Below, in pieces: positions 1-64,000 of a stretch of DNA of 64,000 bases. The DNA is taken from assembly GCA_002049455.2 (NCBI GenBank), contig KV918908.1, positions 1 through 64,000 of the forward strand, in the 5' to 3' direction. The stretch comes from Porphyra umbilicalis (taxonomy: Eukaryota > Rhodophyta > Bangiophyceae > Bangiales > Bangiaceae). The notes beneath the pieces are model-generated. The model was not told the origin of the DNA. It ran no database searches and worked only from the letters and a program-made list of their open reading frames with translations. The position numbers and the translations under genes were made by a program. Position 1 is the stretch's first letter. The number at the start of each line of letters is the position of its first letter.

Positions 1-660
1 CGGGATCGCCAAGTAGTCGCCTGCGTCCTGACCGCCAGCGGACAGCCCACCCGGAGCTCGCTCTCCCGCAGTCCCGGCTTGTCCTTGTGCACTCGCGTCA
101 CCAGGACTGCCACCGGCACCGGGCCGAGTAGCAACCCCATTGTCGCGGAGCACCCGGCCACTGATGGGAACGACGTCCAAACCCGCTACAGAGGGGGCAG
201 GTGGCGCCACACGGCAGGTAGATTCCGCCGACCCCCGTCGCTGCGAGATGGCAAGCCGAAGCTCCTCGATGACCAAGGCATTTGCCTCCGCACTGGCCTC
301 AAGCTCCTTGTAGCGGTAAGTAAACGAAAGCATGTTGTTGATGACCCGACAGGACAGGTCTTCATGGTTGGAGAAGAAGCCAATGCTGTCGCGGATGCGA
401 ATCTATCGGTGGTTTGGGGGATCAAGCGGGTTCTCCACCGCAACCATGCGGCTAACGGCGCAGCGTAGGACAGCACCAGTGGGTGCCATGTGCTCGTCGG
501 GCTTGGCGCCAATGCCGTAGAACTTCTCGACCAGGCGGCCGAGGAAGGCCGTCTTTTGGTGATCCGTTATCCCCAGCTCCTTGCGGAAGTGGAAGAGCTC
601 ATCGTTGTCATCATCGGCGGCGCCGGCCGAGTCCGCACCCCCCTCCATGTCCTGTCGAGC
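1..660 (-). pseudogene. Fragment of unrecognised gene, 3' part cut by window edge
   Basis: On the minus strand one frame stays open from about 660 to the left edge except for a single TAG near 402-404. The N-terminal part is acidic (DDDNDELFHFRKELGI) and leads into KTAFLGRLVEKFYGIG. After the stop the same frame continues with a helical, non-repetitive stretch (GFFSNHEDLSCRVINNMLSF, then YRYKELEASAEANALVIEEL) and a Gly/Ala/Pro-rich tail. Sequence just upstream of GACATGGAG ends in CGACAG, which could be a 3' splice site. The amino-acid composition is gene-like, unlike the surrounding shadow frames. I do not recognise the family. It could be a transposon-derived protein or a host gene with one nonsense change or an unrecognised intron. 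Confidence 0.35.
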
Positions 661-3600
661 AGTGAATCAAACAGGAAAACGACAATATTGAATGGCACCA
701 AAGAATGGTCATGGTCAGCAGTCTGCCCAAGAAGCGATGCCGCCGTCATCCCACTCACCAAGCTCATCCGACTGCTACCACGGCGAAAGCAAGCCCATGA
801 AGATTCGCCCAGCACCAAGAGGGAGACGAGGCAGCTCACGTACAGCTCACGACGACGCGCAGCAGCTCAGACAATGTCAGGACAGACAACTGGCGCACCG
901 CCCGGGCGGTCCACAGGGTCGCGTCCCCGACTGGTCGGCGGTCGGCGAAATGGCCGGAGGCAATCAGCGCACCCTAGGCGTCCTCACAACCTCCGCCGCT
1001 GGCAAAGCAACATCCGTTGCTTACGAAGTGCAGTCAAAAGGGGGGCTCGTCTCCTCAGATGCTCTGCCAGGCGGTGAATGCACGCACGCTGCTGAGTTCC
1101 GCTACGCCAGTCCCCCCGCAGGGTCATCACACCTGTAGGTACGTCCCCACTCGCCGCCACCGGGCGGCCACTCCGCACACGCCGCTATCCTAGTGGTACG
1201 CGGTGGCAAGCTCCCCGGTCGCTGGCAGGCTCAAGCGTACACCCCAATTGGCCGTACGCAACCACGCACCGTACGCCGATTGCAACGCTTCACCGTGCCC
1301 GTCAACAAGCAGGGAGCGGTGCCATGGATGTGGACGCTTCGATGTGCCGTCCACGGCGCCGTCCAGCGTGGTGGCGGACTGCGCCGTTGAAGCGGTCTGC
1401 GTCCACCGAGGAATTGCTCCCCGAGACAGTGGTCCGATTGCGCGCGCGGGTCGGCTGCCGTGGTCCGAAGATCGGACCAGGTCCGTGCTGCCGCGGGGGA
1501 TGTTCTGTCCCCGAATCGCATGTCTCTCGATTGAGAGAAGCCGAAATCGATGCAATCACTGAACCGATTCTCAAGATCGCCCAGCATATCTGCCGCCCTC
1601 CCCCCCCCCGGCGCGCGCGAAGCGCGCACCCCTCCCCCCCCCCCCCCCCTCGTTTCACACTTCTGTTTCCCATCAATGTCATGGGAAACGGTGGACGTGC
1701 ATTTCCTACCTCGAGTAGGAGGGAACGGGGGGGGGAAGACTGCAGGCCGAGGACAGCTGACGAAACAGAGAGTGAACGCGTGGGGAAGAATGAGGGGCGG
1801 ATGGGAGGGGAGGGAATGGCTGCAGGGGGGTGCAGGGGCTACCAGCTGGATGATGATACGATTTGTAAGGCTTTGCGGGTCCCTATGGCACTGGTACATA
1901 GTTGCGCTGTGATGGCTACGAGGCCGGGGGGTGCGGGGGGCGATAGATAGCCCTGAAAAACCTGCACAGAACGACTCGACCACGAACCTCGGGCTATGGA
2001 GCATCTCAGCTGAGATCTTCTATAGCTCGATGCATCTGCAGATGTGATGATCACACCTCTTTGTAGACCTTGCCCGAGAAACTGACCCACACGGCCACTA
2101 TGGGGCTCCGGGATGCGTCGGGGGGACCTCTCGTCCGCAAACCCAGTGGTGACCAGGGAGCAAGACGTTCCACTCGTAATCACTCCCCAATGGCTATGTG
2201 AACGCGGATTTGCAGCGATCTGGCCATGTAAATGTTCCTGCTTTTCTCCAGGGTAAAAAGTGCTCTTTTCTTGTCCAATATTGCTCCGTTTGAGGCGCAC
2301 GAGGCGTCGTTGGACAGCTCATGAGCTCACGAGTCTGATTGTTTGACTCGTACTGCTCAAGAACAATCTGTTTAGTGTAAAAGAAAAACGCGTGATCTGC
2401 GCCATAGTGTCCATTGTACTGCTCCCGAGGCTCAAATGAGCCTCAGATGAGGCTCGAATGAGGCTTTCTCTCATATGGCCTGGAAACGCGGCCTTTTTGG
2501 GGTGTCTGGGGCACCCCCTCCGAGTTTTCATCGTACACAGCCTCCAAGTTGGCCCATAGGTAAGTGGACTGCGCTGAGTCCAGATCTTTTCTCAGAAAGA
2601 GCAGCCGAGGCCGGAACCTGGTCACAGAGAGGCATCAAAAATAGGCTCAAATGAGCCTGGGAGGCTCAAATGAGGCGGTCAGTAGAATGGACAATAGGCG
2701 GTTCTTGAGCTTCCCCAGGAACCCGATTTCATACGTAAACACTGTGGACTTCTCACACAAGACGAAGTTGCTAAGAACTGGTACCAGTATCAAGAGCCGT
2801 AATCTAGCTATTTGGCGCACCGATAGATGTGCACTGAGACGTTTCTTCGCGCTGCACTTTCGTCCGGCCGGGCCATTCTCACGAACGCGAATTTCCTTTG
2901 AGTGAGCTCTACGTAACGAATGACATTATGAGTCGTTGTGGTTCGATTTGGACACCAATAGTTATCAAACTCATGCAGAATGGGGGCTACGTCTATTATA
3001 CGTATTTTTCACGTGCGGCTTTGGTGCGACGTCATGCGGTACAATCAAACACCGATGCGCCTGAAACGCACCGTCTCTAATGGCTGGAGATAATAGAAAT
3101 AAGGGGCCGCTCCCGTTGGCTTGTACCACAAGATATCTTCCCAACACATGGGACGCTGGCCGAATTGCGGCGCCCCCCGCCGCCGCCGCGCCGCCGGAAC
3201 AGCCCGCCACCTTGCCGCCAGCCACCGCCGCCGTCGCCCCGCCGTCGCCCGACAGCGGCAGCCCGCGCCGAGGCATCTTCGCCGAGTCGCCGCCGCCGAG
3301 TCGCCGCCCCCGTCGGCCCCTGCGGCACCGCCCCGCGTGGGGCGTCTGTCGCCTGCGGGCACGCCAATCGCGGCAGCCGCCGCGGCGCCTCCCCTTTCCA
3401 CCAATGGCGCCCGCCCGCCTCCCGGAGTCGACGCGGCGCCGGCGGCGCCGCCCGCCCACCCCAGCCGCGCGCGACTCCGTGGCCGTCGCGCGACGTGGGG
3501 GAGGGGGAGGCGTCCCGCTCGCCCTCTCCGCCGCCTCGCCCGTTGCCGCCGCGCGGGCACCCGGCGAGCCCGCCGGCCGAGGCGCCGCCACCCTGCCCGG

Positions 3601-4430
3601 CGGCGGCCGGTCTCGTCGGCGCCACGCCGCAAAGGCAACGCCGCCACCCCCCCCCGCCGCTTGCGCTTCCTCGGCCGGCGCGTGTCGGGGTTGGGGGGTG
3701 GCTTCCCCTCTTGACGTTGCCGCCGCCACGCCAACCGTCGCGGCGGCGCCGCTGGCTTCGCAAACCAGCCGCAACTCTCCCATTGCCAGGCGGGTGTCGG
3801 CCGCGCCGGCGCCATGTCGCGGCCTCACTGGCGCCGCCGGCCGCAACAGCGCAGCCGCGCCCGCCGGGTTCGGTGCCTGAGGCGGCGCACGCCGCGGTTG
3901 ACGCCGCGGTGCCGCCCCTTGCCGCCGCTGCCGCTCGCGGCACGCCCCTACGCCCCGCGACACCGGCGGCGCCTCTCCCCCCCACGCCCACTGGCGGCTC
4001 GTCGGCCGTCGCGGGCCCATGGGGGCGGGATGGTGGACGGGCCGCACGTTCATGCCGCCGAGACCGCCGCCGCCGCCGCGTCGCTGTCGCCGCCCGCCGC
4101 CTTGCCGCGGCGCTCGGGTGGCGGCGGCGAAGGGCCGTGGATTCGATCCCCCTCCTTTCTGCCGCCGCAGCCTACCGCCTCACCGCAGCCGGCCGCAGAC
4201 CGCGGCGACACTCCGCCGCCACACGTCGCCGCCGAGCCGCCGCCGCCCGCCGCCGCCCGCCGCCGCAGTCCTGCCGCCTGTCGCCGGCGCCCCCGGCCGA
4301 TGGGGACCAGCCCGCACTGATGGTGGCCGCGGCGGCACCCGCGCAAGCACTGCCGGCGACGCCGGGCGCGCCGCGGCCGACCGCCCCCCCCGGCGGGACG
4401 GCGTCACCGCGGCCGGCACCGGAGCGCCCC
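661..4430. other. Intergenic; mixed unique and C/G-rich low-complexity DNA
   Basis: No supported gene. Poly-C tracts lie near 1600-1650. From about 2,000 to 3,100 the DNA is closer to balanced composition. From about 3,160 to 4,430 it is almost pure CGCC/GCCG low complexity, in which every frame on both strands stays open. This last part probably belongs to the decayed Harbinger element that follows, because the second Harbinger copy also carries such tracts, but I found no left terminus. Confidence 0.4.
2428..2675. repeat. Short repeats of GGCTCAAATGAGCC type in two inverted clusters
   Basis: The motif AGGCTCAAATGAGCC occurs at 2428 and 2643, with variants at 2449 (GAGGCTCGAATGAGGCT) and 2661. 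The two clusters are about 200 bp apart and read as inverted repeats of each other. This could be a small MITE, but no clear target duplication was found. Confidence 0.3.
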
Positions 4431-4439
4431 TGTTGGCCG

Positions 4440-6687
4440 TTGAGCACCATGATTTTCTTCTTGACAGCGCGATCGTGGGATCCGCCGGTGCAAAGCAAAG
4501 GGGGTCGCTTCCTAGGAGGTCGCCTAACAAGATTCGTTAATTTGCTTGTGGGGAGAGGGGCATTCTGCGCGAGTACTTTGGTCTCGATGGCCGACCGCCC
4601 ATTTATGACGAGAAAGACTTTGAGCGTCGCTTTCGTCTTCCTCGCATTGTGTTTGATCGGGTGTACCGATATATATTGTCCGTGCCCTATTTTCAGCAGC
4701 GAGTGAACGCGACAGGAGAGATGCAATCTTGTACTCTGCAAAAGGTGGCGGCTGCTCTTCGTGTGCTGGCATATGGATTGCCTCCTGACGAGGTGGATGA
4801 GTAGGCTCGACTGTCGGACTCGACTATTAACGAGACTGTTCATCGCTTTACACGCTTTGTGGTTGAGAAGAACAAACCTGTTTATCTACGTGAGCCCACA
4901 CGAGCAGATCTGCAGCGCATCATGGACGACTATGCGGACGCGGGCTTCCCGGGATGCATGAGGTGCGTGGACTGCTCCCATTGGGTTTGGCGGATGGGTC
5001 CCGTGGCCTTTCATGGCCAATACCAAGGTAAGTCAAAGAAGCGATCCATTGTCATGGAGACTGTGGCCGACAAAGATCTGCACCTGTGGCATTTTTGTAT
5101 TGGCTTAGCCGGCACTATGAATGATTTGAACGTCATGGCTTTTTCTCCTTTTTATAATTCAATGACTTCTGGTTCTTTCCCTCCCCCCATCCCCTACACA
5201 GTGAATGGTGTTGAGCGCACGTTGCCGTACGTGCTGTGTGACGGCATCTACCGCAAGTGGGCAATCCTAATCGGCACGTCGACGATGGAGAGCGAGAAAG
5301 AGCAGTACTTCGCCTCCCGTCAGGAAGGAAGGCGCAAGGACGCAGAGCGCATCTATGCCTACCTCTTTTAGGAGTGGAACGTTTTGTAGCAACCCGCGCG
5401 CTTCCGCCGTGTTGAGACGCTAGTGCAGATGGGCACTTGCTGTGCAGTACAGTACGGCCCCGAAGTTGGGCGCCCTCGAAGATGGTCTTCGCGACCATCT
5501 TCGAGTGGGTCCAGACCCAGTAGCCCCTCCGTCAGTGAGGCAACACTGGTTGAGTCAGATTTGGTTTCAGTTCGGAGAAGCAAAGAAATTGCAAGTGGCA
5601 GCAGCCGAACCGGCAACGAGCAGGTACTTCGAGTTGAGCAGCCGACGGCGAGCCGCCGACGGCGTCCAGCTGGGCGCACCCCCCCAGCGGTCTTCTTTCT
5701 GGAGGCGCTGGACGCAAGCGCACGGCACCCTCCTGATCGGACGCGGCCTCCCCTCCACCCCCCTCTCGCTTCAACCGCCGCTACCCCCAGACTTCATAGC
5801 AAATATCAGTCTCCAGGCACTCACCTTCGCGAAACCGTGCAACGCAGGGCACCTCTCGGGCTAATCGTCGATTGCGGCTGCGTCGAGGATCAACGGATGT
5901 CGGGGTGGTCGCGGTGAGCGCCGGCAATGCGCTGTCGCGAGGGAGGTGGGTTCGGGGATCGGTGGAACGGGGTGTGGGGGGGGGGGGGGGGGGGGTGGGG
6001 AGAGAGGGTGCGATCGCGAATGGCTGGTGCGTGTGTGCTTCCAGACCATAAAATGCGTATTTCCTGGTCATCCAATCCATTCCCGAAAAATATAAGCACG
6101 CAGCAGCCAGACTGTCGCGCTTGTCAAATCACGAATCCAAACTGCACGTTCCAGTGAGGTTGCTACGCTAATGGCCTAGGAAGGGTGCTACGTTTCTGGC
6201 CTACCCCAGGCGTTCTTCGGGGCCGTACTGTACTACACAACATGGTAGGTTCTCACCGCCGCAAGGAGCCTGCCGTCCCTCAACCTGGTACGTGCAGTGC
6301 TGCCCTTCTCATTTTCTCGCTTCTTCTCTGCCATATATTCCTTCTTTTCTTTTCTTTCTCGTGCTCACATGTTACCTGCTCCTGAAAACTGGCTCTGGTC
6401 GTCTTTCTCTTTCATTGTACGCACAGGGAGGCGCTCCGAGCCGTGTCCGCCGGGATCGACTAATGATACAGGTGGGCAAGGCGGTGCGCCAGAGCAAGGT
6501 GGTGGACCTGCTGTAGATGAGGAGGCTGAAGGGGGAGGGGTACAGCCCGGGGCGGAGGCTCCAAACGATCCAGAGAGACGCATGGAAGATATGCAAGCCG
6601 CGCGCAGCCGCGTCAAGAGCACGGCTGAACACGACGCGCTCAAGTATGACCTCATGGTGCACCTCTGCAGGCTCAGCCCCGAGGCAT
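4440..6687 (+). pseudogene. PIF/Harbinger transposase, decayed copy
   Basis: Parallels the intact transposase at 29,398-30,984 along most of its length. Visible blocks include ILREYFGLDGRPPIYDEKDF, then PYFQQRVNATGEMQSCTLQK, the first catalytic Asp in CVDCSHWVW, the second in LCDGIYRKW and the Glu in RKDAERIYAYL. The same frame is broken by TAA at 4538-4540 (Asp in the intact copy), TAG at 4802-4804 (Tyr in the intact copy), and TAG at 5369-5371 and 5387-5389. A 781-bp element is inserted at 5450-6230. Sequence resumes after it and ends in an acidic, Gly-rich tail (AEHDALKYDLMVHL) resembling the intact C-terminus, with stop at about 6687. An intron may lie between 6290 and 6427. The product cannot be functional. 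Confidence 0.85.
5450..6230. mobile_element. TA-flanked inverted-repeat element inserted in the Harbinger transposase
   Basis: Perfect 16-bp terminal inverted repeats CAGTACGGCCCCGAAG at 5450-5465 and 6215-6230, with TA on each side (5448-5449, 6231-6232). The homologous transposase sequence stops at the left TA and resumes after the right TA, which confirms an insertion. TA duplication plus ends starting CAGT is typical of Tc1/mariner/pogo-type elements. The 781-bp body has no transposase frame, so it is non-autonomous. It contains a 13-bp-arm palindrome (CTCGAAGATGGTC / GACCATCTTCGAG) near 5483-5513 and a poly-G tract near 5977-5994. Confidence 0.85.
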
Positions 6688-7687
6688 AACCCCAAAAAAA
6701 GACCTATTTCAAGCCGACCCATTGCATGCCGTAAAACACTCGACTGAACATACCATTGGAAGCAAACACATCAACCAACTCCGTCTACACCCCCATTGAC
6801 AAACACACGCACTCCGACACACAAGACGCCAAGATAAGCAAACAAACGTTTGCAGGTCACACGTGCCGCCGCCGCCCCCCCCCCCCCACCGCAAGCAGCA
6901 CCCCCGGCCGCCGCGCGCCGTCGTCGCGGCGCCGCCGCCGCCGCCGCTGCCGGCCGCGGCGGCACGTGGCGGCGCGCCGGCGCCCAGGCACCCCGGCAGC
7001 TCGAGCGGTCGAGGTAGGCGGTGTTGTCGCAGGTGGTGTTCGTCGTGTCGCCGCCGCCTCGCCGCCCGACGGTGGCGGCGGAGCCGCCGCCGTCGCGCGC
7101 CGAGGCGACGGCGGCGCGACGGATGTCATTGGCGACGACAGCGGCTGCCGAGGCCGAGCGGGCTGTTGGGGCGGGCGCCCGCGGCCGGCCCACACCACCC
7201 AGCGGGGTCTAGAGGCCACCGCCGCAACCGGCGCCACCACGCCGGATGTGTTCGCTGCCGCCTTCGCCGCGCCTCCCGGCACCCCCCCCCTCGCCCCCCC
7301 TTTCCCCCCCCCCCCGGGCCGGAGCGTCCATCAGCGGCAGGCCCGTCGCATTCGCGAGCGCCGGGGACGCGGCCACCCCACTCCGACACGCCGTTGAAGC
7401 GTGCAAAGGCGTTTGGGCGAAGTGGAAATGTACCACCCCCAACGCCACGGTATTCAAGAACACCGGCATCGGACGGCGGCGCGCCGCTGCTCCCGCCGCC
7501 TCGAAAACCCCGTGCGCCTGCCCATCCGCCAAAACCCGCAGGCACGCCCGCAACACGGGCCTCCTCGCCGTCGAAAGGGGAGGCATCCTCCAGGCCTCGG
7601 CGCATCCCGCCCTCCCCCTCCCATCCTCCCATCCGCCGAAGTGCCAACCGCCGTCATGGGTGTCGCCGCCCACAGGACCACTGCGCC
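6688..7687. other. Convergent intergenic spacer of the decayed Harbinger element
   Basis: This stretch separates the 3' end of the broken transposase from the 3' end of the Myb-like gene. From about 6,860 it is C/G-rich low complexity with all frames open. No gene is supported. Confidence 0.5.
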
Positions 7688-9148
7688 TCACCCCCGCGGT
7701 ATCCAGCGTCTCTTGTCTCCCCTCCCCCCCCGGCCCAAAACGGTCGTGCCGTCTTGAGCAACCGCGCCCCCACCCTCCTCGTTGGCGCCGGCGTTGGCGG
7801 CGGCACTCGCCTCATTCCCGGCGGCGGCCGCGGCGCTGACTCTCGCAGCCGCCTTTGCCGCCTCCGCGGCCTTTGCCGCCAGGCGCTCGGCGCGAGAGGC
7901 GGCGCGGCGCGCCGCCGTCTCCACCTCAGCGTCGGCGGCGGCCTTCAAACGCTGTGCCTCGTCCTCTGCTCGGTCTCTTTCAGCAGCGGCGTCCGCCTGG
8001 CGGACGGCGGCCTGCCGATCCTCCTCCGCCATCTCCGCAAGCATTCGCTCAGCCGTGCGTTTCTGGAAGTCCCGGGCCGCCTGCGTGTCACGCATAGTGC
8101 TCGTGTTAAAAAACATAGAACGTTCCATATTTTTCAGCGTTTGACCCTTGCTTGAAGATGCTTGAGCCAACTCCTTCACGCGCTTGGCTAAAGATGCGGA
8201 GGCGGCGAGTAAACCGGCGTGGTCTTTGCTCCGCTTCGACCCCGTCGGCGTTGGCCCCGGGAGCCCCACCGCGACGGGTGCGTCCCCCGCACCACTCGCC
8301 TGCGCGGCGCTGCGACAACCGCCCCCCGCACTGGATGGTGAAGACGGCCGCACACCATCGCTCTGTACAGCCGGAGGAGCGCCCGGAACGCCGTCAACGT
8401 CGACAGACGACCTGGGGCGAGCGGGACGTGTGGACGGGGGGGTCGGAAACACAGCAAGAAGACGGGGATGGTGGCGCAGAATGTTCCAAGACGACAACTG
8501 GGCGAAAAAACCACAGGAGGAGGGAGCGTCAGGAATATAGGTCACATGGTTGTAGCTAGCGATAGCCATATTCGTCAGGTCCTCATCGGTGCATCCGGTT
8601 TTTTGCTGCCGAGCGATAACCGCGTAACATGCGCTCAGCTTGGTACACTCAGGTGCGATCACGACCAGCCATCGGCTTCGTACGGCGGCAACGCTGCGCG
8701 AGTGCCAGTATCTGGCGTCATTCATCGTCTCTGGGTACTGCGTGCGGCGCTCCAACATGTCCACACGAATTCCCTCACAGAATTGGGAGGATCTCATGCT
8801 GGTCCCCACGTCAGCCTTCTCGGACCTCGCAATAAAGGCATAGGAAATGGATTGCTCCTTGCCCGCGATCCACTTGCTCCCCTTCACCATGACGGTGGGG
8901 AAGCACCAGACGGCAGCGTGCGCCTCGGGGATCCACCTGCCAATGCACGTCTCAACGACGGGCGCAGCAACAACGGGCACGAAGACGATGGGCGCGATGA
9001 CGATGGGCGCGACGACGACGACAGCCGTCGCCACTGGTCGGGACGACGACAACGCACAGCACGACCCACACTGCCGGTGTGCTGATTGAGCTGCGATCGC
9101 TCGATCGGAGGAGCTCCGCCACTCATACTTCATTGGACTTGAGTGCAA
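7688..9148 (-). CDS. Harbinger Myb/SANT-like partner protein (ORF1 type), open copy
   Basis: A 486-codon frame. The likely domain start is the Met at 8890 (MVKGSKWIAGKEQSISYAF). This resembles the trihelix/Myb-like protein that plant PIF/Harbinger elements encode beside the transposase; in that family it binds the element ends and aids transposase entry to the nucleus. Visible features are a SANT-like helix region (SKWIAGKEQSISYAFIARS), a CTDEDLTNMAIASYN block, a CGFFAQLSSWNILRHHPRL block matching CKWVGCWRVLRTSDKF of the second copy, and a C-terminal coiled region with MERSMFFNTSTMRD. The tail is Ala/Arg/Glu-rich coiled coil. It faces the decayed transposase, the same convergent layout as at 28-42 kb. 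The frame is uninterrupted although its transposase partner is dead. The part before residue 87 is uncertain. Confidence 0.7.
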   Translation of the reverse strand: MHSSPMKYEWRSSSDRAIAAQSAHRQCGSCCALSSSRPVATAVVVVAPIVIAPIVFVPVVAAPVVETCIGRWIPEAHAAVWCFPTVMVKGSKWIAGKEQSISYAFIARSEKADVGTSMRSSQFCEGIRVDMLERRTQYPETMNDARYWHSRSVAAVRSRWLVVIAPECTKLSACYAVIARQQKTGCTDEDLTNMAIASYNHVTYIPDAPSSCGFFAQLSSWNILRHHPRLLAVFPTPPSTRPARPRSSVDVDGVPGAPPAVQSDGVRPSSPSSAGGGCRSAAQASGAGDAPVAVGLPGPTPTGSKRSKDHAGLLAASASLAKRVKELAQASSSKGQTLKNMERSMFFNTSTMRDTQAARDFQKRTAERMLAEMAEEDRQAAVRQADAAAERDRAEDEAQRLKAAADAEVETAARRAASRAERLAAKAAEAAKAAARVSAAAAAGNEASAAANAGANEEGGGAVAQDGTTVLGRGGRGDKRRWIPRG

Positions 9149-9542
9149 TTTAGAATCGATCGTCTCAGGTCGCTGGAAAAGCTCTCTATTCCAAGTGTCT
9201 CACTCGATGGTGTCTGCATGCCACGGGGCAGGCATCCCGTTGGGGTTGGATGGCCACGTTTGGAGCCATGTTTTGGCGGAGCGCTTTGGAGCGCCGCCAA
9301 ACGGGCCTGTTTGGACTTCGGTGCCGTTTCGCTGCCGTTGAAGCTCCAAAACTAAGCGATCGCGCGGACCCCAGACGAGACCGATTAGATTACTAAAATA
9401 TGTGAGGAAGGTCTATTTTTGGACCGTCACACTCTAGTTTTGGAGCTCGACCTAGCCACCAATGCCCGGTTGGCCAAACGATGCCACGTTTAGCCACGTT
9501 TGGAGTTTTGGACGGTTGGCTCCATTGCTGGACACGCCCTTA

Positions 9543-9936
9543 CAGCGTGGGCGCACGCTAGCCCGTTTTTGCAAGAATTTCTTGTCAGACTTCATGTTGC
9601 AGTACAAGATCTATTAATAGTCCCATGAGCATGTGCTGAAGCAAGTTCTTGTGTTTCAATCGTTGGTGGGTAGAGCCTGGGTATGCAAGCTGCCAATCAG
9701 TGCTCCAGAGCCTTGACGCAAAGAGCATGGCGCGCCCTCATTGCAAGTTCCTTGCAGCGTACGATACGTGCGGTCGTTGACGCACTCTGAAGCGCAGTTC
9801 TGTAGTACGATCCGTGCAAAACCTCGTTGCAAACCACTTGTACTGGAAAACGGGCCACAGGGTACTGTGAGGGGGTTGCCGACAAGTTCTTGCAGTCCAA
9901 AACGGTCCAATTTGCCGCTTGCGTGCGCCCACGCTT
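9543..9936. mobile_element. 394-bp TA-flanked MITE
   Basis: Near-perfect terminal inverted repeats: CAGCGTGGGCGCACGC at 9543 and the complement of AAGCGTGGGCGCACGC ending at 9936. Weaker symmetry extends inward through a TGCAAGAA..TTCTTGTC block. TA lies on both sides (9541-9542, 9937-9938). No coding capacity. This fits a non-autonomous Tc1/mariner-like element. Confidence 0.7.
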
Positions 9937-10380
9937 TAAGGAGCACTGCGCAGCCACCTCTGCGTGAATGTGCGGTGCTTTGCGCCTCTCTCACCCACAG
10001 GCGGGCGCGAATGGACGGCGCCTCAGGGAGTAAATTAGATTCAAGATCCATGTTGGGATCTGCTGCAGCGCACTCGACTTTTCATCAACCACCCGCACCT
10101 CGTCAACTACTGACCAACTGACCTCACCCACATCTTCCCCGGGATTGGAGGGACGGATGGCCTTTTTTTTCCGACCCACAGCACGCCATTCCGAGGTTGG
10201 TCGTGCCGGCGGGACACGCCAAAAACACGTGCAAAACACGCCTAAGGCGTGTTAGTGTACACGCTTTCGGCGTGTTGCACAACCCGACCCGCAGCATGTG
10301 CAGCACGCCCAGCACACCCCCAGTAGAGTGGTATATTTTCGCAACGATTAAGGCCCGACACTAGAGTGCTTTAGTGCGTA

Positions 10381-10561
10381 TTGCAGCCTTCCCGATTCTG
10401 GCCGATCCGGACAGGAACAACCTACAGTCCGCACACCTTTTGATTGGTCGACAGGTCGTATCCGGCCAAAAGGTCATATCCGGCCGGATGGATGGCTGTC
10501 GTGCATCTGTTTTGCACATTTGTTCTTGGCGGGATATTGGCCAAAATTGGGGAGACTGCAA
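10381..10561. mobile_element. 181-bp TA-flanked MITE related to the 11.0-14.0 kb element
   Basis: The left end TTGCAGCCTTCCCGATTCTG (10381) and the right end, read inward as TTGCAGTCTCCCCAATTTTG, are imperfect inverted repeats of about 26 bp. TA lies on both sides (10379-10380, 10562-10563). Both ends resemble the terminus of the 11,030-14,030 element (TTGCTGTTTGCCCAATTTTG), so the two belong to one family. No gene. Confidence 0.65.
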
Positions 10562-11029
10562 TAGATGGAACAATCGAGTGTGGGCGCGACTTATCTCGGG
10601 TGTTTTTGGCCGATGCGGTTTGGCGGAGCAAAGAGCGTACTTTCCAGCGTATACTTCTGACGAAGGGAGTCCATCGCCCTGTCTCGCACCCTTGCAGCGG
10701 CCATACAGTCAGAAGTCGCAGATACGCGCTCCTGTTTTATGACACCTTGTCATAGAACTGGGAGACCAATTATGTCCAGAATCGGCCCTCCGGCCACTGT
10801 GGCGGAGGAGAGAAGTTTTTTCTGGTTGCGGCGCGGACGTTTGTAGCCCACCTTTTCCTGTGTGGCTGTGCGTGCGTGGGGGTGATACGTAGGCGAATAT
10901 TGACTGTATTGAGACGTCGTGAGGCATGTTGTCATGTATTTCTTGATAATGAACTACTTCCGGATACTCAATTGGGACGTTAACACAGTCTCTTTCCGGG
11001 ACTTACTTTCCTAGTTCAGTCTGGAGCGT

Positions 11030-14000
11030 ATTGCTGTTTGCCCAATTTTGGCCGATGCCAAGCGCTTCGTCGGCGTGTCGACCAATTGTACAGTTCAAAA
11101 TGCATGAGCGTTTCTGTTCAAGATGCTCGTGCAAGCCAGTATCAGGCTCGTCTGATTGGCTCAAAGTCAGGATCGGCCGTATTTTTCAGAATATTTTCAT
11201 GAGCACCAGCGGCCGCTGGCACGTCATTACCACAGCTGTCCTGCTTGGCGCGCATTTGTCTGGGATGCATTCCTTGACCTGGTCAATGTCATTCCCAATG
11301 AGGGTGTCACGAACGGGCTCAGCTGTGAGATGCGCAAGCTTCTTGGACCTCGCACCGAAACGGAGCCAGCACTGGCCCGGGTTGCAACAAATTGAGTGAC
11401 TGCGGCTTCGAAGCGACTCGGAGTGCAGAGAATCTGACGGCAGGCGCCTGAATGTGCGGGACAGCCTGAGCACAGCTCGGCGTCCTGCCAGTGATCGCTC
11501 TCGTCGACGGCTTGGCCGCTGCGTCTTGCCAACGCTGCCTTGCATGATGCACCACTTCTCGTCGACCCCGCCACCACCCCCTCAGTATCCGCTCCCAATC
11601 CACCCACCGCCATCTTTTGAGCCCAACCCCTGCAGTGTCTTGGTTTCATAAGTCCCTGGAGACACGTCGGCGCCTCGTGAAGATGGTTGTGCGTTTTTAC
11701 GACCTCTATATCCCGTCAAAACAAAGATGGTCCTCATTTGTAAGCTTCCGGACAGAGAGAACCACAACCCAGCATGCTTGACAAACCCTCGCGCCGCCGC
11801 GCCGCTGCGTCGCCAACCACCTCGGCGGCGGCACCGACGGCAGCGCCACTACAGCCCGCGTGCAGCAACGGCCTCGCCCTGCCGACGACAGCACCATCAG
11901 CCGCCGATAATAGACAGCCCCCCCGCGCGGCCGTGCCGCCACCTTGCCACCGCCGCTGCGCCGCCGCCGCTGCGCCGCCGCACCGCCGCGGCGGCGCCGA
12001 CCTGGTGCGGGGCGGCGGCGGCGCGAAGACGATAGCAACGCCGCCGCAGCGGCGGCGGCCGCCGCATGCGGGTGCGGCGGCGGGGCGGGCTTTTTCAGCA
12101 CCCGCTCCGCCGCCGCCGCCGCTCGGAAGCCCCCCCCTCCCCCGCCGACGACCGCACCAACAGCCCACGCGCACAAACAGCCCCCCCGCGCCGCCGCGCC
12201 GCCGGTTTGCCGCTTCCACCTTGCCGCCGCCGCCGCGCCGTTGCACCGCCGCCGCGCCGCCGACCTGATGTGCGGCGGCGATGGCGCGGCAACAATCGCG
12301 CCGCTGGAATCGCGGCGACGGCCGCCGCATGTCGGGGGCGGCGCCGGGGCGGGCTTTTACAACACCCGCCCCGCCGCCGCAGCAGCCCGGAGGCCACCCC
12401 ACGCCGCCGATGACCGCACGAACAGCCCCCCTGCACCAGCAGCCTCCCCGCGCCGCCGCGCCACCGCCTTGCCGCCGCCGCCGCCGCGCCGCCGCACCGC
12501 CGCCGCACCGCCGACCTGGCGTGCGGCGGCGGCGGCGCGGCAACGATCTTGCCGCCGCCGCGGCGGTGGGGCCCGCCGCATGCGGGTGCGGCGGCGGCGG
12601 CGCGGCAACGATCGTGCCGCCGCCGCGGCGGTGGGGCCCGCCGCATGCGGGTGCGGCGGCGGGGCGGGATTTTTCGGCACCCGCCCCACCGCCGCCGCCA
12701 CCCGAAGCCCCCCCCCCCCTTGCCGACGACCGCACCGACAGCCCCCACACATCAAATTCACCCCCGCTCCGCCGCGCCGCCGCCTTGCTGGCGCCGTCTT
12801 GCTGCCGCCGCCGCGCCGCCGCACCGCCGCCGCGCCGCCGACCAGGCATGCGGCGACGACGGTGTGGGAACGATCGCGCCACCGCCATCACCACGACAGG
12901 CGCCGCATCTTGGGGGCTGCGGCGGGGCGGGCTTCTTCAGCACCCACCCCGCCGCCGACGCCGCCCGGAAACCCCCGCCCCCACGCCGACGACCACACCG
13001 ACTGCCTTCACGCACCGAATTCACCCGCTTGCCGCCGCGCCGCCTCCTTGCTGCCGCCGTCTTGCCGCCGCCGCCACGCAGCCGCACCGCCGCCGCGCCG
13101 CCGACCTGGCGTGCGGCGGCAGCGGCGCGGCAACGATCGTGCCACCGCCACGGCCGTGGGGGCCGCCGCATGTGGGTGCGGCGGCGGGGCGGGCTTTTTC
13201 AGCACGCACCCCGCCGCCACCGCCGCCCGGAAACCCCCGCCCCCACGCCGACGACCGCAACGACAGGCCCCACGCACCACAATCACCCTCGCGCCGCCGC
13301 GCCGCCGCCTTGCTGCCGCCGCCATGCCGCGGCCGCACCGCCGCCGCACCGCCGCCGCGCCGCCGCCCAGCTCTGCGGCGGCGGCGGCGATCACGCCGCC
13401 GCCAACGCCGCGGCGGCCACCACTCGTCCGGTGCAGCGGCGGGGCGGGCTGTTACAGAACCCGCCTCGCCGCCGCCGCCGACCGAAACCCCCCCCCCCCC
13501 GGCGACGACCGCACCGACAGCCCTTACGCATCAACGGCCTTGCCGCGCCGCCGCGCCGCCGCCTCGCCGCCGCCACCTCGCCGCCGCCGCCTTGCCGCCG
13601 CCACGCTGCCGCTGCCACCGCGCCGCCGCCGCCGCGCCGCCGCACCGCCGCCGCGCCGCCGACCTGATCTGCGGCGGCGGCGGCGCGGCAGCGATCGCGC
13701 CGCCGCCACCGCCGCGGTGGCCGCCGCACGTCGGGTGCGGCGGCGGGGCGGGCTTTCATAGCACCCGCCCCGCCGCCGCCGCCGCCCGAACCCCCCCCCC
13801 CCCCGCCGAGGGCGGCACCACCAGCCCATGGATGGTGACGACGGCGACGACGCCGTCAGCCAGGGGCTTCCGACCTGTCTATCTCAATTTTGAGAGCAAA
13901 TCGTCCACACTCAATATTTGACGCAGTCATGGGAGTTACACGAAAATCAGAAAAGTTATTGTTGAAATGTCAAGTCCCTCTGTTGCTTGCGTAGCGCTTG

Positions 14001-14030
14001 GCATCGGCCAAAATTGGGCAAACAGCAATA
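11030..14030. mobile_element. 3.0-kb inverted-repeat element carrying a satellite array
   Basis: A perfect inverted repeat of 38 bp, starting TATTGCTGTTTGCCCAATTT at 11030-11067 with its complement at 13993-14030. The terminal TA on both sides fits a TA target duplication. The inside holds about 0.7 kb of ordinary sequence without a recognisable protein, then a 2-kb tandem satellite. The terminus is shared with the small MITE at 10,381-10,561. It is either a non-autonomous Tc1/mariner-like element that has amplified internal satellite DNA, or an element whose transposase was replaced. Confidence 0.75.
11790..13820. repeat. Satellite of about 260-310 bp, seven copies, each with a strong hairpin
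   Basis: The landmark GGCGGGGCGGGCTT or a close variant recurs near 12079, 12347, 12659, 12918, 13180, 13439 and 13743. Each unit contains GCGGCGGGGCGGG, a short T-rich loop, and CCCGCCCCGCCGC, which are perfect self-complementary arms. It also contains a GACGACCGCACCGACAGCCC-like spacer and GCCGCGCCGCCGACCTG. A block of about 70 bp is duplicated near 12,530-12,650. Frames are open on both strands because of composition, not coding. Confidence 0.85.
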
Positions 14031-15357
14031 CATTGGACAAAGTTGCGCCGCAGCTGCTGCGGCGCGTGTAATCATATCGTAGGAAACGAAGTAAAGTAGA
14101 TCGGCTCCCCTCCCAAACTGGGATCGCCGCATATATTCGCACAGCCACATGCGCGCAACTACGCTCCCGGAAAAGTCGCTTGACAACCGCTGCTTCTCAT
14201 CCTCTCGCCGCGGACGTGTCAGCACGGGCTCGTCGCAGCGCGGCGCAGGGCTCCTTGTTCACGCCCGACTTCTCTCTGTCGATTTGCGTGATGGGGGGGG
14301 GGGACGGTCGGGGTTTCATCGCCCGTTTGAATTCGAGCCACTCCCGCCGTCCGGCAGTCACCCACTGGCGCGGTAGGTGCGTCGAGCCTTGCCAGTATCA
14401 CGGAACAGAGTAACTGCCGGATGGCAGCAGTGGCGCGGGCACCTGTGGACACTCGACCGCTCTACCTTCGAGCGAACCCGCCTCCTCGCTACTCTCTGCG
14501 TCGCCAGGGGGTGTTCGGCGTGCAGGTCGGAGTGTGCGGGCGCGGAGGGGGAGGTGGGGATTATGCTTTATGATGGCAGGTGGCGCGCGCTCCGCTGCCG
14601 TGTTACCGACGAGATGCCGCGCTTGGCGGTCGTGGTGACGCAGGGCGCGGCCGTCGTTGGCTGAAATTTTGTGGCGCCACTGGGATACACGGCAGGGGGG
14701 CTTCGGGGGCGGTGGCGGGACCAGCAGCCGGGCTGTCTGGTGGTGGTGTGTTCGATTATGCTGCAGCGCTGGTGGTGACCAGCAGAGGGGCCGAGAGGTG
14801 CGGTTTGGGCCATCCGCCGTCCCAGCGACATCTGGGGGCGGGGCAGTAGGTGACGTCTGTTTCCTCCCCTTCTCCCTTGGTCTGATGGCCTGTGGGATGG
14901 GTGCACGTGGCTGACCAGCTGTGTGGGGAGTCACGCCAGGGCTGGGCACGACCTGCGGGGCGGTCTGCGGCCGCCTCACTACTCGCCCCGTTCGTTGGAC
15001 AGGCGTGAATTTCTGCGGCGCCGTACCCCGCACACAATCTGAGTGGCCAGCGCGTCTTGACTGGGACGTTCATTTTCCCTGGCGTAGCGAGGGCGGGGGT
15101 GTACACCCGTACTCTGCCGCTACCCCCGTCCCGACGGCGAACGGGCGAACAGCGCGACTTCGCCTCGAGTGGCAGTGGCGGACGTTACCCCGCTGACCCG
15201 CATACCAACCGTTACCACCCTTTGTCGTCGAACTCCATACGGCGGACTACGGGCGTCTTCTCCACACCCTCCCATCTCCTCCCACCTGCCTCTTGTGCCA
15301 CCACACCGACGCCGTCGTCCCCATTGCCGCTGCGCGCGTGACTTTTGCGAAAGCACC
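14031..15357. other. Intergenic region upstream of the nucleotide-sugar transporter
   Basis: No supported gene. A palindrome GCGCCGCAGCTGCTGCGGCGC lies at about 14,045-14,067. The remainder is mixed GC-rich sequence that should contain the promoter and 5' UTR of the gene starting at 15,358. Confidence 0.4.
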
Positions 15358-16874
15358 ATGTCTTCGTTGGCCGGTCGCCTGCGAGCCAATGTCGCGGCTG
15401 CAGACCCGTCGACGGCGGTGGCGATGCTGCTCAACTTTGGGTCGTCCACCGGTATCGTCATTGGCAACAAGCTGGTGATGGAGCAGTACGGTTTCCGTTT
15501 TGCTACTACGCTGACACTCATCCACTTCCTCGCCACCTACGTGCTGCTGCTGTTGTGCGTGGGTCTCCGCGTCTTCGAGCGCAAGCGCCTGCCGCTCCAG
15601 CCGGTGGCTAAGCTCGCGGCGGGCTCCATGGGCTTTGTGGTTCTCACCAACCTGAGCCTGCAGTACAACTCGGTGGGCTTTTACCAGGTCATGAAGGTGA
15701 TGACGACCCCGACGGTGGTGGTTATTGAGGCGCTCTTCTTTGCCAAGTTCCTGGAGGGGCCCCTCAAGCTGGCACTCGTTCCAGTGTGCGCTGGTGTGGT
15801 GTTTACGGCGGCCACGGACTTTCGGTTGAATATGATTGGCACTCTCTTTGCGGTGGCAGGCGTACTCGTGACCAGCTGCTACCAGATTGGGGCGGGCTCC
15901 CTGCAAAAGTCGCTCGACTGCTCGGCGCTGCAGTTGCAGCTGTACACGGCGCCGCTGTCAGCGCTCTTCATCCTGCCTTTTGTGCCGCTGTTTGACAACT
16001 GGTCGGTCGGCAGTGCGACGAGCATTTGGGAGTATGAGTTCACGCGCGCCAACCTCGGGGCCATCCTTGCGACCGGGACCATGGCGTTCTTGGTTAACGT
16101 CAGCATCTTCTGGGTGATCGGGCGGAGCTCGGCCGTCAGCTACAACACGCTGGGGCATTTCAAGACGTGCTTTATCCTTGTCAGTGTACGTTGTGGGTAC
16201 CATTGGGTTGCATCGAGAAGGAGGGGGCGCGTATTCTGTTTAGCGGCTGGTGTAGATTGTTGCCGCCGCGGGAAGTGGACCAGTCACGACCGCTGGAGTG
16301 ACTCGGCTGCATTGCCTTGGGCTACCGTTATTGAGCTGGCTCTTGCGAGCTTGTCATTCATCCGCGTCGCGCTCGCTCTGACGCGTCCGAACATATTCAC
16401 TATCAGGTTCAATCTGTCTGCTCTACTTTTTGTTACCCGTCTCTGCTTTTTTGTGTCATGGTGCCGCCGTGGTTGCCGCTCTGCTTCGTATTCGCTGCCA
16501 ACATGCAGGACTTCTTGCTGTTTGGCCGCCCCCTGGACGTCAAGTCGGTGGCTGGCATCGTACTCACCATGACGGGCGTCTTTGCGTACACACATCTCAA
16601 GCTCGACAAGGCGCGGCGGGAGAAGGAAGCAACGTCACTCGCCGGCGCGGTGACGGCGACAGCGGTGGTCAAGAACGCGCGCCTCGACGATGTCGTGTCG
16701 CCCACGTCGGTGGCCGCCGGCGGTGTCGGTAGCACACTGCGAGGTGACACTGAGGAGGTGGAGGCGCTGCTCGGCGCCGCGGACGGGGTGGAGGAGCCCT
16801 TCTCGCCTGTCGAGAGGGAACAGAACGTCCTCAACAGTGCCAACAGGGGGCTGATGAAGTCGGCGACGGACTAG
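15358..16874 (+). CDS. SLC35E3/TPT-type nucleotide-sugar transporter
   Basis: Two exons, 15358-16185 and 16509-16874, joined across a 323-bp intron (donor GTACGT, acceptor ATGCAG), giving about 397 residues. The protein is a ten-helix drug/metabolite-superfamily carrier that exchanges nucleotide sugars, probably in Golgi or ER membranes. Conserved blocks match SLC35E3 and the plant UDP-sugar transporters: FVVLTNLSLQYNSVGFYQVM, KVMTTPTVVVIEALFFAKFL, GVLVTSCYQIGAG and NTLGHFKTCFIL. Joining at the chosen splice site restores FILVS-DFLLFGRPLDVKSV with exactly the family spacing, and VFAYTHLKLDK closes the last helix. The roughly 80-residue C-terminal tail is hydrophilic and Ala/Val/Glu-rich. The start is the Met after CACC-rich sequence; an earlier in-frame Met at 15169 would add 63 low-complexity residues. 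Substrate cannot be told from sequence. Confidence 0.9.
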
Positions 16875-17333
16875 GCAGCACGTGCCGAGTTTGTGAGAGG
16901 TGGTAGATATCGTCGTGTGCTGTCGTGTGTGCCCCCAGAGCGATGTGCAATTGTAGGTCGTGGTGAGGTTGCCGGTACGGCGAAGCCTGTGGTACTGCTT
17001 GTTTATCTAAGCGCGGTGCGTGCGTTGCGTGCGTGCTCATCCACCCCATACCAAGAGTCCCACTGGCATAGTTACCGGCCGTAGTATGCAGAGAGGTCGA
17101 AAATGCCGTTGCTCTTTTTTCATCATGTGAGGACCCGAGGCTGACCTCTATGAACAACGCACCTAGCAACTGCCAAGATGTACGTGTATGTGCGAGTCAC
17201 CATCAACAAACACATCGTGTTCTGGTCAAAACTGTACACTGCACCACCAGCGCTGCAGCGAGCACCATATGCGACGACGACCCGCAGTGCTACACACCGT
17301 CCAACTTCCTACTACCACAAAAAGCTCGTCCTG
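16875..17333. other. Convergent 3' spacer
   Basis: Short intergenic region between the 3' ends of the transporter (+) and the PAQR gene (-). No gene or clear signal seen. Confidence 0.4.
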
Positions 17334-18574
17334 TTAGTCCCCCCCGCCAGCCCGAGGCAACAGCAGCGCCGCAAGAAAGCGCCACTCGTAATAGTGTGCA
17401 ACAAATGCGCCGACGTGCATCCACTGGTGGGAGTGGCCAAGGACGTCAAACCGCCCCGGCGCCCACAGCTCGGGCCAGTGCTTGGCGTACAGAAGGCCGC
17501 CGACGCCGACCGCGGCGGCGGCAGCCAGCCCGCACCCAGCAGCCTCCCGCGCGGCGGCGGCCGACGGCAAGACCACCCCGCCAACGCCGCGCGGGGCGGC
17601 CGCCCCCCCCCCGCCCACCAGGCGGCGTGGGCGACTAGCGGCGCGAGGTAACACGCGACGAGCACCGCCATATCCCGCGTCAGGCGCGCCTTGCTGATCG
17701 TCCACACCCGCCGCAAGACCATCGTCGACGCAACGTTAAAGGCAAAGAGCGCGCCGACGGCGGAGAGCCAAGCCCACCACCACCACACCCAGCCGCCCGA
17801 CCCCGCCTGGCCCGTGACGCCGCCCACCTCTGCGACCAGTGGCATGGCGAGGGCGACAGCCAGGGCGACGCTCGCCACCTGGATGAGGGCCACGTCTGCC
17901 GACCGCCAGACGCGGCGGTAGCCCTCCCCGCGCCCAATCCACAGGTGCAACCCCACCGACGCCGGGTTGTGGGCGGCAACCGCGCCGTAGAGCAGGCGAA
18001 AGGGCAGGAGCGGTCCGCACGGTAGGGCGGCCGCCAGGGGCGGCAGGGAGCCAGGCGCCGCCGCCGCCACCGACGTCGCCGCCGACCGGTACAGGGCGGT
18101 GGCCAGGGCCACCCCTCCGAGCATTGTCCACACGTTGCCGGCCTCGTTGTGAGCGGTGAAGAGGGCGGGGAAGGCAGAGAGGGCCGACCCACCCAGGCGA
18201 TAGCCGCTGAGAATGCCCGTCCGGTGAAGGTAGGGAGGCGCATCGTCCCGTGCCACAACGACCGCCGCGTCTGAGGCGCGCGACGCCGTCGCGGCTGACG
18301 ACCGCACAGCGGCGGGAGCGGCAGCGTCGACCGCGGCGCAGCTGAGGTCAGCGTCGTTCCCCGCCCAGCTGAGCCCCAGCGCCGGGCGGCGGGTTAGCCG
18401 CAGCAGCGCCGGCGGGCGGAGGCGTGGGGGAAGCCACGAGCGGCGGCCGCCGTCGGCGGCGGCGACGGGCGCCGCGCCAGCCACCAACGAAGGCCCGGTG
18501 GGGTGCGGGGTGGCAACATGATGTCCATGCGGACTGCGCATGGTCGTGGGCGGCAAGGGCGGACGGACAAGCAA
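17334..18574 (-). CDS. PAQR family (adiponectin receptor / haemolysin III-like) membrane protein, frameshifted
   Basis: A seven-helix membrane protein family with a zinc-binding core. The first hallmark appears as TAHNEAGNVWTMLGG, followed by a HNPASVGLHLW segment and several hydrophobic helices (SADVALIQVASVALAVALAM and others). The last hallmark, GHSHQWMHVGAFVAHYYEW, lies in a different frame that ends at 17334. The shift falls in a ten-base C run at 17603-17612 (G run on the coding strand), between ACYLAPLVAHAAWW and VGGLLYAKHWPELWAPG. With that run corrected the family order is complete, so an assembly error is likely. The N-terminal 90 residues are Pro/Ala/Arg-rich and could be a targeting or disordered region. 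Met at 18574 or 18538 is possible. The ligand or substrate is not evident; PAQRs include ceramidase-like and receptor members. Confidence 0.8.
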
Positions 18575-19571
18575 GTGCGCGGGTGTTGGAACGTACAGAC
18601 ACGAGGGAGCGGGGGGGGTGGGGGAAGAACCGACAAAGGACGATGCGGGAGCGCCCCTCCCCGTAGCACGAAAAACTGCAGCGGCGGCAGTTGGTCACCA
18701 GCTGTCGCCGGTCAAGGGGCTGCGGCAGCCGCGCACGAGGAGATGTCCCTGAAGAAGGCCCCTACAAGTAGGAGGCAGGTGGAATGACGCGACGCAACAG
18801 TGGCCGAGGCGGCGGTGGGCTTCGTGGCAGCGAACGCGGCCGACGCGCTTGCCAGCAAGGAACGGCGGCTGGCGGCGACGCGGGGGAGCCCCCGCGACGA
18901 GCGGTCAGTCCCCGCCTGAGGGTCGCCACGACCGTTTCCCATAAGAGTGCTGATGGCACGAGCCCGGTGCTCTTCTGTGGCGCGGCGATGCGAAGACTGG
19001 TTGGACGCGGCCGTGCGGTGGCTCGGGCCGGCCCCGGCAGTGATGTTGACCGGCATCCCGAAACGGGACCAGTGTCGGACCCAAGACGAGGCTGGTAGTT
19101 AACAGAAGTGAATAGGCTTCGGGACTGACCATCGCGATCGCAGATAAGCGAGCCACAGTCCCGCCTCTGGAAAAAGATTGCCCCGTGTTTAAAACAGCAG
19201 AAAGTAGACGCCCAAGGATGACGCATTGGAACCCCCTGCACCCAATCACATCGTCGAAGCGACGTGCCTCGCGGGCCAGAGTTTGCAAAACCTCGGCCAC
19301 GTGTGTCTTCCACTCCACCCCGACTCTGATCTCCCGGCGGCGACATTTGAAGACAGGAGTGCGTGGGCCATTGGGCGCGCTCGTTGTCCGCGAGGGTCCT
19401 CCGCCCATTCGCGCAGTACGCCGCCGCCGGTGGCCGTGCGTCTCTGCCGCTCGCACCTGCCGCCCCCGCTCGTCCCGGCTGCGACGGTTGCATTGACGGC
19501 GCTCGTCGCCTTTGCCCCTGCTGTGGAAGGCGGCGACGCGTTGAGTGGTTGCCAGGCGGGTTTCCTCACGG
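18575..19571. other. Divergent promoter region between PAQR and TPR-TIC22 genes
   Basis: About 1 kb of GC-rich sequence between two divergent genes. It presumably holds both promoters. No recognisable gene or TATA box. Confidence 0.4.
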
Positions 19572-19987
19572 ATGGAGGCTGAGGTATGTTGGGTCTATTG
19601 GCGGCGACGTGGGGCTGGTCCTCGTGGCGACTGCCCCAATCTCCGTCGAGCGTGAGGTCTCTGTGGCGGTACTGGGGGTCTCCCTGTCGTTCTGGTGTTT
19701 CCGATGGGTGCTCGCGATTGCTGCTGGCCTCGCGGTGGGGCGGTGAGGCCGTCGGCAGTCTCCGGTTGAGAGTCGACGCAGTGCGACGCTGCTGTGCGTG
19801 GAAGGTGGTATGCACCGCGGCAGTTGGCCATGGTGGCAGCGTCTATGTGGTATTGACTGCTGATTGTATATCTGTTTCTTCTGGGTGGGACTGTATGTGC
19901 GACATGTGTCTTCGTGGGTCGATGCATCCTCTGCCGTGCCTGGATGTTTTACTACAATCCCCCCTCTGCTGGCCTCGGTCTTGGCAG

Positions 19988-22558
19988 ATGGCTGAGCAGG
20001 CGCGCTTGGTGAACGAGCTCAAAGAGGTTGCCAACCAGAGCCTCGCCCAGGGCGCCTACAGCAAAGCCCTGCGGTTGTACACGCGCGCTATTGAGGCGGA
20101 TGCTGGCAACGCGGTGCTCTACTCCAACCGTGCCGCCGCGCACTACCAGGCCGGTCAATATCAAGAGTCGCTGGAGGATGCGGAGAGCGCCATCCTCTGC
20201 GATGAGTCCTGGTGGAAGGGCCACAAGCGCAAGGCGCAGGCGCTGGTGAAGCTGGACCGCATCGAAGATGCGGTTATGGCGCTGGAGGAGGGTATCGCCG
20301 CGGCGCCAGACGCGTCTGAGCTCGCCACCATGCTCGTTTCGACGCGCTCGACGCTGGAGCGTCTGCAGACCATGTACGTGCTGCCAGGACCAGAAATGAT
20401 GAAGAAGCTCGACTCGGTGCCGGTGTTTCTCGTCACGGACCAAGAGGGCCAGCCGTTCTTCATCACCTACGACGACGGCACGCAGGCGTGCACCATCTAC
20501 TTTGACCCGACTGACGCGCAGGCGACGCTCGAGTGGATTCAAAAGGAGAATGGCCCGCAGGGGGAGAAGGCCATCCTCGCGCCCCTGTCCTTGACGCAGG
20601 CTTTTGCGTTGGCGCAGGACACGCAGCAGCAGTACCTGGATGACGAGGCGAGCGCGACGGCGGCGGCGTTGAAGAAGACGGAGCAGGCGGCCAAGGCCGC
20701 GGCGGCAGCGCCCAGGATTGAAGCTTCGCCCGCCGCCGAGGAAGCGGCGGCCGACCAACCAGAGGTCGACGACGCGGCGACCGACAAGCCAAAGGACGAA
20801 GACGCGGCGGCTGACGAGCCGAAGGACGAAGGCGCGGCGGTCGACGAGCCGAAGGATGACGACACCACTGGCGACAAGCCAGAAGACGCTGATGCCGCCG
20901 ACGACAAGCCAAAGGACGACGACGCTGCTGACGACAAGCCCGTCAAGGTGGACCCCAAGCCTAACGCGGATGCTGCCAAAGTGCCAGAAAAGGAGCCGCA
21001 GTCGCCACTTGCCTTCCAGTTCCGACCTGAGCTTCGTCAGGTTGAGGCCGCTGTTGTCCTGCTCAAGGCCATGCCCCCAGTGGGCGAGGACGGCCTGCCG
21101 CTCCCCAAGCCCGCCGCCGAAGAGGCTGCGACTGACAAGAAGGCCGATGTGCCTGAGGTTGAAGCGCCAGTGGACCCTGCTGATGATGCTACTCCCGCTA
21201 CTGCTTCTGAGCAGCCTCCGTCAGAGCCGACCGAGGCGAAGGCGGAACCAGAATCTGCTGCGCCCGCCTCGGAGGAGGCCACGGCCGCCGCAGACGGGGA
21301 CGCCCATCCGGACGCGGACGACGCACAGCCCGTTGCGGACGCCAAGGAGGGTGAGGACAAGGAGGGTGAGACCACAGAGGACGCGCCCACGGAGGACTCG
21401 CCCAAGGGGGACTCGCCCAAGGGGGACTCGCCCAAGGGGGACTCGCCCAACGAGGACTCGCCCAAGGAGGACTCGCCCAACGAGGACTCGCCCAAGGAGG
21501 ACTCGCCCAAGGAGGACTCGCCCAAGGAGGACTCGCCCAAGGAGGACTCGCCCAAGGAGGACTCGCCCAAGGAGGACTCGCCCAAGGAGGACTCGCCCAA
21601 GGAGGACTCGCCCAAGGAGGACTCGCCCGAGGAGGACTCGCCCGAGGAGGACTCGCCCGAGGAGGATGCGGCCAAGGAGGATGCGGCCAATGAGGATGCA
21701 CCCGAGGAGGATGCACCCGAGGAGGATGCACCCGAGGAGGATGCACCCGAGGAGGACGCGCCCGAGGAGGACGCGCCCGAGGAGGACGCGCCCAAGGAGG
21801 ATGCACTGAAGGAGGACGCCCCCAAGGAGAGCACATCCATTGAGAGTGCGTCCAAGGAGGACGTGCCCAAAGAGGACGTGCCCAAAGAGGACACGCCCAA
21901 CGAGGACCCACCCATGGAGGACGCAGCCAAGGAGGGCGCGGCCGACGGAGAGGAGGAGCTGACCGTGGACAACTTCAGCGGCATTCCCGTCTTCCAGGCC
22001 AAGGGCCTGACTCTGCTTCAAAACAACCAGCAGAATGTGCCCCTCTTCTTCTCCAAGTGGGACCTGGAGAAATCTTGGTCGCAACTCGCCGCGTCCAACC
22101 CCGGGGAGCCCCTGGGCGACCTGGAGATTGACGTCGGCACACTGGAGGACGTGCTTCGGCGGATGGCCGAGTCCAAGACAAAGGAGTTTGACCCCGTCAT
22201 CTTCGTGCCATCGCGGGAGGCGCTCAAGTATGTCGGCCGCGAGTTCCCCCTCGAGGACCTGACGGGCATCAAGCCGCCGCCGCCGCCTAAGGCCATGTCT
22301 GAGCAGGGCCCCCCCCCCAAGAATCTGCTGCAGCTGGCCAAGATGATGGCTGCTTCGGGCGCGAGCACCGATGAGATCCGCGAGGCCGTCCGCGCGAAGT
22401 TGGTGGAGACCAAAGAGCAGCAGCGGCTGCAGGAGTTCCTTGGCCCTGCCGGCTCCAAGCCCAAGAAGGCCCCCAAGGCTAGCCGCGTCAAGAAGGCGAC
22501 CGGCACCGACGGCAGCGGCAAGGGGCCAAATGGGAAGGCCGCCGTCTCTGCCTTCTGA
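19988..22558 (+). CDS. TPR co-chaperone fused to a split TIC22-like plastid-import domain
   Basis: 856 residues. Residues 5-110 form three TPR motifs with all carboxylate-clamp positions of Hsp70/Hsp90 co-chaperones: Lys and Asn in ELKEVANQS, Asn in YSNRAAAHY, Lys and Arg in KGHKRKAQAL. Residues about 137-215 (LDSVPVFLVTDQEGQPFFIT, then TIYFDPTDAQATLEWIQKEN) match the first half of TIC22. Residues about 657-760 (GIPVFQAKGLTLL, VPLFFSKWDLEKSW, DPVIFVPSREAL) match the second half. Between them lie about 440 acidic Ala/Asp/Glu/Pro residues, including a pentapeptide PKEDS array. TIC22 acts in the intermembrane space during plastid protein import; the TPR clamp suggests docking of a chaperone. No transit peptide is visible. 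CTTGGCAG before the Met could be an acceptor, with a donor GTATGT at 19584 after an upstream ATG (19572) reading MEAE. Confidence 0.85.
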   Translation: MAEQARLVNELKEVANQSLAQGAYSKALRLYTRAIEADAGNAVLYSNRAAAHYQAGQYQESLEDAESAILCDESWWKGHKRKAQALVKLDRIEDAVMALEEGIAAAPDASELATMLVSTRSTLERLQTMYVLPGPEMMKKLDSVPVFLVTDQEGQPFFITYDDGTQACTIYFDPTDAQATLEWIQKENGPQGEKAILAPLSLTQAFALAQDTQQQYLDDEASATAAALKKTEQAAKAAAAAPRIEASPAAEEAAADQPEVDDAATDKPKDEDAAADEPKDEGAAVDEPKDDDTTGDKPEDADAADDKPKDDDAADDKPVKVDPKPNADAAKVPEKEPQSPLAFQFRPELRQVEAAVVLLKAMPPVGEDGLPLPKPAAEEAATDKKADVPEVEAPVDPADDATPATASEQPPSEPTEAKAEPESAAPASEEATAAADGDAHPDADDAQPVADAKEGEDKEGETTEDAPTEDSPKGDSPKGDSPKGDSPNEDSPKEDSPNEDSPKEDSPKEDSPKEDSPKEDSPKEDSPKEDSPKEDSPKEDSPKEDSPEEDSPEEDSPEEDAAKEDAANEDAPEEDAPEEDAPEEDAPEEDAPEEDAPEEDAPKEDALKEDAPKESTSIESASKEDVPKEDVPKEDTPNEDPPMEDAAKEGAADGEEELTVDNFSGIPVFQAKGLTLLQNNQQNVPLFFSKWDLEKSWSQLAASNPGEPLGDLEIDVGTLEDVLRRMAESKTKEFDPVIFVPSREALKYVGREFPLEDLTGIKPPPPPKAMSEQGPPPKNLLQLAKMMAASGASTDEIREAVRAKLVETKEQQRLQEFLGPAGSKPKKAPKASRVKKATGTDGSGKGPNGKAAVSAF
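21386..21935 (+). repeat. 15-bp coding minisatellite (PKEDS / PEEDA)
   Basis: Tandem units of CCCAAGGAGGACTCG, perfect over much of 21,475-21,630, degrade into CCCGAGGAGGATGCA and related units toward 21,935. It encodes the acidic spacer of the TPR-TIC22 protein. Frame is kept because the unit is five codons long. Confidence 0.9.
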
Positions 22559-23601
22559 GCGACGTGGCCGAACATGTGTGTTTGCGCGTGTGGGAGCCGC
22601 GCGTATGCTTTTTCCTGGCAGCGTGGAGCACGGAAGGGAGTGAATTGTCCGCTGTGCTTGGGTTGTGTGCGTGATCGGCCGTTGGCGCACTGCGAGTAGC
22701 GTGTGTAACTCTTAGAGCAGTGCGCACCTGCGTCACGGGAGGGGGAAGGTCTGTCGGTGTGGGCTTCGCTCCCCTGCGGCCGGCGATTGCTCGTTAGTCT
22801 ATTTTTCGTACGCCGTTCCAGGCAGGGGACTGAGCTTCACGGTACATCTTGCGATGAGTGTGGAAAAAGATATTCTTTGACGCGGGTGCTGCGGGCCGGA
22901 CGAGGTGGCTCAACTGGCGCACGGCGCGCGGTGTCAACCGGGGTGGACGACGCCCGAGGTGCGTTGCCACGTCCCCATTTGGGGGTGTTGCGGTTCGCAC
23001 CGGCCTCGCGGCCACGATCACTGCGGTTGTCCAAGCTGCCTGCGTGATCCGACGGCTCGTCATTGTAGCTGTTACAGCCCGTTGCATGAGGGGGTGGGGG
23101 CCGGTTGATCGCCGTCGGTGGCGGTCGCCGGGCCGCCGGCTGCGGCCGCCGCGGCGGTGCTTCGCGTCTGGCCCGCCAGCCGCCACGGGGCGGCGTGCCC
23201 CATCGCAGCCACCACACCCCCTAGACGGTTGCGGCGCAGACGAGGCGGCGGTGTCATGGTGCCCGCCCCGCGCGGCGCCTTTCCCCCTGTCGACCTCGCG
23301 GGCGCCTGCGACGGCACTCTGGTGCCTTGGTTTGGCGTCCCTAGACCATTTGGTGCTATCCGCAGCGGCGGCGGCAGCAATGGCGGCAACGGCGGTGCCG
23401 GGAGGGGGGTGGCGCCGTGGGGCGGCGCGGCGCGGTACTGGACAGGGCTCCGTCTCTTCCGGGCGTTGCGCCACCCCACTGTAAGGCGATTCCAGGCATC
23501 TGGTCGGGGCGCCCTCGTTGTGTTTTTTTTGTTGCGCACCCGTGGCGTCACTGCTCACTGGCTTCCTACTTGCCGCCACTTGTCACCCCCCCCTGTACAT
23601 C
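22559..23601. other. Convergent spacer
   Basis: About 1 kb between the 3' end of the TPR-TIC22 gene and the 3' end of the zinc-finger gene. GC-rich; no supported gene. Confidence 0.4.
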
Positions 23602-24671
23602 CTACCGCGAGGCGACCGGCGTGGAGAGCGGCCGGTAGGCGGGCGGGGTCCGCCCCCACGCGGGGGCCCCCCCTGGCGGGGTGGGGGCCCCCGGCGGGGT
23701 GGGGGCCCGCCCCGGCGCCGCCGGCTGCATCCCCCCCGCCCCCCCCCCTCCGTGCGCGGCGCGCACGTGCGCGGCTAGCAGCGCGCGCGTGCGGCACCGC
23801 TTGTCGCACGACGCGCAGCCAAACGGGCGCCGCTTCTCGTGCACCAACAGCAGGTGCTCCTTGGCGTGGCCGCGGGTGCCAAACCCCCGCCCGCACCCCG
23901 GCCACGGGCATAGGTGCGGGCGCGCCTTGTGGTGCACCGTCGCCGTGTGGAGTTTGAGTTGACACGCGTAGAGGAAGGACGATGGGCAGGCGGTGCAGTG
24001 GAGCACCTGCGACCGCTCGTGGACGACGCGCACGTGGCGCAGCATGTTGGTGCGGCTGGAGAGCGTCTTGCCGCAGACGGTGCAGCGGCAGCGGGTCGCC
24101 GAGCCGGGGGGGGGGGGGGGGGGGGTGGTCCAACCGCGCCGGTGGGGACCGGCGGCGGCGCAATAGCGACGGCGGCGGCGGTGGCGGGCGTCTGCGCCAC
24201 AGGGGGTGGCGCCGACGGAAAGAAGCCAGGCTGCCGACGTGCCGCCCCCGTCTTCGGTGTCCACGCCACCCACCGACCGGGCAAAGACGGCGGGCCTGCG
24301 TCCATCGACAGCAGGCTGCTGACTTCCATCCGCCGGTCCCGGCGGGCGGCGGCCTTCGCCACCCGCCCGCCCGTGACGCCGACGCACCGGGCGGGCATGT
24401 CACCCTGGACGGCCGATAGCAGCGCCGCCGGTGACGGCAGGCGGGTGGTGGCCGACGAGGACGACGTGTCGCCCCAGCCGCCGACCTTTGGCGACACGCT
24501 TGGGAGGGTGGAGCTGGACGACCGGGCGCGGGGGGTGGTGACGGGGGTGGAGCTCACCGCCCCCCATTGCACCTGCGTGGTGGGGGACGTGGTCAGCGGC
24601 AATGGCAGCCGCTGGAAGGGGGTGGCGGTCAGCATGGTCGGCAGGCCAAGCGTCGCCAAATTCCGAGCCAT
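23602..24671 (-). CDS. C2H2 zinc-finger protein with four fingers, frameshifted at a 20-G run
   Basis: Four consecutive C2H2 fingers: CTVCGKTLSSRTNMLRHVR..H, CTACPSSFLYACQLKLH.TVH, CPWPGCGRGFGTRGHAKEHL.VH and CASCDKRCRTRALLAAHV.AAH. Fingers of this kind bind nucleic acid, and the protein is probably a nuclear transcription regulator. The region upstream of the fingers is coding-like in another frame (MARNLATLGLPTMLTATPF onward, Ser/Thr/Pro-rich, Met at 24671). The two frames meet in a run of 20 G at 24106-24125, which encodes polyproline on the coding strand. A miscounted run is the simplest explanation. An earlier Met at 24863 is possible. The C-terminal tail is Pro/Gly-rich (GGAPAWGRTPPAYRPL). 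Confidence 0.8.
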
Positions 24672-27600
24672 GACCTCGACGGAGGGACGTTGCCAGGCGC
24701 TGCCCACGCGGCGGCCGCGGGGTGGGCGAACGGCCGCTCGAAACGAGGCCGGCAGGCGGCAAGACGACGGGCGTCGACGAAACGGGTCGGTCGTTGGAGG
24801 GGCGGGCGGATGGTCCGGTGGGCGGTCAGACGGGCTGCGGGCTGGGTGACGGGTCAGGACATGGAGCGGCAAAGCAATCATGCTCCGTCCCCTCCGCCTT
24901 TTACACCCTTTCGTGCGGCGAGCTGCCGCGGTTCCTCCCCCTGCGCGATGTGCAAGCCGCCGGATGCCGCACCACTGCCACGCGATGGGGGTGCCGGGGC
25001 GCCCGCGCGAGCGCCCGCCCGTCACCAAACCGAAGTCCACAACGGGTGCCGCGGGCACGGGGAGCGGCCACAGGCGGCCAAGAGCCGCCCGCGTGGCGCG
25101 TTACCCCCAAGAACAATTGCCGCTAACAATGACGGACACCCTGGGGCGGTCTGTGCACGAAGGAACCAAGCCGGCGGTTGAGCACCCGCCTCCCGCGCGA
25201 GAGCGTGACTGGGGGCGTGTCTCCCTGGGGGCGGGCGACGCCAGAGACCACCCGGTACGGCCGCTTGGGCAGTGACAGCCGCCTGGTAGATGCGTCTGTC
25301 GATGGGCGCAGGGGGGCTGCGAGCCCACCACATGCAATGCGCGTGTGTGCATCGTGTTGAAAGTTGCCTGGGTGGCCACGAGGGCGCTCACTTTGAACAC
25401 GGGCGTCTACGCGGGTCGCCGGCTCACGTGCGCAAACGGGGCGGCCGTTTGAAAGCGGGCGGCGGGGAGGAGGGTGGACAACGCCCTATACAGGCATCTG
25501 ACTGCTGATTGAGGGGCGTCTTTGCCGTGTGTTCGGCTCGCAGGCGCGGTCGCGCGGGCCGTCGGGAGTCTCCCTGAGGGAGGCAGGGTGCCAGGTGCGG
25601 CGGCTCGAGCACCACTGCCTGACGTATCCTGTTGTCCCTCCTGTGTTCCGCCCCTCCCCCTCCCCAAGGGCCTGATTACCCGCATCGCGCCCCCCCCCCG
25701 CGCCGCGACTGAGCCACACAGCGGTCACGGGGGCCCGCCAGCCGGCCACGGGAAGACGTGCAGGGCGGGTCGGAGCTCTTCCCGCCGCCAGTGCGTGTCA
25801 CGCAAGCGGCGGCGACAGATGCGATCGGGGCGTTCAACGGGCACTGGCGGCGGTGCGGATGCGCCGCGGCTTGGCAGACGAGCGGGAACGGAGGACCAGG
25901 TGGCAGCTGTCAGGGGTGACTGTCACTGGTGTCCCCACCCTCCACCACTGCAACTGGCGACCCCGTTTTCGTGCGTGGACCGCGTCTGCAGCAGCCGCGT
26001 ATCGTGCGGCTGCGGGGTTTTCAGTTGGGGGTGTCTCCGGCTGCCTCGAATGCTCCCCTTTTTCTTTTCTTTGCAGTTGCTGTGGAGTGTCATACGACAG
26101 CAGGCTGGGCATGACTGGCACTCCTGCCCTTACATCTTTAAACGATGCCGGTTTTTTGCTCCACAGCGGCGCCGCCATGCGCCACCATGCCTGCGTCCCC
26201 GTTACGTATGGCGCTGGGGCCAATGAGTCACGTCGAGATCATCGTCGGGCCGTCTGCCGCCGCGGTGACTGTACAGTGCGACCGCGGCGGCCCGGCACCA
26301 CCGCAAATACCACGTGATGGTACTACGTTGAACTCTCTTGGTCCCGCCTCCACGCCGCGGCCAGGCTCGCAGGTGCCTGCGGCTGGGAATCAGTTGAAGG
26401 TGTCAGGATTTTTGTTCGCTCTCGCAAGGTCGCCGCCCCCGGTTCTGTGGCCGCACGAAGGGGCGAGGGAACCGCACATTTTTGTGGCGATGCGGGCGGC
26501 TAGATTCGGGTCGATCCAGCGGGTTCTCGCGGCCGCCGCAAGCCGCCCTCCCTCCGTATCGTGCGGCGCAGCTGACGGCACCACCTCGAACCGTGTGTGC
26601 AGCGTAGCCCGGTTCCCGAACCAATCGCGCGATGCATCCGGACCATTTCGGTCGGCCGGCTTGTCCCCTTCGTTGATCTCGGGCGCATCACCCCACGCTG
26701 GAACCCTTCAGAGGTGTTCTGTTATCGATCGCGTGCCTGGCCGGGCGATTCGAGTCCGACGCACGAGGGTGTCCAACAGGCCCACTTGCAACCCCCCCTG
26801 CCGACGTCCTCGTCAGCAGAGTGACTCATTCTACCCGCCCTTTCTTTCACGACGGGGAAGGTATCCAGCAGAGCGGGCACACTGGACAATGCGTCGTGCG
26901 GGTCTGCGGCTCTGACGAGAGGCGCCGTGGGCAGTGCCGCCACCATCCAATCTCTCTGTTTGACTTCACCGCGTGGCCGCAAGCGCGGAGGGAATTGTCA
27001 GCCGCGGATCGCGCTGCCCGCTGCGGCTGTTGCGGAGCTGAGCTTCCGGCTGACGAGACTGCCGACCCGAGTGGTTGGAGGTGGGTCCCGCGTGGCAGAC
27101 GGAGAGCTGGGTCGGTATGGCTCTAGGGGCGGCGGTCTTCGGGCTTTTCGAGGCCACCCACAACTGCCGTCCGCACCATGTGTTTTTCCGGCGATCATCG
27201 GCAGCTGCAGCTGGTGCCACGCCACCATAAAGAAACACCTGTTGGGCCGCCACTCGCGAAGAAAGCGGCCCCTCTGGATGTCACGCGGCGTCCCTGCCGC
27301 CTCCGGCGCATGTGCAACGCACTGGGGCAGGAGAGCTCTGTCGGTCGCTGACCCAGTTTGGCCCGGCCCTGCACATCTTCACAGACTCACGCACCAGGGC
27401 GAAGCCAGTGACGTCTGCAGTTCAACGCTCCACGGCCAAAGCAAGTGGGGCTAGGCCACCCAGCGCCACCTGATGCCTGCACGACGGCACGTGCTCCTGC
27501 ACTGGGGTAAGGAAGGGGAGGGCGTGGCGCAGTGTGAGCCATCCATAAGAATGACTCACACGGAACCGCTCAAGCTTGCGCCATTTCGCGTGCGTGTAGC

Positions 27601-28165
27601 GTGGCAATGTAGCTACGTGCGTCCCCAGTGGAACCTCATGTGGTTCAGCACGGAGTCGGGGACTGGAACTTGTCATTGATGACCCGTGCCCACTGCACGC
27701 AAGAACCTGCGGAAAACCAACGGACGCAAGCAAACAGACGCCCTTCTGCCGCTCCTTCAGGCCGACGGTCGTCGACTTCACTGTCGCTCGACAGCCACAC
27801 AGCAGTCTCCTTCGTACCTGTGAACCACCTCCAGAGGCCCGGACACGTCGTACCGCAGCGGATGGCTCTTTTCTTGGCTTGACACCTGGACGCAGACGAG
27901 TGTATTGACATGCTTCCGTTGTTGTGTCGGCCACACTCCTCTTCTGGGACGCCTTCCACTCGTTCACCGTCTGTCGTCAGGACCCCTGGCGTCCCAATGC
28001 ATGATAGCGACACTCGGATTGCCACCTCAATGGCAGTGAAGTCACTCTGCCAGTCCTCGACCCCCTGCGTCTCATCATTTTTGCACTCCGGTTCGTACGG
28101 TGTACTGACCGTATCTTCCCCCACGGTGCCCGTCCGCTCGTGGGACACCACTGTTCTAAGACCAC
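24672..28165. other. 3.5-kb stretch without a recognisable gene
   Basis: Contains several open frames up to about 250 codons on both strands (for example 26,145-26,915 plus and 27,645-28,151 minus). None shows a family motif, consistent composition or splice structure I can defend. Part of it may be old transposon sequence. The TCA target site of the large Harbinger element lies at its right end. Confidence 0.4.
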
Positions 28166-28248
28166 TCAGAGCAAACCCTGCAACGTCGGCCCCAAGTCAT
28201 ATTTGCGAAACGTGGCGCAACGTGGCGCAAACGTGTCTCATTATTAAG

Positions 28249-28420
28249 GAAATGGGGCCGGAACGCTCCCGCATCAACGTCTCCGACCCCATTTAGGCAT
28301 CATTTCGCCCAAAGCAAATGACGTAAGTACAACGCATATGTTGCTTTCAGAAATGGGGCCCGTGCCGGACCGACCCCATTCCCGACCGGAAATGGGGTCG
28401 GACCGAAGCCGACCCCATTC
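28249..28420. repeat. Subterminal AAATGGGG / CCCCATT motif cluster, left end
   Basis: GAAATGGGG recurs at about 28249, 28350 and 28388, and its inverse CGACCCCATT at about 28286, 28373 and 28411, in alternating orientation, many with a GTCGG extension. The same core appears near the right end (41,890-42,010). Clustered subterminal motifs are where Harbinger Myb-like proteins and transposases bind, so these are candidate binding sites. Confidence 0.6.
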
Positions 28421-29397
28421 TTCTATGCTCTCTCATTGGTCGAACGATTCGAAATAGTATAGAAGATAGCACGCTTAAGCGAGCAACGTGTGGGTCCACG
28501 ATCAGCCCCGGTTTTTCACAGTCATTCAGAAACTAGAAATTGTCGATCTGGACCACTCCTCTCGAAAGCGGGTTCACGGCTCTCGCCAGATATTTTGTCA
28601 CGGCATGCACAGAGGGAAGCGCGTTGGATCTTTTTGCGCCTGCGTGGCTCCCACGCATCGCTCACAGAGCAATCTGAGAGGGGAGGGGCTGTCAACCCAG
28701 GTGAGCTGCGCCTGCGGAGGGCCTCTCTGGGAGCCCTCGTGGAGGGTGGTCGTTTCACGAGGGCGGCGCGGGCCGTCGACAGCGCCGCGTGGAGGGGCGA
28801 GATTGGGCCGGTCGCTGTGCTACAGCTATTGGGGCGCCCTGACAGGAGCCTGAGGGGGTCCTGCAGCCTGAACGGTCGCGCCTGGATGGCGGGGGCCGCG
28901 ATCGGCACCGTTTGAAGGGGGGTGGCCGCCCAGCCACCGTGCATCAGTGGCCGGGGGCGCCCGCACGAGCGCTGCCTGGGGGGGTGGTGGCGGGGCATCT
29001 CGGCGTGCATCTGCAGTGGGGGGGTGGGCTGGGGTGGCTGTCCGCAGTGGTCGGCCGGGCACGCCATTCAGAGGACGGCACGGGCCGCCCGCTGCTTGCC
29101 ACCGTCGTCGTCACCCCCATCCCGCCGCCGCCGATTTTCGTCCACCCACCACACCCGTGAGCACGGCCGACGCGGCCCCTCCCCCATCGCGCCGGCCACG
29201 CGCTCTGCTCTCACGGCTGGGCTCCATCCCACTCCCCCCCCTCCTCGATCTCGCTGGGCACGCGCGCTGCTCGCACCGCTCGTCCCCCCTCCTCCCCCCC
29301 TCCTCCATTTCCACGTCGCACCAGGCGCCCCTGCTGTTCTTCCCCATTCCCACCCCGCCCCCCACGGGGTCCGGTGGTGTGCGTCCCTGCTTTCCGT

Positions 29398-30984
29398 ATG
29401 GACGTCCAGGAGGAGGAGGTCTCGGCCACCGCCGCCCTGCTGGCCGAGGACGACGGCGCGGACGTTGCTGCTGTGGTGCAGGCGCACGTCAATGTGCTCA
29501 TGGCGGTGCGCCGACGCGCGCGCGCCAAGCGCATCGCGCGACGGTGGCTTTATCGTGGCTCCACCGCGGGGCGCCGTGGCAACAAGCGCCGCGACTTTGC
29601 GGCCGGTGTGCACGCCATTTTGCGAGACTACTTCGGTGTTGGCGGTGTGCTCCCTATCTACGATGACCGGGACTTTGAGACGCGGTTCCGTGTCCCCCGC
29701 GCCGTCTTTCGGCGTATCTATTTGGCTGTTAAGGACGAGCCTTTCTTCCAACAACGCATTAATGCGACGGGCAAGCTGCAAGCGCATCCTCTGCAGAAGG
29801 TAGTGGCTGCCTTTCGAGTGATCGCCTACGGCGAGGCGGCCGACCGAGCGGACGAGTACGTGCGCCTGTCCCGGACGGTGATCGCCGAGTCGACCAAGTT
29901 GCTGATGGAGTTTATTGTCAAGCGATGGGGACCTACCTACCTGCGACGACCGAACCAAGACGAGCTCAACACCATTATGGAGCGCAACAAGGAACGCGGG
30001 ATGCCGGGGTGCATGGGCTCCCTCGACTGTTGCCACTGGGAGTGGCACCAGTGCCCGACGGGGATGGCGGGGGCGTACCAGAGTCGCAAGGGCAAGCGGG
30101 GCATCGTCGTAGAAGCTGTGTGTGACGAGGACCTGTGGGTGTGGCACCTGTTTGTTGGGGCCCCCGGCAGTCTGAACGACATCAACGTCATGCAGCAGTC
30201 GCCGCTGTACCTGGACGTCACTGGCGGCAGGTGGCCGCCTCGCGGCACGCCCTTTACTATCAATGGCCGCACCCGCACGCTACCCTACTACCTTGTCGAC
30301 GGGATTTACCCGCGCTACGCTTTTCTGATGTCGCCACACCCCAAGCCGTCCACCGAGGAGCAGACGACGTTCAACCGCCTCCAAGAGGCCATCCGAAAGG
30401 ACGTGGAGCGGCTGTTTGGCGTATTGATGAAGCGCTTTCACGTTGCGCTCCACCCTGGGCGCTACCGCTCTGTGTCGCAGCTAGTGACGACCTACAAGGC
30501 CATTTGCATTCTGCATAACATGTGTGTGGAGAGTCGACGTAGCAACTTTTTGAGTCGCCGTCGACGTGCGGTGGGGGGTGATGGTGGGACTAACTGTGGC
30601 GTAGGTGGCGATGCTGGCGGCGGGTCAGATGGGGGGGAAGGACAGAGCGGTGGGACACCAGCTGGCGGCATTGCTGCCGCCGGGGCAGTTGCACCTGGCG
30701 GCGGCAGTCCCGGTGGCGTCGGCGGTGTTATTGCTGCCGCCGGGGCTCCAGCACCTGGCGGTGGCGTCAGCGGCGTCGCTGCGGCAATGGATAACATTGA
30801 CGCCGTCGGCAACGCGCCCCCTGCTCTTAATCCCGTCGCCCACCCGCCTGCCGCTGGCATGGCTGCCATTTTTGATGCTTGGGCTGAGACGCAGAATGTG
30901 CAGGAGAACGAGCGCCTGCGAGCTGACCTGACCGCGGACATTTATCGCGACCGAGGCGAACTGCTTGCCCCGTACATTGGGTGA
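29398..30984 (+). CDS. PIF/Harbinger DDE transposase, intact
   Basis: 528 residues, single frame. It belongs to the plant-type Harbinger DDE nuclease family, which cuts and pastes the element. The catalytic triad is visible: Asp210 in GSLDCCHWEW, Asp301 in YLVDGIYPRY and Glu338 in RKDVERLFGVL. Family blocks surround them: GIVVEAVCDEDLWVWHLFVG, APGSLNDINVMQQSPLY and AICILHNMCVE. The N-terminal 70 residues are basic (AVRRRARAKRIARRW), fitting DNA binding. The last 150 residues are Gly/Ala-rich with a short acidic helical end (QENERLRADLTADIYRDRGE). Start: Met at 29398; an upstream in-frame Met at 29374 adds eight residues. Compared with the decayed copy at 4.4-6.7 kb no stop or shift is present. 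A T-rich hairpin motif follows the stop at 31014. Confidence 0.93.
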   Translation: MDVQEEEVSATAALLAEDDGADVAAVVQAHVNVLMAVRRRARAKRIARRWLYRGSTAGRRGNKRRDFAAGVHAILRDYFGVGGVLPIYDDRDFETRFRVPRAVFRRIYLAVKDEPFFQQRINATGKLQAHPLQKVVAAFRVIAYGEAADRADEYVRLSRTVIAESTKLLMEFIVKRWGPTYLRRPNQDELNTIMERNKERGMPGCMGSLDCCHWEWHQCPTGMAGAYQSRKGKRGIVVEAVCDEDLWVWHLFVGAPGSLNDINVMQQSPLYLDVTGGRWPPRGTPFTINGRTRTLPYYLVDGIYPRYAFLMSPHPKPSTEEQTTFNRLQEAIRKDVERLFGVLMKRFHVALHPGRYRSVSQLVTTYKAICILHNMCVESRRSNFLSRRRRAVGGDGGTNCGVGGDAGGGSDGGEGQSGGTPAGGIAAAGAVAPGGGSPGGVGGVIAAAGAPAPGGGVSGVAAAMDNIDAVGNAPPALNPVAHPPAAGMAAIFDAWAETQNVQENERLRADLTADIYRDRGELLAPYIG

Positions 30985-31013
30985 CGCGATGTAGGGCGTA
31001 GTAGAGTAGACAC

Positions 31014-31056
31014 AAAGGTTTTTTTTTCCCGCTGGGCAGGGTTTTTTTTCCTACAC
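31014..31056 (+). terminator. T-rich hairpin motif after the transposase stop
   Basis: AAAGG, nine T, CCC-GCTGGGCA-GGG (a small hairpin), eight T, CCTACAC. The same arrangement in inverted orientation follows the Myb-like gene at 37877-37920. It sits 30 bp after the transposase stop. A role in 3'-end formation is inferred from position and from conservation between the two genes. Confidence 0.45.
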
Positions 31057-31269
31057 ACCTTTGCTACGATCGTTCGAATGGCGGGAGGCCCCCAGCGCCG
31101 CTAACCCGGAGTGACTAGCCGACGGGTCCGGCGGGGGATCCCCCGGGCTGCCTCGGCCGCGGTCGTCGCCGTCGTGAGGGCCGCCCGCGCCGGCCCGCCG
31201 CGGCCTCCACACGGTGGCAACCCGTGGTCATGCTGGCGCTCGCGGCTCCCGCGCCGGTGGCCGCGCAGC

Positions 31270-31764
31270 GCCCGACGGCGGGTCGCCGCCGCCGCCGCCG
31301 CCACCGCCGCCACCGCCAACGCCGCCGCCGCCGCCGCCGCCCCCGCCGCCGCCCCCGTCCCCGCCGCCGCCCCCGCCGCCGCCCCCACCTTCGCCGCCGC
31401 CCCCATCGCCGCCGCCCCCGCCGCCGCCCGCACCGCCACCGCCGCCCCCGCCGCCGTCGCCGCTGCCGCCTTCGCAGCCGCCGGTGCAGCCGCCACCACA
31501 GCTGCTTCCTCCGCCGCCGTTGACCGCCACCGACGCCGCCCACTGCGCTTGGGCGGCGTCGAGGCTGTCGGCGAGTGCAGGTGCGGCGGCGGGAGGCCAG
31601 GCGACGGCTGCACAGCGGCAGCCACCGAGGGGGTCGGCACGGAGGTGGCACGCAGCGGCAGCGGGCCGCCGCTGTCGTCGCCGCCGCCGCCGCCGCCGCC
31701 GCTGCCCCCGCCGCTGCCCCCGCCGCCACCGCTGCCACCACCGCCACGGCCAACGCCGCCCCTG

Positions 31765-31795
<31 letters not shown>

Positions 31796-31887
31796 TGCCC
31801 CCGCCGCTGCCCCCGCCGCCACCGCTGCCACCACCGCCACGGCCAACGCCGCCCCTGCCGCCCCCGCCGCCGCCGCCGCTGCCCCCG

Positions 31888-31918
<31 letters not shown>

Positions 31919-32010
31919 TGCCCCCGCCGCTGCCCCCGCCGCCACCGCTGCCACCACCGCCACGGCCAACGCCGCCCCTGCCGCCACCGCCGCCGCCGCC
32001 GCTGCCCCCG

Positions 32011-32041
<31 letters not shown>

Positions 32042-32331
32042 TGCCCCCGCCGCCACCGCCGCCACCACTGCCATGGCCGCCGCCGCCGCCGCCGCCGCCC
32101 CCGCCACCGCCGACGCCGCCGCCGCCGCCCCCGCCACCGCTGACGCCGCCGCCGCCGCCGCCGCCGCCCCCGCCACCGCCGTCGCCGCCGCCGCCGCCCC
32201 CGCCACCGCTGACGCCGCCGCCGCCGCCGCCGCCGCCGCTGCCCCCGCCGCTGCCCCCGCCGCCACCGCTGCCACCACCGCCACGGCCAACGCCGCCCCT
32301 GCCGCCACCGCCGCCGCCGCCGCTGCCCCCG

Positions 32332-32362
<31 letters not shown>

Positions 32363-32471
32363 TGCCCCCGCCGCCACCGCCGCCACCACTGCCATGGCCG
32401 CCGCCGCCGCCGCCGCCGCCCCCGCCACCGCCGACGCCGCCGCCGCCGCCCCCGCCACCGCTGACGCCGCT

Positions 32472-32507
<36 letters not shown>

Positions 32508-32560
32508 CCCGCCGCCGCGGCCGCCGCCGCCGCCGCCTTTGCCGCCGTCGCTGCTGCCGC
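31270..32560. repeat. CCG-rich minisatellite array
   Basis: CCG/CCA/CTG triplets with a larger unit (CCGCTGCCCCCGCCGCTGCC, then ACGGCCAACGCCGCCCCTGC) recurring near 31,715, 31,800, 31,918 and 32,236. A block of about 320 bp appears to be duplicated. All forward frames give polyproline, polyalanine or polyarginine, so this is not treated as a gene. Confidence 0.8.
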
Positions 32561-32869
32561 CGTCACAGCCGCCGCCGCAGCTGCTGCCGTCGCCTTCGCC
32601 GCACATGGCGCACTTGGCCGCCAGCGACGCCGCCCACTGCGCTTGCGGAGTCCAGCTGGCGGCGAGCGCACGTGCGGCGGCGCGAGGGTACGCAGCGCCC
32701 GCGCCGCGGCGGCGGAGCGGCTCCAGGCGACCAGGCTTCAGGGATTGCTGGCGGTGGCGGCTCGGGAGCGCGGGCGGGGCAGGATTGCGGGTAGCAGCAG
32801 CGTGGGCAGGGCGGCCTGCGGTGGGGAGGCTTTCGTGCGAAGAGCCGCAAGATGATTGCGCGTGCGAGC

Positions 32870-33960
32870 TTCGCAAGATCTTGTGGCTCGACACGCTGCC
32901 CATAGACCGCATTAATAAACTTGCTTCTGCCGTTATCGCTCGTCACAAAAATCCCGCACAAACAATTCATTGCCACATAAGGTGCTGACGATGACACAGT
33001 CCAATGACATGGCGTCACTCAAAGAAGATACGCCAGTCACGAACGTGTGGATGGTCATGCGATCCCTCACATGACGACAACGACCAATCAAAACACCTGT
33101 ATCTATTATCGATGCAAGGCTTTCAACCACGTGTTTGATGAATAACAACTGTCAGTAACCCCATTGGTTATCGTGGCTCTCGAAAGTTCTTGTCCGACAG
33201 TTGACGGTCGCCAGCAGCTCACGTGACTACTTACACAACTTCAAGAACCAACCACACCACTGGTATGTACCATACATAGCAAGACTTGGCCCCCCGTCAA
33301 TTTCAATGAACATGTCTAAGCCGTTCCATTGGTTGTCGCGGCGCTGTTTCAATGCCCACAGAGGGCGAACGACAGAAAATCACGCGGTCCCCGACGTACA
33401 CTTATGAAGAACCAACAAGAACACGTGCATACATCTGACACTGCACAGCTCTGAACCGTGTGGTTGTTTAACAGCAATTCTGCACACCCCATTGGTTGCT
33501 GTCGCGCAGTTTGTATGACGCCGTCGAGTGGATGGCTGCGAATGAGATCTACGGCGGCGACAGCGGGACCCTCACAGAGCGGGGGGGAGGCGGTTTGTCA
33601 TCCGAAGATCGCTCCCTGGGGGGGCGATCAGATGGGGCGATCTGTGGTGAACGATCCCGCATTGAGTAGGGCGTCAGCGTACGGGTGGCGCGGTTCTTCG
33701 GACAAGCATTCCTTTCTCTTGCAATACATTCCGCACTTTATTGAACACGAACTCACGAAGATGAGAAGAAGTGTACATGTCCACGCTTGAAACCAGTCAT
33801 AGAGACGGCGGATTCGGGTGACTCTGCGAGCCCAATACAAAGGCGATGGAATGTCCCCACTGATGCATCCAACCTGAGTCGCGGAGGGCTTTCTGGTGCT
33901 GCCCAGGTGGTCTCTGCCGGGCAGTGGCCGTGACCGTCACCCACGGCACCCCAGGCAGAC
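32870..33960. promoter_or_regulatory. AT-richer region upstream of the H3 gene with repeated CCATTGGTT boxes
   Basis: Composition drops sharply in GC compared with its flanks. CCATTGGTT (an inverted CCAAT box) occurs near 33162, 33330 and 33493, about 165 bp apart and each within similar surroundings (GTTATCGTGG, GTTGTCGCGG, GTTGCTGTCG). A forward GACCAATCA lies near 33083. CCAAT boxes are common in histone promoters. The spacing suggests degenerate tandem copies of one upstream element. No gene is supported here. Confidence 0.45.
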
Positions 33961-33970
33961 CCACTCCAGG

Positions 33971-33976
33971 TATATA
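33971..33976 (+). promoter_or_regulatory. TATA box of the H3 gene
   Basis: TATATA in GGTATATAGAGGAG, about 340 bp upstream of the H3 start codon, in an otherwise GC-rich context. Transcription would begin near 34,000 and give a C-rich leader. Confidence 0.5.
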
Positions 33977-34314
33977 GAGGAGCCCATCCCAGCCATCTCC
34001 TCTCGGCGTCATCCGGCAGCATCGTCCCTTCTGCCCATCCCCTTCCCCATCCCCGCCCCGCCAACCTCCACTGGCGGTGCGGCCTGTCCCCGCCTCGCCG
34101 GCTGTGTTCTGGGGTTGACCTGTCCCCCCTGGCACCCTGCCCCCTTCCCCCCCCCGCGCCCCCAGCCTCTACCGTTGGTGGGACCTGGCCCGGCCGCGCT
34201 GACTGTTGTCTGGCGTGGACCTGCCCCCCCCCTCACCCCGCCTCAACTCCCCTCCTCCTGCCCCCCCGCTCCTCCCCCACCCGTGGCGGCTACCACACCT
34301 GCGCCCCGCCAGCC

Positions 34315-34728
34315 ATGGCGCGGACGAAGCAGACGGCGCGGCGGTCCACTGGCGGCAAGGCCCCGGCTTCTCTGGCCAGGGCCGCCGCCAGGCGGGCGAC
34401 CAAGTCCAAGGCCGGTGGCAAGGCCGCAGTCAAGCGCCGTTACCGGCCTGGGACGGTCGCCCTGCGGGACATCCGCAAATTCCAGCGGTCGGGGGAGCTG
34501 CTTATCAGCAAGCTCCCCTTCCAGCGGCTGGTGCGCGAGATTGCGCAGGAGTACACCAACTCTCCTCGCTTTTCGGCGTCAGCTGTACTGGCGCTTCAGG
34601 AGGCGTCCGAGGCCTACCTGGTGGGCCTCTTCCAGGACGCTCAACTGTGCGCCATCCACGGAAAGCGTGTGACTGTCATGACCAAGGACATTCAGCTTGC
34701 CCGCCGCATCCGTGGCGAGCGGGCGTAG
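34315..34728 (+). CDS. Divergent histone H3 carried inside a Harbinger element
   Basis: 137 codons, no intron. The N-terminus [17 protein letters not shown] and the fold ([20 protein letters not shown], then [28 protein letters not shown] and [14 protein letters not shown]) identify H3. K4, S10, T11 and K14 are kept. K9 is Arg; the AARKS site is AARRA, so K27 is Arg and S28 is Ala; K56 is Arg (FQRSGE); the DFKTD loop is EYTNS, so K79 is lost. The K18-K23 stretch is altered, and the tail before RYRPG is rewritten ([12 protein letters not shown]), leaving K36 ambiguous. Loop 1 is not lengthened, so it is not a typical CENP-A. Length is one residue over canonical H3. The C-terminus ends exactly at GERA. 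It lies between the convergent transposase and Myb genes. No metazoan-type histone 3' stem-loop is seen. Confidence 0.95.
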
Positions 34729-35202
34729 CTTTTGCGTTGTGGGAACATGTTTGCATTGAGTTTACTACATTCATTTACTTCTTTGGGAGACGTGGTGCTC
34801 GAGTGGGATGGAGTCCAAGTAAGACGTGGGACGTAGGTGCAAAAAAAAAAGAAACATCCGGAGAAGCCGCGGCCCTCGCACCCGCGTCGCCACCCACGGG
34901 AGGCAAAGGGAGAACCACCGCCGGCGCGTCGTGCCGTCGGCGCCGTCGGCGGCAGCCACCAGCGCGTGCAGCCCCGCGGCGGCGGCGGTGGCGGCGGCGG
35001 CCGACGGGCGGCGGCCGTGTGGGGTGCGGGGACTGCGGCACGAGACGCCGTGGAGTGGCCACGGGCACGCCACCGCCGCTTGCGCCGCCGCCGCCGCCGC
35101 CCACGCCACCGCCGCCAACGGCAGTATGGCCGCAGGGACCCGCCGCTCTTGCGGCCAAAGCCCCCCCGCCAAAAGCGTTGGCGACGCGCCGCCCGTGCCG
35201 CC

Positions 35203-35935
35203 GCGGCCGCCATTGCCGACGCGCAGGGGCGGGTGCCGCGCCACGATGCGGCAGCGGCGGTGGCAAAGACCCCCCCCCCCCCCCCCCCGCCAACCCCCCC
35301 GCCGCGCCGCCGCGGCCGCCATTGCCGACGCGCAGGGGCGGGCGCCGCGCCACGATGCGGCAGCGGCGGTGGCAAAGACCCCCCCCCCCCCCCCCTCCGC
35401 CAACCCCCCCGCCGTGCCGCCGCGGCCGCCAGTGCCGACGCGCAGGGGCGCGCGCTGCGCCACGGTGCGGCAGCGGCGGTGGCAGAGACCCCCCCCCCCC
35501 CCCCCCCGCCAACCCCCCGCCGTGCCGCCGCGGCCGCCAGTGCCGACGCGCAGGGGCGCGCGCTGCGCCACGGTGCGGCAGCGGCGGTGGCAGAGACCCC
35601 CCCCCCCCCCCCCCCGCCAACCCCCCCGCCGTGCCGCCGCGGCCGCCATTGCCAGCGCGCGGGCGCCGCGCCACGGTGCGGCAGCGGCGGAGGCAAAGAA
35701 TCCCCCCCCCCCCCCGCCGCCAACCCCCCCGCCGTGCCGCCGCGGCCGCCATTGCCGACGCGCAGGGGCGGGCGCCGCGCCACGATGCGGCAGCGGCGGT
35801 GGCAAAGACCCCCCCCCCCCCCCCCCCCGCCAACCCCCCCGCCGTGCCGCCGCGGCCGCCTGTGCCGACGCGCAGGGGCGCGCGCTGCGCCACGGTGCGG
35901 CAGCGGAGGTGGCAGAGACCCCCCTTCCCCCGATC
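35203..35935. repeat. Tandem array of about 120-bp units separated by poly-C runs
   Basis: About seven units, each with GCCGCGGCCGCCATTGCCGA, GCGCAGGGGCG, CACGATGCGGCAGCGGCGGT and GGCAAAGAC followed by 13 to 20 C and CGCCAACCCCCC. Units alternate between two subtypes (GCCATTG/GGCAAAG and GCCAGTG/GGCAGAG). The poly-C lengths differ between units. Open frames on both strands are compositional. Confidence 0.85.
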
Positions 35936-36720
35936 CCCGCCACCCCCCCCCCCCAATCAGCCCGCGGCCCTTCCCGTCGCCGTCGGCCGCACACGGCACC
36001 GACCGCCCGCCGCCGTCGTCCCCGCCGCGCTTCGCCGCCAACAGCGTCGGCGGCGCGCTGCCCGTGTCGCCGCCGCCAGCGTGTTCGTTGCGTCACCGGG
36101 CGCGATAACGCCGCGCCGCGGCCGCAGCAGCGGCGGCGAGGGTAGAAAGCTCTGCTGCGCCGCGCTCGCGCCGCACTGGCCGCCCGGCAGCGGTCGGCGC
36201 AGCGGGCGCGCCGCGCCGCCAGTGCCGGCCCACGACCCCCGCCGCTGGCGGTGCGGCAGATCGTTGTGGGAGGGGCGGCCTTCGCGCGGGGCTGATCCCC
36301 ATGCGGGAAAGCGAACATCCCCCGCGCCCTCTCGTTCCATTTGAGCGGTGGCGTTGAGATACGAAGCACGGACAGCAAGACATGTGCATGTATTTGCGCC
36401 ACAAAAGTTGAGAACGCGAGACGGGGTCTTACGGGGGCTGTACAGTCAGTCACGCGACCTATAATTTGAACATGCCCACATACTCCAAAAACAACACCGA
36501 TTTCGGCAGAACTGTTTTTATTTTATTGTCCCACTGTCATGCTGGCCGAGAACATTCGATGAAATGTACTCGGCGCTCACCGCTCGCCCGTGTTCGCTTG
36601 CGGCTCCGAACTCGGGCCTGCGGCGACGTGCGAACGGGCGGCCCACACCGGGCAGCATCGCTCGCCCGCGTCTACCGCTGCCCGCCTGTTGCCCCCCGCC
36701 GTCGCCCGCGGGCTAGCGCC

Positions 36721-37840
36721 GCGGTCCCCTCGCCCGCGGCTGTTGGTGCCCGCGGTTGCCCCCGCGCTTGCGCCGCCGTCTGCGCGCTCGCGGCTGTCGC
36801 CGCGTGCCGTCGCCCCGGCGCTGGCGCCGCGGTCCCCTCGCCAACGGCTGTTGCTGCCCGCGGTTGCCTCTGCGCTGGCGCCGCGGTCCCCTCGCCCGCG
36901 GCTTTTCGTGCCCGCGGTTGCCCCCGCGTTTGCGCTGGCGCTTGCTCGCTCGCGGCTGTCGCCGTGTGCCGTCGCCCCGGCGCTGGCGCCGCGGTCCCCT
37001 CGCCCGCGGCTGTTGGTGCCCGCGGTTGCCCCCGCGCTTGCGCCGCCGTCTGCGCGCTCGCGGCTGTCGCCGCGTGCCGTCGCCCCGGCGCTGGCGCCGC
37101 GGTCCCCTCGCCAACGGCTGTTGCTGCCCGCGGTTGCCTCTGCGCTGGCGCCGCGGTCCCCTCGCCCGCGGCTTTTCGTGCCCGCGGTTGCCCCCGCGTT
37201 TGCGCTGGCGCTTGCTCGCTCGCGGCTGTCGCCGTGTGCCGTCGCCCCGGCGCTGGCGCCGCGGTCCCCTCGCCCGCGGCTGTTGGTGCCCGCGGTTGCC
37301 CCCGCGCTTGCGCCGCCGTCTGCGCGCTCGCGGCTGTCGCCGCGTGCCGTCGCCCCGGCGCTGGCGCCGCGGTCCCCTCGCCCGCGGCTGTTGCTGCCCG
37401 CGGTTGCCACTGCGCTGGCGCCGCGGTCCCCTCGCCCGCGGCTTTTCGTGCCCGCGGTTGCCCCCGCGTTTGCGCTGGCGTTTGCTCGCTCGCGGCTGTC
37501 GCCGTGTGCCGTCGCCCCGGCGCTGGCGCCTCGGTCCCCTCGCCCGCGGCTGTTGGTGCCCGCGGTTGCCCCCGCGCTTGCGCCGCCGTCTGCGCGCTCG
37601 CGGCTGTCGCCGCGTGCCGTCGCCCCGGCGCTGGCGCCGCGGTCCCCTCGCCCGCGGCTGTTGCTGCCCGCGGTTGCCACTGCGCTGGCGCCGCGGTCCC
37701 CTCGCCCGCGGCTTTTCGTGCCCGCGGTTGCCCCCGCGCTTGCGCTGGCGTTTGCTCGCTCGCGGCTGTCGCCGCGTGCCGTCGCCCCGGCGCTGGCGCC
37801 GAGGTCCCCTCGCCCGCGGCTGTTGCTGCCCGCGGTTGGG
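36721..37840. repeat. 270-bp tandem array, just over four copies
   Basis: GCGGTCCCCTCGCCCGCGGC recurs at 36721, 36991, 37261 and, with one change, 37531, an exact 270-bp period. Each unit is built from 108 + 54 + 108 bp subunits that all begin with GGTCCCCTCG and contain GCCCGCGGTTGCC. 270 is divisible by three, and long frames stay open on both strands. The frames encode Ala/Arg/Pro-rich repeats without a known domain. Confidence 0.9.
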
Positions 37841-37876
37841 CCGCAAGGTCGTCTGTGTGCACCGAGAAAGACATAA

Positions 37877-37920
37877 GTGTAGGAAAAAAAAAATCCCGAA
37901 GAGGGATAAAAAAAACCTTT
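37877..37920 (-). terminator. T-rich hairpin motif after the Myb-like gene stop
   Basis: On the coding strand: AAAGG, eight T, A, TCCC-TCTTC-GGGA, ten T, CCTACAC. It matches the motif that follows the transposase stop at 31014-31056, in opposite orientation, and lies about 60 bp after the Myb-like stop codon. Confidence 0.45.
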
Positions 37921-37979
37921 CGTTGTCACCGAGCTGCTGCTACATGTCACTAAGCACAAAGCAATACACAGTCGCTACG

Positions 37980-39626
37980 CTACTCAGTGTCCGTGGTGGT
38001 GGTCGTCGTCGTGTCAGACTCGCTACTTTGGTCAAGGCCGCGGGTTGTATCCAGCTGCTTGCTGAGAGCCGCAGAAGCGGCGCGCTGCTTCGCGGCTTGC
38101 GACTTGCGGCCACGCTGGTTGTCGCCCCCCCTGCTGCCGCGCGCCGGCGGCGCCGCCGGCGACTTCGCCCCCGCCGCCAGAGCCGTTGCAGCAGCAGTAT
38201 CTGCTGCCACACGCGCCGCCGGTGGGTCCTCCCCCGGCGGCGCGTTAGCTCCGGCGGCAGAGCCGGCCGCCGGCGGCGCCGACGACGACGCATCAGCCGC
38301 GAGAGTGGTGACTTCCATGGCGGCCACGCCGTCGCCAACTTCCACAACATGGATCTTCTTGGCAGCACTGCGCGCCGGCGGCGCAGGCGTGGGAGCCGGT
38401 GCAGGGGGCGCCGCCAGGCCAGCAGCTTGCATCATCTTGAGCATAACAGCCTGCCGGTACTGTGCCGCCTCGGGCGTGTGACGCATCGAGGGAGAGTCAA
38501 AAAAGCAAAGCGCAGTGCGCTCTTGCTGCGCAACGGTCAACTTGTCCACCGCCGCCGTGCTCGCCTTGACCTGCTTCTCCATTCCAGCGTCCTCCGACCG
38601 CATCAGCTTGGCGGCCTTGATGCCGCCCGGGCGGCTCTGATACCCCTTGTTGCGCGAGTTCGGGCTGCTCGTGCTCCCGCTCTCGCCGTCCTCGTCTGAA
38701 GAGTCGCCCACGTCCACACTCGCGTCGTCCGCCGTGTTGGCCGCGCCGCTGAACTTGTCAGATGTGCGCAAAACGCGCCAGCACCCCACCCACTTGCAAT
38801 GCGCCAGTTTGGCTTTGCGTTTGGCCGTCTTGCCCTTGCGCTTGTCCTTCTCCCGGTCGCTGCGGATGGACTCGTAGATGTCCAGCGAGCAGTACCGCGC
38901 GACCGCACCGCTGATAATGTCCTCCTCCGTCAGGTTCCCGGTAGTTTGCATGTTTTTGACGGCCAGGTAGTGAGAAGTAAACGAGCTCACCCCCTTCCGG
39001 ATCTTCTTGAACTGCTTCTCCAACGCACTGACGTTGCGCTTGACGCGCAGGGGCCCCTTCTTGGTCATCAGGTCCGTCCACTTCTCGTGCACAGCCGCCC
39101 ACAGCTGGTTCTTGGAGCGACCAGTGGCGCTCACAGGGTCCTCGCTCACCTCCAGGTAGGCCCTACACAGCGGCACGCGGTCCTCGTCCGTCCATCCCAG
39201 GCTGGAGCCCATGGACTTGGGGAGGTTGTAGTTCACTGCTGGAACGGCGACGTCAGGTAGAGAGGGGCCTGCTGGGGAGGCTGGGGGGGAGCAGGCACCA
39301 GCACAAACGTCGAGGGGGGCGGGGCTTGGTGGCCGCCTACCACGTACAGAGGGTGGCGAGCTGCCTCCTGCGGCGTCGGCTGCGGCGTCGGCTGCGGGGC
39401 TGGGTGGCTCCCGACCACGTACAGAGGTTGGCGCGCTGGCTCCTGCGGCGTCGGCTGCAGCGAGGGCTGCGGCGGCGCGGGCAACAACATCAACGGCAAA
39501 GGCGTGCTCTGCGGCTGCCCCGTCGTCAACGCCCACTGGTACGCGAGCCCGCCGTGTGGCTTGGCGGGTGACTCGCCGCTCCAGAGCGCCGGACGGTGGC
39601 ACACCGGGTACGGCGGTGGCCGCCAC
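37980..39626 (-). CDS. Harbinger Myb/SANT-like partner protein
   Basis: 548-codon frame. The recognisable domain starts near the Met of MGSSLGWTDEDRVPLCRAYL (about 39,210). It continues with helix-rich blocks (KNQLWAAVHEKWTDLM, RNVSALEKQFKKIRKG, NLTEEDIISGAVARYCSL) and CKWVGCWRVLRTSDKF, then an acidic Ser-rich linker and a C-terminal block (TALCFFDSPSMRHTPEAAQY). This is the accessory DNA-binding protein of plant-type Harbinger elements. It faces the transposase, as in the 4-9 kb copy. The N-terminus is uncertain. In the annotated frame it is Ala/Pro-rich, but the overlapping frame 39,233-40,024 is Pro/Gln-rich with a repeated PLYVVG motif and could be the true upstream exon, spliced near TTCCAGCAG at about 39,233-39,240. 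Confidence 0.8.
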   Translation of the reverse strand: MAATAVPGVPPSGALERRVTRQATRRARVPVGVDDGAAAEHAFAVDVVARAAAALAAADAAGASAPTSVRGREPPSPAADAAADAAGGSSPPSVRGRRPPSPAPLDVCAGACSPPASPAGPSLPDVAVPAVNYNLPKSMGSSLGWTDEDRVPLCRAYLEVSEDPVSATGRSKNQLWAAVHEKWTDLMTKKGPLRVKRNVSALEKQFKKIRKGVSSFTSHYLAVKNMQTTGNLTEEDIISGAVARYCSLDIYESIRSDREKDKRKGKTAKRKAKLAHCKWVGCWRVLRTSDKFSGAANTADDASVDVGDSSDEDGESGSTSSPNSRNKGYQSRPGGIKAAKLMRSEDAGMEKQVKASTAAVDKLTVAQQERTALCFFDSPSMRHTPEAAQYRQAVMLKMMQAAGLAAPPAPAPTPAPPARSAAKKIHVVEVGDGVAAMEVTTLAADASSSAPPAAGSAAGANAPPGEDPPAARVAADTAAATALAAGAKSPAAPPARGSRGGDNQRGRKSQAAKQRAASAALSKQLDTTRGLDQSSESDTTTTTTTDTE

Positions 39627-39899
39627 GCGGAAGACCAGCTACCGGTGGGGTCGTACCCACCGGTTGGCCACGGCTCGCCCGCGCTCGCGTACCCGTGGGT
39701 GAACGAGGACGGGGGTGGCGGCGGCCAAACGCCGTACGAACGCCGGTGATCGTCGACCGGTGGCTCCGGCGGCCAGCACCTTGGGTCCTCAAACGGGCCC
39801 GCCGGTCGTCGCGGGGGGCTCCAGCGAGGGGATCCGTGTCCGGGACCCGCCAGTCGTCGCGGAGGGCTGCACCGTCGAGGGCCCCGTGGGGCGCCCGTT

Positions 39900-42064
39900 G
39901 GTCCTCGCTGCGGGCTCCACCACGGGGGGGGGGGGGGGCCTGTGGGGGGCCCGCCGGGCGTCGAGGGCGGCTGCGCCAAGGGGGCCCGCGAGGCGGGCCC
40001 GCTGCTCGACGAGGCGGGCTCCACCGACGGGGATAGTCGCCGCCGGCTTGAGGGTGATAGCGCCCGTCGTCGTCGACGCGTCGACGAACACGTCGGTCGT
40101 CAGGATCGGCGCGGTCAGCGTCAGGTCCGAGGCGGCGGGGATGAGGAGGGCAGGGCAGCCGGTGTGGTGCCGGAGGCCGGCCGCCTTGATTAAGCGGCCG
40201 GCCAACACCCCGGCCGGCAGGAGGGGGGCGGGAGTGATTGCGGGGAGGGGAGGGCCCGAAAGCGCGGGGCGGTGGGGGGGAGGCGCGTACATGGAGCCGT
40301 CCTCCCTGGGACCAGCGAAGCTCGTTGACCCGAGGCGGGAAGGGCGGCAGGGTGCAGCGCACCGTTCAGCAGGTGGGGGGGGGGGGGGGGGGGCGTCCGT
40401 GGTGCCGTGGTCACACGGCCCCGCACAGGTGCAAGGCGGAGAGGGCGGGGTGGCAGCGCGACCGTTGCGCTGCCGCTGCGCTCGGCGTCGTCGCGTGTCG
40501 TTGGCGCCCTTCACACGCGTCATGAGCGCGGTTACAGAGGGGGGGAGGGGTGGGCGCGGTGGGTGGAGGGGAGGGGTGGGCGGGATGGCAGCCGGAGCGC
40601 GCGCGCTGCACAGACGTCCCACCACACCGGCGCGATTGCGCACACAGAGGAGACGCGTCCCCGCCGCCCGCCCAATCCCACCTGCCGTCCGACGGCGGTT
40701 GAGCGAGTGTGGGGGGACTGCGTCAGCCTGGCCCGCCCCGCAGGAGACCTGGCTCCCAGAAACTGGTCACGGTTGAGAACCGACCAGCGCGCATGCGTCT
40801 CGTCGTCCCACGTGCAGCCCGTCCACAGAGGCGCCGTGCCCGCCCGATAAAATATGAACGAGCGGGTGGGACGAGCCGGAGAGACCCGCCACGGCAGCCT
40901 GACAACGCAGACCCGTTTACAGGCGGGAATCATACGCCCCTACGCCACACACGTTGGACGGCTGGGGGGTCGAGCGGCACGCGTCAGACTGACACGCCGG
41001 GCGCGGCACACGTCGGACGGCTGAGGGGCCGCGAGGCGGCCCCTGACGAGTCGCGGCGCTGAATGCCGTCACGCCTCCTGAGCCAGCGAGGGCGTTGGCG
41101 CGGCGGCCGTTCCAACGTCAAAAGGATGACCAGTTGGTCACGTGACCGGCTGGCCATCCGTTCTGAGGCGTCGCCGTGTCCACCCAATGCGCAGAGCGCT
41201 TCGCACCCCTCCAGTGGCCCACTCACGCACGATCTCATCCGATGACGCGACCCAGCTTCAACCGAGCATTGTGCAAGTGGCACCGAAACCGACAGTTTGT
41301 GGCGTCGACTAGTCACCGAAAGTGCAGCTTTTGAGAAAAGTGATGCCATCCAGGACGACAGATTGGTTCGATTCACTGGATCAGCCAATGACTGCACTTC
41401 CCTCCAAACTGGGCGGTTTCAAAACAGCTCCCGAGAGTGTCAACGGCAACGACATCTGACCTGTTGATATCTCGCGACGAGCCTTCCGCACAATGCGGAT
41501 CGTGCCAGTGGCGACGCCCGCTCTCCAGTTTCCCCGCCCAGCCGCTTACCGCTTCTTCTGTGGCCCGATCCAATCCGTTTACAATCGACAGGACTGCGCA
41601 CGAGGAGATCGGATTCTTCCCAGGGGCCTAGTTCCAATGAGGTGCCCGATTTATGTCGTGGCCGTGCCAGGTGTCGGCCCGTTCGTCCCTTTGAATGCCT
41701 CTTTCTTCGACGTTGTCATCGGTTTCGACGATTATTAGCGGCATATCTGGCGCTTGACGAGGACGTGGCAATCTCACCGCGACTGTTGGGCACACTTTCC
41801 GGACAACTTTTCGGTGGTTTCGTTTCATTAAGCGCTGATCGAGATCCCTTAGCGCTCCTTCGCTTTCATTCGGATTTGGACTACCAGAATGGGGCTACAC
41901 ATAACCCAGCAATGACGACCCCATTCAGACCGTCTCGTGGCTCGTTTCAGACAGCTCGATGCCCAACTACATCGCGTCTGGCCCCAAACAGGGCCCCCAG
42001 AATGGGCTCTCCATTCAGCATGCCACACGTTGCGCCTCTAGATTCCCCAATTGGAAGATGGGAT
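39900..42064. other. Right flank of the Harbinger element
   Basis: Promoter side of the Myb-like gene and right subterminal DNA. Contains G runs at about 39,922-39,936 and 40,376-40,392. AATGGGG/CCCCATT motifs at about 41,890, 41,918 and 42,000 match the left-end cluster. No additional gene supported. Confidence 0.45.
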
Positions 42065-42087
42065 CGACGTTGCAGGGTTTGCTCTCA

Positions 42088-43578
42088 GGCAGACTCCGTG
42101 GGCTCCTGTCTGTTGCGATCGTAATTGCGTGAACAAAATTAGTTAGGCATGGCCTTGGCCGTAGGAAAGCAAGCGTTTGTGCAACCGCGAGGGGGTAGCG
42201 AGTTCCCGTCCCTGGGGCGCCGGTTCAGATAGCGCGCCACTGGACCCCGGGCGCGCCACTGAACCCCCTCGCGACTCTCGCTTCAATCGTTGCCAGAGGT
42301 TGTATTTCAAAAAAAAAACGCACCCCGTCCATTCGACGTGTAGGTGGGCTGCAATTGACGGGGGGATCGCGATCGACAATTTCCACGGGAACCATCGACA
42401 GATCTCGCGATCGTCGTCTGGAATGCAGCCCAGTCCGGGGGAATTGGAAAAACTTGACGGATTTGTCGCACAATGCACCCATCGATGTGAACATACCGTC
42501 ATCCGTCCTACCACCGATGGCGCTGACAATCGTCCTGGGCCCCACCGTCGCCGACCCCACCGTCATCAAATCCACCGTCTTCTGCCCCAAAGCGGTTGTC
42601 CAGCCACGTAGGGCCAGACTGGGTTGGACAAGGGCGAGGGAGGCCATGCCACTGAAGGCGGCGGGAGTGACGCCTCGTACGGCCGGGAGAGCGACGACTC
42701 GGACGGTGGGAGGAGTGGCATGTCGGACAATGGAGGATGTAAATGGACGGACGGCGGGGACAGTGCCGACTTGGACGGCGAGGGGCTTGACGGCTCGGAC
42801 GGCGGGGGTCGTAGTGGGTCCGACACGGAAGCGAGTGAGGACCCGTCGGACAGTAACGATGAATGATCTTGATATACCCCGTGTCGTACCCTTCTTATTC
42901 TTTTTCTCAGAAAAGAAACTGATCATACTCCAGTCCCGTATGAAGTCTGGTGGTTGCCTGCTGGAGGATGCTCAGACTTCGTGTCGGATCGTGTCGCTGG
43001 AGGACGCGTGTGTGGAACTCGCAGTCACATCAAATATGTAATTGTACGCCCCCTCACGCGATCGACCAACTGAATTGGTGCTTAAATCGTGCGATCATGA
43101 GCCCTAGCTAGCAGCCCCTTTCTCGGTCAAAATGGCAGCGATCGGAAATGAAACGAGAACGCCTCGCCGTGGTCGCCGTGAGAATGCATTGCTGGCACGG
43201 GGGCTACAAAGTGCGCAAGGGTGCCCTTTGTAAAAGCGGATAGTGACTGTACAGTACATATGTACATGCGTTGCCATGACTCGCAACAGCGCCACGCCTT
43301 TTTTCTCAATCGCGACAAATTCAGGTTAGCCCCAGGTCATTTGACTGTAGTCCGCACTCCTATCGCAGTAACTACCTTTGCGATCGGACTTCAAAAGAGC
43401 AGGAGGACGACGACGCGGCAAGCGTCCCCCGTGCCGAAGACCCACGTGCCTTTCCTCCCTCTGCCCCCCCCTTGTACACTGGTGGTAGCCTGTCATTCGC
43501 ATCGTTTCCCCCTCTTTGGGCCAACCCCAGCTGCATTTTCTTGCGCATTGGCGCTGGGCTTTGCTTGAACCCACCGCC
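42088..43578. other. Intergenic region right of the Harbinger element
   Basis: Holds a short imperfect tandem (GCGCGCCACTG repeated near 42,230-42,265). It also has an 80-codon Ser/Asp/Gly-rich open frame at 42,624-42,866 that ends SDSNDE. That frame looks like an acidic protein tail but has no supported upstream exon. Confidence 0.35.
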
Positions 43579-44647
43579 ATGGTCAAGTCGAAAGCGCGCC
43601 GGGCGCCTCCCCCGACCCCCCCCGCTCGCCGGTCGAGCGCCATTGCCAAGGGCCGCCTCCCTCCCCCTACCCCCCCGGCAGCCACACCGGCGGCTAATAG
43701 TACGTGTGCATCGGCGGCTGCCGCTCCCGCTTCTGGCCCGTCTGCCCCGCCGGTTCTTGCCCGCGGTGCCCGTCGCCGCGCCGCCGCCCGAGCACGCACC
43801 GCCGCCACGCGTGCGTGGGCGACGAGCGGCTCCCGGGGGGCGGCACCGGCGCCCTCACCGACCAAGGCGGCCAAGCGGTGGGGGTTGGTGTTAAAGGGTC
43901 TCGGCGAGGCGCTGCCAGAGGTTGACCTGGACGCGGATGCCGACGGGCCGGCGCCGCGCAAGGGGGGGGTTGCGGCGGACCGGGCGCACGTGCCCAACTT
44001 GGGCCGTCCAAAGGCGCGGCGGCGGTTGGCCGTGGAGGAGGGGGTTGCCGTGCGGGGCGTGCTGGAACATCCGGCGTATGCGGCTGACCCATTGGCAGTA
44101 TGTTGCCGTCCTCGCGAGTATTCCTGTTTTGTTACGTGCTTGTCGGGTGAAGCACTGCTTGGTCCTTCCCGCACATTCAGCAGCCGAGATTTTTGCGTCG
44201 TCAGTATGTCTTCCGTCTGTAGCAGTGGGCGAAATGTTGTGGTCCGTATTTCTCACCTTTGACGTGGCTTTTGTCATTTTGCTGCCTCCCGCGGCTCTAC
44301 ACTGCGTTGCCTTTCCGCTGCCATGCTTGCTCTTGACTCTGCAGGCTCTCCGACTGCACCTGAGTAACACCGTGCCACAACCAGCTACTGTTCCTCCCCC
44401 GCCCACCCACAAGCCATCCAAACACAAGCAGGGCGTCGCTGCGTCCAGTCGGCGGGTGTCCAAAACTGCTCCCGCTGTGGCGTCCAAGCGCGGCGGCAAG
44501 GCGCCAGCTGCCACGAGCAAGGCCTCCGACGCGTTCAAGGAGGCCAAACGCGCTCGCCTGGCTTCTAAGGCCGCGGACGCTGCGGCAGCGGGAAAGAAGC
44601 GTCGCGCAATGGGACGGATTGGGGAGAAGCGCGCCAAGGAGCTCTGA
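43579..44647 (+). CDS. Basic Ala/Lys-rich protein, possibly SLX9/FAM207-like ribosome biogenesis factor
   Basis: Two exons, 43579-44097 and 44345-44647 (intron 247 bp, donor GTATGT, acceptor CTGCAG), 273 residues. The join gives GVLEHPAYAADPLA-ALRLHLSNTV, which fits the pattern near the C-terminus of SLX9/FAM207 proteins (aromatic, D/N-P-L/F-A, then A-L/I-R-x-H-L-x-N-T). SLX9 binds pre-ribosomes and helps 40S export. The N-terminal region is Pro/Ala/Arg-rich with LVLKGLGEALPEVDLDAD. The C-terminal 90 residues are Lys/Ala-rich and end in KKRRAMGRIGEKRAKEL, a likely nuclear/nucleolar signal. That tail is longer than in usual SLX9 proteins. The exon structure is well supported; the family name is tentative. 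Confidence 0.6.
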
Positions 44648-44870
44648 CCACAACAGGGGGCCGGCTAGGACCGAGTAACATGCGTTCTAGTGCTCGCGTT
44701 GCATACGGATTGGCTCAAGCGGGTACAGCCGAGGCCATAGCGCCTAGACGTGGCTGTACAGCAAAGGGTAGAGGAAGAGGCATACCGATAGCCGTAATGC
44801 GAGGGTTGGGAGACAATCAAGAAGAGTACAAACAAACAATGCAGAAAGACAAAGAGCGAACGGACAAAGC

Positions 44871-45489
44871 TCACTGCTCTGTCGCCGACGAAGGCGGCGG
44901 CAGCGGTTCACCCCCGCCCAAAAACCGACGCGTGTGGCCAATATACTGCTCCGCTCCCCGACCCTGCTCCTTGTGCATCTGAAACCGAAAAAACGCCAAG
45001 AACAAGCACATTGGCAGAAGCAAAACAGGTAGAACGTGGCGGGATACAGAAGAAAAATATCAACAAGGCCAAGAAATGCATGTCAGACACCGAAAGAGCT
45101 GCATCGACATACCCACGCATGCGTACATACAGCCGCAAGACGCAAAATTGCACTCGCACTGAAGAAGCTACGGCAAACCTGAGTTGCAACCCGCTCTGAC
45201 GGTCCCACATGCAGGTCGCCAAACCAACCCCCATCACACACTGCAAGGCACACCCTACCAATGCGGGAGCACGACAACACACCTGCTCATCAATAACGGT
45301 CCGATAGATACAGTACGGAACGGCCACACCCGCCACCCCGAAGATGCTCAGGTTCTTGAGCGACACCTCGAACACGTGCTCGCAGTTTTCCCGGAACGAC
45401 GCCCAGTTCTCAATATGCACGTTCTTCTTGGCGGCCATCGCGGTGCGCGTCGACGTGGCCGCCGCCACGGCAGCAGCACGGGAGGCCAT
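44871..45489 (-). CDS. Small single-pass membrane protein, probably complex I B15 (NDUFB4)-like
   Basis: Two exons, 45283-45489 and 44871-44978 (intron 304 bp, donor GTGTGT, acceptor TTTCAG), 104 residues. Sequence: an Ala/Arg/Ser-rich start (MASRAAAVAAATSTRTAMAA) like a mitochondrial presequence, then HIENWASFRENCEHVFEVSL, one transmembrane helix (IFGVAGVAVPYCIYRTVI), and a charged tail (DEQMHKEQGRGAEQYIGHTR). Size, single helix near the middle and the charged flank after it resemble the B15/NDUFB4 accessory subunit of mitochondrial NADH dehydrogenase. The match is by pattern only. The splice join is in phase and the start has a good context. It is convergent with the SLX9-like gene, with only 223 bp between the stops. 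Confidence 0.55.
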
Positions 45490-47120
45490 GGCGGACAAAA
45501 GGCAGGGAGCGGTCAATAGATAGGGGGAGGGGAGGGGCAGCTGGGGTCAGCAACGGTATCCTTGCGATGACCGGGGAGGGGAGTCCGTCACACGATGACG
45601 GTGTGGTGGGGGACCTCGTTTCCGCCCACCACGATGCTGTACTTGACATCAGCTGAGACAGACAAGGGCGTGCCGCTTGAATAATTCTGCGACACTTGGT
45701 CACGGAAAGTTGTTAGCGAAGCTTCTAGTAGGGATCCATTCGCGTTCTCAACGCTCAGGCAGCCACGTCGCATGAAATTGATGGCCCTGGTCTGTTTGAT
45801 GGTCACCCTCTAGGCCATGTGATTGGATGATCCCATCTGTACGCCCAATCACGCGTATCCACGTTTCAGCATTCGATGGCCTACGATCGCTCTGGTCCAG
45901 AAGGATTACACATGCGAGCGATTACAGCTTCCTCCAAAAGCGTTTACAGATGCCTTCCTGGAACCCCCACTGTACTCCGCACAAGAGCCCCGAAATGGTC
46001 AGCAGCGCGCATCTTTGCGGCCATATCAGCACCGCGTCTCCGCCCTCTTCCGTCGTCTCGCCATCTCGCCCCTCCGTCGGGCCTTTCACAGCACCCCTCC
46101 ATCGTCGTCACCGCACCACCGTGCTCTCTCTCGGACACGCTCGCCATATCCGCCCCTTTCTTTGCCCCCGCGCGCCGCATCCGCCCATTTCTTTCCCCCC
46201 CCCCCTTCCCCCCCTCCGCACACCATGCACGTTGCGCTGCACTCAGGTACGTTTTTTCTTCAATGTGTTCCTCGTCCTTCCCCGTCCCCCCCCCGAGCCC
46301 CAGCCGGGGTGTTTACTCTTCTGTTCTTCTTTTCTTGAGGCATCTGATCGCCTCTGCTGTCGACCTCCCCCTGCGTGTGGCGGCGCGCCGGGTGCTGCGC
46401 TTGTCTGCCTTGCTGACCATTTCTTTGTGCTGAGAATCATACAACAAAGATGAAGATACCAAATGGGGACCGACAATGGGGACGCTTTAACTGGAGAAGA
46501 CAAAGGGACACAAAAACAACTGGGAAAGAGGAAAGGGACCCAACGACGTCGTGGTCAGAAGAGTGAAGGAGCAGAACGAAAGGTCTCATTACAGTGCTGA
46601 AGCTCGGAACTCTATGGCAGCATCGAAAAGAGACGCTCCCCCGATGTACAACCAATATGCTGAATACTGCATCACATGATAAGTTAATTGCTCTGTCAGT
46701 CATCCTAACAATATTTGTAGAATGGGTGAAGCACTCGCTCGTGTGACGGGAAACACATTTGGCGCCTTAGGATAGAATCCTTATTGTTTGAGCAAACGTT
46801 ATTTTGGAGTTGGACACACCGTTCGACTCAGAGCGTGGAAAAACACTACCAGATCCCGCAGGTGCAATTCGGCTTCTGTACCTATCAAACTCATCCCGCA
46901 TGTTGGACCGCACCGGCCCCTATTGCCCCTCTGAGACGGTGTGTGAACACGAGATCTCTAACCTTTGCAGAGCCTTGCATCACGCTGGCAGCGTTCGAAC
47001 CCTGGGCACAGGCATCAGATCAGGTAAGTTTAGGCAACATCATATTTCTGAGCAGAAGTGGCTGTTTATTATATTTCGAGGCCGAGGTGTCTGACGCCGT
47101 CTCAGACCCCAATCTGACCG
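45490..47120. other. Intergenic region
   Basis: Includes a 72-codon minus frame (45,588-45,806) of unknown meaning and a C/T-rich, promoter-like stretch at 46,040-46,220. A short ATG frame at 46,225 is followed at once by a possible donor GTACGT. I could not find continuing exons. The DNA from 46,430 to 47,120 is AT-richer, without a gene. Confidence 0.35.
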
Positions 47121-48018
47121 TGATCATGGCCTAGTACGACTACAGGACACGGCGGAGGGGGGGGGCTGTTCTTCTATACCATACCGATGCAGAAAGGATA
47201 ACAACGAAAGAGGGGGGGGGGGGGAGGGGGGGACACAGGCGAGAGAAAAAGAAGAATGCATCGGCGAAAGGAGGAGGACATCGGCCCACGAAGAGAGAGG
47301 AAAGAATCCCAACTGGACGCAAGCCGGCCGTCAGGGAGGGTGGGGAGGGGGGGGGTGGGGGTGAAGCTGAGGGGGGAGCACAGCGGGGCAGGTGGGTGAA
47401 GGAGGCGGGGGGACCGCTGTGGGCAGCGAGAAACAGGTGGAGACAGCCCAGAAGACCAGCAGAAGGCAGGCCGGCAGGAGACGGGGGAGGGGAAGGTGGG
47501 GAGGGAGGGAAGGCGACGGGGAGGCGGCAGGGCGGGGGGGGGAGTGCACAGTACGAGGAAGGGGGTGGGGAGTGCACAGTACGAGGGGGGGAGGGGGGGT
47601 GCACAGTACGAGGGGGGGGGAGGGGAGTGCACCGTGCGGCAGGTCAGCGAAGGGGGCAGAGAGGGCCGTGTGGGGAACATGCTGGGTGTCGTTTCAAGTC
47701 AGGCCGTCACTCGCACAAGTGAGGTAATACCAGCCTTGGCTGCTGAGATTCAAAAGCCAAGGCTCAAAAGCCAACCCCCCCCCCCGTGCATGCGTGCAGG
47801 TGCGCGTTCCGCAGCCCTTTACAGACAGAGTGCTGACAGAAGCGGCGCAGCGTGAGGGACTGCTATCCGTGCATCATGAGGAGTTCAACTCCCTGTACTG
47901 CCGGTGAGATGAGCGCCCATCTAGACGCTTTGCTGTTTTCCTTTCGACGTTCTCATAGCGACATCTCCGTTCATGTGCGTGTTCGTGGGCGAGAGGATTT
48001 CGCCCTTCTGGCCCCGTT

Positions 48019-48720
48019 CCCCTACGGCTGCCCGCCGCCCCACGGCTGCCCGCCGCCCCACGGCTGCCCGCCGCCCCACGGCTGCCCGCCGCCCCACGGC
48101 TGCCCGCCGCCCCACGGCTGCCCGCCGCCGGCCACCCCGCGGCCGCCCCGCGGCCGCCCGCCGCCCCGCTGCTGCCGGCCGCCCCACGGCTGCCCGCCGC
48201 CCCGCGGCTGCCCGCCGCTCCGCCGCTCCCCGCCCACCTGCCGCTGCCCGCCGCCCCGCCGCTGGCTGCCGCCCCTCGGCTGCCGGCCGCCCCTTGGCTG
48301 CCCGCGGCCGGCCGCCCCGCCGCTGGCTGCCGCCCCGCCGCTGCCCGCCGCCCCGCCGCTGGCTGCGGCCCCGCCGCTGCGCGCCGCCGGCCGCGCCGCC
48401 GCTCCCCTCCCCCCCGCCGCTGCCCGCCGCCCCGCCGCTGCCCACCGCCGGCCGCGCCGCCGCTCCCCTTCCCCCCGCCGCTGGCTGCCGCCCCGCGGCT
48501 GGCCGCCGCCCCGCTGCTCCCCTCCCCCCCGCCGCTCCCCGCCTACCTGCTGCTGCTCGCCGCCCCGCCGCTGCCCGCCGCCCCGCGGCTGCCCGCGGCC
48601 GGCCGCCCCGCCGCTGGCTGCCGCCCCGCGGCTGCCCGCCGCCCCGCTGCTCCCCTCCCCCCCGCCGCTGGCCGCCGCCCCGCCGCTTCCCGCCGCCCCG
48701 CCGCTCCCCGCCTTCCCACC
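48019..48720. repeat. GC-rich minisatellite inside the fold-back element
   Basis: Six direct copies of CACGGCTGCCCGCCGCCC at 48,019-48,130, followed by degenerate CGCCGCTGCCCGCCGCCC-type units to about 48,720. Long Ala/Arg/Gly frames on both strands are compositional. Confidence 0.8.
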
Positions 48721-50049
48721 GCTCCCCGCCCCCTCGCTGCCCTCGCGGGCGGCCGGCGGTGGCCGGAGGCGGCACCTCTTTTGGGGGGTGGCCGGCGACG
48801 GTGGCGACCGGCGGCCGCTGCTGGCGGGAGGAGCGGCCGGAGGGGAGGGAAATCGGGCACAGCGGTTGGCGTCAGGGTGGGCTGTCGCCCAGGGGGCTGA
48901 ACGGCCTCGGTGCCTGGGGCCGGCCATTGCTGGGGTGGGCGGGCGGTCGGTGAGGGAGGCGGCTGGTGGCCGGCGGCGGTGGGGGTGGTCAGTGGAGGGG
49001 GTGGCCGGCGGCGGGGGTGGCCGGCGGCGGGGGTCATCGGCGGTGGGGTCGATTGGATGCATGTCTGGGGGACACATAGCGACTTCCAGGGATAACACAG
49101 AGTTGTCTGGCTGCGTGCTACCTCTATGGGCGACTCGTAGGCACGAAACTGGGGTTCTGACTTGTATGGAGGCACACTACGCTCAGTGGGCATTCTACGA
49201 CCGTGCTGGTGTGGGTTTTTAGGGTCCGTTAAGAGTACATGATGTAGCAAAGCCAACGCACACAGAAAGTTGGCCAGCAGATAGGCCGGGCACCGTGGGG
49301 AGGTAGCGGCATGTCGGGTCCCTGTGAAGTTGAAGGGGCGAAAATCGTAGGAAGGAAGCGTCTGTACGCTTAGCCACTCGCTTTTTCGTTCCCAGGACCC
49401 TTCAAAGCACCACGTACAAGTCTCTTTAGAAAAATGGTGTTTTGGTCAAGTTCCGCCCGGACATGTCGTTCGCTCCTCCCTCTTGCACCGGACGGAAGCA
49501 TGTAACATGGCGATGACCAGACTATACGGACCCCGACCAAAGCTGCACAAAATAGGTACAGGGTACTGTAGGAGATGTGCTGTGCTGTTTTTTTCGCAAG
49601 AAAACATGCAGAACTGCTGTAGGCAGCAAGAGAAGCGCAGAGCGCATCCCACTGGATTAAACAGTGTCAGAGAAAACACGTCATCCACTGGACTGAGCAG
49701 TGTCTGTGCCGATCTGCCGACTCGACGGTATCTGAAACACTGTCAGAGGGTGGCCATGCACACTGCGGGGTGGTATGATTATATCTCTACCCTCGACTGC
49801 TGTTTTCCTCCACTGCCGCTGCCTCCCCCCACTGCCGCTGCTTTCTCCCAGTGCATCAGCCTCCCTCCACCGCCGCTGCCTCCCTCCACCGCCGCTGCCT
49901 CCCCACATCGCTGCTGCGCTCCCCCATCCCCGTTGCGTCCCCCGATTCCTGCGGCCTTCCCCCTTTCCTACTGCTTCCCCTCTTCGCTGCTGCCCTTCGT
50001 CACAGTTTCTGGCCCTCCCTACCAGGGCTCCGACCCCCACAACTGATAC

Positions 50050-50235
50050 CCATTCCTCCCACTAGTGCTGCCCCCCCCTTCACTGGTGCTACGCCCCCTC
50101 CATCCGTGCTACCCCCCTCCTACCCGAGCTGCCCCCCCCCCCCCACTGGTACTGCCCACCCCGACCGGTGCTGCCCCCCTCCCACCCGAGCTGCCCCCCC
50201 CCCACTGGTACTGCCCACCCCCACCGGTCGGCGCA
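50050..50235. repeat. Short degenerate tandem repeats, GGTGCTGCCCCC type
   Basis: ACTGGTACTGCCCACCCC and CCCACCCGAGCTGCCCCCCC units alternate over about 180 bp within the fold-back element. Confidence 0.6.
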
Positions 50236-51258
50236 GCCACAGCGGCGACCGTAGTCACGGAATGGTGTGGCAAGGACACCTGGGTCAGGAACGGGAGGGA
50301 GGCGGCAGCCCCCATCAGCGGCGGTGGTCGCCCACCCCTGGAAGGAACGACGAGCAACGACAGCAGCGCCCGGCGGCGGTGGTGGTGGCTCTCGCATATG
50401 CGGGGCGGCGAGCGGCGGCGGTCGTGCATGGCCGTCATGCATGGCGCGGCAGCGTCGATGGCCCATCCCTGTCAAATGCCCAGCCCAACGGAATCAACGG
50501 CTGCGTATCGAGTAAAATGATATTGGCCCCGTTTCAAAGTAGCGAAATCTCAGGTGATAGTAAGTCTCCAGGAAATACAGTACAGGATTTATTATCCATT
50601 CGCATCCCCCATTCCACCCTCCCAAACGCCAACCCTCCTTGGCGGCAAATCGCCGCTGAGCCAAGGCTGGCTTTATCTCGCCTCACTCGCAGGGCGGGCA
50701 ATCTTGAATCCATGCGGATCGGATCCAGCTGGCCAATGGTGGGAAAGCACGTCACTTCTGTCGCATCCAATCTACGCAGCTATTGGCTCCTACGTCTCGA
50801 AGCAGCTTGATCGGATCCCGACGAGAAGCGCGCCCAAACCGGTCTTTCGCCGATGCCTCAGTCAGATGCCGCCCACCCTCTTCATGACACATGCTGCGGT
50901 GCAGACTCCCAGATCCCTTGCTACTCGTTCCCCCCCGCGCCCCCTCCGCCCTCTTCGGCCACCTGCCCTCCAGTGCACTCCCCTCCCGCCCCCCCCCCCC
51001 CCCCCACCCCCGCCCCCCCCGCCCCCCCCTCCCCCCCCCCCCGACGGCCGGCCTGCGTCCATCCGGGCTTCTTCTCTGTGCTTGTCGGCCGATGTCCTCC
51101 CTGCGCCGATGCTATTTTCTTCTTCTCTCTCGTCTGCGTCCCTCCCTTTCCCCCCCTCCCCCCCCCCTTTTGTTATCCTTTCTGCATCCGTATGCTCTAG
51201 AAGTACAGCCCCGCCCCTCCGCCGTGTCCCGCAGTCGTACTGTACCAGGCCATGATCA

Positions 51259-54200
51259 GGGGCACTCGGGAACGAGGAGGAGGAAAGGCGCGTCGGACTC
51301 GAAGCACAGAATTTCGCTTCTCCAAACCCATAAATGAAGCCTGTCATTGTGAGACCTTTCCCATACGGGAGGAACGGATCCATAGCCTTGCATGATGTCG
51401 GGGCTCTCACGTGTGGTAATGGCGACGGGGCTCTCACGCGCGGTCATTCTGTCGGTCGCGCGATAGCTCCCCACGACTGTTCTGGCCCACAATCTCTAAG
51501 TTTTGCCGAAGGCTGCCACAGGGGCCTTCAGGGGTGGGCGCGTGCAACATGCGGGATGCGTTTGATTGGTGAAATGGCCGATTTGCACCCTAGAGACGGC
51601 GAGTGACCGACTCAGCTCGTCGAGATCTGTCCTGTGAGGCTATCTCCAAGTCAATCTGATCGAATGTCAAGAACTGGTGGATGCGCACTGGTGACTGCTG
51701 GCTTTTTCCCAAACTGTGTGTCTGTGTGCTCACGAAAAGTGGAAGCTTCGCTACCTGGTCCCTGCCCTGGGGGACCAACTTGTACTTCATGGACCGTGTT
51801 GATCTGCCACAGCCTCGTGCAACGCTTCAGCAAGGGATGGGCATTCGGATGACCCCCCCTAATCGATTGAATCTATTTCAGTCACAGCTGATTATCGATT
51901 TCATATCAATATGCTCAGAAATATGGTGAAGTACAGTATGAGACGGAACTTTCTCCCTATTTTTCGTTGTCAAAAACCATATTTACGTGCACTGCCCTCT
52001 TATTCAAATGTGGCACCGGTGCCCATCCGCGCCCTGCCGTCAGGACACCACGTATGTCTCGTGGGGTGCCAGAAGGAGTCCCCTACATATCCTGATTCCA
52101 GGCACGTACGTGCAATACCCTGGCCTTCAGGGCGGTGGCGCGCTCGGCGACGCATAGATACCGGGTAAGCCGGCCGGCTCCATGGCCACGAGCACGCACG
52201 GGGGCACGTGCAGCCACGTTGCCGTGGCGGGGGGGGCGTGAGGCGGGGAAGCGGGTGCCGCCGCCGCCGCCGCGGCGGCGGCGGCCCGCCGGCGTGGTGC
52301 AACGCCTACGGGCGGGGCCGTCACCCCGCCGCGCAGCGCACCTGCGCGCGACCGACAAGGCGCACGGGCGGGCGGATGGGATCGACCTCCGCGCGACGGG
52401 GCGCCTCTAACCGTACCGCGAGATGGCGTTAGAAACCGCCGACGTGCCGCCGCAACAGAAGCCGGCGCGCAGGCACGATCACCCGCGGGTCATCGCGGGC
52501 GCGTGGAACCCCGGAAGTCGCTGCGTGCGGTCGCCGCGCGCAACTCGGGGCGGTGGGGGGGGGCAGGGGGGCAGGCGCTGTCTGGGCCCTGTGACTCCTG
52601 TGGCAGGACAGTCCTTCTCAGCCGCGTAACTCTATTCGCTTTTAGCGTCATCGCGACCCTTCCAACGCTGACACGCCCTCAGATCCCTGAGGACACGAAT
52701 GCAGACTGCCTCCTCTGAAACTAAAGTCTGTCTCACTCTATTAGTCCTCTGAGAACCGCACTTTTTTTGGAGAGACCAGAACTCCGCCGCTACGACCGCA
52801 AATGACAAGCAGTCTTCACACAAGGGATAGAGACCCCCCAAACCTTTCTACTGCAAGAAATGGTACATATTCTTCTGTAGGAAGCCCTTCAACAGCACAC
52901 CTATGTCGAAAAGATACGGCTCAGACGCATCGTTTTCAGGCCTTCCGGCACACTGGGCGAGTCGCACGAGGTCACAGCACCGTTTCTCGCATTTTTCCCA
53001 TGTTCACATACCTCGTGCATTCGAGTGCACTATTCTGCGCAGCGCTCCAATCCCACTGGCCGAAGGTAGACGTCCGTAAAGAGTACGTCGAGAAGAAGCG
53101 TAAGCGTTTTGTTGCAGCGATCCCGTGACATTGGGAGGCTACTTAAAAGTTCGCTCATCCAGAAGTGCGATCCCTTGCACGACTTTTGAGATTCAATATC
53201 ACGAGATCCGGCAGTACATCGAGTCACGCGCTTCGTCAGTATCCAATGAGCGCCTGTGCATGGGAACTCCTAAATTAAATCTAGGAATGCCCTCGACAGA
53301 CTCTTTGAGTGGCTCAAGCGCCATCGCACACGTACCCCCCCACCCTTTCCCCGCCGTCGCTGTCGTGCCTCCCGCGGTCGCCGTCGTGGGGCAGCGTGTG
53401 TGTGCCACTGCACCGGTGGCCGAAGCGTACTATTCGCTCCAGAAAAGCAACGACGCCGCCCGGGAGCGCTATGCGGGGGGGGGCGGGGATAGGGTGGGGG
53501 GGGGGTTGGGGGAACAGCTACTCCGCACAACTGCAGTTGCTTTGCGTCGGCGGTGACGAGCGTCGCGCCGGCGGCGACGAGCGCCGCACTGCACTTCAGC
53601 GCGGCGGCTGACGCCGCCGGCGACGGGCGTGCTCCAACCGCCGACGTGGTCGCGTGCGCCGCACCCGCCGTGGCAAGCGGCGTCAGCACTACGGCTGCAC
53701 CCGCCACTGCCGGCGGCGGCACTGCGATCGCAACCGTATTCGCCACCGCGCCTACATCCACCGCCCCGTTGTCGACCCCACAGGCCGCACGGGCCAACTG
53801 CGCCGGCCCACCACCAGAAGGGCCCGAGCGTGGGCGGGTGGGGGGGGGGAGGGGCAGGGGACGGAGGCGGCACTTCGCTCAGACGGCGCGCGTGCCGGGG
53901 CGGTGGCAGCCGCCGCCGACAGCAATAGTCGGAGGCCGCTGCCAGTAAGTTGATATGGCTGACGCTTCTCAGATACTTGTTCACCGTGAATTCTCTTCCC
54001 TTGGTCAGCTGTCACCGTCCTTGCTCCTTATCCGTGCGGCATCACGAGATCTCGCTCACGAGGCTGAATACGTAGCCTCCCTGTGCTTGCGTTCCTCCCG
54101 ATTTGGTCAGTCATAAATCGGGTGCTGTCGAGAATCGGGCGGATCGGATGCCCCTGATCGATACGAATGCGGAAGTGGGCATCAACGGGTGGGATGTGCT

Positions 54201-54339
54201 GCGCTTCGCGCTCCGTTTTTTCTTCTGAGGACCCGAGGGCCACCCTCTGATACGCGTACGAAGTTTGGGGTCGATTGATGTACATGCGCCGAAACCAGAG
54301 CCGTTTTTCCATAGGACTAATAAGGTGAGATAGACTTTA
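51259..54339. other. 3-kb intergenic region
   Basis: No supported gene. A perfect palindrome of CCG then CGG triplets lies at about 52,258-52,288. From 53,330 to 53,940 GC-rich sequence gives Ala/Pro frames on both strands. The remainder is balanced sequence with many stops. Confidence 0.4.
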
Positions 54340-54717
54340 GGGTTGCACACGACGCCCCTATTTCGGGGGCGTCAGGGGCGCGCGACGGATAAGACGCCTT
54401 ACTGACGCCCCATTAGGCAGTCAAAACGCCCTCACGACGCCCCAAGTAGCACCCTCAATATTCGCAATACGGGCCAAGTGGCACCCATACTTTGCCTTCA
54501 TAAGTCATTTTTGTGTCAAGACTGGGTGCCTGTCCCCAACCAAGGTGCACAGCCGCCACCTGCTGAACTATGTAGACCCCCATGAACACTTTCTCTTCGC
54601 GACGCCTTGCTGACGCCCTTTTGAGTTGGGGCGTTAGGGGCGCACGACGCCCAAATGACGCCCTAGTGACGCCCTTAACGACGCCCTTCACGACGCCCCG
54701 GGCGTTCTGAGCAACCC
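54340..54717. mobile_element. 378-bp TA-flanked MITE built of GACGCC iterations
   Basis: Ends GGGTTGCACACGACGCCCC (54340) and, inverted, GGGTTGCTCAGAACGCCCG (ending 54717), with TA on both sides (54338-54339, 54718-54719). GACGCCC or its complement recurs more than ten times in the two subterminal regions, with a 150-bp unrelated core. No gene. TA duplication suggests mobilisation by a Tc1/mariner-type transposase. Confidence 0.7.
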
Positions 54718-54719
54718 TA

Positions 54720-55044
54720 TCTGAAACGAAGAGCAAGTCTCTTGATCTAAGTATATATGTGCATCACTACACTTTGAGAGCACCCTGTCCTAAAGGCCAG
54801 GGAATAGGATAGACGATCTCGCCACGGCTCCAGGCACCGGCGCGCGACGAGGCATTTTCGAGCCTAAATATTGCTTCGGAACTTATACAAATAGATGATG
54901 GTCTTCGATCACAGCACAACTCCAGGCCAGGGTGTTTTCGCGTACGCGCTTTCAGTTTATCGATTGCCCATCCCTACTAGCTAGCTTCAGCCAGTGTCGC
55001 CACAGCTCGCCACTCGCCACTCCCCTCCCCCCAGTTTGCCCACC
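54720..55044. other. Upstream region of the F-box gene
   Basis: A TATATA at about 54,752-54,757 lies roughly 290 bp upstream of the start codon, followed by balanced sequence and a C-rich leader. It probably holds the promoter. Confidence 0.35.
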
Positions 55045-56915
55045 ATGAACTTCTCTGCCCTTCCTGACGACCTCCTGGACCTTATCGTCACCTCCTACAC
55101 CACTCGTGTCCACTCCGACCTGCATGTGCCACTCGGCACCCCCCCCCCGGCTTTCCCGATGAGTGGGAGAACATCATTCGGCGGCCGCCCTTCCAACCTC
55201 TCCCCGCCCGCCTGATCACGCCCGCCCACTGGCGGGCGCTCGCCCCCCTGACGGCCGTCTGCCGCCGCCTCCGCGCTGCCGTCCTCCGCTCCGTGCGGGG
55301 CTTATCCATCGGCCTCTCGCCACCGCCGGTGCTCCGCCGGTTGGCCGCCGCCCCTGACGCGGCGGGCGACGCGCCGCCGCACCCCCTCCCCGACGTCATG
55401 GCCGCCCTGCGGTCGCGCGTCGACCACCTCTCGGCGCTCCTCCCCCGCCTGTCTCGCTTGACCCACCTAACGGCCTGCCTCCACGTCGACGCGCCGCTGC
55501 CGCGGGGCGCCCTCACCTTGGCGGCAGACGTATGGGAGGCGGCCGCGGTCGAGGACCGGCAGGGGTGGCTCTTCTTCCACTGGTCCGTCGCGGTCCTCGC
55601 CCTTCTTCCAAAGCTGCCGCTGCGGAGCTTGTCCCTCCACTGGCTGGGCGACTCGTTTTTGGCCGAACACCTGAGTCACGTGGCGCCGGCGGCCGCGCCG
55701 GCGGCGCCGCCACAAGCGTTTGGGCTCCTCGGCCTCTTGGGGGAGCTCGTCCCGCCGCCCGCCATTGGCGGCGCCGCCGCCGGCACCGCCGCGCCGGCCG
55801 CCCCGCGCCTGTCGGCTGCCCCCCTACAGTCCCTCGTGCTCGCCCTCCGCTCCGCGCAGCGGGCGTCGGGCACGATGCGGGCGGCGTGGGCGCGCCCGAT
55901 CGGCGCCGCCGTGGCGCGCCACGCCGACACCCTCCGCGCCTTGGTCATTGATGCGCCCGACGACTTGCGGTACCCGGTGCTTGGCTCGGTGCTCGAGCAG
56001 CTGCCCCGCGCGTCGCGGCTGACGGATTTCGCGACGAGCGGGGCGCTCGGCTCGCCAAACACAGTCCTGCTCGCGCGCGCGGCACCGGGCCTCCGCGCGC
56101 TCACGCTCGGCCGCCGCACCGGCTTGTCGGCAGCGGCGTTGGCGCTCCTCGGGCGCACGGCGGCGGGGACAACCGCGCGGGGGCGGGGCGGCAGCGGGCA
56201 CGCGCCGCCGGCCCTGCTGCCGGCGCTCGAGTACATTGACTTGTCGTCGACGGTCGCTCCGGCGTCGCCGTCGCCCACCTACTTTACCGACCTCCGCCGC
56301 TTCTTTGCCGCGCGCTCCCTCCACACCCTCCTCCTGTCGCCGGGGCTGTATGGCCCCGCCGTGGCCACGCGCCTGACGACCGCCATCATCTCCATGCCGC
56401 GCTTTCCGTCGGTGCTGTCCATCCCCACGCCGCTGTCGGACGGCCACGTTGCGGAGCTGCTGGGCTTTCTCGACCCGCTGACGCGCCTGCACCTCGGCGA
56501 CGTGGAGGCGCTGTCGGGGGAGCGCCTCGGCGCACTCGTCCGCGCCGCGCCGGGCCTCCACCACCTCGACGTGGGCGCGCTCGACGGGGAGGAGTTGGCG
56601 GCCGTCGCGCCCACCCTCGGCACCGTCCCCGAACTGGTGTTGCAGGTTGCCGATTGGGGGTCTTCGAGCCTCGCCGACGCGCTCGCGGCGCTCGCCACGG
56701 GGGAGGTGACGACGACCGTCACCATCCGCTCGACGGTTGTGTGGGCGGAAGACTTTGAGGGGGACCTGGACTGGTGGCCGCCGTCGCTCGAGCGGCTTGT
56801 GCTTGCCCGCTGCCGGGGGTTGGGGGAGGCCGAGGCGGCAGAGGTGCAGAGGCGGCTGTGGCGGCGGACGCCGCCTGCGATGCTCCAGTGGAGCTCAACA
56901 TTTCCCGTGTGGTGA
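55045..56915 (+). CDS. F-box / leucine-rich protein, frameshifted at a 10-C run
   Basis: The start (MNFSALPDDLLDLIVTSY) and CRRLRAAVLRSVRGLSIGL form an F-box-like N-terminus; F-box proteins recruit substrates to SCF ubiquitin ligases. They are in different frames that meet in the ten-C run at 55139-55148; DEWENIIRRPPFQPLPARLI follows immediately in the second frame. The rest (to residue about 620) has degenerate Leu-rich repeats: LRSLSLHWLGDSFLAEHLSH, PGLRALTLGRRTGLSAAALA, LEYIDLSS, LTRLHLGDVEALSGERLGAL, LHHLDVGALDGEELAAVAPT and LERLVLARCRGLGEAEAAEV. The Ala/Pro insertions are compositional. The start has a CACC context. A shift at a homopolymer suggests an assembly miscount rather than gene death, because 540 codons after it are clean. 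Confidence 0.7.
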
Positions 56916-57585
56916 GGTGGCAGAGGTGGACAGAGAGACACTCATTTACGGAGAGGTGTGGGGCAAGGCCGACGCTTTGCCGCCGTGGTCGGTGCGCCTT
57001 CGCGGTGGTGGTGCGCACAACTAACTATGGATTCGACCGACCAGTGACGTTGCGGCAGCGCTGGCACCGACCGCGTTTGCCCGGTTACGGCGAGAGCGCA
57101 CAGTGACGGTGGCGCGGACAACGGGACAGGTCTGAGAGCTGGCCGGGCTCTTTGACCGGCCAACCACTCTGGTTGCGGGAGCTGCTGGGGGATCTTGGCG
57201 TGGTTGGGAAAAGTGATGGGGGCTCGGTGTCGTGATATCGACGGCGCCCGTGGGTTGGTCAGCCGCCCGTCCCGGCTCGTGTGCCGCGCGCTACAACTGC
57301 GGCGCGGGATAGCTTCCACAAACAGTTGCCCGTGGCCGTTCGATGCATGCATGGCCATTGGCGAGCGCCGCTGAGCGCACTACTCCCACTTCTGGTAGGT
57401 GCAGTACACGTCGCATCGCCGCCTCAGCCCCCATATGAGAGCCCACCACAGCTCTATACAGCTGTGTGCAGACCCTACGCCTACCTGCGTGTTCCCCTAC
57501 TTCTGCTATGCAGCAAGGTGAAGCAAGAATGGAAAGCGACCAGGCGTCCCTAACAGCTCCACCCAGGTCGGAGGGCACTCCTCGC
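56916..57585. other. Intergenic region between F-box and PLP-enzyme genes
   Basis: Both genes run rightward. No clear promoter element. The frame of the next gene is open from 57,466, so part of this stretch may be coding if an upstream Met (57466, 57508 or 57529) is used. Confidence 0.4.
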
Positions 57586-58926
57586 ATGGCGGCCGACCCC
57601 TTTGTCACGCGTCACTCCACGCACCCCAACCGAGCCCCGGCTGAGCGGGCGCCGCGCACGCACCCGACCGCCAACGGCGCCCCCGATCGCTCCCCGCCCT
57701 GGCCGACGGCGGACCTCCTGCAGCCCTACACCCCCCCCACCTGGTTCACCAAGCACCTACCCCCCGCCGCTCTCGCCCGCCTCCCGCGCCACCGCCTGGC
57801 ACTCCTGCCGCTCCCCACCCCCGTCCACGCGCTCGTCCTACCGCCGACGGCGGCCGCCGCCCTCCCACCCGGCACCCGCCTGTACGTCAAGCGGGATGAC
57901 GTGGCGGTCGGCACGGTTGGGGGCTCCAAGGCCCGCAAGCTGGCCTTTTCCCTCGCCGCCGCCGTTGCCACCGACGGCACGACGGCCGTCCTCACCGCCG
58001 GCAACGCCGGGTCCAACCACGCCGCCGCCACGGCGGCGGCGGCCGCGCGCGTCGGCCTCACCCCGCACGTCCTGCTGCTGACGCCCGAGCCGAGCGACGG
58101 CGCCGCGGCCGTGGCCGCCGGGGGGGGGCTGATGGGCATCCACGCCGCCGCGCGCAGCCGCCTGCACCTCGTCCCAGAGGCGGTGCACGCGCACATTGGG
58201 GCGGCACTGGCCGCCGGAGCGCGGCGCCTCGAGGCTGGGGGCGGCGGCGGCGGCGGCGGCGGCGGTGACCGCACCCCTGCCCCGCGCGTGGCGGTGATTG
58301 GCATGGGCGGCTCGGATGCGGTCGGCCTGCTCGGCTACCTTGACGCGTGGGACGAGCTGCTGCGGCAGGGCGTCGGGGCCGCCGGCATTACAGACGTGGT
58401 CGTCGCCACTGGCAGCGGCGGCACCGCCGCGGGGCTGGCCATTGCCGCCGCGTGTACGGGCGGGCGCGTGCGCGTGCACGCGGTTGTCGTCCGCAACGAC
58501 GCTGCCCACTGCCGCGCGCACGTGGCGGCCATGGCGGCAGCGTGGGGGCTCTGCGTGGCGGCCGGCGGCGAGGCGGGCGGCGGCGGATGCCGCGCGCTCG
58601 CCGTCGACTTGGACGTGGTGGAGGGCTACGACGGGGGGGGCTACGGGCCGCTGGCCGGCGGCGCTGCGGCGGAAACCGCTGCCGCCGTCGGTGCTGCCAA
58701 CGGGCTCGTCCTCGACCCGGTCTACACGCGCAAGGCGTTTGTGGGGATGCTCGCCGAGCTGGCTGCCGACCGCCGGCGGGCGGTGCCCCGCTTTGTGGGG
58801 GGGGGGTGCTCTTTGTGCACACGGGCGGGCTGGCGGGGCTGCTGGGGGCGGGGGGATCGGTGACCGCCGGGGGGCGGGGGGGTGACCGTCGACGCGTGGA
58901 GCGCTGCGGATCTGGGGCTGGCTTGA
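57586..58926 (+). CDS. PLP-dependent D-cysteine desulfhydrase / ACC deaminase family enzyme
   Basis: A fold-type II PLP enzyme. D-cysteine desulfhydrases release sulfide, ammonia and pyruvate, and ACC deaminases degrade the ethylene precursor; sequence alone does not separate them here. Visible motifs: YVKRDDVAVGTVGGSKARKL with the PLP lysine (residue 115 from this Met), TAGNAGSNHAAATAAAAARV, and the phosphate-binding VVVATGSGGTAAGLA. LDPVYTRKAFVGML is the usual late motif. The expected end (VLFVHTGGLAGLLG) is in another frame, entered at a ten-G run (58797-58806). A further shift at the G run near 58,891 would give the plausible tail VTVDAWSAADLGLA and the stop at 58926. Without correction the frame stops at 58863. 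A Gly run near 58,235-58,265 is an insertion. The start is uncertain; 57466 to 57586 are all possible. Confidence 0.85.
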
Positions 58927-59058
58927 GGGCAGCCGATGGCGGCCGCCGCCGTTGCAGTGGCCACGGCGTGCCAACTCGGCCGGCCGCCGTCGCCGAGCCA
59001 TCACGGTGGTGGCCGTCGGCCCCATCAATGGGCGGCCGCGGTCGACCGAGCGCTTTAC

Positions 59059-60638
59059 CTAGAGCTCCCCGGCGTCGAGGAGCCGCGCCACGGCGGACGT
59101 GAAGGCGTGGAGGGGAAACCCCATCACGTTGTAGTAGCATCCCGTAATGCCCGTGATGAAGGAGCCGCCCACGCCCTGGTCGACGGTGCAACGCCGGCCG
59201 ACGAGGAAAATGCACGACGAGACCGTGGGGAGGGGCAGGTAGCAAGACGGAAGACACGGTTAGCGTCAAAACAAAGCACGCATGCACGGACACGAGAAAC
59301 ACGAGCAAGGGGGGCGGTCCGACGCGCGCCGCAGCCGACAAGTCGAGCAACATGCATGCACGGGCGGTTGGGGTCGGACCTTTGCCCCGGGGGGGGAACA
59401 CCACACCTACCTGGATGCCATACGAGCCGGCCTTGTCCATCGGCTCCCCCGTCCGGATGTAGGCAGCAATGGTCTCGGGCGACAGGGGCGCAAAGCGCAC
59501 CCTGCAGAGCCCCACCCGACACGTCCGTCCCCAGCCAGCAAACCAGACACAACGGTAGCCACCCGCGCCAGGCAAGTGTGACCAAACGATGCAAGCGACG
59601 ACCACCCGCGTGACGTCAGCAACGCCACCCCCACGACGATGACGAAAGGCCGCAACGCACGAGACCCGGAACTCCGCGCCCACCAAAAGGGAACGCTCTC
59701 GCACCCGCAGCACCCGCGGGGCGACCAGCGTACCGGGTGTGTTCGCAAAAGACCGTCGCGGGCTTGTCGCGCACCTCGGAGCGGGAGGGGGTGAAGAGCG
59801 CCACCGCCGACAGGACGGAATGCTCCCGGCCACTGCGTCGAGAAGCAATGTGCGCGCATGCACCCGAGACGCGCACACAGCATGCCTTGCGCGTCCGACA
59901 CGCAGCATGTAGCCAACAACGACAGCGTCAGTAGTCTGCCGACCGGCTCCCGTCCCAGAGCATACAAGCCCACCGTGTCGGACCGCCCTGGGCGCCAGCA
60001 CCGCCCCATCCAACCCACCGCAGGTACGAGTGCAGGTGCGCGCCCCCCCCCCACAGCCCGTCCAAACGACCAGCCACGTCCACGCACCTGAGCGTGGCCA
60101 GCATCTCATAGGCGGCGGCCTCGGAGCGGGGCTTTTCCAAGATGCGCCCGTCGACGACGACAATGGTATCCGACCCAATGACCAAGTCCGGGCACCGCCC
60201 GGCGCCGCCACCGGCCGCCAGCTCCGCAACGACCGCCGCCGCCTTGGACGAAGCGTTGGTTTTCGCATACTCTGCGGGGGTGGGGAAGGCCCCCTTGTCC
60301 AAGTTTTCCTCAAAGGCACTCGCGTGGACCTCGTGGGCGAGCCCTGCCGGCCGGGCGGCACGCGGCGGGCGGGGTGCGGTGGCGGGGAGAGGGTACAGAC
60401 AAACCCACACGACAGGGGAGAGCGGGTGTGAGCAGTCCACCGAGGGGCGACGCGACACGGGCTGGCACCACACCAGGCAGCGCAGACGCCAGCGGCGGGG
60501 GCGACCCGGGGCGGCGGGCCCGCCACTCCGCGGGGCCAACGTACCGAGCATGGTGAGAATTTCACGGCGGCGGGGGCTCCCGCTCGCAAGCACGATGCGC
60601 TTGCCATTGTTCAGCGCGGCCATGTGTTGGACAAGCAT
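59059..60638 (-). CDS. Maf/HAM1-type nucleotide pyrophosphatase (septum formation protein Maf), five exons
   Basis: Exons on the minus strand: 60545-60638, 60088-60343, 59734-59832, 59411-59501, 59059-59175. Donors are GTACGT, GTGCGT, GTACGC and GTAGGT; acceptors all end in CAG; every junction is in phase, giving 218 residues, normal for the family. Maf proteins hydrolyse dTTP, UTP and modified nucleotides and so clean the nucleotide pool. Visible motifs: RIVLASGSPRRREILTMLG (start), the catalytic-region VIGSDTIVVVDGRILEKP, then SGREHSVLSAVALF, YIRTGEPMDKAGSYGIQ and GVGGSFITGITGCYYNVMGF. All positions expected for catalysis appear present. The first Met (60638) is chosen; Met at 60623 would shorten the protein by five residues. 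Its 3' end faces the PLP-enzyme gene at a distance of about 130 bp. Confidence 0.92.
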
Positions 60639-61281
60639 GGTGGGCGCGCGTCGGCCACCCCGCGTCCGACGCGGACGACCGCGGGCGCGGGTCGGCGACA
60701 AAGACAATGTGCGACGCAACGGGACGCGGCGCGGCACCAAGACGATGGAGCCCTGCTTGATCCACCACATCAATTGACCAAGTATTTAACAGTTCCGTTG
60801 CTCATGACTGCAAACGAACAAATGCAATGGTGTGCGGGTCCCGCCTTGAAATTTCAAACGACCCCTTCAAAGGTTCAAACGTGGAAGGGCCGCGACCGCG
60901 CCGCGGCGGCACCGCGGTCGGCCCCGGGGGATGGCTGTCCAAAAACCCCCCCAGAAGGGGTCGTAGGGGGACGCCCCCCGCCCCCGACGGCCCGCCCGCC
61001 CCCCCCGCCTCGGGCGGCACGCACGCGGCGGGGGCGTGCCGCCCGCGGCGCCCCTCCCGCCCTTTTGGTGGTCCACCGCGCCCCGGTGCGGCCGCGACCG
61101 CCCCCGCCGCTTGCCCCGCCACGTCCTCGGCCGCCCCGCCGCCGCGCGCGCCCGCGCCACCCCACCCGCCCGCTGCGGTCGCGCCCGACCGTCACCGTCT
61201 CACCGTCGTGGCCACCGCCCCCGTTCGCGTCGTCCGCGTCGGCAGACGCTCCCCCCCCCCCCCCCTACGCCGCCCCTCATC
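60639..61281. other. Divergent promoter region between Maf and FHA genes
   Basis: About 640 bp. The first 250 bp contain a less GC-rich stretch (60,775-60,880) that may carry both promoters. The remainder is C-rich leader with no clear motif. Confidence 0.4.
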
Positions 61282-61731
61282 ATGGCGACGCCACATGGCG
61301 CCCCCCCTGTACCGGCGGCGGCCCCCCCCCCCCCCCCACCTCCCCACGCCCGCGCGCACGGGCGGCAAGTCCCGCCGGCGGCGGTCGACGCACCCCCCCC
61401 CCCACCCCCCCCCCCCCCCCCCCCCCTCCTCGGCACCCTCATCGTCCTCTCCCGCGACGGCCACACCGACGCGGGCGCCTTTGAGCTGCGGGGCTCCCCG
61501 TGGGCGACGCTCGGCGCGTCGGAAGCATGCGACATTCGCGTGCGCGCGCGCGGCGTCGCCGCCGTGCACGCGGTCGTGCGGCTGGCGCCGCCGCCGCCGC
61601 CGGCGCGCGGGGGGGGGGGGGGCGGGGCGCCCCCGCGCCGCCCGCGGCCGCGCTCGACACCCTCCTCAGCGGGGGGGGGGGGGGACCCCACACCCCCCTC
61701 GCCGCGTGCTTCCTGTCGGGCGCCGCCACCG

Positions 61732-61762
<31 letters not shown>

Positions 61763-62303
61763 TGGCGGCGACGGCTCGCCCCTCGAGGCGGCAGCGGCGG
61801 CAGCGGCGGCGGCCGCCGCGTCGGTGCCCCCCCACACCCTCGTCGCGTCGGTGCTGTCGACGGACGCGGACCGGCCGACGGTGTTGCCATCGTCGGGGGC
61901 GGTGCTGACGGGCGGGCAGGTGGCGGTGTTGGGGGCGGGGGGGGTGTTTGTCGTCGCGGGCCGCTCCTTTCGGTGGCAGCCGGCGACGCGCCCGCGGCGG
62001 CGCTCGTCGGCGGCGGGGGGGGGGGGGGCGGCGGCGGCCGACGCGGCAGCGGCGGCGGCGGCCATGCCGACCGCCTCGTCCGTGTCCCCAGTCGGTGCGG
62101 CGGCGGCGGCGGGCGCGGGTGGCGGCAAGGAAAATGCGGGCGCCGGCGGTGGGGGGGACGCGGTGACGCCGCGGACGGCCCGCCGCCGCTGCTCCCTGCT
62201 CGTCGATGACGCGGGCGTGCGCGTCGTGCTGTCGGCGCTGCGGCCGGTGGTGGGCGGGGGCGAGTCCCCACCGTCGGCCGCCAATGTCGTCGCCGCGCGC
62301 TCC

Positions 62304-62347
<44 letters not shown>

Positions 62348-62527
62348 GGCGCCCCGGCGGCTCGCCGGCGCCATGGACGACCTGTCGGGGGTGGTGGGGC
62401 CGGCGGCGGCGGCGGCGGGCGGCGCCTCGCCGCACCGCGCCGCGTGGGCGCCCACGTCGCCCCCAGCGGCAACGCCACTCCCCACCGACGGCGCCGACGA
62501 CGGCGCTGTGTCGGACGACGCCGACGA

Positions 62528-62559
<32 letters not shown>

Positions 62560-64000
62560 CCGACGCCGACGCCGACGCCGACGACGACGGTGCCACGGCC
62601 GACGGTGCGCGCGGCGGCGACGGCGGCGGGGCGGCGGCGGCGGCGGCGGCGGCCGTCACGCCCGCGGCGGCGCGGACGCGCCCCCCCCCCGGCGCCTACA
62701 CGCACGCGGACGCGTACACGCCCGCCGGGGCGGCGCCGACGCCCGCCGTCGGCGCCTTTGCGGCGGGCATGGCCGCCGCCGCGGGCGCCGCCTGCCCGCC
62801 GCCCGACGGCGGCGGCGGCGGCGGCGGCGGGGGCGGCACGCCCGCGCGCACCCCCGCCCGCCGGGGGGGGGGGGGCGCCTTTGCGTTTGGGGCCCCCCCG
62901 GGCGCGCGGGGGGGGTTTGGGGGGACCCCCGCGCGGCGGGTGCCGTCGGCCACGCCGGGGCGCCTGCCGCCGCTGGCCGCCCCGCGCGCGGCGGGCGCCG
63001 ACGGTGGGGGGGACGGGGGGGGGGACGACGCCCCGACGCCCCGCCGCGTGCTGCCGCTCGTGCGCACGCCCGCGGGCGCCCCGCGGCCGCCGCCGACGCG
63101 CACGCCGGGGCGGGCGCCGGCGCGCACGCCCGCGCGGGCGCCCGCGCGCACGCCGGCAACGGCGCGCGGCCGCCCGGCCGCCACGGGTCGGCGCATCGCG
63201 GGGGCGACGCCCGCCCCCCCACACGCCGGCGCCCCCGCCGACGCGGCCGCCGCGTCGGCGGCGCCCCCCCCCCCCCCGCGCACCCGCCGACACTGGCGGC
63301 GGCGGCGGCGGCGCCGCCGCCGCTGCCGCTCGCGCGCCTCGGCCCCCCGGCCGGGCGCCCGCCGACGCCCGCCCGCCTCCCCGTCGGCGGCCGCCCGTCG
63401 CGGTCGGCGGCGGTGCCGTTTGGGGCCCCCCCCGCCGTGGCGGCCACGCGCACCGTGGCGGGGGCGGGGCCGGCGACGGAGCCCCGCCGGCGGGCGCGTC
63501 CTGGGGGGGAAGACACCCCGCCCGCGGCGGCCGCGGCGGCCGCCATCCCCCGCCGCCTCGGCGGCGGCGGTGGTGGCGGCGGGGGTCGACCCGGGGGCGC
63601 CCTCCCCCTCACGGCCCCCCGCCCCGCGCGCGCGCCGGCGCGCGGCGTGTTTGGCGCTCGCTCGGCGGCCAAGCCGCCCGCGGGGCGGTGGGGTGGCGCT
63701 CCCGCCGCCGCGGCGCCACTCAGCGTCGCCCGCACGCTGCGCGTCGACGACGGGCCGGCGGTGGTGGAGGGGCGGGCGCCCAAGCGCCCGCGCCTGTCGC
63801 CGCCGCTCCAAGGGGGAGAGGGAGCCGACGCGCCGCCGACGGCAGCGTCGGCGGTCGCGGCGGCGGCGGCCACCGCCGCCGCCGCCGCCGCTGCGGCGGC
63901 CGCCGCCGCTGCTGCTGCTGCGGCGGCGGCGGCGGCCACCCCCACCGCGGCGGCTGACGCGGCGGCGGCGGCGGCGACGGCGGCGGCGCCCGCGTCGCCG
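61282..64000 (+). CDS. FHA-domain protein (Ki-67/MDC1-like FHA), 3' end outside window
   Basis: The FHA domain binds phosphothreonine. Its first half is GTLIVLSRDGHTDAGAFELR and TLGASEACDIRVRARGVAAV (residues about 50-110). Its second half, TLVASVLSTDADRPTVLPSS and VAVLGAGGVFVVAGRSFRWQ (about 180-235), has the RSFR ending seen in Ki-67-type FHA domains. A 70-residue Gly/Ala insertion separates them. The usual Arg of the GR motif is missing (TLGAS). The rest is low complexity: acidic Asp/Ala repeats, TPARTPARAPARTP-type repeats typical of chromosome-associated proteins, and KRPRLSPPL as a nuclear signal. The frame changes at 14 G (61609-61622) and again at 14 C (63264-63277). Start: Met in CATCATGGCG. 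A role in chromosome organisation or DNA-damage signalling is inferred. Confidence 0.65.

Follow-up and report, generated by a model that had tools for sequence, protein, structure and literature searches.

PIF/Harbinger transposons encode a PF04827/PF13359 transposase and a SANT-type second protein, and have short terminal inverted repeats (TIRs) and a 3-bp TNA target-site duplication, which is usually TWA. In the red alga Porphyra umbilicalis, we found a transposon family that shares the transposase, the TIRs and the duplication, has a putative SANT-type second gene, and adds a conserved histone H3 gene between the two genes. A similar gene content has been described in Pyrenophora tritici-repentis, where a TIR-bounded DNA transposon of the hAT superfamily combines its own transposase with an H3-like gene, H3L, and one additional ORF (PMC3538342). 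The parts of that account available to us report ESTs and, for the reference genome, 26 H3L copies that are very similar to one another, and ask whether altered chromatin aids transposon amplification (Manning et al. 2013, PMC3538342). In the available parts of the work on Pseudocercospora fijiensis and its relatives, the captured H3 is described as RIP-inactivated and mostly truncated (Dhillon et al. 2019, PMC6710886). Histone sequence also lies within Helentron-Cq-32A of Culex, but this is a rolling-circle element, and the portion of its description available to us lists fragments of H4 and H15 that are interrupted by stops, frameshifts and indels (PMC4067079).

The Porphyra family is a Harbinger family in a red alga, whereas the Pyrenophora case is a recent, near-identical expansion of a hAT element in a fungus (PMC3538342, available parts). 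Its Harbinger transposase and 3-bp duplication set it apart from the fungal hAT elements. We tested selection on the Porphyra H3, while no such test appears in the sections of the Pyrenophora account available to us (PMC3538342). Among the papers listed in a literature search that covered few subscription journals and no bioRxiv, the only histones in transposons were those of the fungal hAT elements and the fragments in Culex; no Harbinger with a histone was found, and no transposon histone was described as lacking K9 and K27. The sequence-only reading, made without searches, knew of no described Harbinger with a histone cargo. The principle is not wholly new, since fungal hAT elements with an H3 were already known. 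Because both superfamily and host differ from those cases, the Porphyra capture appears independent of them, which suggests that uptake of H3 recurs among DNA transposons. What sets the Porphyra case apart is its superfamily, the host lineage, the selection over a deep divergence and perhaps the loss of K9 and K27.

Architecture of the Porphyra element

The window, which is the whole 64-kb stretch of P. umbilicalis DNA that was analysed, contains a complete PIF/Harbinger element of 13,916 bp (28169-42084). As the sequence-only reading had described, the element is bounded by perfect 20-bp TIRs, GAGCAAACCCTGCAACGTCG at the left end (28169-28188, plus strand) and its reverse complement at the right end (42065-42084, minus strand), and is flanked by TCA target-site duplications (28166-28168 and 42085-42087). 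Short TIRs with a 3-bp duplication are what is found in PIF/Harbinger elements. The same reading had seen two open transposition genes, and these were confirmed. The transposase is an open frame of 528 aa (29398-30984, plus strand) that matches PF04827 (E 2e-60) and PF13359 (E 7e-16), as expected of the Harbinger kind, and contains DDE-type motifs; we take its likely catalytic residues to be D210, D261 and E337. Convergent to it lies a SANT/NAM-associated partner of 410 aa (37980-39212, minus strand), with a match to PF14303 just above the cut-off (E 1.4e-6) and one to Myb_DNA-bind_4 below it (E 0.002). Two EukProt proteins that carry Trinity transcript-assembly names (P0157 and P0185) are SANT partners 65-66% identical to that of the window. 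From these names, genes of this type are apparently transcribed in at least one eukaryote.

Between the two transposition genes, and in the same orientation as the transposase, lies an intact H3 gene (34315-34728, plus strand). It is a single open frame of 137 aa that has the length and domain of an H3 (PF00125, E 5.9e-39), with arginine at the positions of K9 and K27. Among solved structures its best relatives were ordinary H3s, matched in sequence over the full length (E about 1e-54). The transposase gave six matches to solved structures, none of them convincing (best E 0.05), and the SANT profile gave none. A scan of NCBIfam returned one weak match, to the H3, and Rfam returned no matches at gathering scores.

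The H3 gene was also said to have its own TATA box, and a TATA-like site, TATATAGA, is present 344 bp 5' of the ATG (33971-33978, plus strand). All four other clade A copies with an intact H3 that were read have TATAAAGA at -342 to -345; clade A is the subfamily of the window element. The site was absent from the 700 bp upstream of H3 in three copies checked from the second subfamily, clade B, in the decayed copy C211 and in two host H3 genes. Much of the remaining DNA of the element is G+C-rich repeat. A G+C-rich simple-repeat stretch (31100-32700) separates the transposase from H3 and has no counterpart in the clade B copies compared, and a tandem-repeat and G+C-rich stretch (35100-37850) separates H3 from the SANT gene. 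Contamination was considered and rejected, as three of the nine scanned window ORFs outside the element match ordinary families: a triose-phosphate transporter, a Tic22-like protein with TPR repeats and a PLP enzyme.

Mobility of the family and capture of H3

The TIR pattern, with up to three mismatches, occurred 680 times in the genome, versus 19 times for a reversed control pattern, and so is not a chance pattern. These 680 TIR-like ends far outnumber the full elements, of which there are tens in the whole genome, and this suggests many short non-autonomous derivatives. TIR pairs were drawn from 100 listed matches of the 680 (86 exact and 14 with one mismatch), and 61 of the 100 were entered into the pair test. 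The whole list of 100 contained 25 facing neighbours, 24 of them less than 16.5 kb apart and the 25th, on C33, 30.2 kb apart. In each of these 24 closer pairs from the list of 100, the 3-bp duplications at the two ends are equal. Shuffled pairs gave a mean of 9.1 equal duplications and a maximum of 18 in 20000 shuffles, where the search pattern itself fixes the T and the A of the duplication and leaves the middle base alone free. In contrast to the usual TWA, the duplication was TGA/TCA in 19 of the 24 pairs. H3 was present in 19 of these TIR-bounded copies and all three genes in 16, while no H3 was detected in the other five (C6, C16, C76, C173 and C265; 4.7-13.5 kb long).

A related empty site provides a further view of mobility. 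When the flanks of the H3-carrying copy C79 are joined with one TGA, they match the window without a break at 48623-49124 (466 of 502 positions identical), with the corresponding TCA on the plus strand at 48872-48874. An empty TCA site had been proposed as a check in other strains; the site that we found is empty for the C79 copy, but it belongs to a related repeat copy and is not the orthologous locus or the same locus of another strain. Over 3.4 kb, C8, C28 and C94 share 99.6-99.9% identity in their H3 regions, and the right end of the window element is 100% identical to that of the C64 copy over 1 kb, so these are recent copies. With a related empty site and near-identical dispersed copies, the family is mobile as a DNA unit.

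Genome-wide, Harbinger-type H3 sequences occupy 51 places, comprising 42 full-length copies, 38 of them free of stops, and nine fragments. These places were picked by hand from 79 search rows, after removal of five host H3 rows, 16 that belong to a more distant group of H3s, two further weak rows and five additional pieces. A family transposase upstream or a SANT gene downstream was found at 47 of the 51 places; neither was detected at the remaining four, two of which hold a full-length H3. In nine copies, read by eye from the search tables, all three genes are full-length and stop-free. Elsewhere in the genome there are further copies that share both the ends and the H3, as the proposal of a Harbinger that moves H3 as a unit had predicted, and an H3 at a fixed host position outside the transposon was not found in this genome. 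The equal duplications in all 24 pairs, together with the empty site and the 51 dispersed places, rule out a host H3 locus that merely has a transposon nearby. No relatives were confirmed in viral contigs.

We next considered the gene order. Since only the best 82 of 1056 transposase candidates and the best 102 of 562 SANT candidates were scored, the resulting counts are lower bounds. Among these best-scored candidates there are at least 60 convergent transposase-SANT pairs. H3 lies between the two genes in 25 of the 28 pairs whose transposase is at least 79% identical to that of the window. A sister clade (C231, C167, C56, C326 and others), with transposases 68-78% and SANT partners 52-62% identical to those of the window, has H3 between the genes in none of 32 pairs. 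Its median transposase-SANT gap is 1.6 kb, versus 6.5 kb in the H3-bearing clade. With 1056 transposase and 562 SANT candidates at first look, this genome seems to carry a very large load of Harbinger elements.

In a tree of 32 H3s, a branch supported at 100/100, in a bootstrap that had not settled, separates the 19 transposon-type H3s from all others, and the host H3 falls among canonical H3s. The capture of H3 looks single, probably in the common ancestor of the present H3-bearing subfamilies, as judged from gene order and from this tree. Several captures were rejected because the tree gives one transposon-H3 group, with the same caveat on the bootstrap. The reading of H3 as captured cargo is supported, and the wider comparison adds that H3 is a conserved third gene of the whole family and no fresh cargo.

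A second dispersed H3-like family is present in the genome, with an N-terminus about 100 residues longer than that of H3 (MGRTKTPATRS...). Its nine places (L066:1501-2211 on C83, C121, C390, C61, C39, C1, C12:464315, C2:451441 and C150) are 67-100% identical over the histone part, while the N-terminal extension falls to 51% in some, and no scored Harbinger transposase or SANT gene lies near them. Further H3-like places (C137, C268, C281, C37, C240 and C17:290760) match the core of this longer family at 53-57%.

Selection on H3 and its lost lysines

Between the H3s of the window (clade A) and of C58 (clade B), dS was 0.69 and dN 0.049, a ratio of 0.071 (bootstrap 0.030-0.129). Comparing clade A with four stop-free clade B copies gave an H3 dN/dS of 0.07-0.15. 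Within clade A, the H3s of the window and C94 differ by 13 synonymous changes and one non-synonymous change (dN/dS 0.03). Between the window and C82, dN/dS was 0.134 for the transposase and 0.252 for the SANT partner; the H3 value comes from a different copy, C58, because the H3 of C82 is broken. The transposase frame of C82 is open but two likely catalytic residues are changed, so that its dN/dS may be raised. When one and the same copy, C32, was compared with the window, dN/dS was 0.11 for H3 and 0.284 for the SANT partner.

Among clade B copies, H3 dN/dS ranged from 0.45 to 1.7, and some close clade A pairs gave 0.4-0.75. These raised within-clade ratios are as for copies that would have been freed from constraint and be decaying after insertion. 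Matches of at least 80 bp between the window and the internal parts of clade B elements (L050, L057 and L058) were confined to the three genes and, for the transposase and the SANT partner, to at most some 450 bp of upstream sequence. The match at H3 (34305-34732) corresponds almost exactly to the ORF. The two clades also resemble each other at the outer ends of their elements (82-88%). As judged by dN/dS between the subfamilies, selection acting via the elements is shown to keep the H3 protein intact.

The host has four H3 genes, two on C17 and two on C540, all with K9 and K27. The host H3 at L051 (C540:3790-4193) is split over two frames, which is either an assembly error or a pseudogene. 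All 14 transposon H3 copies of this genome that were aligned have arginine at both positions and thus no modifiable K9 or K27. We extended the comparison to 66 transposon-like H3 proteins, sorted by overall identity and consisting of these 14 and 52 from databases, with some genes included twice. Of the 64 that have a residue at position 9, 60 have R9, and R27 was found in 62 of 66. Among 80 canonical-like H3 proteins, the counts are 73 of 75 for K9 and 78 of 78 for K27. A decayed fragment pair (C132/C399) has proline at position 9. The transposon-like H3s mostly keep K4 (58/63) and K14 (59/64), as well as K64, K115 and K122 in the core, and are also without K18, K23, K56, K79 and R63.

The R9 and R27 codons are CGG in all 14 copies aligned, and columns 9 and 27 are averagely conserved, ranking 68 and 61 of 137 among 59 distinct proteins. 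Identical codons and average conservation do not amount to selection for arginine itself. Since K18, K23, K56, K79 and R63 are lost as well, more than the silencing sites has changed, and the wider loss could reflect a general freedom from marks. GC pressure was rejected as the cause of the lysine-to-arginine changes, as the host H3s of the same genome keep their lysines; relaxed constraint remains compatible with them.

Possible roles of the element H3

We propose that the element H3 may resist silencing of the chromatin of the element, or act more widely, and so keep the transposase and its partner expressed. We give this reading a probability of roughly 45%, held below even by the wider lysine loss. 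An autonomous-looking Harbinger family captured H3, apparently once, and has kept it as a third gene beside the transposase and the SANT partner. The element-made H3 would enter nucleosomes via its conserved histone fold, and with arginine at K9 and K27 such variant nucleosomes could not carry H3K9 or H3K27 methylation. Arginine at these positions is not a poison like a lysine-to-methionine change and would only dilute the marks. Silencing would then be resisted in the element's own chromatin, or more widely in cells that express the element, so that the transposase and its partner would stay expressed. In this chain we infer expression, nucleosome incorporation, escape from methylation and a benefit to the element. 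Against such a role, the sister clade spreads without H3, and no H3 was detected in five of the 24 TIR-bounded copies. As described in the available parts of the respective reports, H3K27me3 is repressive and lies on 50% of repeats in Cyanidioschyzon merolae, a red alga that is not Porphyra (PMC5405695), transposon expression is raised in H3K9R flies (PMC9406493), and PRC2 has been proposed as an ancestral repressor of transposons (PMC8788455).

Sequences of the E(z) CXC-SET type and VEFS-box sequences are also present in the P. umbilicalis genome. We counted 76 scattered places with an E(z)-type CXC domain (outside the window, for example, C117:3271-4654, C57:275478-276868, C86:95185-96575 and C71:275213-278074), and at 71 of these a SET domain lies downstream at a distance of up to 700 nt. 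The VEFS-box (Suz12) was matched at 26 places, and in 23 cases a CXC was no more than 25 kb away. With 76 preSET_CXC and 26 VEFS matches so dispersed, these searches are no clean test of a host PRC2. All 76 CXC places are more than 15 kb away from every scored Harbinger transposase and every Harbinger H3. These PRC2-type genes look like they are carried by another multicopy, possibly mobile, repeat family, and H3K27 methylation may be contested in this genome by mobile elements on both sides. The fuller account, in which a DNA transposon would have evolved a silencing-proof H3 that keeps K4, K14 and the histone domain and was selected for escape in chromatin, with repeats that carry PRC2 genes perhaps contending over H3K27, is one that we put forward only tentatively, at odds of about one in three in our estimation.

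Alternatively, the H3 could serve transposition itself, in the machinery or in its targeting. In this case, the SANT partner or the transposase would recognise nucleosomes with the variant H3, which would mark the element or the target DNA, and the loss of K9 and K27 methylation would be a by-product. Some SANT domains bind histone tails. The fixed order and orientation of H3 between both transposition genes (25 of 28 pairs) and an H3 dN/dS below those of the transposase and SANT partner in the pairs compared speak for this explanation. It is unlikely, however, considering that the sister clade is multicopy with no H3 in any of its 32 pairs, so that Harbinger transposition as such needs no H3.

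We regard as quite unlikely a dominant interference, in which the variant would titrate H3 chaperones or upset histone supply or the cell cycle in favour of the element. The 38 full-length, stop-free copies against four host H3 genes would supply a high dose if expressed, but interference does not predict the joint loss of K9, K27, K18, K23, K56 and K79 with K4 and K14 kept. Use of the variant by the host, for example in one life stage, with the family kept as a gene reservoir, would fit the strong purifying selection on H3. It is very unlikely, as the selection pattern is that of an element, conserved across lineages and decaying among old copies, and only four of the 51 H3 places, two of them full-length, lack a detected transposase or SANT gene. 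A neutral passenger or pseudogene, captured by transduplication and without function, is the known fungal outcome in Pseudocercospora, where the available parts of the report describe the hAT-captured H3 as inactivated (PMC6710886), but in Porphyra it is already contradicted by the low dN/dS (0.07-0.15 between clade A and stop-free clade B copies, and 0.03 between the window and C94) and by the open frames, with 38 of 42 full-length copies stop-free and kept by selection.

Resistance to silencing remains our preferred reading of the element H3. Transposons are often silenced via histone modification. Here, the main sites of silencing have been stripped from a histone, and the protein has been preserved by selection over a dS of about 0.7. 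The idea is testable with one variant protein. If it is true, a histone of its own would give a selfish element a counter-measure that acts directly on the nucleosome.
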